Shown in pieces: positions 1 through 33,278 of a stretch of DNA of 33,278 nt. The DNA is from Pelotomaculum sp. Lineage in GTDB: Bacteria; Bacillota; Desulfotomaculia; Desulfotomaculales; Pelotomaculaceae. Where the stretch lies: contig JAHDOA010000036.1 in assembly GCA_018435055.1 (NCBI GenBank), positions 1 to 33,278 of the forward strand. The letters are read 5' to 3'. A program made the translations under genes and the position numbers. The notes under the pieces are model-generated. The model was not told the origin of the DNA. It searched no databases and saw nothing but the letters and a program-made list of their open reading frames with translations. How positions within the stretch are numbered: the stretch's first letter is position 1; each line of letters opens with the position of its first letter.

Positions 1-318
1 AACGGTGTGTTTGAAGGTTATGTTTCTACAATTACGGTAATGGAATTATTATCTTCTCCCAGAATATCTGAACAACGTTATGAAGCAATTAGAAATTTGC
101 TCGAAGCCTTCGAACATATACCTGTAGATAAGAAAGTTGCAACTATCGCAGGTAAGTTGTTATCAACGTACCGTGCCTCACATGGCATAGAGCCTTTGGA
201 CGCCCTTATTGCTGCAACAGCCCTGGCTAACAATGCAGTTTTATTTACCCTAAATAAAAAACATTTCAGGTTTATTGCGGGTTTAGTCAGTATGAATCCG
301 TATTTAACTGAAACATAA
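1..318 (+). CDS. PIN-domain ribonuclease toxin (VapC-like), 5' end outside window
   Basis: C-terminal part of a PIN-domain protein. PIN toxins cleave RNA with a cluster of acidic residues holding Mg2+/Mn2+ and normally pair with an upstream antitoxin. The frame is open from base 1, so the gene starts outside the window. Visible signatures are VSTITVMELL (the PIN strand ending in a conserved Glu), LDALIAATAL (helix carrying a catalytic Asp) and LFTLNKKHF (the usual T-N-x-x-HF end of VapC proteins). About 105 residues are present, against roughly 130-150 for a whole VapC; the missing part would hold the first catalytic Asp. The antitoxin gene is not in view. Family assignment is fairly secure. 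Toxin activity is inferred; a stand-alone PIN nuclease is possible. Confidence 0.75.
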   Translation, partial: NGVFEGYVSTITVMELLSSPRISEQRYEAIRNLLEAFEHIPVDKKVATIAGKLLSTYRASHGIEPLDALIAATALANNAVLFTLNKKHFRFIAGLVSMNPYLTET

Positions 319-384
319 AATTAGTCAGTGTCAACTTACCCCTGGCTAATTGCCCGGCAGCAGCAGGCGGAACTGGACAGCATG

Positions 385-650
385 GCTATCTTTAATATCA
401 ACGACGCTAAAAAATGCTGGGTTGAAACTTGTTTGGAACTGGGGCGCCCGGTACTGGAGCCTTTAACCGGTGATTTTTCCGGCCAGCTCAGGATCCTAAA
501 TCTCTGCACCGGGTATTGTCAGAAAAAAGCCAGGGAAGAAAATATCAGCCTGAATCAATATATTAATTACCAGCTTGCCCGGGGAGTCGGTCATCCAACA
601 GCAGCTCCCAAAAAAAAGTGAGTACCAGAAAACCTTGATTTAAAGTGACT
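385..650 (+). pseudogene. hicB-type antitoxin remnant (3' half)
   Basis: From base 385 this stretch is nearly identical to the 3' part of the intact hicB-like gene at 22773-23180 (matching from 22911). It begins in the NINDAKKCWVETCLELGRP segment. A 7-nt deletion after CAGGATCC, a 1-nt insertion in the A-run and another 1-nt insertion near GCTTGCCC scramble parts of the frame, and there is no native start. The DNA-binding end (REENISLNQYINYQLA, an Arc-like ribbon-helix-helix segment) is still readable. The first repeat copy follows directly. This is a dead fragment; its 5' counterpart lies at 19820-19916, beyond brxL. Confidence 0.85.
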
Positions 651-652
651 TA

Positions 653-723
653 AACAAAGAGAGCCACAGGCCGGCCCCGCCCGCCTGTGGCTTCCTTAAT
701 TTGATAAAGATACAAATATGCGC
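653..723 (+). repeat. ~70-bp hairpin repeat, copy 1
   Basis: First of three copies in the window. The core is a 9-bp perfect stem GCCACAGGC (663-671) / GCCTGTGGC (683-691) with an 11-nt C/G-rich loop. It is preceded by AAACAAAGAGA and followed by CTTCCTTAATTTGATAAAG and ACAAATATGCGC. Copies 1 and 3 match along their whole length; copy 2 matches to GATAAAGAT. The hairpin with a T-rich tail could terminate transcription, but conservation beyond the stem suggests a mobile or recombination-active repeat. Copy 1 directly follows the hicB remnant. Confidence 0.85.
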
Positions 724-1070
724 AGGGAAAACCGTTTTTGAAAAATAAATTTGAAACCGATTTAAATAATTGATTCCAAAACCAGTAATGACACGATTGG
801 GCTTACAATACTTGTAAATGTATAGTGATATTTATTATACCAGCAAATATTTATTATTGAAGCTCATGAATATTTATAGTATATTAAAAAAAATAAATAA
901 TAATGACGGTCAAGCTATTCTAATGAAAATTAGGAAAGTGAGGGCAAAATACCTAAGTTCAAATATGGATATGGTGTTTTTTCTTGAGAAGTCGGTTTAC
1001 TGGGGTGGGTAGCCTTTTATCAGGTTACTCATTTTTTATTGTGCATTATTAAACTTTAAGGAGGTGTAAA
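724..1070. other. AT-rich non-coding stretch upstream of nhaA
   Basis: About 350 bases with no convincing gene. The longest frame (818-1012) is low in complexity, lacks a good ribosome site and resembles nothing I know. A weak promoter is possible: TTGTAA at 812-817, 17 bp, TTATAC at 835-840. The stretch may be an untranslated leader of nhaA; I recognise no riboswitch class in it. Confidence 0.4.
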
Positions 1071-1139
1071 ATGGACGAACTTTACACCCAAGTTAAGCCA
1101 CTCCAATTGAAGTATTTATTCAACGAAAGGCAGAGCTGA
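1071..1139 (+). CDS. 22-codon leader ORF coupled to nhaA
   Basis: A short frame encoding MDELYTQVKPLQLKYLFNERQS. It has a near-ideal ribosome site, AAGGAGGTG, at about 1059-1066. Its stop TGA (1137-1139) shares its last base with the nhaA ATG (1139-1141). This TGATG arrangement is typical of translational coupling: ribosomes finishing the leader restart on nhaA, whose own site (AAAGG about 1126-1130) is weaker. The peptide has no known homologue that I recognise. It may be a regulatory leader peptide, or the stub of a lost gene that still drives nhaA translation. Confidence 0.55.
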   Translation: MDELYTQVKPLQLKYLFNERQS

Positions 1140-2488
1140 TGAGAGAGAATACCTATCATTTGTTTAGACATATCATGAAACCTATATCAAGATTTGTGAA
1201 TGGCAAGATGTTGAGCGGCTTATTATTGTTGGCATCAGCTGGTGCGGCATTTGCGTGGGCTAATTCCAGTTTTTCCAGCAGTTATTATGCCCTATGGGAA
1301 ATTCCTATCTCCTTTAGTATAGGGGGGTTGGGCTTTTCTGACACTTTGGGTCATTGGGTTAATAATGGTTTAATGGCTATATATTTTTTTGTTATTGGGC
1401 TGGAGATTAAGCGGGAGATCTTGGTAGGGGAACTATCGAACGTCCAATATGCCACACTGCCTGCATTAGCGGCCCTGGGCGGAATGATAGTTCCTGCTGT
1501 CTTATACATGGCATTTAACCAGGGAGGACCAGGTGAAGCAGGATGGGGTATACCTATGGCTACTGATATTGCTTTCTCTCTTGGCTGTCTGCAGGTTTTG
1601 GGTTCATTAGTACCCGTTTCATTAAAAATATTTCTCCTGGCTCTGGCGATCTTTGATGATATGGGAGCTATTCTGGTAATTGCTTTCTTTTATACTAATG
1701 AAATAAACTTTATTAGCCTGGGAGCCGGAATATTTATTCTGTTAGTATCGATTATATTAAATATAAAAGGAGTACGAAAAGCTTATCCTTATGCTTTACT
1801 GGGTATTGCTTTATGGGCGGCATTCTTTTATTCTGGCATTCATGCTACCATCGCTGGTGTGCTGCTTGCGTTAACCATACCCGCGCGCAGCCTGTATGAT
1901 CAAGAGACCTTTGTAAAAGAATCTAATAATATAATAGGGGAGTTTCCGCAAAAAGATTTCAGTATTATGATGGTTGACGAAAATCAAAGAAAGATAATGA
2001 GGCAGCTCCAAGGGGCAGTTGATGATTTGAATACTCCATTGCAGAAACTTGAAGATAAACTCTATCCCTTGGCCTCCTATTTTATACTTCCGCTCTTTGC
2101 TCTGGCAAATGCAGGAGTGAATGTAGCTCAGGGCAGTGAGGGAAGCAGTTTGTTAAATCCCATTACCATAGGAATAGTTGCCGGTCTTTTCATCGGCAAA
2201 CCACTAGGTATAACATTATTTTCCTGGCTGTCTATAAGATGGGGCATAGCGAAATTACCGGATAAAGCTAATTGGAGCCAGATGTTAGGGGCAGCTTGTC
2301 TGGCCGGTATAGGTTTTACTATGTCTTTGTTTATCACTAATCTGGCATTTGCAGAGAATATATTTATGTACGAAGCTAAAATTGCCATAATAATAGGATC
2401 TGGCTTATCTGCATTCCTGGGAACAGCTATCTTCCTGATTAGCCATAGCAGAAGCCGAGCCAAGATCCAAAAAGCAGCTGATATATGA
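1139..2488 (+). CDS. nhaA: Na+/H+ antiporter NhaA
   Basis: Inner-membrane antiporter that exports Na+ (or Li+) in exchange for two H+, used for pH and sodium homeostasis. The 449-residue protein is strongly hydrophobic with the NhaA layout. Family hallmarks: VIGLEIKREILVGEL in the second conserved segment, GIPMATDIAFSLG with D143 (the counterpart of E. coli D133), and LALAIFDDMGAI with D173 and D174, the ion-binding pair equivalent to D163/D164. It is longer than the 388-residue E. coli protein, mainly through a hydrophilic insert around residues 255-300 before the last membrane segments, as in several non-enteric NhaA proteins. The start is fixed by the TGATG overlap with the upstream leader. 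uspA follows after 62 nt. The low GC matches the rest of the accessory stretch and differs from the BREX operon. Confidence 0.95.
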   Translation: MRENTYHLFRHIMKPISRFVNGKMLSGLLLLASAGAAFAWANSSFSSSYYALWEIPISFSIGGLGFSDTLGHWVNNGLMAIYFFVIGLEIKREILVGELSNVQYATLPALAALGGMIVPAVLYMAFNQGGPGEAGWGIPMATDIAFSLGCLQVLGSLVPVSLKIFLLALAIFDDMGAILVIAFFYTNEINFISLGAGIFILLVSIILNIKGVRKAYPYALLGIALWAAFFYSGIHATIAGVLLALTIPARSLYDQETFVKESNNIIGEFPQKDFSIMMVDENQRKIMRQLQGAVDDLNTPLQKLEDKLYPLASYFILPLFALANAGVNVAQGSEGSSLLNPITIGIVAGLFIGKPLGITLFSWLSIRWGIAKLPDKANWSQMLGAACLAGIGFTMSLFITNLAFAENIFMYEAKIAIIIGSGLSAFLGTAIFLISHSRSRAKIQKAADI

Positions 2489-2550
2489 GTAAACCCGCTA
2501 ATCGAGTTGTGTTAAGCTAATGATTTAATAATTGGGAGGGGTAAGCGATA

Positions 2551-2970
2551 ATGTTCAACAATATTTTGGCCCCGGTTGACGGATCCGAATTTTCTCTAAA
2601 CGCTGCCAGAGTAGCTGCATCTATAGCAAATAAATATTCAGGAAAGCTCACCCTGTTGCATGTAATTAGCGAATCATTAAGCAATAGATCGGTGGCTGAT
2701 CTGAACCAGGGAATTGCTTTACTCAGGGCAGAAGGCAGTCGGATTTTAGAGGCCGCCTTTGATGCTACAGGTAAAGCAGAAAACGAAGTGGAAAAAGCTT
2801 TATCATGGGGAAATCCAATGGAAATTATTTTAGAAGAAGTCGCAAACAATGGTTATGACTTAATTGTGATGGGGAGCCGTGGATTGAGTCCTATAAGGGG
2901 TCTGCTGATGGGAAGCGTCAGCGAACGGATCACCAGGGCAGCAACATGTCCAGTACTAATTGTGAAATAG
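2551..2970 (+). CDS. Universal stress protein, UspA family
   Basis: Small cytoplasmic nucleotide-binding protein of the UspA superfamily (139 residues, the normal size for one domain). The N-terminus [13 protein letters not shown] is the classic first strand with the Asp that contacts ATP. The C-terminal segment [20 protein letters not shown] fits the ATP-binding pattern G-x2-G-x9-G-S exactly, so it is probably an ATP-binding rather than an ATP-free member. A GGGAGGGG ribosome site lies 11-17 nt upstream of the ATG. It follows nhaA on the same strand and precedes an ftsH remnant. This set (antiporter, Usp, FtsH) looks like part of a stress-tolerance cassette, which is inference. Its exact role cannot be read from sequence. 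Confidence 0.93.
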
Positions 2971-3048
2971 CTTTCGCTTGCAGCATCCAAAAGCGCAGTG
3001 CAATTTGAAATATTTAGCTGCCTTTTCGCTCCACCCAACCCAGGCGCG

Positions 3049-3228
3049 TACATCCGGCGCTCTAGGCTATACCATGCAGGTAGATGAAGGCAACCGCTAT
3101 CTATTAAGCCGCGAGGAGATTGAAAACAAGATTGCCACTTATACAGGAGGGCGTGTGGCTGAAGAAATTGTTTTCAACACATTTACAACCGGCGCGTCCA
3201 ATGATATTGAGCAGGCTCACCAGCGCAG
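3049..3228 (+). pseudogene. ftsH remnant (part of the peptidase domain)
   Basis: Reading from about 3049, [20 protein letters not shown] and then [11 protein letters not shown] and [11 protein letters not shown] are unmistakable pieces of the FtsH zinc-metalloprotease domain, the part just after the HEAGH zinc site. About 58 residues survive of a protein normally 600-650 long. The AAA+ ATPase, the membrane segments, HEAGH and the C-terminus are all absent. The frame ends in an unrelated tail directly at repeat copy 2, so the 3' break coincides with that repeat. An ATG-starting frame exists from 2978, but residues before 3049 do not look like FtsH. It cannot encode a working protease. Confidence 0.88.
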
Positions 3229-3294
3229 GTGACATAAACAAAGAGAGCCACAGATCGCCCCGCCCGCCTGTGGCTTTTCTTGTTTGATAAAGAT
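3229..3294 (+). repeat. ~70-bp hairpin repeat, copy 2
   Basis: Second copy: AAACAAAGAGAGCCACAG, a C/G-rich loop, CTGTGGC, a T-rich tail and GATAAAGAT. The stem is shortened to 7 bp because the arm bases following CCACAG are changed. It shares GTGAC-TAAACAAAGAGAGCC with copy 1. It sits exactly between the ftsH remnant and the promoter of the DUF5320/UPF0251 operon, so it marks a boundary between two gene modules. It may also stop transcription coming from nhaA-uspA. Confidence 0.82.
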
Positions 3295-3340
3295 TGAAGC
3301 TGCCGGTTATTTTTCTTGCTCAAAAAAGGAAGGATGGTTA

Positions 3341-3368
3341 TTGACATATGCCATAAACGGGATATAAT
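3341..3368 (+). promoter_or_regulatory. Sigma-A-type promoter of the DUF5320/UPF0251 operon
   Basis: Perfect consensus boxes TTGACA (3341-3346) and TATAAT (3363-3368) with a 16-bp spacer, 45 nt before the first start codon of the operon. Both predicted operator copies overlap or flank it, so it is probably repressible. Confidence 0.85.
3345..3358 (+). promoter_or_regulatory. Operator copy 1 (CATATGCCATAAAC)
   Basis: Contains the 9-nt palindrome TATG-C-CATA (3347-3355) and lies in the promoter spacer. It is repeated with one mismatch at 3381-3394, exactly 36 bp downstream, which puts both sites on similar faces of the helix. The likely binder is the UPF0251 protein encoded in the same operon (inferred). 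Confidence 0.65.
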
Positions 3369-3380
3369 AAGAATAGATGG

Positions 3381-3394
3381 CATATGTCATAAAC
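3381..3394 (+). promoter_or_regulatory. Operator copy 2 (CATATGTCATAAAC)
   Basis: Second copy, with the palindrome TATG-T-CATA at 3383-3391, just downstream of the expected transcription start. A protein bound here and at copy 1 would block the promoter from both sides. Confidence 0.65.
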
Positions 3395-3412
3395 TATAAG
3401 GAGGTGAATAAC

Positions 3413-3691
3413 ATGCCAAGAGGGGATGGAACCGGCCCAATGGGCGCTGGATCAATGACTGGAAGAGGTATGGGAATTTGCGCAGGCGCTGATGCAGTAA
3501 AGTATGGAGCTGGCCGCGGAATGGGCCCAGGTCAAGGGCATGCTTGCAGACGCGGTTTCGGTCGCGGTTTTGGCAGAGGATTTGCAGTTGACCAGACCTC
3601 CGCGAAAACACAAAAAGAGCTGCTCGAAGAACAGAAAACCATGTTGCAAGAACGACTCGGAGCTATTGATAAGCAATTAGAGAACTTATAA
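3413..3691 (+). CDS. Glycine/methionine-rich DUF5320-type protein
   Basis: A 92-residue protein of unknown function. The N-terminus MPRGDGTGPMGAGSMTGRGM is typical of the DUF5320 group, small proteins often found next to UPF0251/DUF134 regulators and iron-molybdenum-cofactor-like (NifX/NifB-type) proteins in anaerobes. The middle is rich in Gly, Arg and Phe (RRGFGRGFGRGF) with two Cys. The last ~35 residues (KTQKELLEEQKTMLQERLGA) form a predicted helix, probably a coiled coil. I chose the ATG at 3413 because AAGGAGGTG precedes it; an upstream in-frame ATG at 3377 has no such site and overlaps the operator. It is first in the operon. Metal binding or sensing is a guess from context. Confidence 0.8.
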   Translation: MPRGDGTGPMGAGSMTGRGMGICAGADAVKYGAGRGMGPGQGHACRRGFGRGFGRGFAVDQTSAKTQKELLEEQKTMLQERLGAIDKQLENL

Positions 3692-3754
3692 TGGCCATCA
3701 GGGATAACCGGAGGACGCTCTGGTTATTTCTGATCAGAATTGAGGAGATAAATC

Positions 3755-4108
3755 ATGGCCAGACCGAGAAAGTGGAGAAATGTATGCCGCTTGCCTGAGA
3801 GCAATAGATTCGGTCCTCTTGATTCATCTGCAGATGCAAAAAACCATGTAATCATGACCGTTGACGAGTATGAAACCATAAGACTGATCGATTTGGAGGG
3901 CTTTACCCAAGAAGAGTGCGCCACGCAGATGAATGTGGCTCGCAGTACCGTGCAAGGCATTTATATCGGGGCCAGAAAAAAGCTGGCTGAATCATTAGTT
4001 GAAGGAAAGGTACTGTCGATTGAGGGTGGTGAATACCGGCTTTGTGATGGGTTGGGGAATGGTTGTGGTCGCGGCTGTCATAGGCATAGACATAGACATA
4101 GGCGATGA
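3755..4108 (+). CDS. UPF0251 (DUF134) DNA-binding regulator
   Basis: A 117-residue predicted transcription regulator. The N-terminus [20 protein letters not shown] is the family signature. A helix-turn-helix resembling sigma-70 region 4 follows: [20 protein letters not shown] then [16 protein letters not shown] (about residues 36-72). The C-terminus is unusual: CGRGC followed by four His-Arg pairs, encoded by a CATAGR hexanucleotide run at 4079-4105. Alternating His with two Cys suggests a metal-sensing tail. GAGGAG precedes the ATG. It probably binds the TATGNCATA sites upstream of its own operon. UPF0251 is a recognised family, but its effector is not known to me. Confidence 0.88.
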
Positions 4109-4135
4109 GTATGGCGAATAAATGAGGGGTTATAT

Positions 4136-4609
4136 ATGACAACTGCACTTTATATTATTGCATTAGTAGCTCTTGGCGTCTCATTTTTTAAGAGCAAGGA
4201 AAAATCAATCCTTGCCCTTAAAAAAGCGTGGAAGTCATTTGAAAATATTTTACCCCAATTTCTCTCCATCTTGATTATTATCGGCATGATGTTAGCAGTT
4301 TTAACGCCAGAACAAATTTCAAAAGTTTTAGGCAATGAATCAGGATGGTATGGTGTGATGATTGCCGCGATTATTGGTTCAATTACCTTAGTGCCTGCAT
4401 TTGTAGCATTTCCGCTGGCAGCGGCCTTGTTAAGAAGCGGTGCAGGATATATGCAGATTGCGGCTTTTGTATCTACACTCATGATGGTTGGTATTGTAAC
4501 TATGCCAATAGAGATTAAATACTTTGGGAAAAAAGCGACAATTGTCAGGAATGCTGCGGCATTAGCTTTTTCATTAGTTGTGGCATTGGTCATGGGGATG
4601 GCGTTATGA
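4136..4609 (+). CDS. Half-size COG0701-type permease, subunit A
   Basis: A 157-residue membrane protein with about four to five hydrophobic helices. It matches one half of the COG0701 permease family (PF03773, which includes ArsP-like organoarsenical exporters), normally a ~300-residue protein made of two repeats. The core KVLGNESGWYGVMIAAIIGS is followed by PAFVAFPLAAALLRSG. The same pattern occurs in the next gene (KYMGEHSGLIGVLIAFLLGS, PLYAAFPVAGVLLKKG), so the two proteins are related halves that probably pair in the membrane. Its end overlaps the next start (ATGA at 4606-4609). The substrate is unknown; a metal or metalloid is plausible from the neighbours. Confidence 0.82.
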   Translation: MTTALYIIALVALGVSFFKSKEKSILALKKAWKSFENILPQFLSILIIIGMMLAVLTPEQISKVLGNESGWYGVMIAAIIGSITLVPAFVAFPLAAALLRSGAGYMQIAAFVSTLMMVGIVTMPIEIKYFGKKATIVRNAAALAFSLVVALVMGMAL

Positions 4610-5151
4610 GATCAAAAGCGTTAAATTTGGTTAAGAGGTATAGAATATTTCTGCTGCTTGCTTTTCTCAACATAGCCATACTCATTTTCTTGCCACAGGT
4701 GGGTGTTAAGTCTGTACAGTTAACATGGTCGAATTTTATAGAGATGCTGTCAGTCTTGCCGCCGATTTTTATATTGCTTGGATTATTGGACGTTTGGGTG
4801 CAGAGAGAAACCATGACAAAGTATATGGGAGAGCATTCAGGTTTGATTGGTGTATTGATTGCCTTCCTTTTAGGTTCTGCTGCTGCCGGTCCTTTATATG
4901 CTGCTTTTCCTGTTGCGGGTGTACTGTTGAAAAAGGGCAGCAAATTATCAAATGTTTTTATTATGCTTGGAGCTTGGTCAACTACAAAAATTCCTTTACT
5001 TTTATTTGAGGCATCAGCTCTTGGATTTAAATTCATGCTCTTGAGGCTGGTTATGGATATATTTGGGATTGCCATCATTGCCTATTTTACAGAAAAGATG
5101 CTATCTAAGAAAGAAAAAGAGGAAATATATCAAAGGGCATTAGCCCAATAG
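4606..5151 (+). CDS. Half-size COG0701-type permease, subunit B
   Basis: A 181-residue membrane protein, partner of the preceding half-permease and translationally coupled to it by a 4-nt overlap. A short cytoplasmic start (LNLVKRYRIF) leads into a first helix. Then comes the conserved YMGEHSGLIGVLIAFLLGSA / GPLYAAFPVAGVLLKKG repeat core and two further helices, ending in a charged tail (KMLSKKEKEEIYQ). Together A and B give the size and repeat layout of one complete COG0701 permease. No substrate-binding residues can be named from sequence. Confidence 0.82.
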   Translation: MRSKALNLVKRYRIFLLLAFLNIAILIFLPQVGVKSVQLTWSNFIEMLSVLPPIFILLGLLDVWVQRETMTKYMGEHSGLIGVLIAFLLGSAAAGPLYAAFPVAGVLLKKGSKLSNVFIMLGAWSTTKIPLLLFEASALGFKFMLLRLVMDIFGIAIIAYFTEKMLSKKEKEEIYQRALAQ

Positions 5152-5258
5152 TAGTGTTCAAATTGTTTTTCCTAATATGTACTTATGACAGTAGTTTTAG
5201 TGTTTTAAATGTGATAAACGGTATTGATAGCAAATCAACAAAAAAGAGGGGATTTTAC

Positions 5259-5591
5259 ATGAAAGTCGGATTAATCAGATGTATGCAGACAGAGGATATG
5301 TGTCCTGCAACAACAGATTTTAAAGTGATGAAAGAAAAGAAATGTGCATTTGAAGGTGTAGAAGAGGAAATTGAAGTTATTGGAGTGAATACCTGTGGTG
5401 GGTGTCCAGGGAAAAAGGCTGTGACCAGAGCAGCTGAAATGATAAGGCGTGGCGCCGATACAATAGTGTTGGCTTCATGTATAACAAAAGGAAATCCTAT
5501 AGGGTTTGCCTGTCCGCATGCAGAACAGATGAAGACTGCAATTCAAAAGAAGGTTGGCGAAACTATAAGGATTATTGATTACACACATTGA
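5259..5591 (+). CDS. CGGC-domain protein
   Basis: A 110-residue protein of the CGGC-domain family (PF08821), named for a conserved Cys-Gly-Gly-Cys motif thought to bind a metal. The start KVGLIRCMQTEDMCPATTDF has the family's early Cys residues. NTCGGCPGKKAV carries the CGGC at about residues 46-49. LASCITKGNPIGFACPH supplies two more Cys and a His. I start it at ATG 5259, preceded by AGAGGGG; a frame open from 5154 has no ribosome site. A 107-nt gap separates it from the permeases, but it is in line with them and probably in the same operon, consistent with metal handling. Its biochemical role is unknown. Confidence 0.82.
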   Translation: MKVGLIRCMQTEDMCPATTDFKVMKEKKCAFEGVEEEIEVIGVNTCGGCPGKKAVTRAAEMIRRGADTIVLASCITKGNPIGFACPHAEQMKTAIQKKVGETIRIIDYTH

Positions 5592-5681
5592 TATTGAAGA
5601 TATGTGTCACATTAGTTGAGTAAATAGTATAAGGGCAAACCTTCTTGGTAAGAATCAGGGAATGAAATCTTACATAGTCTC

Positions 5682-5752
5682 AAACAAAGAGAGCCACAGG
5701 CCAGCCCCGCCCGCCTGTGGTTTCCTTATTTAATAAAGATACAAATATGCGC
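5682..5752 (+). repeat. ~70-bp hairpin repeat, copy 3
   Basis: Third copy, matching copy 1 over its whole length (AAACAAAGAGAGCCACAGGC ... ACAAATATGCGC) with only a few differences, one of them a G-T pair at the stem end. It lies directly upstream of the BREX leader. Copies 1 and 3 therefore form direct repeats bracketing the 5-kb accessory stretch. It may also isolate brxA from upstream transcription. Confidence 0.85.
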
Positions 5753-5773
5753 CTTGAGCATACCTTTACGAAA

Positions 5774-5797
5774 ATATTTGTTATAATATTTGTTATA
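5774..5797 (+). promoter_or_regulatory. Perfect tandem 12-mer in the brxA leader
   Basis: ATATTTGTTATA occurs twice with no gap (5774-5785 and 5786-5797), 36 nt before the brxA start. The stretch also holds TATAAT at 5782-5787 and again at 5796-5801, usable as -10 boxes, but no well-spaced -35 box is evident. It may be an operator or activator site controlling the operon. Confidence 0.5.
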
Positions 5798-5833
5798 TAA
5801 TGAAAAAAATAGACTAAAAAGAAGAGGCAGCAA

Positions 5834-6433
5834 GTGAAAGAAAAAATCTACAGCGCTAAAATTGAAAAAGCCCCCTTTACTTTTATTGAGCTGAAAAAAG
5901 CGGCAGCCCTGGCCCTGCAGGGTTTCAGCCAGGCTGAAATCAAAGAAATAGCGGTGCGCGACAACCTCTTTCAAGTAAACACCGACGACCGCAAAAAGGA
6001 ACTGGCGCGGATGGTCTTAAAAAGAATGCAGGCTTTGGACCAGTACTTGCTGCAGCAGTTGGTTAATGGAAGCGCGGCGACAGGCAAGCTGATTGTTCTC
6101 TACGCCATCATGAAAACTGACCGGCTGTTTTTTGAATTTATGAACGAAGTATTTAAAGAAAAACTGATTATCCGGGACTACACCCTGGCTGATAAAGATT
6201 TTTACAATTTCTTCGCCGAAAAAAAGGAACAAAGCGAGAGATTGGCTGCCTGGCGTGAATACACATTTTACAAGGTAAGACAGGTGTATATCCGGGTTCT
6301 CTTTGAAGCAGGCCTGATTAAAGATAAAAAAAGCAGGGAAATTGTCAAACCGCTCCCGGACCAATCCTTGATTCACAACTGGTTGTCCCGGGGCGATGGT
6401 ATGATCGTTAATATACTACGCGGGCATAACTAG
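5834..6433 (+). CDS. brxA: BrxA (DUF1819), type 1 BREX
   Basis: First gene of the BREX operon, 199 residues, the usual BrxA size. BrxA is a small, mostly helical protein (DUF1819) resembling the RNA-binding antiterminator NusB; it binds DNA in some systems, but its exact task in defence is unsettled. Recognisable segments are YSAKIEKAPFTFIELKKAA near the N-terminus and the central KLIVLYAIMKTDRLFFEFM. The start is GTG at 5834 behind AGAGG; no ATG fits better. It is followed after 30 nt by brxB. The order brxA-brxB-brxC-pglX-pglZ-brxL defines type 1 BREX. Confidence 0.93.
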   Translation: MKEKIYSAKIEKAPFTFIELKKAAALALQGFSQAEIKEIAVRDNLFQVNTDDRKKELARMVLKRMQALDQYLLQQLVNGSAATGKLIVLYAIMKTDRLFFEFMNEVFKEKLIIRDYTLADKDFYNFFAEKKEQSERLAAWREYTFYKVRQVYIRVLFEAGLIKDKKSREIVKPLPDQSLIHNWLSRGDGMIVNILRGHN

Positions 6434-6463
6434 CGTTCCTGGCGAGAAACGAGGGATAAACCC

Positions 6464-7048
6464 ATGAAGACTATCCACGAAAGGCTGGACGCCATCATCC
6501 CGGAAATACAAAAGAAGTCCTTCCGGGAAAATAAAGGGCTGGGCAATGAGGTCGGGTTTTATATTTTTGATTATGAACCAGAATATGAAATGCTTGTCCG
6601 TGACTATATCGAATTTTTAGTAGAAAAGTTCAAAAGCGGCAGCGGCGGCTTCAAAATAAAAGAGTTCGATCTTTATGAGATCATGCTCACCATCCTTGCG
6701 GAAAAGGGGTTTCTGGCCAAAAACATGGAAATGGAAGCCCAAAAGGGCAGCGAATACATCTTCAAGGCCACCAAAAAGGCCTTAAGGCTCACCGACAGTA
6801 ACGATCTTATTGTTCAGTTCATTCGTGAAAGAGTGGCAAAGGACGACGTCATCTTCCTTACCGGCGTCGGCAAGGCCTGGCCCATAATCCGGTCCCACAC
6901 CGTCTTAAACAACCTGCACGCGGTTGTTGAGCAGGCGCCGCTGGTGATGTTTTTCCCCGGCACCTACGACGGGCTGGAGCTGGTCTTGCTGGATGAAATC
7001 AAAGACGACAATTACTACCGGGCTTTTAAACTGGTGGAGAGATATTAG
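6464..7048 (+). CDS. brxB: BrxB (DUF1788), type 1 BREX
   Basis: A 194-residue protein of the DUF1788 family, one of the six core type 1 BREX components, with no enzymatic motif. Family traits: an N-terminus around LDAIIPEIQKKSFRENKGLG, the segment GFYIFDYEPEYEMLVRDYIE, and the C-terminal half with DDVIFLTGVGKAWPIIRSHT and PLVMFFPGTYDGLELVL. Its length is normal. It sits 30 nt after brxA and 20 nt before brxC, so it is co-transcribed. In studied systems BrxB is needed for function and is thought to be part of a complex with other Brx proteins; nothing here shows its partner. Confidence 0.93.
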   Translation: MKTIHERLDAIIPEIQKKSFRENKGLGNEVGFYIFDYEPEYEMLVRDYIEFLVEKFKSGSGGFKIKEFDLYEIMLTILAEKGFLAKNMEMEAQKGSEYIFKATKKALRLTDSNDLIVQFIRERVAKDDVIFLTGVGKAWPIIRSHTVLNNLHAVVEQAPLVMFFPGTYDGLELVLLDEIKDDNYYRAFKLVERY

Positions 7049-7068
7049 CTATACGGGGGTGTGCGAGT

Positions 7069-10000
7069 TTGCTGATTAGAGATATGTTCCACAAGCGGAT
7101 CGATCGGGATATCAAGGGCGTAATCAAAATTGGCCAGGATGATGACAGCAATGTCACCCAGGAACTGGAGGAGTATGTGGTCACCAGGGAGTTGAACCGC
7201 CATTTCAGCGATTTCTTTGAGGCTTACAAGAAAGGTATTAACGGGTATACCGACAAAATGGGGGTCTGGATCTCGGGCTTCTTTGGCAGCGGTAAATCCC
7301 ACTTCCTCAAGATCCTGTCCTACCTCCTGGAGAATAGAGTGGCAGACGGCAAAAAAGCTGTAGATTACTTTAAAGATAAAATTAACGACCCCCTGCTGCT
7401 GGCGGACATGAAAAAGGCCGGCGATATCCCTGCGGATGTCATTCTCTTTAATATCGACTCCAAGAGCGAGGCTGACGCCAAGGCCAATAAAGACGCTATA
7501 GTTAAAGTCTTCAACCGGGTTTTTAATGATATGCAGGGCTTTTGCGGTTCCATCCCGTGGGTGGCCGATCTGGAAAGGCAGATGTCCGCCGACGGTACCT
7601 ATACAGCATTCAAGGATGAATTTGCCCGCATCGCCGGGCGGCAGTGGACCGCAGCCAGAGACGACTTCTACTACGAGGAAGACGCCATCGTAGCGGCCCT
7701 GGCCGCCGCCACCAGGATGAGCGAAGAGGCGGCCAGGAACTGGTACAACAAGGCGGAGGAAAACTATACCCTGACCGTGGACAAATTCGCCAAAAGGGTC
7801 AGGAAATACATAGAAGGGAAAGGCCGTAACCACCACGTTGTCTTCTGCGTGGACGAGATGGGCCAGTATATCGGCGACAGCTCGGGGCTGATGCTGAACC
7901 TCCAGACCGTCGTGGAGGACCTGGGCGCCGAGTGCGGCGGCAAGGCCTGGGTCATGGTCACCAGCCAGCAGGATATCGACGCCGTCACCAGAGTCAAGGG
8001 CAATGACTTCTCCAAGATCCAGGGCCGGTTCAACACCAGGCTCAGCCTGTCCAGCGCCAACGTGGACGAGGTAATCAAGCGGCGGATCCTTGAAAAAACC
8101 CCCGTTGCCAAAGACACTCTGCAGCTTCTTTACGAAACCAAAAGCTCCATCCTGAAAAACCTGATCACCTTTTCCGCCGATACCCCGGAGAAGAAGTTTT
8201 ATACCGGCAGCGCTGACTTTGCTGAAGTTTACCCGTTTATCCCCTACCAGTTCAACCTTTTGCAGCAGGTGCTGACTTCAATCAGGATTCACGGTTCCAC
8301 CGGCAAGCACCTGTCCGAGGGCGAGCGCTCCATGATCAGCTCCTTCCAGGAGTCAGCCATCCGCTTTGCCGGCAGCGAACAGGGCGCCCTGATCCCATTT
8401 TCCGCTTTCTATGATACCATCGAGGCCTTTCTTGACTCCACCATCCGCACGGTGGTGATCCATGCCCAGGACAGCGACGTCCTTTCTGATTTTGATGTGA
8501 AGCTGTTGAAAGTTCTTTTTATGATCAAATATGTCAAAGAAATACCGGCCAACATTGAAAACCTGGCCACCCTCCTGGTTGGGCATATTGATGAAGATAA
8601 AATAGACCTGAAGAAAAAGATAGAAGATTCGCTGAAGAGGCTGATTAAGGAAACACTGGTGCAAAAAAACGGCGACCAGTATATCTTCCTCACCCACGAA
8701 GAACAGGACATCAACAGGGAAATCAAGAGTATCCATGTGGATATCGGCGAAGTGATCCAGAAGGCCTCCGAGATTATCTTTGAAGAGATCTACCCGGATA
8801 AAAAGTTCAAATACTCATCTCATTATAATTTCCCCTTCAACCAGGTCGTCGACGACCGGGTGTATCGCGGCCTCCAGACCAACGATATCGGGGTCAAGGT
8901 GATCACCCCGTACTATGACCCGGGTACCGAAATGACCCAGCTTGTCTTAAAAGAGATGTCCCAACGGGAGAACAACTTGATTGTCAACCTGCCGGCGAAC
9001 GCAACCTTCCTTAACGAGCTGGAGGATGTGCTGAAAATTCAGACCTACCTGCGTAAAACGGGCGGCGTGGCAGGCAGCGAAACAATGGAAGAGATCAAAA
9101 CCACAAAGGGCCAGGAGGTCGGAGAGCGGATGACCAGGGTAAAGGCCCTGCTTTACGACTCCTTGCAGGCCGCCGAATTGTATGTCAACTCGCAGAAACT
9201 GGAGATTAAGGAAAAGGACCCGGCCGTCCGGTTAAACGAAGGCTTCCGGTCATTGATTAACGCCAACTATACCAGACTCGCCTACATCAACACCTTCATC
9301 GACTCAGACGGCGCTATCGCCGACATCCTGTACAAAGACACCGTGCAGCTGAATATCATCGAAGAACCCAACAAACTGGCCCTGGCTGAGGTGTCCGCCT
9401 TCATCGAAAGAAATACACTGAGGCACATCCCGGTGACCATGAAAACGGTAACGGCCACTTTTCAGAAAGCGCCTTACGGCTGGAATGAAATAGATATCGA
9501 AGGCTTAATCGCCAAACTGTTCAGGGCGCAGGAAGTCAAACTGCAGCTAAACAGCGAGTACCTGGGCATGGAAGACCGTGACCTGGCGCGGTATCTCACC
9601 AGGCGCGAATATGCAGAAAAGCTGCTGGTGGAAAAAAGAATCAAGGTATCCCCGGCGCTGCTCAATACCGCCAGGGAAATCTGCAAAGAAGTATTCAACA
9701 AGACCGCCCTGCCCCCTGACGAGGACGGGCTGATGCGCCGGTTAAAAAGATTCGTGGCAGACGAGGCCGGCCAGATCAAGGCCCTGCTGGAAAACTATAA
9801 ATATGCCCCTTACCCCGGCCGCGGCATATTGGACGCAGGCTCTAAACTCCTGGCGGAACTGTTTAAAATCAAAGATACCGGGGAGTTCTTCGCGGCGCTG
9901 CAGGAAAAAAAGGAACGTTTCCTTGATTATGGTGAAGACTCCCAGGATCTAAAGAAGTTTTTTGACCCGGAAGGAAAACAAAAGGAGATCTTCGACCGGG

Positions 10001-10617
10001 CCCTGCGGGCGGTGAAGATCTTCCAGAAGAATAAGACCTATGTGCTGGACCGGACGGCCATTGACACCTGCGGGCAGATCGAAAGGATCGTAACCAGCCA
10101 GCAGCCTTACAGCAGTATCCATAAACTGCCGGAACTGGTCGACAAGTTCAATGACATCTTCGTCCAGCTGTTGGAGCAGGAGTGCCGGCCGGTACGGCAG
10201 GTGGTGGAAAGCGATTATGGCAAGGTCAGAGAGGAAATGGCGGCCTATGGCGTCGCGGACAAGTTCGGGAATAAGTTCAAGCATGGTTACGATGACCTGC
10301 TGGAACGGCTGGGCCGGGCCAACAACTTCTATGAGGCTATCGCCATGAAGGAAGAAAGCGACCGGCTCAAGCTGCGCTATATTGGAGAGATTACCCGGGA
10401 AGCGGCAAGGCTAAAAGCTGAACAGGAAAATGAAACAGGCGGGGGAGTGGTTGTTCCCCCATTGCAAAAGAAGAGGACCGTCACCATCAGCATGGCCCGC
10501 CTCCTGCGCGGCGCCAGGAATATCGAGTCCCAGGCTGATTTAGACAAACTGCTGTCCGACATCAGGGTCAGGCTGGAAGAAAAATTGGCTGATGATACCA
10601 TATTGAAAATCGTGTAG
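7069..10617 (+). CDS. brxC: BrxC, large BREX ATPase
   Basis: 1182-residue P-loop ATPase, the BREX protein formerly called PglY-like/DUF499-like. A Walker A motif GFFGSGKS is at residues 70-77, followed by HFLKILSYLL. The probable Walker B is VVFCVDEMGQYIGD at 257-270, with D262 and E263. The rest is largely helical, with charged stretches and coiled-coil-like segments towards the C-terminus (around KEESDRLKLRYIGEITREAA). Length is normal for BrxC (about 1200). It starts with TTG at 7069 behind GGGGGTG, and the first residues LIRDMFHKRIDRDIKGVIK fit the family. GC is high, like the other BREX core genes. BrxC is required for both methylation and phage exclusion in studied systems. Confidence 0.95.
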   Translation: MLIRDMFHKRIDRDIKGVIKIGQDDDSNVTQELEEYVVTRELNRHFSDFFEAYKKGINGYTDKMGVWISGFFGSGKSHFLKILSYLLENRVADGKKAVDYFKDKINDPLLLADMKKAGDIPADVILFNIDSKSEADAKANKDAIVKVFNRVFNDMQGFCGSIPWVADLERQMSADGTYTAFKDEFARIAGRQWTAARDDFYYEEDAIVAALAAATRMSEEAARNWYNKAEENYTLTVDKFAKRVRKYIEGKGRNHHVVFCVDEMGQYIGDSSGLMLNLQTVVEDLGAECGGKAWVMVTSQQDIDAVTRVKGNDFSKIQGRFNTRLSLSSANVDEVIKRRILEKTPVAKDTLQLLYETKSSILKNLITFSADTPEKKFYTGSADFAEVYPFIPYQFNLLQQVLTSIRIHGSTGKHLSEGERSMISSFQESAIRFAGSEQGALIPFSAFYDTIEAFLDSTIRTVVIHAQDSDVLSDFDVKLLKVLFMIKYVKEIPANIENLATLLVGHIDEDKIDLKKKIEDSLKRLIKETLVQKNGDQYIFLTHEEQDINREIKSIHVDIGEVIQKASEIIFEEIYPDKKFKYSSHYNFPFNQVVDDRVYRGLQTNDIGVKVITPYYDPGTEMTQLVLKEMSQRENNLIVNLPANATFLNELEDVLKIQTYLRKTGGVAGSETMEEIKTTKGQEVGERMTRVKALLYDSLQAAELYVNSQKLEIKEKDPAVRLNEGFRSLINANYTRLAYINTFIDSDGAIADILYKDTVQLNIIEEPNKLALAEVSAFIERNTLRHIPVTMKTVTATFQKAPYGWNEIDIEGLIAKLFRAQEVKLQLNSEYLGMEDRDLARYLTRREYAEKLLVEKRIKVSPALLNTAREICKEVFNKTALPPDEDGLMRRLKRFVADEAGQIKALLENYKYAPYPGRGILDAGSKLLAELFKIKDTGEFFAALQEKKERFLDYGEDSQDLKKFFDPEGKQKEIFDRALRAVKIFQKNKTYVLDRTAIDTCGQIERIVTSQQPYSSIHKLPELVDKFNDIFVQLLEQECRPVRQVVESDYGKVREEMAAYGVADKFGNKFKHGYDDLLERLGRANNFYEAIAMKEESDRLKLRYIGEITREAARLKAEQENETGGGVVVPPLQKKRTVTISMARLLRGARNIESQADLDKLLSDIRVRLEEKLADDTILKIV

Positions 10618-10643
10618 CAGCGGCAGGAAAGGAACAGTGCAAT

Positions 10644-13600
10644 ATGGACAAGGGCGCAATTAAAAACTATGCCGTATGGGCGCGGCGCAGGCTGATCGAG
10701 GATATCACCCAGAAGGCGTTTGAAATTGGCGTTACAGAAGGCGGGATCGCCGAAGCGGTCAGGGTCTCCTCGGACGCGGCGCAGGTTAACGGCAGGCTGC
10801 TGAACAAGCGCCAGGCCAGGCAGCGGGAATCTCTGGTGAAACGGGTTAAAGAAAAGGGTTTCGACCAGGTCATGGAAGAGGCGGCCTACACCTGGTTTAA
10901 CCGCATCATCGCGATCAGGTTTATGGAAGTAAACGGTTACCTGCCCACCGGAGTCAGGGTGCTCTCGTCAACAGAGGACGGCAAGGCTGTGCCGGATATT
11001 ATCACCAACGCCCTTCATCTTGACCTGGGCCTGGACCTTGACCTGGTCCATACCTATCTGGACAAACACAACGACGACGAGCTTTTCCGGTACCTGTTTA
11101 CCCGCCAGTGCAACAAGTTGAACGAGATCCTCCCCGGCCTGTTTGAAAAGATCGAAGACTACACCGGGCTGCTGCTGCCGAGCAATTTGCTGATCGAAGG
11201 TTCGGTGATCCGGCGGCTGGTCAGCGATATCCCAGAGGAAGACTTCCAGGACCAGGTCGAAATTATCGGCTGGCTGTACCAGTATTACATCTCGGAGAAA
11301 AAGGACCAGGTCTTCGCGGCGTTAAAGAAGAACGTCAAGATCAGCAAAGAGAACATCCCGGCCGCCACCCAGCTTTTCACCCCGGCCTGGATCGTCAAGT
11401 ACATGGTGGAGAACTCCCTGGGCCGGCTGTGGCTGGAAGGCCACCCGGATGAAGAATTGAAATCCAATTGGAAATATTACCTTGAGGAAGCCGAGCAGGA
11501 GCCGGAGGTTCAAAAACAGCTGGACGAGATCAGGGAAAAGAGTAAAGCTATCAGGCCGGAGGACATCAAGGTGCTGGACCCGTGCATGGGCAGCGGCCAC
11601 ATCCTGGTCTACGCTTTTGACGTGCTGTTTGAAATTTATCAAAGCGCCGGCTACACCCAGCGGGACTCAGTCAGGCTGATCGTCGAAAAGAACCTGTACG
11701 GCCTGGACATTGACGACCGGGCCTACCAGCTGGCTTATTTCGCTGTCATGATGAAAGCGAGAAAGCATGACCGGCGTTTCCTTACCAGAGGTATCACGCC
11801 CAACCTCTGCGCCATCCAGGAAAGCAATAGTCTGGTGAGCTTTGAGCACGGCGCCGGCCAGTTAAGCCTGGACGATTTACATAGAGAAACCGCCAACTAC
11901 TTGATTAAGGTATTTCGAGACGCGAAAGAATACGGCTCGATTTTAAATATAGAACCACGTGACTATGATGGATTGCTATCTTACATTGAACAACTGCAGC
12001 AGAACGGCGCCGACGATCTGTTAACGTCTGTGTGGTTGAACAGTATTTCTGAAGTAATGCCTGCATTGATTAAACAGGCCAAAATTATGGCGCAGAAGTA
12101 TGATGTAGTGGTGACTAATCCGCCTTATATGGGCAAGGGTATGAATGCAAAGCTTTCGGAGTTTGTAAAGAAGAATTATCCCGACAGTAAGAGCGATCTG
12201 TTTGCCGTATTTATTGAAAAATGTGGGCAAATGACAAACACTAACTGTTATCAAGCAATGATTACCCAGCATGCATGGATGTTTTTATCTAGTTATGAGA
12301 AATTGCGTGTGAAACTTCTTATTAAAGATATAGTTAACATAGTGCATCTTGGGGCAAAGGCATTTGAAGAAATTAGCGGCGAGGTGGTACAGACCACCAG
12401 CTTTGTGAGGAGAAACAGTTATTGTAAAAATTATCGTGGTATATATTGCCGTTTAGTGGATTACGGAAGCCAGCAAGATAAGGAGAATGCTTTTTTTGCG
12501 AAGCAGAGTTTACATATCGCGAATCAGGATAACTTCTTTAAAATCCCTGGTATGCCGATTGCATATTGGATCAATGAAACTGTTGCAAATTCATTTATTG
12601 ATATGAAAAAGCTCGGAGAATATGCTGAAATCGTATCTGGAATGACTACTGGAAATAATGATAAATATATGCGAGATTGGAAAGAGGTGTCAATTAGTAA
12701 AATTGCTTTTAACAAATCCAGTCTTAATGAGGTGGATATTACTAAAACATGTTGGTTTCCATACAATAAAGGGGGGGGATTTAGACGTTGGTACGGTAAC
12801 AATGATTATGTAGTTAATTGGACTAAATCACATGAGTTTAATCGAGCAAAAACCACAATGACACATTTATATTTAAAAAGATGTATAACTTGGTCAGACA
12901 TAACATCTGCGATTTTTTCTGCTCGTGCTTGTGAAAACGGATTTTTCTTTGATGTTAAAGGCTCATGTGCTTTTCCAGATGAAAAAACGTATTATCCGTT
13001 AATAGCTTTATTGAATTCAAAAGTGGCTATGATGTATATTAAAATTTTAAATCCTACTATTACTACACAAGTTGGGGATTTAAAGCGTATACCATTAAAC
13101 CCTCTTTGTTTTGATGAAATGATTATTACGTTAGCAAAAAAAAATATTTTATTAACCAAAAACGATTGGGATAATTTTGAAACAAGTTGGGATTTTCAAA
13201 AGCATCCTCTACTAAAATTTAAGTCTGGTGGTGGAAGGGTTGAAAATTCCTTTAATAACTGGCAGACCTTTACTGAAAAACAGGTCAAACAATTAATAGC
13301 AAACGAGGTAGAACTTAATCGTATATTAATTGAAATTTACCACTTGCAGGAAGAACTAACACCTGAAGTTGAGTATAAGGATGTTACCATCCGCAAAGCT
13401 GATTTAGTCCGTGATTTAAAATCCTTTATATCTTACGCGGTCGGCTGCATGCTGGGCAGGTATTCCATTGATGCCAATGGGCTTATTTTTGCCGGTGGCG
13501 ATTGGCATGATAAATGGCAGGGCGGTAAAGTTCGCAGGATCGAAAAGGATGATGGCAGCAAAGTCATTTCCGATGCCTGGGTTAAGGCCACATTTTTGCC

Positions 13601-14231
13601 CGATGAAGATAATGTCCTGCCTATCCTCGACGACGAGTATTTCGACGACGACATCGTCAGCAGGTTTATCCAGTTCCTCCGGGTGACCTACGGTGAAGAG
13701 ACCCTGGAGGAGAACCTTGACTTCATTGCCGGTGCGCTGGGGCGCAAAGTTTCTGAGACCTCGCGGCAGACCATCAGGCGGTATTTCCTAAAGGATTTCT
13801 ATAAAGACCATGTCAAGGTTTATCAAAAAAGGCCGATCTACTGGCTTTTTGATTCAGGCAAGGAGGACGGCTTCAAGGCACTGATCTATATTCACCGGTA
13901 CGACGAGTTCACCGTGGCCAGGGTGCGAACGGACTACCTGCACCGGTTGCAGCGGGCGTATGAGGCCGAGGCCAGGCGTCTGGAGGCACTCATCGACTCC
14001 GATGTGTCTCCGAGAGAAAAGACGGCGGCCCGAAAAAAGAGAGAGAAACTGCTCAAGCAGATGCAGGAATGCCTCGCCTACGACCAGGTCATCGCCCACG
14101 TGGCCAACCAGCGCATCAAGATTGACCTGGACGACGGGGTCAAGGTCAACTATGCCAAATTCCAGGGCATTGAAGTCCCCCAGGGTGACGGCAAGAAGCC
14201 GGTAAAGGCAGACTTGCTGGCGAAAATATGA
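10644..14231 (+). CDS. pglX: PglX, BREX adenine-specific DNA methyltransferase
   Basis: 1195-residue class I N6-adenine methyltransferase that marks host DNA at a short non-palindromic site, letting BREX tell self from phage. SAM-binding motif I is LDPCMGSGH at 311-319; the catalytic motif IV is NPPY at 492-495 (TNPPYMGKG). The central and later region should hold the target-recognition domain. Three oddities: a run of eight G (12771-12778) encodes G710-G712 inside the conserved NKGGGFRRWYG; nine A lie at 13136-13144; and composition falls from GC-rich to AT-rich between about 11,880 and 13,440, then recovers. The frame is intact as sequenced. The start is ATG 10644 behind AGGAAAGG, 26 nt after brxC. 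The specificity cannot be read from sequence. Confidence 0.95.
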   Translation: MDKGAIKNYAVWARRRLIEDITQKAFEIGVTEGGIAEAVRVSSDAAQVNGRLLNKRQARQRESLVKRVKEKGFDQVMEEAAYTWFNRIIAIRFMEVNGYLPTGVRVLSSTEDGKAVPDIITNALHLDLGLDLDLVHTYLDKHNDDELFRYLFTRQCNKLNEILPGLFEKIEDYTGLLLPSNLLIEGSVIRRLVSDIPEEDFQDQVEIIGWLYQYYISEKKDQVFAALKKNVKISKENIPAATQLFTPAWIVKYMVENSLGRLWLEGHPDEELKSNWKYYLEEAEQEPEVQKQLDEIREKSKAIRPEDIKVLDPCMGSGHILVYAFDVLFEIYQSAGYTQRDSVRLIVEKNLYGLDIDDRAYQLAYFAVMMKARKHDRRFLTRGITPNLCAIQESNSLVSFEHGAGQLSLDDLHRETANYLIKVFRDAKEYGSILNIEPRDYDGLLSYIEQLQQNGADDLLTSVWLNSISEVMPALIKQAKIMAQKYDVVVTNPPYMGKGMNAKLSEFVKKNYPDSKSDLFAVFIEKCGQMTNTNCYQAMITQHAWMFLSSYEKLRVKLLIKDIVNIVHLGAKAFEEISGEVVQTTSFVRRNSYCKNYRGIYCRLVDYGSQQDKENAFFAKQSLHIANQDNFFKIPGMPIAYWINETVANSFIDMKKLGEYAEIVSGMTTGNNDKYMRDWKEVSISKIAFNKSSLNEVDITKTCWFPYNKGGGFRRWYGNNDYVVNWTKSHEFNRAKTTMTHLYLKRCITWSDITSAIFSARACENGFFFDVKGSCAFPDEKTYYPLIALLNSKVAMMYIKILNPTITTQVGDLKRIPLNPLCFDEMIITLAKKNILLTKNDWDNFETSWDFQKHPLLKFKSGGGRVENSFNNWQTFTEKQVKQLIANEVELNRILIEIYHLQEELTPEVEYKDVTIRKADLVRDLKSFISYAVGCMLGRYSIDANGLIFAGGDWHDKWQGGKVRRIEKDDGSKVISDAWVKATFLPDEDNVLPILDDEYFDDDIVSRFIQFLRVTYGEETLEENLDFIAGALGRKVSETSRQTIRRYFLKDFYKDHVKVYQKRPIYWLFDSGKEDGFKALIYIHRYDEFTVARVRTDYLHRLQRAYEAEARRLEALIDSDVSPREKTAARKKREKLLKQMQECLAYDQVIAHVANQRIKIDLDDGVKVNYAKFQGIEVPQGDGKKPVKADLLAKI
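11880..13440 (+). other. AT-rich island inside pglX (target-recognition region)
   Basis: Composition differs sharply from the gene's flanks: I counted 17 G/C in the 60 nt at 13021-13080 against 36 in 13681-13740. Boundaries are approximate, judged by eye. It covers the catalytic NPPY motif and the region after it where specificity is expected, and contains both homopolymer runs. This suggests replacement by recombination. Confidence 0.65.
12771..12778 (+). repeat. G8 homopolymer in pglX
   Basis: Eight consecutive G starting at codon 710. In frame it reads Gly-Gly-Gly then FRRWYG. Losing one G leads to TAG at codon 723; gaining one gives TAG at codon 714. It therefore has the properties of a slippage-prone phase-variation tract. 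Phase variation of pglX through a poly-G run is known in the Streptomyces coelicolor Pgl system. Confidence 0.75.
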
Positions 14232-14251
14232 TTTATTGAGGTGGGGAGGAA

Positions 14252-15034
14252 ATGATTAATCAACTGGATAGAACCGTCAGGATTCCAGTTAGAATTGTAA
14301 AGGGTGAAGTTAGATACTTCTATGGCGGAGATTTGCCTGATCTTGACTATACCATTGGCGAATTAATTATCCCTCAGTTTGCAGTTAAGGATCACAAATT
14401 TATTGAACTTGCACAGATGGAAACTACAGTTGAATTATTCCCGCCTAATAGCATTCTAATGATTGCTGTCAATGCAAATAATATTCCAGAAACATTAAGG
14501 GATAACGTGCACTCTTTGAGAACAGTGATATGGACAAATGAATCATTTGTTAAAGTTAGATTACTGGAATCATTATATCTACAGTTGAGGGGTAGTAAAA
14601 AGTCTGTATTACGCAATGTAAATTGTTATATTCCCAGTATCGAAAAAGAAGCAAAAAGCCTTAATAATGCGTATACTTTAATCTCTGAAGAATTTGAGCC
14701 CCATAGGAGATCTCATGCAGGAAATATATTCAGTAAATGTTACTATCAAAATGATGATTTGTGGTATCCACTTGAGAATAAGAGACAGATACAAGAGGGT
14801 TTATTCGAAGAGAAATTCTTCCTCGATTATAGAATATATGAATTGAATCCCAGCTGTCCTGTCATAAAAAAAGGCTATAATATCTGGGAAGAAAATCTTA
14901 TCAAAGAGATGAAACGAAAAAAGTTTATGACCGGATTTGAGATTAAGGAATTATTTGGCCATAATTTAAAAACATGTGTTGATGTATTAAACAATCTATT
15001 GGATAAAAGGATATTTCTTCAGAAGAAAGAGTAG
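14252..15034 (+). CDS. Unrecognised 260-residue protein inside the BREX operon
   Basis: I do not recognise this protein. It lies 20 nt after pglX and 6 nt before pglZ, on the same strand, with a strong site (GAGGTGGGGAGGA), so it is expressed with BREX. Seen in the sequence: an N-terminal half of about 95 residues with strand-like alternation (VRIPVRIVKGEVRYFYGG, TIGELIIPQFAV), a middle with charged and aromatic residues (EEFEPHRRSHAGN, CYYQNDDLWYPLE), and a C-terminal ~50 residues resembling a winged helix (LIKEMKRKKFMTGFEIKELF, then CVDVLNNLLDKRIFL). No P-loop, nuclease, protease or methylase motif and no membrane segment. GC is low (20 of 60 in 14581-14640, against 37 of 60 in 15121-15180 of pglZ), like the AT-rich part of pglX, so both may have arrived together. 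A PglX partner, a control factor or an added defence effector are all open possibilities. Confidence 0.85.
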   Translation: MINQLDRTVRIPVRIVKGEVRYFYGGDLPDLDYTIGELIIPQFAVKDHKFIELAQMETTVELFPPNSILMIAVNANNIPETLRDNVHSLRTVIWTNESFVKVRLLESLYLQLRGSKKSVLRNVNCYIPSIEKEAKSLNNAYTLISEEFEPHRRSHAGNIFSKCYYQNDDLWYPLENKRQIQEGLFEEKFFLDYRIYELNPSCPVIKKGYNIWEENLIKEMKRKKFMTGFEIKELFGHNLKTCVDVLNNLLDKRIFLQKKE

Positions 15035-15040
15035 TGAACA

Positions 15041-17599
15041 ATGGAACTAAACGAAATCAAAAAGGCGCTGGAAGATAACCTGAATAAAAGCCTGTCCCAC
15101 GGCCGGAAGCGCAACATCGTCTTCTGGTATGACGACGCCGGGGAATTTGCGGCTGAGGTGGACGAGCTGGAGCTGAAGGGCGCCCGGGTGTTAAAGCTCA
15201 ACGGCAGGAACAGCTTTCAGGTCAAGTATATCCTGGAGCATGAAGACCGGTTGAGCAACTACCTCATTTACGCCCCTTATGGCAAGCCGGCGGCGCGGGA
15301 GAACTACCTGCTGGATATCCAGAAGTACAGTGTTGATTTTTCCGCCGACAAGGCCACGGTGCTCATGCGGCAGCTCAATGTAACCGATGACTCGCTGCGC
15401 GCCTCTTTCCGCAAATACCTCAAATTTTTCAACAATAAGGAAAGGTACAAGGCTTTCAAAGCCTACTCGTTGACCACCTGCACTGAAGATACCCTGGATA
15501 TAGCGGTGCTTTCAGTGTTATGTAAGCTGCCCTATCCCGGTTTGGAAGAAGTGTTGATGGCGCTCCTGGCTGAACACGCCGCGGGCAGGACGGCCATTTG
15601 CGATAATATTGAGAAGTTTGGTGATAGCGCTGCTCTCTGGAAACTAATTCACAAATATTACGGCTACGAGCTGGAACAAAAAGACCTGGGCACGCTGGGA
15701 CTTTTTCTCCTGGTTAGCGGGCTTTCTTTCTCTTTGCGCCGGGAACTGCCCCAACAGTGGGAGCCTTTTGTCTCTCCCCGGAAGAACGACGCCGTGGTGT
15801 TCTTAAGCCGTTTCATGGGCGGCGCCAATACAGTGGATGCCTACCGCCGGTTGTCCCGGACGGTCCAGGAAAAGCTCAAGCTGAAGGATTATCTAACGCA
15901 GTGGGAGCTGGACAGCTACCGGGAGTGCGATTTATTTTCACTGTTTGACGAGGCGATTATCCAGGACATTTTAGGAAACCTGCTGGCCGGGGTGGGGCAG
16001 TTTAACAATTACATCGAAATTATCCTGGGGCGCCGGAACAAGCACTGGTTTAAGGTGTATGAAAACGAATATAATGCCGCCTACTGGGCGTGTGTACTGC
16101 TGGGCGGGTGGCAAATGCACAAGGACACGATCAAGGAGTACCCGCCCCACGACTTTTTTGTCAAGTATGCTAAAGACTACTGCCGGATTGACACCGCGTA
16201 CCGGAAATTTGTCTATTACACAGACCGGGCAGCGCGCCACGAATGGTTTGACGGGATCCGGGAGATGGTTGAAAATACCTATGTCAACGGCTATCTCAAC
16301 AACCTGTCCATCAAGTGGAGCGGCAGCGTTGAGAGCCTGCAGGAGCGCTGGGCGCTTGACTCTTTGCCGACCCAGTGGGGTTTCTTCCGGCAGCAGGTCC
16401 GGCCGCACTTAAAAAAAGGGGAAAGAGTGTTTGTCGTTATCTCAGACGCCTTGCGCTTTGAGGCGGCCGGGGAACTGGCCCGGCATTTCAACAGCGAGCG
16501 CAAAGTCTCGGCTGAACTGATCACCATGCAGGGTGTCCTGCCTTCCTGCACCAGCCTGGGTATGGCCTGCCTGCTGCCGCACCGGCATATTGAGATCAGC
16601 GATGTTTACAGCGTCAGCGTGGACGGCGTCTCCAGCGAAGGCCTGGAAAACCGCAATAAAATCCTGAACCAACAGGTCCAAAAGAGCATTGCCCTCCGCT
16701 ATAAGGACCTGATGGGCTTAAAAAGGGACGAATTCCGCAAGCTCATTAGCGGCAAGGACTTGATTTATATCTACCACAACAGCATTGACGCCAGGGGTGA
16801 CCATTACCCATCCGAAAGCGAAGTATTCGATGCCGTGGGGGAGGCCCTGGTTCAGCTAAGCTCGCTGGTAACCAGGCTGGTTAATAACGTCGCCGCCACC
16901 AATATCTACATAGTTGCCGACCACGGCTTTATCTACCAGCGCAAAAGCCTGGCGGAATATGATAAGACCTCCGGGGACAGTGACGACAATGCCTACGTTA
17001 ACAGGAGGTTTATCCTGACCGGACGGGACAAGCAGTTGGATGGGACCCTGGCTTTTAGTATGAAATACCTGCTGGGTGACGGTACTGCGCTTAAGTGCAT
17101 CACGCCCCGTGGGGCGAACCGGTTCCCGGTCAAGGGGGGTGGCGCCAACTATGTGCACGGCGGCCCTTTGCCCCAGGAGATCGTGGTCCCGCTGCTCCAC
17201 ATTAAGAACGAGCGGGGCAGGTCAGCCAGGAATGTACAGAAGGTAGTGGTGACGCTGACCAGTATTTCCCGGAAGATTACCAACACCATCACTTACTTGG
17301 AGTTCTTTCAAACGGAGAAGCTGGCGGACAAGATGCGGCCAGGCTGGTTCAGGCTCTACCTGGCTGACCGGGACGGCAACCGCATCTCCAATGAAAACTT
17401 CATCATTGCCGACAGCCGGTCGGACGACCCGGCGGAAAGAAAGTTCAGAGAAAAATTTGTGTTGAAGAACATGAAGTACGATAAGACGCTAAAATACTAC
17501 CTGATCATGGAAGACGAAGAGGAACAGGTGGAAAAAATCTACGACCGCATCCCCTTCACGGTCGATCTCGCCTTCACTAGCGAAGACTTTGGTTTTTAG
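15041..17599 (+). CDS. pglZ: PglZ, BREX alkaline-phosphatase-fold protein
   Basis: 852-residue core protein found in all BREX types. Its C-terminal half has the PglZ domain of the alkaline phosphatase superfamily: FVVISDALRFEAAGELARHF with metal-binding D469, and IYIVADHGFIYQRK with D627 and H628, the usual paired metal sites. Other family traits: GRKRNIVFWYDDAGEFAAEV near the N-terminus, the mid segment NSIDARGDHYPSE and the motif GGGANYVHGGPLPQEIVVP. Phosphatase or nuclease activity is reported for some homologues and the cellular substrate is uncertain. The length is normal for type 1. It is tightly packed, 6 nt after the unknown gene and 6 nt before brxL. GC is high again, in contrast to the gene just upstream. 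Confidence 0.95.
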   Translation: MELNEIKKALEDNLNKSLSHGRKRNIVFWYDDAGEFAAEVDELELKGARVLKLNGRNSFQVKYILEHEDRLSNYLIYAPYGKPAARENYLLDIQKYSVDFSADKATVLMRQLNVTDDSLRASFRKYLKFFNNKERYKAFKAYSLTTCTEDTLDIAVLSVLCKLPYPGLEEVLMALLAEHAAGRTAICDNIEKFGDSAALWKLIHKYYGYELEQKDLGTLGLFLLVSGLSFSLRRELPQQWEPFVSPRKNDAVVFLSRFMGGANTVDAYRRLSRTVQEKLKLKDYLTQWELDSYRECDLFSLFDEAIIQDILGNLLAGVGQFNNYIEIILGRRNKHWFKVYENEYNAAYWACVLLGGWQMHKDTIKEYPPHDFFVKYAKDYCRIDTAYRKFVYYTDRAARHEWFDGIREMVENTYVNGYLNNLSIKWSGSVESLQERWALDSLPTQWGFFRQQVRPHLKKGERVFVVISDALRFEAAGELARHFNSERKVSAELITMQGVLPSCTSLGMACLLPHRHIEISDVYSVSVDGVSSEGLENRNKILNQQVQKSIALRYKDLMGLKRDEFRKLISGKDLIYIYHNSIDARGDHYPSESEVFDAVGEALVQLSSLVTRLVNNVAATNIYIVADHGFIYQRKSLAEYDKTSGDSDDNAYVNRRFILTGRDKQLDGTLAFSMKYLLGDGTALKCITPRGANRFPVKGGGANYVHGGPLPQEIVVPLLHIKNERGRSARNVQKVVVTLTSISRKITNTITYLEFFQTEKLADKMRPGWFRLYLADRDGNRISNENFIIADSRSDDPAERKFREKFVLKNMKYDKTLKYYLIMEDEEEQVEKIYDRIPFTVDLAFTSEDFGF

Positions 17600-17605
17600 C
17601 GGGGT

Positions 17606-19642
17606 ATGGAAATGGACGAATTGAGCGCCAAATTAAACCAGTATTTTCCCGGCCGGGTGGTGCGCAAGGACCTCACCAAGAAGATCAAGGAAGGCGCCAA
17701 TGTGCCGGTCTACGTGCTGGAATACCTGCTCGGTATGTACTGCGCCACCGACGATGAGGACAGTATCCGGGATGGTGTGGAACAGGTGAAAAGCATTCTG
17801 GCCGATAACTTTGTCCGGCCGGATGAGGCGGAAAAGGTCAAGTCCAAGATCCGGGAACTGGGCAAATATACCGTGATCGACCGGCTGACGGTCAAACTCA
17901 ATGAGAAGAAAGACGTTTATGAGGCTGAGTTCTCCAATCTGGGCATCAAAGGGGTCAGTATCATCCCGTCTTATGTGAAGCAGTATGAGAAACTGCTGAC
18001 CGGCGGGATCTGGTGTATCGTCAAGATGGACTACTTCTTTGATGAGGAACAGCGGGGGGCCAGCCCTTTTTACGTCGGCAGCCTCACGCCGATCCAGATG
18101 CCCAACCTGGATCTGGACGAGATTTTAACCGGGCGGGGGCACTTTACTAAAGAGGAGTGGATCGACGCCCTGATCAGGTCCATCGGCCTGGAACCCACCC
18201 AGTTATCCAGCGAGGTAAAGTGGCATATGTTGTGCCGCATGATTCCCCTGGTGGAGAACAACTACAACCTGTGCGAACTGGGGCCGAGAAACACAGGCAA
18301 GTCCCATATTTATAAAGAAATATCTCCTAACTCAATCCTGGTTTCCGGCGGCCAGAGCACTGTCGCCAACCTGTTTTACAATATGTCCACCAGGCAGGTG
18401 GGCCTGGTCGGCCTGTGGGATACCGTGGCTTTTGACGAAGTGGCGGGGATTACTTTTAAAGATAAAGACGGCATCCAGATTATGAAGGACTACATGGCCT
18501 CGGGCTCGTTTGCCCGGGGCCGGGAAGAAAAGGCGGCGTCTGCTTCAATGGTCTTTGTGGGCAATATCAACCAGAGTGTTGACGTGCTGCTGAAGACCTC
18601 CCATTTATTCGAACCGTTCCCCGAAGCAATGGCCAACGACACCGCCTTTTTTGACCGGATGCACTATTACCTGCCCGGCTGGGAAATACCCAAATTCATG
18701 CCGGAATTCTTTACCGATATGTACGGGTTTATCACCGACTACCTGGCGGAGTTCTTCCGGGAGATGCGCAAGCGCTCCTATGCCGACGCGTTGGATCGCT
18801 ACTTCAAGACCGGCCGCAACCTCAACCAGCGGGATGTGATCGCGGTCAGAAAAACTGTTTCCGGGCTGATCAAGCTGATCTATCCCAATGGCGATTTCGG
18901 CCGGGAAGAGGTCGAGGAAATTTTGCGCTACGCCCTGGTGGGCAGGCGGCGGGTTAAGGAACAGCTAAAGAAAATCGGCGGCATGGAATTCTATGATGTC
19001 CATTTTTCCTATATCAACAATGAAACCCTGAACGAAGAATTTGTCTCCGTGCCGGAGCAGGGGGGCGGCAAAATTATCCCCGAGGGTCTTGGCAAGCCGG
19101 GCCACGTCTATACCATCGGCCGCGGCAAATCAGGCATGATCGGCGCTTACAAGATCGAGGTCCAGGTAGTCAGCGGCTCGGGCAAGTTCGAAAGGACCGG
19201 CCTGGGCGCCCACCGGGAAGCCAAAGAGGCCATTGATACCGCTTTTCGCTTCTTCAAAGCCAACAGTAAAACAGTCAGCCGCTCCATAACCACCACAACC
19301 AAAGACTACCTGATGCATGTGGTGGATATCCACGGCGTCGGCCTTACCTCCGAACTGGCCCTGGCGGCTTTTGTGGCCTTGTGCTCGGGCGGGGTGGCCC
19401 GGCCCTGTAAGAGCCAGTTGGCCATCCTGGGCTCAATGAGCATCGGCGGCACCATTAATAAGGTAGCGGAGCTCGCCAACGTGCTGCAGGTCTGCTTCGA
19501 CGCCGGAGCCAAGAAAGTGCTCCTGCCCATGTCATCCGCCGCCGACATCAGCACCGTGCCCCCGGAACTTTTCGCCAGGTTCCAAATATCATTTTATCAA
19601 TCGCCGGAGGACGCGGTGTTTAAGGCGCTGGGGGTGGAGTAG
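17606..19642 (+). CDS. brxL: BrxL, Lon-like AAA+ protein, type 1 BREX
   Basis: 678-residue last gene of the operon and the marker of type 1 BREX. BrxL is a ring-forming AAA+ protein with a Lon-like C-terminal domain that binds DNA; it is needed for phage exclusion but not for host methylation in studied systems. Walker A is GPRNTGKS at 226-233 and Walker B is VAFDEVAG with D277 and E278. The C-terminal Lon-type fold includes HGVGLTSELALAAFVALCSG and GTINKVAELANV; S582 and K619 are the plausible Ser/Lys pair by alignment with Lon, though protease activity is not established. Start is ATG 17606 (an in-frame ATG at 17612 is an alternative). The stop is followed one base later by a hicA remnant, so the operon ends abruptly at a rearrangement point. 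Confidence 0.95.
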   Translation: MEMDELSAKLNQYFPGRVVRKDLTKKIKEGANVPVYVLEYLLGMYCATDDEDSIRDGVEQVKSILADNFVRPDEAEKVKSKIRELGKYTVIDRLTVKLNEKKDVYEAEFSNLGIKGVSIIPSYVKQYEKLLTGGIWCIVKMDYFFDEEQRGASPFYVGSLTPIQMPNLDLDEILTGRGHFTKEEWIDALIRSIGLEPTQLSSEVKWHMLCRMIPLVENNYNLCELGPRNTGKSHIYKEISPNSILVSGGQSTVANLFYNMSTRQVGLVGLWDTVAFDEVAGITFKDKDGIQIMKDYMASGSFARGREEKAASASMVFVGNINQSVDVLLKTSHLFEPFPEAMANDTAFFDRMHYYLPGWEIPKFMPEFFTDMYGFITDYLAEFFREMRKRSYADALDRYFKTGRNLNQRDVIAVRKTVSGLIKLIYPNGDFGREEVEEILRYALVGRRRVKEQLKKIGGMEFYDVHFSYINNETLNEEFVSVPEQGGGKIIPEGLGKPGHVYTIGRGKSGMIGAYKIEVQVVSGSGKFERTGLGAHREAKEAIDTAFRFFKANSKTVSRSITTTTKDYLMHVVDIHGVGLTSELALAAFVALCSGGVARPCKSQLAILGSMSIGGTINKVAELANVLQVCFDAGAKKVLLPMSSAADISTVPPELFARFQISFYQSPEDAVFKALGVE

Positions 19643-19643
19643 G

Positions 19644-19820
19644 TATAAGCAGTATGGCTTTAAATGCAGGCAGCCGGGTAAGGGTTCCAGCCATTATGTC
19701 TATTATCGTCAGAAACTTCCTGATACACTCTCAATCCCAAGAGCCAGGCCAGTCAAGGCGATTTATGTGAGGCTTGCCCTGAATATGATTGAAGGTTTAA
19801 AAGAAGGGGAAGAAAAATAG
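19644..19820 (+). pseudogene. hicA-type toxin remnant (3' part)
   Basis: Begins one base after the brxL stop. The frame reads YGFKCRQPGKGSSHYVYYRQ, then LSIPRARPVKAIYVRLALN and a stop at 19818-19820. This fits the C-terminal two thirds of a HicA mRNA interferase, where GS-H-x-Y and the following strand hold the catalytic His region. The N-terminal ~20 residues and a start codon are missing. The next gene fragment begins at GTG 19820, overlapping the stop, the normal hicA-hicB arrangement. A shorter piece of the same hicA tail precedes the intact hicB at 22714-22772. Confidence 0.75.
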
Positions 19821-19916
19821 TGAAAGATTTAAACTATTATCTTAATTTAAATTGAAATCAAAATAAGAAAGCTCACCAGCGAAAAAGGGGGCGGCTGGTT
19901 TGCTGAAATACCGCTG
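19820..19916 (+). pseudogene. hicB-type antitoxin remnant (5' part)
   Basis: Nearly identical to the first ~98 nt of the intact hicB at 22773, from the GTG through the AAATACCGCTG segment (22871). A 2-nt deletion (AAATTGAAATC in place of AAATTATGAAATC) creates an early TGA, and the match stops at 19916. This is the 5' counterpart of the 3' fragment at 385-650; between the two pieces 39 nt of the intact gene (22872-22910) are unrepresented. Confidence 0.85.
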
Positions 19917-20106
19917 GGTGGCTTAAGCCGGTATCTCTGAAATTCGGACTCCTTGGCGCTGCGCCCCAAACCTGAATTCAGCCCCTTTACCCGCTGCGAA
20001 CTCCAGGATGCTGCGGATGAATTCTGTATTGGCTGGTATGAGGCAGCCCGTAACCGGACCGGCCTTCCTGGCCCAAAACAAACCGTCTGCCGATCGTGGA
20101 TGTTAC
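19917..20106. other. Gap between the hicAB remnant and cca
   Basis: No gene I can support. The sequence is moderately GC-rich and open in one or two frames, but these lack ribosome sites and resemble nothing known. Probably scrambled coding debris. Confidence 0.4.
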
Positions 20107-21078
20107 ATGGAAATAACAGAGCAGGTCAAGACGATTATGCAGAGGTTGTTGTCAGGGGGATGCGAGGCTTACCTGGTCGGCGGCAGCGTCAGGGATATGA
20201 TCATGGGGAGGGAGCCTCATGACCACGATATTATAACTTCAGCCCCCACGGCCCAGGTTAAAAAGATTTTTGATAAAGTGATACCTGTGGGAGAAAAGCA
20301 CGGCACGGTAGCCGTGGTTGAAAAAAAAGTGAGTTTCGAAGTCACTTCTTTTAACAGCCTGGAACAAGACCTTTCCAGAAGGGACTTCACTATGAACTCC
20401 CTGGCGATGGGTATCAACGGGAAGGTATATGACTGCTTCGGCGGCGAGGATGATATAAAAAATAAGGTTATAAGGACGGTCGGCAAACCGGAGCAGCGCT
20501 TCCGGGAAGACCCGCTGAGGCTTATGAGGGCAGTCAGGTTTGCTGTAGATTTTGGATTTTCATTGTCCGGCGAGACCAAGACGGGTATCATAGAAAACTG
20601 CCATTTGATTGAGGATACCGCGGCGGAGAGGGTGCGCGACGAGCTCTGCAAGATATTGCTGAGCGGCGGCTCCGGCTGCGGGATTAGGTTGCTGCAGGAA
20701 TGCGGGCTTTTACGACATATAATACCGGAACTTACAGAGTGCGTGGGCTTTGAGCAAAGAAACAGGCATCACGATAAAGACGTTTTTGAACATACCCTGG
20801 CTGTCCTGGACAATACAACGGGGACCCTGAACGTGAGGCTGGCTGCCCTTTTGCACGACGTGGCAAAGCCCAGGACCTTTTCGCTGGATGAAAAAGGCGA
20901 GGGCCACTTTTTTAACCACAATATCGTTGGAGAGCAGATGGCGAGGGTTATACTAAACAGGCTGAAGTTCAGCAACGACACTATTGCCGCCGTAACAAGC
21001 CTTATTAAGGAGCACACCAGCAGATATGCCCAGATTTCTGCCTCAGGGATAAAAAGGTTGATTAAACGTATCGGATAA
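20107..21078 (+). pseudogene. cca: CCA-adding tRNA nucleotidyltransferase, 3'-truncated
   Basis: Encodes about 323 residues of a CCA-adding enzyme, which completes tRNA 3' ends. The head domain is whole: AYLVGGSVRDMIMG (GG-x-x-RD motif), HDHDIITSA with the metal-binding D39-x-D41 pair, SRRDFTMNSLAM, and REDPLRLMRAVRFAVDFGF. The HD-type segment AALLHDVAKPRTF is also present. The protein stops at GIKRLIKRIG, where Firmicute enzymes with an HD domain usually continue for about 100-130 more residues, and unrelated sequence follows at once. So it is probably a broken copy, with a functional cca elsewhere. I start it at ATG 20107, where homology begins; an upstream ATG (20008) adds residues unlike the family. 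Residual activity is possible because the catalytic head is intact. Confidence 0.78.
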
Positions 21079-21503
21079 ACGCATATACATTGAATCTCTG
21101 ACAGATACTACAATAATTGTTGTTTTACCGCAGGGTATGACAGTCGGAAAATACGAGATCCGGATCTCTAAGTCTTCAGATGCAACAGCTGCCGGTACAG
21201 CCACATATAACCAATATTATGAGGTGTTGCAAGGTCCCGCCAATCTACCAACAGTCAACGAAGTAATTGTTAACAGGGAACATGATTCGAATATTTTGGA
21301 ATCCGGTGGAAGGCGCAACAGCCTATTCCGTGTTCCGAAAAGATACCTGTGCAAATACAACTAAAGAGATAGCGTCTTTGACTGGAGACAACCATACTTA
21401 TATCGACCCCACATGCCGGGGCAACCGGTCATACGAGTATTCCGTAGTGGCTATGAGGAGATCACAGATTCAACAAGTAATGCTTTATCAGTCAATGAAT
21501 TAA
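21079..21503 (+). pseudogene. Remnant of an IPT/TIG-FN3-type surface protein
   Basis: Directly after the broken cca, RIYIESLTDTTIIVVLPQGM then TVGKYEIRISKSSDA looks like the end of an IPT/TIG immunoglobulin-like domain. After a frame change near 21,265, RIFWNPVEGATAYSVFRKD and SYEYSVVA look like a fibronectin type III domain. Such domains occur in cell-surface and S-layer proteins. There is no start, the frame is broken and both ends are lost. Exact parentage is unknown. Confidence 0.6.
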
Positions 21504-21549
21504 TATGTTAGTCAATTACGGGAACAATCTGACTGTGGCTGAAAGGAAA

Positions 21550-22494
21550 TCAGGTTCTCTTCCACCTGGCATGACGACCGGGCACGATACAATCTACCAG
21601 TCCTTCATTTTTTAATGCGCCAAGGACCCTGTGTATTGTTGGCCGGCTTGTATTCGGGCAGGCCCGCTCGATGTCCTGAATAGAAAATTCACCACGAAAA
21701 TGTAAAACTATCTCTCTTATCAGAGCAGTTTTTGTGCCTCGTTGATGTCCTGCAAGATTTACTCGTTCTTCGAATTCTTTATAGGCCGCTAAAAGGGCGC
21801 CCAGTGAATATTCAAGCCACGGAACAGGATTATGTTCCCGCTCATGCCAGCCCTGCGAAGATTTTTCCAGGGAGCTGTAATAAGTTTCTTTGCTCTCTTC
21901 AATAATTCTTTCGAGAGGGATAAACCTGACGACTTCAAACCCGGCCTGGTACAGCAATAATAAGATCAGCAGCCTGGACATCCGCCCATTGCCGTCATTA
22001 AAGGGATGGATGCAAAGAAAATCGAGAATAAAAGCGAAAATTAAAATAAGGTCATCGATTTCGCCCTTCACGCGGTATGTGTTAAAGCTGTCGCAAAGCT
22101 CATCCATAGCGTCGGGCACCAGAAATGCTTTAACCGGCACAAACCTTACCCTTTTTGTTCCGTTGGCCAGTTTTTCTTCAATTACATTATCTGAATGCTT
22201 CCATCTGCCTCCCGGCTGGGGAAGGTATTTGTACATATCCCTGTGCAGCTGTTGGATGACTTGTGTTTTGACAGGGATATCGACAGCGGAAGCGTGGATC
22301 TTCGCCAGCACATCACGGTAACCGGATACTTCCGCTTCACTCCTGTCCCTGGGGGTAGTTTTCTTACGCATTATTTCTTTAAGCTTTTGATTGGAAACCT
22401 TGATTCCTTCGATCCGGTTCGAAGACTCGGCACTCTGTATTTCAGCGATTTCTTGCAGCGTACTAAGGATTTCAGGGGACTGCTGGTAAAACAA
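21550..22494 (-). CDS. Fic-family protein (probable AMP transferase)
   Basis: Fic enzymes transfer AMP or related groups from nucleotides onto proteins. The active-site motif HPFNDGNGRMSR is complete, with catalytic H163 (numbering from the TTG at 22494). An N-terminal inhibitory motif S-x-x-x-E-G (SNRIEG, 25-30) is of the class II type, where the Glu blocks ATP until released. The C-terminal ~65 residues (EFSIQDIERACPNTSRPTIH, VLGALKNEGLVD) form a winged-helix domain, common in Fic proteins. Homology runs upstream of 22494 (IAKINEYKGKQDLFYQQSPE is readable to about 22593), but that part has no ATG, GTG or TTG in frame before a stop at 22594-22596. Either a rare start codon is used or the true 5' end is damaged. 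No toxin-antitoxin partner is adjacent. Confidence 0.8.
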   Translation of the reverse strand: MFYQQSPEILSTLQEIAEIQSAESSNRIEGIKVSNQKLKEIMRKKTTPRDRSEAEVSGYRDVLAKIHASAVDIPVKTQVIQQLHRDMYKYLPQPGGRWKHSDNVIEEKLANGTKRVRFVPVKAFLVPDAMDELCDSFNTYRVKGEIDDLILIFAFILDFLCIHPFNDGNGRMSRLLILLLLYQAGFEVVRFIPLERIIEESKETYYSSLEKSSQGWHEREHNPVPWLEYSLGALLAAYKEFEERVNLAGHQRGTKTALIREIVLHFRGEFSIQDIERACPNTSRPTIHRVLGALKNEGLVDCIVPGRHARWKRT

Positions 22495-22772
22495 GTCCTG
22501 CTTGCCCTTGTACTCATTTATTTTAGCTATGGTTCTGACAATGTTTAATGGAATTACACTTAGTTTTTCTAACGAATTCAGATGATCACGCCCTCAAGCA
22601 ATAAGATCAATTAATATAATCATTTTAGTCTTAATGTTATCATGAGTAAAGGTTTATGATAATATTATTCCAAAAATCCCCATGACATAAAACAAATTAT
22701 TTTTAAAGACTACGATTTATGTGAGGCTTGCCCTGAATATGATTGAAGGTTTAAAGAAGGGGAAGAAAAATA

Positions 22773-23180
22773 GTGAAAGTTTTAAACTATTATCTTAACT
22801 TAAATTATGAAATCAAAATAAGAAAGCTCACCAGCGAAGAAGGGGGCGGCTGGTTTGCTGAAATACCGCTGCTTCCAGGCTGTATATCCGATGGTGAAAC
22901 ACCTGAGGAAGCTATTTTTAATATCAACGACGCTAAAAAATGCTGGGTTGAAACTTGTTTGGAACTGGGACGCCCGGTACCGGAGCCTTTAACCGGTGAT
23001 TTTTCCGGCCAGCTCAGGATCCGCATGCCTAAATCTTTGCACCGGATATTATCAGAAAAAGCCAGGGAAGAAAATATCAGCTTAAATCAATATATCAATT
23101 ACCAGCTTGCCGGGGAGTTGGTCATCCAACAGCAGTTCCCAAAAAAAAGTGAGTACCAGAACAATCTTCATTTAAGGTGA
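22773..23180 (+). CDS. HicB-family antitoxin, orphan
   Basis: A 135-residue HicB-type antitoxin. The N-terminal domain IKIRKLTSEEGGGWFAEIPL then LPGCISDGETPEEA is the UPF0150/HicB fold that covers the HicA active site. The C-terminal RMPKSLHRILSEKAREEN then SLNQYINYQLAG is an Arc-like ribbon-helix-helix for binding its own promoter. The start is GTG 22773 behind AAGGGGAAG. Its hicA partner is reduced to a ~59-nt tail (22714-22772), so the antitoxin has outlived its toxin here. It could still neutralise a related HicA elsewhere. Two broken relatives flank the island at 385-650 and 19820-19916. Confidence 0.88.
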   Translation: MKVLNYYLNLNYEIKIRKLTSEEGGGWFAEIPLLPGCISDGETPEEAIFNINDAKKCWVETCLELGRPVPEPLTGDFSGQLRIRMPKSLHRILSEKAREENISLNQYINYQLAGELVIQQQFPKKSEYQNNLHLR

Positions 23181-23211
23181 CTTATATTTGTTCAGAAGGT
23201 GAGGAGACGGA

Positions 23212-23388
23212 CTGGATACCGGTGCCCCAAAGCTGGTCGCTGCCGTTGCCAGAGTAGTCTGCGTGATAGTCCTGTTCCCGGCTATGAAAGAATTTAAAAA
23301 GTTGGATAGAAGCAAGCTGACGAAGATCATCATTGTATTTCTGATTGCGATGGCCATCATGAAGCTTGCTGACGCATTCATGTTTTGA
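23212..23388 (+). CDS. Possible small membrane protein or fragment
   Basis: A 58-codon frame with two hydrophobic helices separated by a basic stretch: KLVAAVARVVCVIVLFPAM, KEFKKLDRSKLTK and IIIVFLIAMAIMKLADAFMF. No ATG is available at its beginning; a CTG at 23212 lies 5 nt after GAGGAG, and a GTG occurs further in. It may be a real small protein with a rare start, or the tail of a lost gene. I recognise no family. Confidence 0.35.
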   Translation: MDTGAPKLVAAVARVVCVIVLFPAMKEFKKLDRSKLTKIIIVFLIAMAIMKLADAFMF

Positions 23389-23393
23389 CTGGA

Positions 23394-24398
23394 CTATACC
23401 TTATACATCTCCAGCACCCTGCCGGCCATATCATACATATCTTTCCTCAGCCAGCCGGGTTCCAGCACCTCGACGGCGTCGCCCCACTGCACGAGCCATG
23501 TTTTCATCTCATCAATGCCGCAAACTTCAAAGGACATGATCACCGGGCCATCGGCGGATTCCTCCTCTATTTTTTGTGAGGGGTGGTAGATTAGCCGTTT
23601 TACCCGGTGGGCTACCTCCGGGCTAAACTTCAGCCTGACCCGGCAGATCTCCCCGTCGTTCATAATGCCCCAGCTCCGGCCCATATGTTCTTTGAGCGAG
23701 AAATCAGCGGGCATTGCAAAGCGCTCGGATGTATAGGAGAAGATATCAGTAATCTGATCAACCCGGAAGATGCGGATGGCTGCTCTCTTAAGGCAGTAGG
23801 CGACCAGGTACCAGTTATGCCTCTTGCAGATCAGTCCGTATGGTTCCACCACCCTTTCGGTGTCCTGCCGGCTGTGGGCCACATAGTACCAGAGCTTGAC
23901 CCGGCAGCAGTCCCGTAGAGACTGCACCAGTTTGGTGAACATTTCACTTACCTTGTCCGGTTCCGCCAGCTGCTCATCAACTATATGTATCCTCTCCTGC
24001 AGCTGCTCAGTAGGTAGGGTCTTGGGGTTGTATTTATATTTAAACAACGTGCCGATCAGCGCGTCCTTGAGCTCGTTGGTGTGGCCGGCCAGGGCGGTGC
24101 CTTTCTGCTGCAGCAGGCTGAGGAATATAACCAGCGCTTTTTCCGGGCTGATGGAGGGGAGGTAGCCCACATCCAGGCGGTACAGCCCTTCTTTCCTGGA
24201 GGTATTCCTTTCCGGCCTGACAATAGGTTTGTTCAGGTCATATTCAATGTGGTCCAGGTAGCGGTGAATACTCCTGGTACTGACTTCCAGGGCTTCTGCC
24301 ATTTCTTTAATAGAGACGCCCCCGTAAGGGCTTTTCTTATTCAGCAGGTCCAGCAGTTTGGTGATCCGCAGCGCTTTGGTTGTGGCATGGTTGGCCAT
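23394..24398 (-). CDS. WYL-domain transcriptional regulator
   Basis: A 334-residue regulator. An N-terminal helix-turn-helix (VSIKEMAEALEVSTRSIHRY, about residues 28-48) is followed by a WYL domain, with NWYLVAYC at 195-202 and an R-x-D contact (FRVDQI) at 211-216. The C-terminal region ends in VQWGDAVEVLEPGWLRKD, as in PafC/DeoR-like WYL proteins. WYL domains sense small ligands, often nucleotides or nucleic acids, and WYL regulators are frequent in defence islands, including the BREX regulator BrxR. This gene is on the opposite strand, 3.8 kb beyond brxL and among backbone genes, so a link to BREX is only possible. A GGGGGG ribosome site precedes the ATG. Confidence 0.88.
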   Translation of the reverse strand: MANHATTKALRITKLLDLLNKKSPYGGVSIKEMAEALEVSTRSIHRYLDHIEYDLNKPIVRPERNTSRKEGLYRLDVGYLPSISPEKALVIFLSLLQQKGTALAGHTNELKDALIGTLFKYKYNPKTLPTEQLQERIHIVDEQLAEPDKVSEMFTKLVQSLRDCCRVKLWYYVAHSRQDTERVVEPYGLICKRHNWYLVAYCLKRAAIRIFRVDQITDIFSYTSERFAMPADFSLKEHMGRSWGIMNDGEICRVRLKFSPEVAHRVKRLIYHPSQKIEEESADGPVIMSFEVCGIDEMKTWLVQWGDAVEVLEPGWLRKDMYDMAGRVLEMYKV

Positions 24399-24484
24399 TT
24401 CGTACCCCCCTTATTTAAGCCGGAATATCATGCCTCTATAGGTGGATACGACCAAAGTATACAATTTCCTCCTTATTATGGCGT

Positions 24485-25429
24485 CTATTTACAAAATACG
24501 TGCCTGTCCAGGCCCTTTATCCAGCCGGTCCAGCGGTCATCCTGGTTTTCACGGCTGTCAGCGGCCGAGCTGAACATATCAACTCCGGCGTCGATCATAT
24601 CCAGGTGGTGCAGGACGGCGGCCTCCAGGAACTTGGGCCTTTTCGGCGACTGCCACTCGTACTGGCCGTGGTGGCTGACGATCATGTGGAGCAGCTTAAT
24701 TCTCAGTTCTTCCGGGAAATCGGGCAACCGGCTGATATATTTGTCCAGGAGTTGGACGCCAAGGACAATATGGCCCAGCAGCCGGCCCTCGTCGGTAAAG
24801 TCAATATCGGCGCCGATGCGGTATTCTTCTACTTTGCCGATGTCGTGGAGCAGGGCGCCGGCTACCAGCAAGTCACGGTCAATTTGCGGGTAAAGAGGCG
24901 AGATTTGCGCCGCCGCGGCGGCCACGCCCAGGCTGTGTTCCAGCAGGCCGCCGATTGTGGCCTGGTGGTTTCGTTTGGCGGCGGGCGCCATAAGGAAGTC
25001 CTTGAGGAAGCCGTCGTCTGTTAAGATTAGAGACAGCAAATCTCTTAATTGCCGGTTATGCAGGGAGTCTGTCACTGCGTAGAGTTTATCCCGGGCTGAG
25101 TCCGGGTCAAGCTTGCTCATGGGAATGAACCTGGCGGGATCAATATCCGTGTCCCGGCAAACCGGCATGGATGATATGTTGATTTGTACTTTGCCGTTAT
25201 ATTCTTCAACCTGGCCTTGTACCCGGACGATATCCCCTGTCCGGCAGCCCTGATGTATCTCATACACGGCTTCCCAGACCCGGCCGTCCACCTGGCCTGT
25301 TTTATCCCCCAATACTACAGCCAGGTAGTGCCCCGCTCCGCTGCGCAGCGGCAGGAGTTTCTTACTCCTTAATGCAAAAATACCATTCACTTTCTGGCCG
25401 GGCTTAAGATGTTCTATAAAAATATCCAT
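24485..25429 (-). CDS. yhaM: 3'-5' exoribonuclease YhaM family
   Basis: A 314-residue protein with an N-terminal OB-type nucleic-acid-binding domain (about residues 10-95, including VNGIFALRSKKLLPLRSGAG and RVQGQVEEYNGKVQINISS) and an HD domain with GALLHDIGKVEEY (H195, D196) and LLHMIVSHHG. YhaM trims RNA from the 3' end and also acts on single-stranded DNA in B. subtilis. Length matches the family. I start it at ATG 25429 (MDIFIEHLKPGQ), which has GGAGGA 8 nt upstream; an in-frame ATG at 25450 has no such site. A hairpin terminator lies upstream at 25526-25563. Confidence 0.92.
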   Translation of the reverse strand: MDIFIEHLKPGQKVNGIFALRSKKLLPLRSGAGHYLAVVLGDKTGQVDGRVWEAVYEIHQGCRTGDIVRVQGQVEEYNGKVQINISSMPVCRDTDIDPARFIPMSKLDPDSARDKLYAVTDSLHNRQLRDLLSLILTDDGFLKDFLMAPAAKRNHQATIGGLLEHSLGVAAAAAQISPLYPQIDRDLLVAGALLHDIGKVEEYRIGADIDFTDEGRLLGHIVLGVQLLDKYISRLPDFPEELRIKLLHMIVSHHGQYEWQSPKRPKFLEAAVLHHLDMIDAGVDMFSSAADSRENQDDRWTGWIKGLDRHVFCK

Positions 25430-25525
25430 GATGCGTTCCTCCTTAATCAAATCTTCCTGATATAAATTCTAAACTATAACCCGGCATATGTCTGTCACTA
25501 AATAGAAAATATGTTCGCCAAAAAT

Positions 25526-25563
25526 AAAAATCCCCGGCTGGAATAATAGAGCCAGGGATTTTT
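25526..25563. terminator. Bidirectional hairpin terminator between spoIIR and yhaM
   Basis: Arms AAAAATCCC-C-GGCT and AGCC-A-GGGATTTTT pair with one mismatch around a 10-nt loop. The A-run before and T-run after the stem allow termination on either strand. It fits as the end of spoIIR on the - strand. Confidence 0.75.
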
Positions 25564-25691
25564 CAAAGCACCCCGGTGGGCAGCGATTCATCCCGCCCTG
25601 CAGGGTACTGCATGCAACAGACAGGTAGAAATGCAGGATCCAATATCCGACATCCGGCATCAGACCACTGAACTCTGAAACATCATTTTTA

Positions 25692-26390
25692 TCAGTGAAA
25701 AAACTTATTAAGGATATCCAAAATTTTAAAACGGTATTCCACGGTTACCTGTTCTTGCGCCATCGCAGCAGGGTCATCATTTATGCTGCTGGTTGGCGCC
25801 TGCAGGACTGCCACGCAGAAAGGCCTGTTGCCGGCGCCGGCGCCGTCCCGCGCCGCATCATTTTGCTCTTTGGCGCTGTCCGGCAGCCGGCTGCTCTCGA
25901 TCATCCTGGTCATATCCACAAAGCACAGGGGCGGGAAGAGGACACACCACCAGTTGGTCCCGGCCCCGCCGCCGATAGTGACCCGGACGGCTTCATAATC
26001 ACCGGCGGGAAGAATAAATGGCCCGTAGTGTTTGGTGGGGAAAGAAAAGTTGTTCAATTCCACTTTGACCGGATAGTCTTTTCCTTCAGCCCGGATCTTG
26101 CCGGCGGCAATGTCACGGATGCGGTCAAGGTTAGCTGCGGCAATCTGCCTGGCCAAGTTGATATTATCAGCTTCAATAAAAGTGGGGCCCATAGCGGCAA
26201 CGATTTCGTCCCTGACCTTTCTCTTCAGGTCCTGGTCCGCGCTGCTGTCGCTGTTGGAAACAACATGCAGCCTGATTAAGCTGTCGGGTGAGTAGACAGG
26301 CTCAGTATTCTGGTAATCCAGGCCTGATGCCAGAGTGACAATTGCCAGAAGAGCAAAGCCGGCTGAAGTTAGCGCAATTCTCTTTTTCAC
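25692..26390 (-). CDS. spoIIR: Stage II sporulation protein R
   Basis: A 232-residue secreted signal protein made in the forespore. In B. subtilis SpoIIR crosses to the intermembrane space and triggers SpoIIGA to process pro-sigma-E in the mother cell. The N-terminus MKKRIALTSAGFALLAIVTL is a signal peptide or anchor. Family segments follow: LIRLHVVSNSDSSADQDLKR, KVRDEIV, FPTKHYGPFILPAGDYEAVR and NWWCVLFPPLCFVD. A region rich in Asp, Ala and Gly (about residues 170-190) precedes the tail. The gene is divergent from the HTH/divIC pair and shows that the organism is an endospore former. No clear sigma-F promoter could be confirmed upstream. Confidence 0.94.
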   Translation of the reverse strand: MKKRIALTSAGFALLAIVTLASGLDYQNTEPVYSPDSLIRLHVVSNSDSSADQDLKRKVRDEIVAAMGPTFIEADNINLARQIAAANLDRIRDIAAGKIRAEGKDYPVKVELNNFSFPTKHYGPFILPAGDYEAVRVTIGGGAGTNWWCVLFPPLCFVDMTRMIESSRLPDSAKEQNDAARDGAGAGNRPFCVAVLQAPTSSINDDPAAMAQEQVTVEYRFKILDILNKFFH

Positions 26391-26617
26391 TGTTCATTCC
26401 CCAATCCATTTTTTTCGTTGTTAACTAGCTATAGTATTGCCGGCTGGTATGGCATTAACACAGGCAGGAAAAATTAATTTGACCTGGTTCATCCCTGCAA
26501 TTTTGGCTGAGCTTATTGAAAAATATTTTTTGCATGGCAGGATTTATTATTCAAATGTAGAAGAATTGTAATTACTTTGTACACTTTTTGTAGTTGTGTA
26601 AGTAAAGGCAGGCACCG

Positions 26618-26860
26618 GTGGTTATGAAAATCGAAATAAGGGGCGCCGAAAGGCTGAGTTTCCGTGAACGGCAGGTCGTGTCACTGAAAGAAATGGGTTA
26701 TTCGACGGACCGGATCGCTAAACAACTGAATATAAGCCCCAGCACTGTTTCAACTTTATATAACCGCGCCAGGACCAAGGGCTATGAGGTTGTGATCATT
26801 ATACCGGGCCAGAACCTGGCGCTCTTTGGCATCGATGAGGAAGAGGAGGAGAAAGCATGA
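26618..26860 (+). CDS. Small helix-turn-helix protein (LuxR/sigma-4-like)
   Basis: An 80-residue protein that is mostly one helix-turn-helix: LSFRERQVVSLKEMGYSTDR, then IAKQLNISPSTVSTLYNRAR. This resembles the LuxR/sigma region 4 DNA-binding fold. The tail GIDEEEEEKA is acidic. The start is GTG 26618 behind AAAGG, or ATG 26624. It overlaps the downstream divIC-like start by 4 nt (ATGA), so the two are co-translated. Role unknown; control of the adjacent septation/sporulation genes is possible but not shown. Confidence 0.75.
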   Translation: MVMKIEIRGAERLSFRERQVVSLKEMGYSTDRIAKQLNISPSTVSTLYNRARTKGYEVVIIIPGQNLALFGIDEEEEEKA

Positions 26861-27273
26861 GCCAGCCGCTAAGAAATGAGGAAATTTTTTATCGCCACCA
26901 GCTGCAAACCAAACCCGGCAAAAGAGCCAGGCCGAGGAAGGCGTTCAATGTTTCCAGAAGCAAGCTTCCGGCCGTGGTGCTGTCACTTCTTTTAGTTTAC
27001 CTGGTTATATCGTTCTGCTCCCAGTTCAGCAAGCTTTCCAGCATGCAGAAAGATGTGCGGAATATCCAACAGCAGGTGCAGGAAATGCAGCTAAAAAACG
27101 CAACGTTGCGTGAAGAACTGCGCCTGGCGCAAAGTGACGCTTACATCGAAAAGACTGCCAGGGAAAAGATTGGTTTAGTAAAACCGGGGGAAACCAGGAT
27201 CGTTACAGTAGTACCGGGAAACGGGTCTCAGGCGATTGAGGTCCCGACAGAACAGAATATTGTAGCTGACTAA
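26857..27273 (+). CDS. Septum formation initiator, DivIC/FtsB family
   Basis: A 138-residue bitopic membrane protein of the cell-division complex. Basic cytoplasmic start (RARPRKAFNVSRSK), one membrane helix (LPAVVLSLLLVYLVISFCSQ, about residues 45-65), then a coiled coil outside the membrane (SMQKDVRNIQQQVQEMQLKN) and the family's closing motif YIEKTAREKIGLVKPGE. Size and layout fit DivIC/FtsL-type proteins, which act with DivIB/FtsQ at the division site. Its coupling to the upstream HTH gene and position before the S1-domain and ppx genes fit the known chromosomal neighbourhood of divIC. Confidence 0.9.
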   Translation: MSQPLRNEEIFYRHQLQTKPGKRARPRKAFNVSRSKLPAVVLSLLLVYLVISFCSQFSKLSSMQKDVRNIQQQVQEMQLKNATLREELRLAQSDAYIEKTAREKIGLVKPGETRIVTVVPGNGSQAIEVPTEQNIVAD

Positions 27274-27300
27274 AGTTTAAAGCGAAAATCCAGTTAAATC

Positions 27301-27330
27301 TTGACACTATCTTGCGGATTCGCATATAAT
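27301..27330 (+). promoter_or_regulatory. Sigma-A-type promoter of the S1-domain gene
   Basis: Perfect boxes TTGACA (27301-27306) and TATAAT (27325-27330) with an 18-bp spacer, about 33 nt before the start codon. This makes the S1-domain gene, and perhaps ppx, independent of divIC. Confidence 0.85.
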
Positions 27331-27362
27331 TACACTAGGTGTGGAAGTTTTAAGGGGGATTT

Positions 27363-27755
27363 TTGTCTGTTATGCCGATTGAGCTGGGGAGCGTCTTAAA
27401 CGGTGTGGTTGCCGGAATTACGAATTTCGGCGCATTTATTGAGCTGCCCGGTGGAGTGACAGGCCTTGTTCATATTTCAGAGATAGCTGAGGTCTATGTC
27501 AAAGACGTAAATGATTTTTTAAAAACTAACGATAAAGTGACAGTAAAAGTAATATCGATAGATCCGAAGGGCAAAATTGGGCTATCCATGAAACAGGCAA
27601 ACCCTGCCGCACACGCCCCCAGGAAAAGATTTCAGCCCTCTTTTGAGGAGAGACTGGCTAGATTTATGAAGGAAAGTGAAGAACGACAACAGGTTTTAAA
27701 GAGAAACACGGAATCAAAAAGGGGCGGGCGGGGCTGCGGCAAGAAAATGGAATAG
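27363..27755 (+). CDS. S1-domain RNA-binding protein (YabR-like)
   Basis: A 130-residue protein with one S1 RNA-binding domain at about residues 5-75: GSVLNGVVAGITNFGAFIEL, TGLVHISEIAEVYVKDVNDF and DKVTVKVISIDPKGKIGLSM. A basic tail rich in Arg, Lys and Glu follows and ends RGGRGCGKKME. Its position after divIC is that of yabR in B. subtilis, where the protein associates with RNA or ribosomes. I keep the TTG start at 27363 because AAGGGGGA lies close upstream; ATG 27372 is an alternative. Confidence 0.9.
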   Translation: MSVMPIELGSVLNGVVAGITNFGAFIELPGGVTGLVHISEIAEVYVKDVNDFLKTNDKVTVKVISIDPKGKIGLSMKQANPAAHAPRKRFQPSFEERLARFMKESEERQQVLKRNTESKRGGRGCGKKME

Positions 27756-27815
27756 AAAATTGCAGGGCAATTCTTACGCGGAATTGCTTTTATTGTTTTA
27801 TGGGGTGAAAGTTTT

Positions 27816-28703
27816 ATGAAGCGCGTTGCTTCTATTGATATAGGAACAAATTCCACCAGGCTCCTGGTCGCTGAATATACCGGTGAGCATTTAAACAGGA
27901 TAGAGACCGGCCTGATCACTACCCGTCTCGGCAAGGGCATGGCCGGCGGAAAACTGTTGCTGGAAACTATGCAGAGTACCGCTGACGCGGTGGGCCTGTT
28001 TTATCAAAAAGCCCTGGACCTGGGCGCCGGGGCCGTGACAGCCGCAGCCACCAGTGCCGTGCGGGACGCTTCCAATAAAGCGGATTTTCTGGAGCTGGTT
28101 AAAAAAAGGACAGGTTTGACGGTAAGGGTACTCAGCGGCGAAGAAGAAGCGGCCTTGAGCTGGCGGGGCGTGCTTTCCGGGCTGCCGGTCGAGCCCGCCG
28201 CTACTCTGGTTATAGATATCGGCGGCGGCAGCACGGAATTCATCTGGATGCGGGGCGCCCGGCTGAACCTGGTTAGTGTAAATGCTGGGGCGGTACGCCT
28301 TACAGCCGCCGGCGCGGATGAAGCTGTAACATATAATATCCTGCGGCCTGCCCTGGAGGAAGTGGTGCGGTGTGCGCCGGCTTGCCTGGTGGGGGTGGGC
28401 GGGACGGTAACGACCCTGGCCGCCATAGATCAGCAGCTGGCCCTTTATGATCCGGACCGGGTGCATGGTTATAATCTAAGCCTGATGAGCGTGCAAAGGA
28501 TCCTGAAGATGCTGAAGGGTATGGAAGTCGCGGAACGCAGAAAGGTACCGGGACTCCAGCCGGCGCGGGCGGATATAATAGTGGCGGGAGTGGGGATTGT
28601 CAGGATAATCATGGAGCACCTCGGCCTGGCGCGGATGGTTGTCAGTGAATGCGACATTCTTTACGGTTTAGCGCTAGAAATGGTCGGAATAAATAATTTA
28701 TAA
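27816..28703 (+). CDS. Ppx/GppA-family exopolyphosphatase
   Basis: A 295-residue member of the ASKHA-fold Ppx/GppA phosphatases, which split polyphosphate or pppGpp. The phosphate-binding loops are clear: ASIDIGTNSTRLLVAEY at the N-terminus and TLVIDIGGGSTEFIW in the middle (about residues 131-145). EEEAALSWRGVL is the conserved catalytic-Glu segment. GVGGTVTTLAAI is also typical. It is the short, single-module form of about 300 residues, without the C-terminal HD extension of E. coli Ppx. GGGGTGAAAG precedes the ATG. It lies between the S1-domain gene and spoIIE. Whether it prefers polyphosphate or pppGpp cannot be told from sequence. Confidence 0.9.
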   Translation: MKRVASIDIGTNSTRLLVAEYTGEHLNRIETGLITTRLGKGMAGGKLLLETMQSTADAVGLFYQKALDLGAGAVTAAATSAVRDASNKADFLELVKKRTGLTVRVLSGEEEAALSWRGVLSGLPVEPAATLVIDIGGGSTEFIWMRGARLNLVSVNAGAVRLTAAGADEAVTYNILRPALEEVVRCAPACLVGVGGTVTTLAAIDQQLALYDPDRVHGYNLSLMSVQRILKMLKGMEVAERRKVPGLQPARADIIVAGVGIVRIIMEHLGLARMVVSECDILYGLALEMVGINNL

Positions 28704-28713
28704 AGTACCAAAG

Positions 28714-28746
28714 ATGACAAAAATTTCCACCCGCTTATACTATAAT
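28714..28746 (+). promoter_or_regulatory. Candidate Spo0A-type spoIIE promoter
   Basis: ATGACA (28714-28719) and TATAAT (28741-28746) are separated by 21 bp, too far for ordinary sigma-A promoters. The B. subtilis spoIIE promoter has this same unusual 21-bp spacing and needs phosphorylated Spo0A. Supported by sequence and analogy only. Confidence 0.55.
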
Positions 28747-28774
28747 AATAATGTAGAAATAGTATAAGCGGGTG
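28728..28774. repeat. 16-bp perfect inverted repeat before spoIIE
   Basis: CACCCGCTTATACTAT (28728-28743) and its exact reverse complement (28759-28774) surround a 15-nt spacer. The left arm runs into the predicted -10 box and the right arm carries the weak spoIIE ribosome site. It may be a protein-binding palindrome or a hairpin in transcripts reading through from ppx that would hide the ribosome site. There is no run of T, so a simple terminator is unlikely. Confidence 0.75.
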
Positions 28775-28779
28775 ATCTT

Positions 28780-31245
28780 TTGTTTGAAAGTCCGGAGGTA
28801 TATCCATATCAGCGCCCGCCGGGAAACAAAAAGAAACAAAGGCGCTGGGCAGGTATAAACAACATTAAAAGGCGTCTTCCCCAGGCAAGGGAAAAGGCGG
28901 CGGAGCTCTTTACCGCTGAGGGGATCGCTCTTGCCTGCGCGGGTTTTTTCCTGGGCCGGGCGGTTTTGCTGGGTGAACTGTCGCCTTTCGGGACGGCCCT
29001 GGTGGCGGCTGCAGTCAGAACCTGCGGCCGCGGGGGGTTCCTGGCGATACCGGCAGTAATCCTGGGCCTTTTTACCGTAAGCCGGGGCATACCCCTGGCC
29101 GGCTCGGCCGTTACCGTACTTTGTCTCTGGTTTTTAATCAGGTCGATCCCCCCGGATGTAAAAAGGCCCTGGCTGGTGCTGCCGTCGTTGGCGCTGGCCG
29201 TAACTGTGGTGGTAAAAACTTCATTGATAACGTTTAATTCGCCCTCTTCCTACGGTTATTTCAGTATTTTGTTTGAAGCAGTATTCGCTGCGGTGCTTAC
29301 CCCGGTTATGGTACACGGTATTGAAGCTGTGAAACGAAAGCCCGACAGTTCGCAGCCCTTGTCCGGGGAAGAAATATTCTGCATCCTGCTGATCTTTGGA
29401 GGTATCATTGCCGGCACAGGCGATCTCAGCTATGAGTCGGTTAGTCTAAAGGGGACCCTGAGCAAATTCACTATACTGCTGGTGGCTATTATCGGCGGCG
29501 CCGGCTCCGGCGCGGCCGCCGGCGCTGTTATGGGGACTATCCCGGGCCTGGCTTATGTGTCGGCGCCGGTTATGGTAGGCGCCTATTCATTTGCCGGTTT
29601 GCTGGGAGGCGTATGTAAGAATTTTGGCAAAGCGGGAGTGGCCACAGGATTTGTCCTGGGCAATATCATCCTGACCGTATATATCAACGATTACGAAAAT
29701 ATGGTGGCCATGCTGCTGGAAACAGGCATCGCCACGCTGCTGTTTTTGCTGGTGCCTATGTTTTTCATCTCAGACCTGAAATCCACCCTGGGCTTGGCGG
29801 AGGAAAAGGCTGAGGGCCGCCCGGAGGAAGGGTATTACAAGGAAATTTTCAAGGAGCGGATATCGGGCTGGGCAAGGGTATTCAACGAGCTTTCAAAGAC
29901 TTTTGAACAGGTTTCCTCTACAGCCGGCCAGAACTGGGAAGAACAAAACCTGCAAAAGCTGCTGAGCCTGGTGAGCGAAAAGGTATGCAGCAGCTGTTCC
30001 TTTTACCGCACCTGCTGGGAAAGGGAGTTTTACAAGACCTACCAGGGCCTGATCGACCTCCTGGCCCAGGTGGAACTGTTCGGCCAGGTCTCGCCCGACA
30101 ACCTGCCGGAAGAGATCAAGAGGCGCTGCTCCCGGACCAAAGAGCTGGCCATCACCGTAAGCTGCCTCTATGAAACTTACAACCTTAACCGCTACTGGTC
30201 TCACCGACTGATGGAAAGCAGGCAGATCGTATCTGAGCAGCTCCGGGGCATTTCCGAAGTTATTGACGGCCTGCCGGCTGAGCTGGAGTTTGAGTTCGAG
30301 GCGGGGGCACTGGAGCCCGCCCTGCGCAGGAAACTGAAAGAAGCGGGGGTGCAGGCGGACAGCCTGTCAATACACCGCCGGGACGGCAAAGGGATTGAGT
30401 TGTCCCTTGAGCTGCAGTCATGCGGCGGAGTGATGAAATGCAAGGACATAATAATGCCTCTGCTTGCAAGGGCGCTTGAACAGCCGCTTTACTCCGCCGC
30501 TTCCATATGTACAACCAGGGCAGGGGACGCTTCCTGCCACCTGAGGTTTTATCCGGACCTCAATTACCGGCTTTCACTGGGTGTAGCCGGAATTGGCAGG
30601 AACGGGAGCATTGTATCCGGGGACAGCTACGCTTTTTTCCACCTCAAGGGCGGGCGTTTAGCCCTGGCGCTGAGCGACGGAATGGGCAGCGGCCCGCGGG
30701 CGGCCCTGGAAAGCGGCACGACTTTATTGCTGCTGCGGCACCTTCTTGAATCAGGTTTCGGGCAGGACCTGGCCATAAAAACGATAAATTCAATCCTGGT
30801 TTTACGCTCGCCAGGTGAATGTTTTGCCACTGTAGATATGGTTGTGATCAACCTGGTCAATGGACAGACTGATTTTGTGAAGATCGGGGCTGTCTCAACA
30901 TTTTTTGTCCATGACGGGCAGGTTGAGCTGATTAAAGCAAGTTCCTTGCCGGTAGGTATTATAGATGATATTGAAGTGGCCACCATAGAAAGGACATTGG
31001 AGCCGGGGGACCTGCTGGTGATGGTAACCGACGGGGTTTTGGACTCCTATAAGGGGCCGGGGGACAGGGAAGAATGGCTGGCCGGGATACTGCAGGACGT
31101 GAATGATATGCAGCCGCAGGAGGTGGCGGACCTTTTTTTGAAGCTGGCCCAGACCGGGGCGGGGGGAGCTGCCAGGGCTCCGGACGATATGACCGTCCTG
31201 GTGGCCAGGGTGGAAAAACAGAGATACCTAAAATATAAAAATTAG
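28780..31245 (+). CDS. spoIIE: Stage II sporulation protein E
   Basis: 821-residue membrane phosphatase that dephosphorylates SpoIIAA to switch on sigma-F in the forespore and also acts at the polar septum. After a basic N-terminus come about ten membrane helices (roughly residues 45-335), a central cytoplasmic region with a Cys cluster (VCSSCSFYRTC), and a C-terminal PP2C-type phosphatase domain. Metal-binding Asp residues are in ALSDGMGSGPRA (D633) and MVTDGVLDS (D751). The length matches B. subtilis SpoIIE (827). The start is TTG 28780 behind GGGTGAT, a weak site inside one arm of an inverted repeat. The stop is followed directly by a long hairpin. Confidence 0.96.
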   Translation: MFESPEVYPYQRPPGNKKKQRRWAGINNIKRRLPQAREKAAELFTAEGIALACAGFFLGRAVLLGELSPFGTALVAAAVRTCGRGGFLAIPAVILGLFTVSRGIPLAGSAVTVLCLWFLIRSIPPDVKRPWLVLPSLALAVTVVVKTSLITFNSPSSYGYFSILFEAVFAAVLTPVMVHGIEAVKRKPDSSQPLSGEEIFCILLIFGGIIAGTGDLSYESVSLKGTLSKFTILLVAIIGGAGSGAAAGAVMGTIPGLAYVSAPVMVGAYSFAGLLGGVCKNFGKAGVATGFVLGNIILTVYINDYENMVAMLLETGIATLLFLLVPMFFISDLKSTLGLAEEKAEGRPEEGYYKEIFKERISGWARVFNELSKTFEQVSSTAGQNWEEQNLQKLLSLVSEKVCSSCSFYRTCWEREFYKTYQGLIDLLAQVELFGQVSPDNLPEEIKRRCSRTKELAITVSCLYETYNLNRYWSHRLMESRQIVSEQLRGISEVIDGLPAELEFEFEAGALEPALRRKLKEAGVQADSLSIHRRDGKGIELSLELQSCGGVMKCKDIIMPLLARALEQPLYSAASICTTRAGDASCHLRFYPDLNYRLSLGVAGIGRNGSIVSGDSYAFFHLKGGRLALALSDGMGSGPRAALESGTTLLLLRHLLESGFGQDLAIKTINSILVLRSPGECFATVDMVVINLVNGQTDFVKIGAVSTFFVHDGQVELIKASSLPVGIIDDIEVATIERTLEPGDLLVMVTDGVLDSYKGPGDREEWLAGILQDVNDMQPQEVADLFLKLAQTGAGGAARAPDDMTVLVARVEKQRYLKYKN

Positions 31246-31290
31246 CACACGTAGCACACGGGGACGGTTCTCGTGTGCTACGTGTGGCTT
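31246..31290. repeat. 15-bp perfect hairpin with GGGACGGTTCT loop
   Basis: CACACGTAGCACACG (31246-31260) pairs perfectly with 31272-31286; the loop is GGGACGGTTCT and GCTTTC follows. It starts at the base after the spoIIE stop. It probably ends transcription of spoIIE. The loop sequence resembles hairpin repeats I recall as common in clostridial and deltaproteobacterial genomes, so it may be one copy of a REP-like family. Confidence 0.75.
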
Positions 31291-31401
31291 TCTCGGGTGT
31301 CCTCATTACTATGCCTAGGAGAAATTTATTTGTGTCGTTGCTGTCCTTTGTGGCAGCTTGATATTAACTTAACAAATGAGTCTCTGGATTTGAATTGTAG
31401 G

Positions 31402-32421
31402 TTATATTGGATGATTAACTGCTCCATCCGGGACTTTACCTAATAATAGATTAAGAATGGCTTGAGCTTGGAAAATCGCCATACGTATTCTAGTCTCAAC
31501 AATTGCGGTACCCAGATGTGGAGTGAATAACGTGCGTTCTTTTTGAGCAATCAAACTTTTATTTATGTATGAATCATGTTTATCAGAAAACACTTCTTCC
31601 ATCTGAAATACATCAGCTGCATATCCGGCTATAATGTTCTTATCCAAAGCATTTCCTAAAGCCTCCTCGTCTACTATTGATCCACGACTGGTATTTACTA
31701 TAATACATGAAGGTTTCATAAGCCGCAGTTCAGCATCACTAATTAAATGATAGGTAGCAGAGGTAAGCGGCGCGCAAATTGTTATGAAGTCAGATTGCTT
31801 AAGTAATTGCAATAAATTTGTATATTTTACTTTAATAATTGATTCTTGTCGAGCAGATAACTTTTCGGGCTGGTAATAAATTACTTCCATGTTAAATCCA
31901 TAGGCACGGTGTGCGACTGCCTGTCCAAGATTGCCCATGCCGATTATACCCAGTTTTTTGCCTGAAACGCTAAAACCGTAATTTGGCACGGGACTCCAAC
32001 TTTCAAACTTTCCTGAGCGAATTTCCCGGTCACCCGGCAACAGCTTCCTTGCCAACCCCAAAAGCAGGCCCCATGTTAAGTCTGCAACAGCTTCACTCAT
32101 GATAATACCATCGTTACAAACTACATAAATCCCTCTTTTTGTTGCTTCGTCAACATCTATATTGCTAAGACTTCTCCCATAAGTTGATACAATCTTAAGT
32201 TCATCGCATTCGGATAAGATTTCTCTGTCTATATGGTCCCGTACTGAAACGCATAATCCATATGCTTTTTTAGCGGAAGTGATAATTTCGTCTTTTTTAA
32301 GATGTCGTATAGACGGGTTAATCTGGACTGTGAAATGAGTTTTCAATAAAGAGGGGCCTTCCTCAGGTACCCAATGTGTATAATAAACCAGAGGTTTATG
32401 AACGGAAGTTTCCGATAACAA
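31402..32421 (-). CDS. D-2-hydroxyacid dehydrogenase, PtxD-like
   Basis: A 339-residue NAD-dependent dehydrogenase of the D-2-hydroxyacid family (SerA, PtxD and relatives). The Rossmann motif is LGIIGMGNLGQAVAHR. The catalytic set is complete: Arg in NTSRGSIVDEEAL, Glu in ADVFQMEEV and His in LFTPHLGTA. Several stretches resemble phosphite dehydrogenase PtxD (REIRSGKFESW, GYAADVF-ME, TLFTPH-G-A). However, at PtxD K76 (ALKGFDN) this protein has Arg (YGRSLSN), and the M53 position is Val, so phosphite is not assured; a sugar acid or other 2-hydroxyacid is equally possible. The start is TTG 32421 with AGGTGA just upstream. A LysR gene lies 23 nt upstream in the same direction, an arrangement recalling ptxD-ptxE. 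Confidence 0.85.
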   Translation of the reverse strand: MLSETSVHKPLVYYTHWVPEEGPSLLKTHFTVQINPSIRHLKKDEIITSAKKAYGLCVSVRDHIDREILSECDELKIVSTYGRSLSNIDVDEATKRGIYVVCNDGIIMSEAVADLTWGLLLGLARKLLPGDREIRSGKFESWSPVPNYGFSVSGKKLGIIGMGNLGQAVAHRAYGFNMEVIYYQPEKLSARQESIIKVKYTNLLQLLKQSDFITICAPLTSATYHLISDAELRLMKPSCIIVNTSRGSIVDEEALGNALDKNIIAGYAADVFQMEEVFSDKHDSYINKSLIAQKERTLFTPHLGTAIVETRIRMAIFQAQAILNLLLGKVPDGAVNHPI

Positions 32422-32444
32422 TTAAAGTCACCTCAGAAGAAAAA

Positions 32445-33278
32445 CTATAGTGAAAAAGAACGTAAAATAGACAAGAACCTTTTTGTACCCTCAGTCAAGT
32501 ATTTGTTACTGGGATAGATTATTTTATATTCTTTGTAAATCTCAACACCAGTGATCGGAACTGATACGAGAGTGCCCGATTGCAGCTCGCGTGTGATGGC
32601 TGATTCAACTACAATAGATATTCCCAAAGAATTCTCTACTGCCTTCTTAACTGCCTCCGTACTTCCCAACTCCAAAGAAATATTAACATGGTTTATAATA
32701 TCTCCTATTTGTCTTTCCAGAAACCTTCTGGTTCCCGAACCCTGCTCGCCGACAACAAAGGGCATAGTCAGAAGCTCGTCTGCCTTTATACCCTCCCTCT
32801 TTGCCCATGGGTGCAGCGGGGAGACGATTAACACCAGCGGCTCCTTCCTAAAGAATTCAACTTTTAAGTTTGTATTATAAACATCGGCTTCTACAATGCC
32901 GATGTTCAGTTCATAGTCAACTACTTTCTTTTCTATTGCTTGTGTACGGTCAATAAATACCCTTAGACTAATATCCGGATAATGTTCACGAAAAAGCCCT
33001 AAAATCTTGGGCAGCATGTATACGCCGATGTTGCTGCTTGAGCCAATCATTAAAGTACCCCGCTCAAGGCTTCTAAATTCCTCGATTGCCGTATGCGCTT
33101 CAGTCACTATCGCCAATATCTTAACTGCATAATTGTATAGACATGTACCTTCTTCCGTTAATACATATTTCCTGTTTTGAAAATCAATAAGAGGACATCC
33201 GTAGTAACTTTCCAGATTGGCAATGTGAGTTGAAATTGTAGGTTGGGCGTATTGAAGAATATCAGTGGCCTTGGCCAT
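32445..33278 (-). CDS. LysR-family regulator, N-terminus outside window
   Basis: 277 residues of a LysR-type transcription regulator. The frame is open to the window edge. The visible part begins inside the helix-turn-helix (LQYAQPTISTHIANLESYYG), so about 15-20 N-terminal residues lie outside. The effector-binding domain follows: GTLMIGSSSNIGVYMLPKIL, FVVGEQGSGTRRFLERQI and GISIVVESAI, closest in flavour to the CysB/CbbR/YwfK group. It lies directly upstream of the PtxD-like dehydrogenase on the same strand and probably controls it, perhaps sensing its substrate. Confidence 0.9.
   Translation of the reverse strand: MAKATDILQYAQPTISTHIANLESYYGCPLIDFQNRKYVLTEEGTCLYNYAVKILAIVTEAHTAIEEFRSLERGTLMIGSSSNIGVYMLPKILGLFREHYPDISLRVFIDRTQAIEKKVVDYELNIGIVEADVYNTNLKVEFFRKEPLVLIVSPLHPWAKREGIKADELLTMPFVVGEQGSGTRRFLERQIGDIINHVNISLELGSTEAVKKAVENSLGISIVVESAITRELQSGTLVSVPITGVEIYKEYKIIYPSNKYLTEGTKRFLSILRSFSL

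Follow-up and report, generated by a model that had tools for sequence, protein, structure and literature searches.

The solved protein chains closest by sequence profile to the UPF0251/DUF134 protein discussed here, which is encoded by a Pelotomaculum sp., are those of the DNA-binding domain of DeoR of Bacillus subtilis, a member of the SorC family (7bhy and 8r7y; E 4.5e-5 for the closest). The available portion of its description reports that DeoR binds TTGAACA-type half-sites in a two-part operator of 39 bp that partially overlaps the promoter, that the complex in solution formed solely with the full two-part operator, and that R34 and R39 are in base contact (PMC11229326). The UPF0251 protein differs from DeoR in having only 117 aa, with no Pfam match to the C-terminal sugar-binding effector domain of approximately 250 aa of SorC/DeoR proteins; its family has a C-terminus that is cysteine-rich or of the NifX type, and two full palindromes frame the promoter. 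A second comparison is region 4 of sigma-70, which may be similar in its helix-turn-helix (HTH) fold (VIA Z of at most 7.4, all under 8), and both proteins would read TTGACA. The UPF0251 protein, in contrast, scores 20.8 bits, which is under the Pfam cut-offs of 24.1 (PF04545) and 25.7 (PF08281), no other sigma region, including region 2, was reported by the Pfam search, and its proposed site is palindromic. The third comparison is with the Orange-protein and MrpORP gene sets of Desulfovibrio, as NifX-type and Mrp-type genes are neighbours of many DUF134 genes. Those operons reportedly depend on a sigma-54 promoter and on the regulator that goes with it (PMC6345978), whereas the operon studied here has a sigma-70 promoter framed by candidate operators. 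For UPF0251/DUF134 itself (PF02001, annotated as of unknown function), no operator or role was found in the literature searched, which lay outside subscription journals, preprints and RegPrecise, and the letters GACATATGTC gave no related title among the matches listed.

The window, i.e., the whole stretch of 33,278 nucleotides that was analysed, contains an operon on the forward strand. Its promoter consists of the -35 hexamer TTGACA (3341-3346), a 16-nt spacer and the -10 hexamer TATAAT (3363-3368). This is the sole 12/12 promoter match between 2400 and 7000, so that the consensus promoter of the first-pass annotation is borne out, and transcription would start near 3375. The ribosome-binding sequence AAGGAGG was read directly at 3398-3404 (forward strand). 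It is followed by a glycine-rich DUF5320 protein of 92 aa (3413-3691; PF17253, 98.5 bits, cut-off 27) and by the UPF0251 protein (3755-4108), which, as annotated before, belongs to this family (PF02001, 75.1 bits, cut-off 27), while its score with the NCBIfam equivalog model PRK04217 is 65.6 bits, under the cut-off of 115. The next two genes encode half-size ArsP_1-like permeases of 157 aa (4136-4609; PF03773, 27.2 bits, under the cut-off of 32.3) and 181 aa (4606-5151; PF03773, 55.3 bits). A CGGC-domain protein of 110 aa (5259-5591; PF08821, 105 bits, cut-off 27) is encoded 107 nt past the second permease and is probably part of the operon. No RNA element in 3000-6000 reached the Rfam gathering score. 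The surroundings of the operon contain an element of 60-70 bp with a terminator-like inverted repeat, present in three copies in the window (648-711, 3232-3302 and 5682-5740; 86-88% identical) and without a copy elsewhere in the genome at E 0.001; two of the copies flank the operon in a cassette-like manner. Downstream, 5834-10617 contains BREX defence genes, of which BrxA and BrxB were identified by Pfam; the frame of 1182 aa at 7069 is BrxC-like by eye. Upstream, an 84-aa frame at 2978-3232 covers only part of FtsH (Peptidase_M41, profile positions 39-95 of 191) and is probably a gene remnant.

Two candidate operators, neither assigned to a strand and both conserved in relatives, frame the promoter. 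O1, TTATTGACATATGCCATAAAC (3338-3358), has its palindrome centre between 3347 and 3348, and O2, GATGGCATATGTCATAAAC (3376-3394), has its centre between 3383 and 3384; both are imperfect palindromes, O2 the less perfect, and their centres are 36 bp apart. It had been proposed that two near-identical sites with TATGNCATA as core lie 36 bp apart, one in the spacer and one at the predicted start. The spacing and the near-identity hold, since a direct repeat of 17 nt (3342-3358 and 3378-3394) is 88% identical over this distance, and O2 lies at or just past the presumed +1, but O1 also contains the -35 hexamer. TATGNCATA indeed has exactly two copies in the window, at 3347-3355 and 3383-3391, but it is weak on its own, as two or more matches also turned up when the window was shuffled (6 of 100 shuffles), and the copies are also inverted: O1 and O2 form an inverted repeat with 21-nt arms that are 86% complementary and have TGACATATGCCAT exactly in common. 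As a consensus, TATGNCATA was rejected because relatives conserve a different centre. The conserved element is a palindrome of about 20 bp centred on CATATG, with the consensus TTATTGACATATGTCAATAA, and its copies occur as an inverted pair. A class A operator regulon of UPF0251 is proposed in the present analysis, with two such palindromes framing a sigma-70 promoter, their centres 31-42 bp apart, and a UPF0251 protein that would bind them and alter transcription; the pair in the window, with 36 bp, has this arrangement.

Single sites are of little use as markers. The 13-mer TGRCATATGYCAT has no copies in the 3.28-Mb genome besides the two window sites. Across 25 genomes of the family, the 12-mer TGRCATATGYCA was matched 25 times and its reversed control 17 times (counted from the table), which is near chance, and it was rejected as a genome-wide marker; its extra copy in the own genome (C57:53244) is not near any DUF134 gene. 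In the own genome, the degenerate 20-mer TTATNNNYATATRNNNATAA did not discriminate either: at a tolerance of one mismatch it was found 10 times and its control 8 times, although one of the 10 matches pointed to a third DUF134 operon. A single short site does not discriminate; the specificity resides in the pair. The own genome has three DUF134 genes, and each lies in an operon headed by such a pair. At C36:76040 the pair reads TTATTGACCTACGTTCATAT and TAAAGGACATATGTCAATAA. At C36:28660, a gene run headed by TTATTGACATTAGCTCATAA and TTATGAACCTATGACCATAA encodes, by eye, NifX, two DUF5320-like proteins, two MinD-like proteins, NifX, Mrp and, in eighth place, DUF134.

A DUF134/UPF0251 match is present in 108 of the 113 genomes of the order. 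By our own count there are 141 matches above the cut-off, and 137 genes were analysed; three fragments (two in G005 and one in G101) and the second gene within the L125 stretch were left out. The genes were divided by their recognition helix into classes A to F, letters that were assigned in the present analysis. The helix region that sets the class is encoded in the window at 3935-3964 (forward strand; residues 61-70) and is of the class A type ([AS]R[TS]T[VI]..IY, including Y70), with S64, which is rarer than T64. Class A comprises 20 genes in 18 genomes, and CATATG palindromes occur upstream of all 20 (order-wide set, n=137), by plain patterns that were also picked after the class had been inspected. 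The pair matrix was derived from 24 sites of these very loci; its counts therefore lack independence and describe the association rather than test it: pairs were present at 45 of the 137 genes, 44 of them exceeding the best of 548 shuffles, with 20/20 in class A (19 within 800 bp), 9/10 in class B, 9/40 in class C (one weak), 7/28 in class F and none in classes D (0/35) and E (0/4), where for the low-yield classes C, D, E and F the upstream sequence often ends at 1.5 kb. In L108, a class A locus, the matrix gave its highest score to a pair 4.2 kb upstream; the promoter of the gene itself has a divergent pair, which was seen directly. As a control, any pair was found downstream in 1 of 130 stretches, which are shorter than the upstream ones. 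A different palindrome, TTATGAAACATGTTTCATAT, was observed at -48 from DUF134 in L031 and L039, and a similar one at -49 in L001, all genomes of the genus.

The tests in other genomes are two scans that start from the motif. The pattern TTGACATATGT-N(24-34)-ACATATGTCA was searched in a collection of one genome per species (84,980 species), which gave at least 119 stretches, 8 of the 119 listed overlapping with the protein-first set. Using a profile from the 137 proteins, a DUF134 reading frame was detected in 104 of the 119 matches listed, and in 102 it lies within 800 bp of the pair, where about 0.4 would be expected from the DUF134 gene density in the order. With relatives of DUF5320, NifX, MinD or Mrp included, 113 of the 119 matches listed have such a gene near the pair. 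Among the 15 stretches listed without DUF134, NifX-like or DUF5320-like genes were recognized by eye at L160, L196, L197, L211, L212, L214, L218 and L273; blastp, with masking off as DUF5320 is of low complexity, agrees and adds L199. Neither DUF134 nor such a neighbour was found at L163, L186, L208, L217, L224 and L258, and the pair of L186 lies at a contig end. Near 5526 of L208 the pair reads GGTTGACATATGTAACC...GGTTACATATGTCAACC and adjoins a BlaI-like ORF (by eye); these are perhaps the sites of another regulator that fit the pattern. In the phylum scan the pair was found in 42 of 398 genomes and its reversed control in none. DUF134 is present at 27 of the 30 loci kept, which include three genomes of the order that are shared with the protein-first set, and DUF134 or a NifX-, MinD-, DUF5320- or Mrp-type neighbour at all 30. 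Centre-to-centre distances at the motif-first loci listed (L158-L276) are bimodal, with peaks at 33 and 38 bp, which is about half a helical turn apart.

The association of the pair with DUF134 is thus far beyond chance. As the same pair fronts genes of the same family in many other bacteria, it is very probable that the UPF0251 protein uses the site pair to control the operon in which it is encoded. The earlier proposal that this protein has the paired sites as its operators gains from the family link, both in the 20 of 20 class A genes and in the motif-first matches, where its suggestion to look for the motif near other UPF0251 genes was fruitful; its form is corrected to a palindrome on CATATG, and in this corrected form the binding-site prediction stands, with binding itself predicted from sequence.

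The main reading, to which a probability of roughly 0.8 is given, is that UPF0251 is an autoregulatory repressor that would act through O1 and O2 and be released by an effector, probably a metal or metal-sulfur species. A dimer of the protein, with a putative sigma-region-4-like HTH, would bind each palindrome, and the operator that it reads would include the -35 sequence. Two dimers would then cover the -35 hexamer (O1) and the transcription start (O2) and shut the promoter. The operon would repress itself until the effector frees the protein, and release would lead to more of the split ArsP-like permease and the CGGC protein.

It is unlikely that UPF0251 binds these sites but activates, or acts in a sigma-like, polymerase-recruiting manner. 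The AlphaFold model (mean pLDDT 79.9) contains an HTH for which sigma region 4 provides most of the structural matches, none of them strong (best Foldseek E 0.08, none at 0.001 or below), and together with the weak region 4 similarity of 20.8 bits, under the cut-offs, and the inclusion of the -35 hexamer in O1 this would be compatible with a sigma-like role. The promoter, however, is already a perfect sigma-70 match, and a -10 hexamer (at most one mismatch) is kept 15-19 nt past a TTGACA in 92 of the 119 matches listed; an activator would therefore be unneeded. The position of O2 at the presumed start is also typical of repression, and the missing report of sigma region 2 in the Pfam search argues against a sigma-like protein.

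Helix type and site type were also compared. Of the 104 motif-first proteins among the matches listed, 101 could be aligned over the helix, and R63, T65 and Y70 are present in all 101 and T64 in 96. In the order at large, Y70 is found in 20 of 137 (Fisher p 3e-47, a value that ignores relatedness). Judged from the alignment and the five-residue spacing, the UPF0251 counterparts of R34 and R39 of DeoR would be residues 63 and 68. All 117 genes of classes B to F encode R at position 68, but 92 of 101 motif-first proteins from the matches listed have G, A or S there. Motif discovery was performed per class on 450 nt upstream; as it used palindromic seeds and enforced symmetry, the motifs owe their palindromic form in part to the method. 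In class A, 15 sequences (near-duplicates removed) gave TTATTGACATATGTCAATAA with a score of 233, against 109-125 in six shuffles. Class B, with the helix AQSTF, gave TTATGGGTATATACCCATAA (10 sequences, 160 against 85-92 in shuffles), class C the type TTATGAAC-N4-GTTCATAA (36 sequences, 328 against 228-245) and class F the type TTATkGACATATGtCcATAA (24 sequences, 243 against 161-170). The class D consensus, GCCTGATGCCCGGCACCAGC, was rejected as an operator, being by eye coding sequence of a neighbouring gene. GRCATATGYC occurs within 800 nt upstream in 17/20 class A, 2/10 class B, 0/40 class C and 1/28 class F genes, and in 0/131 downstream controls, while GGGTATA, on either strand, occurs in 9/10 class B and 4/20 class A genes and in 8/131 controls. 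Helix type and site type vary together, with one exception seen, L108, which has a class A helix, yet a class-B-like second site, TAATGGGTATATACCCATAA.

CRP/FNR-type regulators bind sites of the form TTGAC-N4-GTCAA, which TTGACATATGTCAA resembles in its letters alone. It would be conceivable on this basis that the sites belong to another regulator, of the CRP/FNR or ArsR type, under whose control these operons happen to be. This is very unlikely, as 104 of the 119 matches to the pair listed, from many taxa, contain DUF134, with one helix type only (101 of 101 readable in the matches listed), whereas different palindromes accompany the other helix types; a regulator from outside would not track the helix of DUF134. 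A chance resemblance of AT-rich promoter sequence, for which the 6 of 100 shuffles with TATGNCATA twice and the 25 against 17 matches of the 12-mer could be cited, is already contradicted by the DUF134 link and by the phylum scan, with 42 of 398 genomes against none for its control.

For repression by UPF0251, the nature of the releasing signal is suggested by the protein itself. All 20 class A proteins have Cys 11, 97, 104 and 108, and in the motif-first matches listed, where alignable, C97 is present in 94/95, C104 in 96/97, C108 in 80/84 and C11 in 63/104. The cysteine-rich tail of the AlphaFold model is of low confidence (pLDDT about 40-57). In addition, the DUF134 frame also matches NifX in 51 of the 119 motif-first matches listed, and the five loci scanned (L191, L180, L228, L187 and L236) all have DUF134 and a Nitro_FeMo-Co (NifX-type) domain fused in one frame. 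These cysteines and fusions point to a metal or metal-sulfur species as the probable effector, with no particular one indicated.

The genes near the pair differ between loci. DUF5320 is present in 16 of 20 class A stretches, for which the available downstream sequence is often under 2 kb. Both permease halves follow DUF134 in L144, and one half lies 2.1 kb upstream in L146, both of class A. Among the 119 motif-first matches listed, no ArsP or CGGC relatives were found within 3 kb of the pairs (one query set, E 1e-4). Because of this, and as permeases occur in few class A stretches, a regulator that is usual beside NifX, MinD or DUF5320 genes seems to serve a putative metal/metalloid permease here.

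A broader reading is offered tentatively, at somewhat less than even odds. UPF0251 proteins would be widespread regulators of anaerobes, sigma-region-4-like, that read the -35 sequence as a doubled, inverted element (TTGACA-TA-TGTCAA), with the helix classes reading sister palindromes of the form TTAT-NNN-YATATR-NNN-ATAA. A cysteine-rich tail or a fused NifX-type domain would sense a metal-sulfur cofactor, and the family would be dedicated to the control of NifX/MinD/DUF5320 metal-cluster genes and be recruited in this operon to a putative metal/metalloid permease.

DUF134 is nearly universal in the order, yet no function was given in the entries found. The pair provides a concrete candidate binding site for an unstudied regulator family, for which the protein, the DNA and the neighbour genes are now testable, and since the site search retrieves the family (104 of the 119 matches listed), the family is testable at once. 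It also offers a way to approach the NifX, MinD and DUF5320 genes found in anaerobes, and the helix types with their operator types form a natural series in which the reading of DNA by such proteins may be studied.
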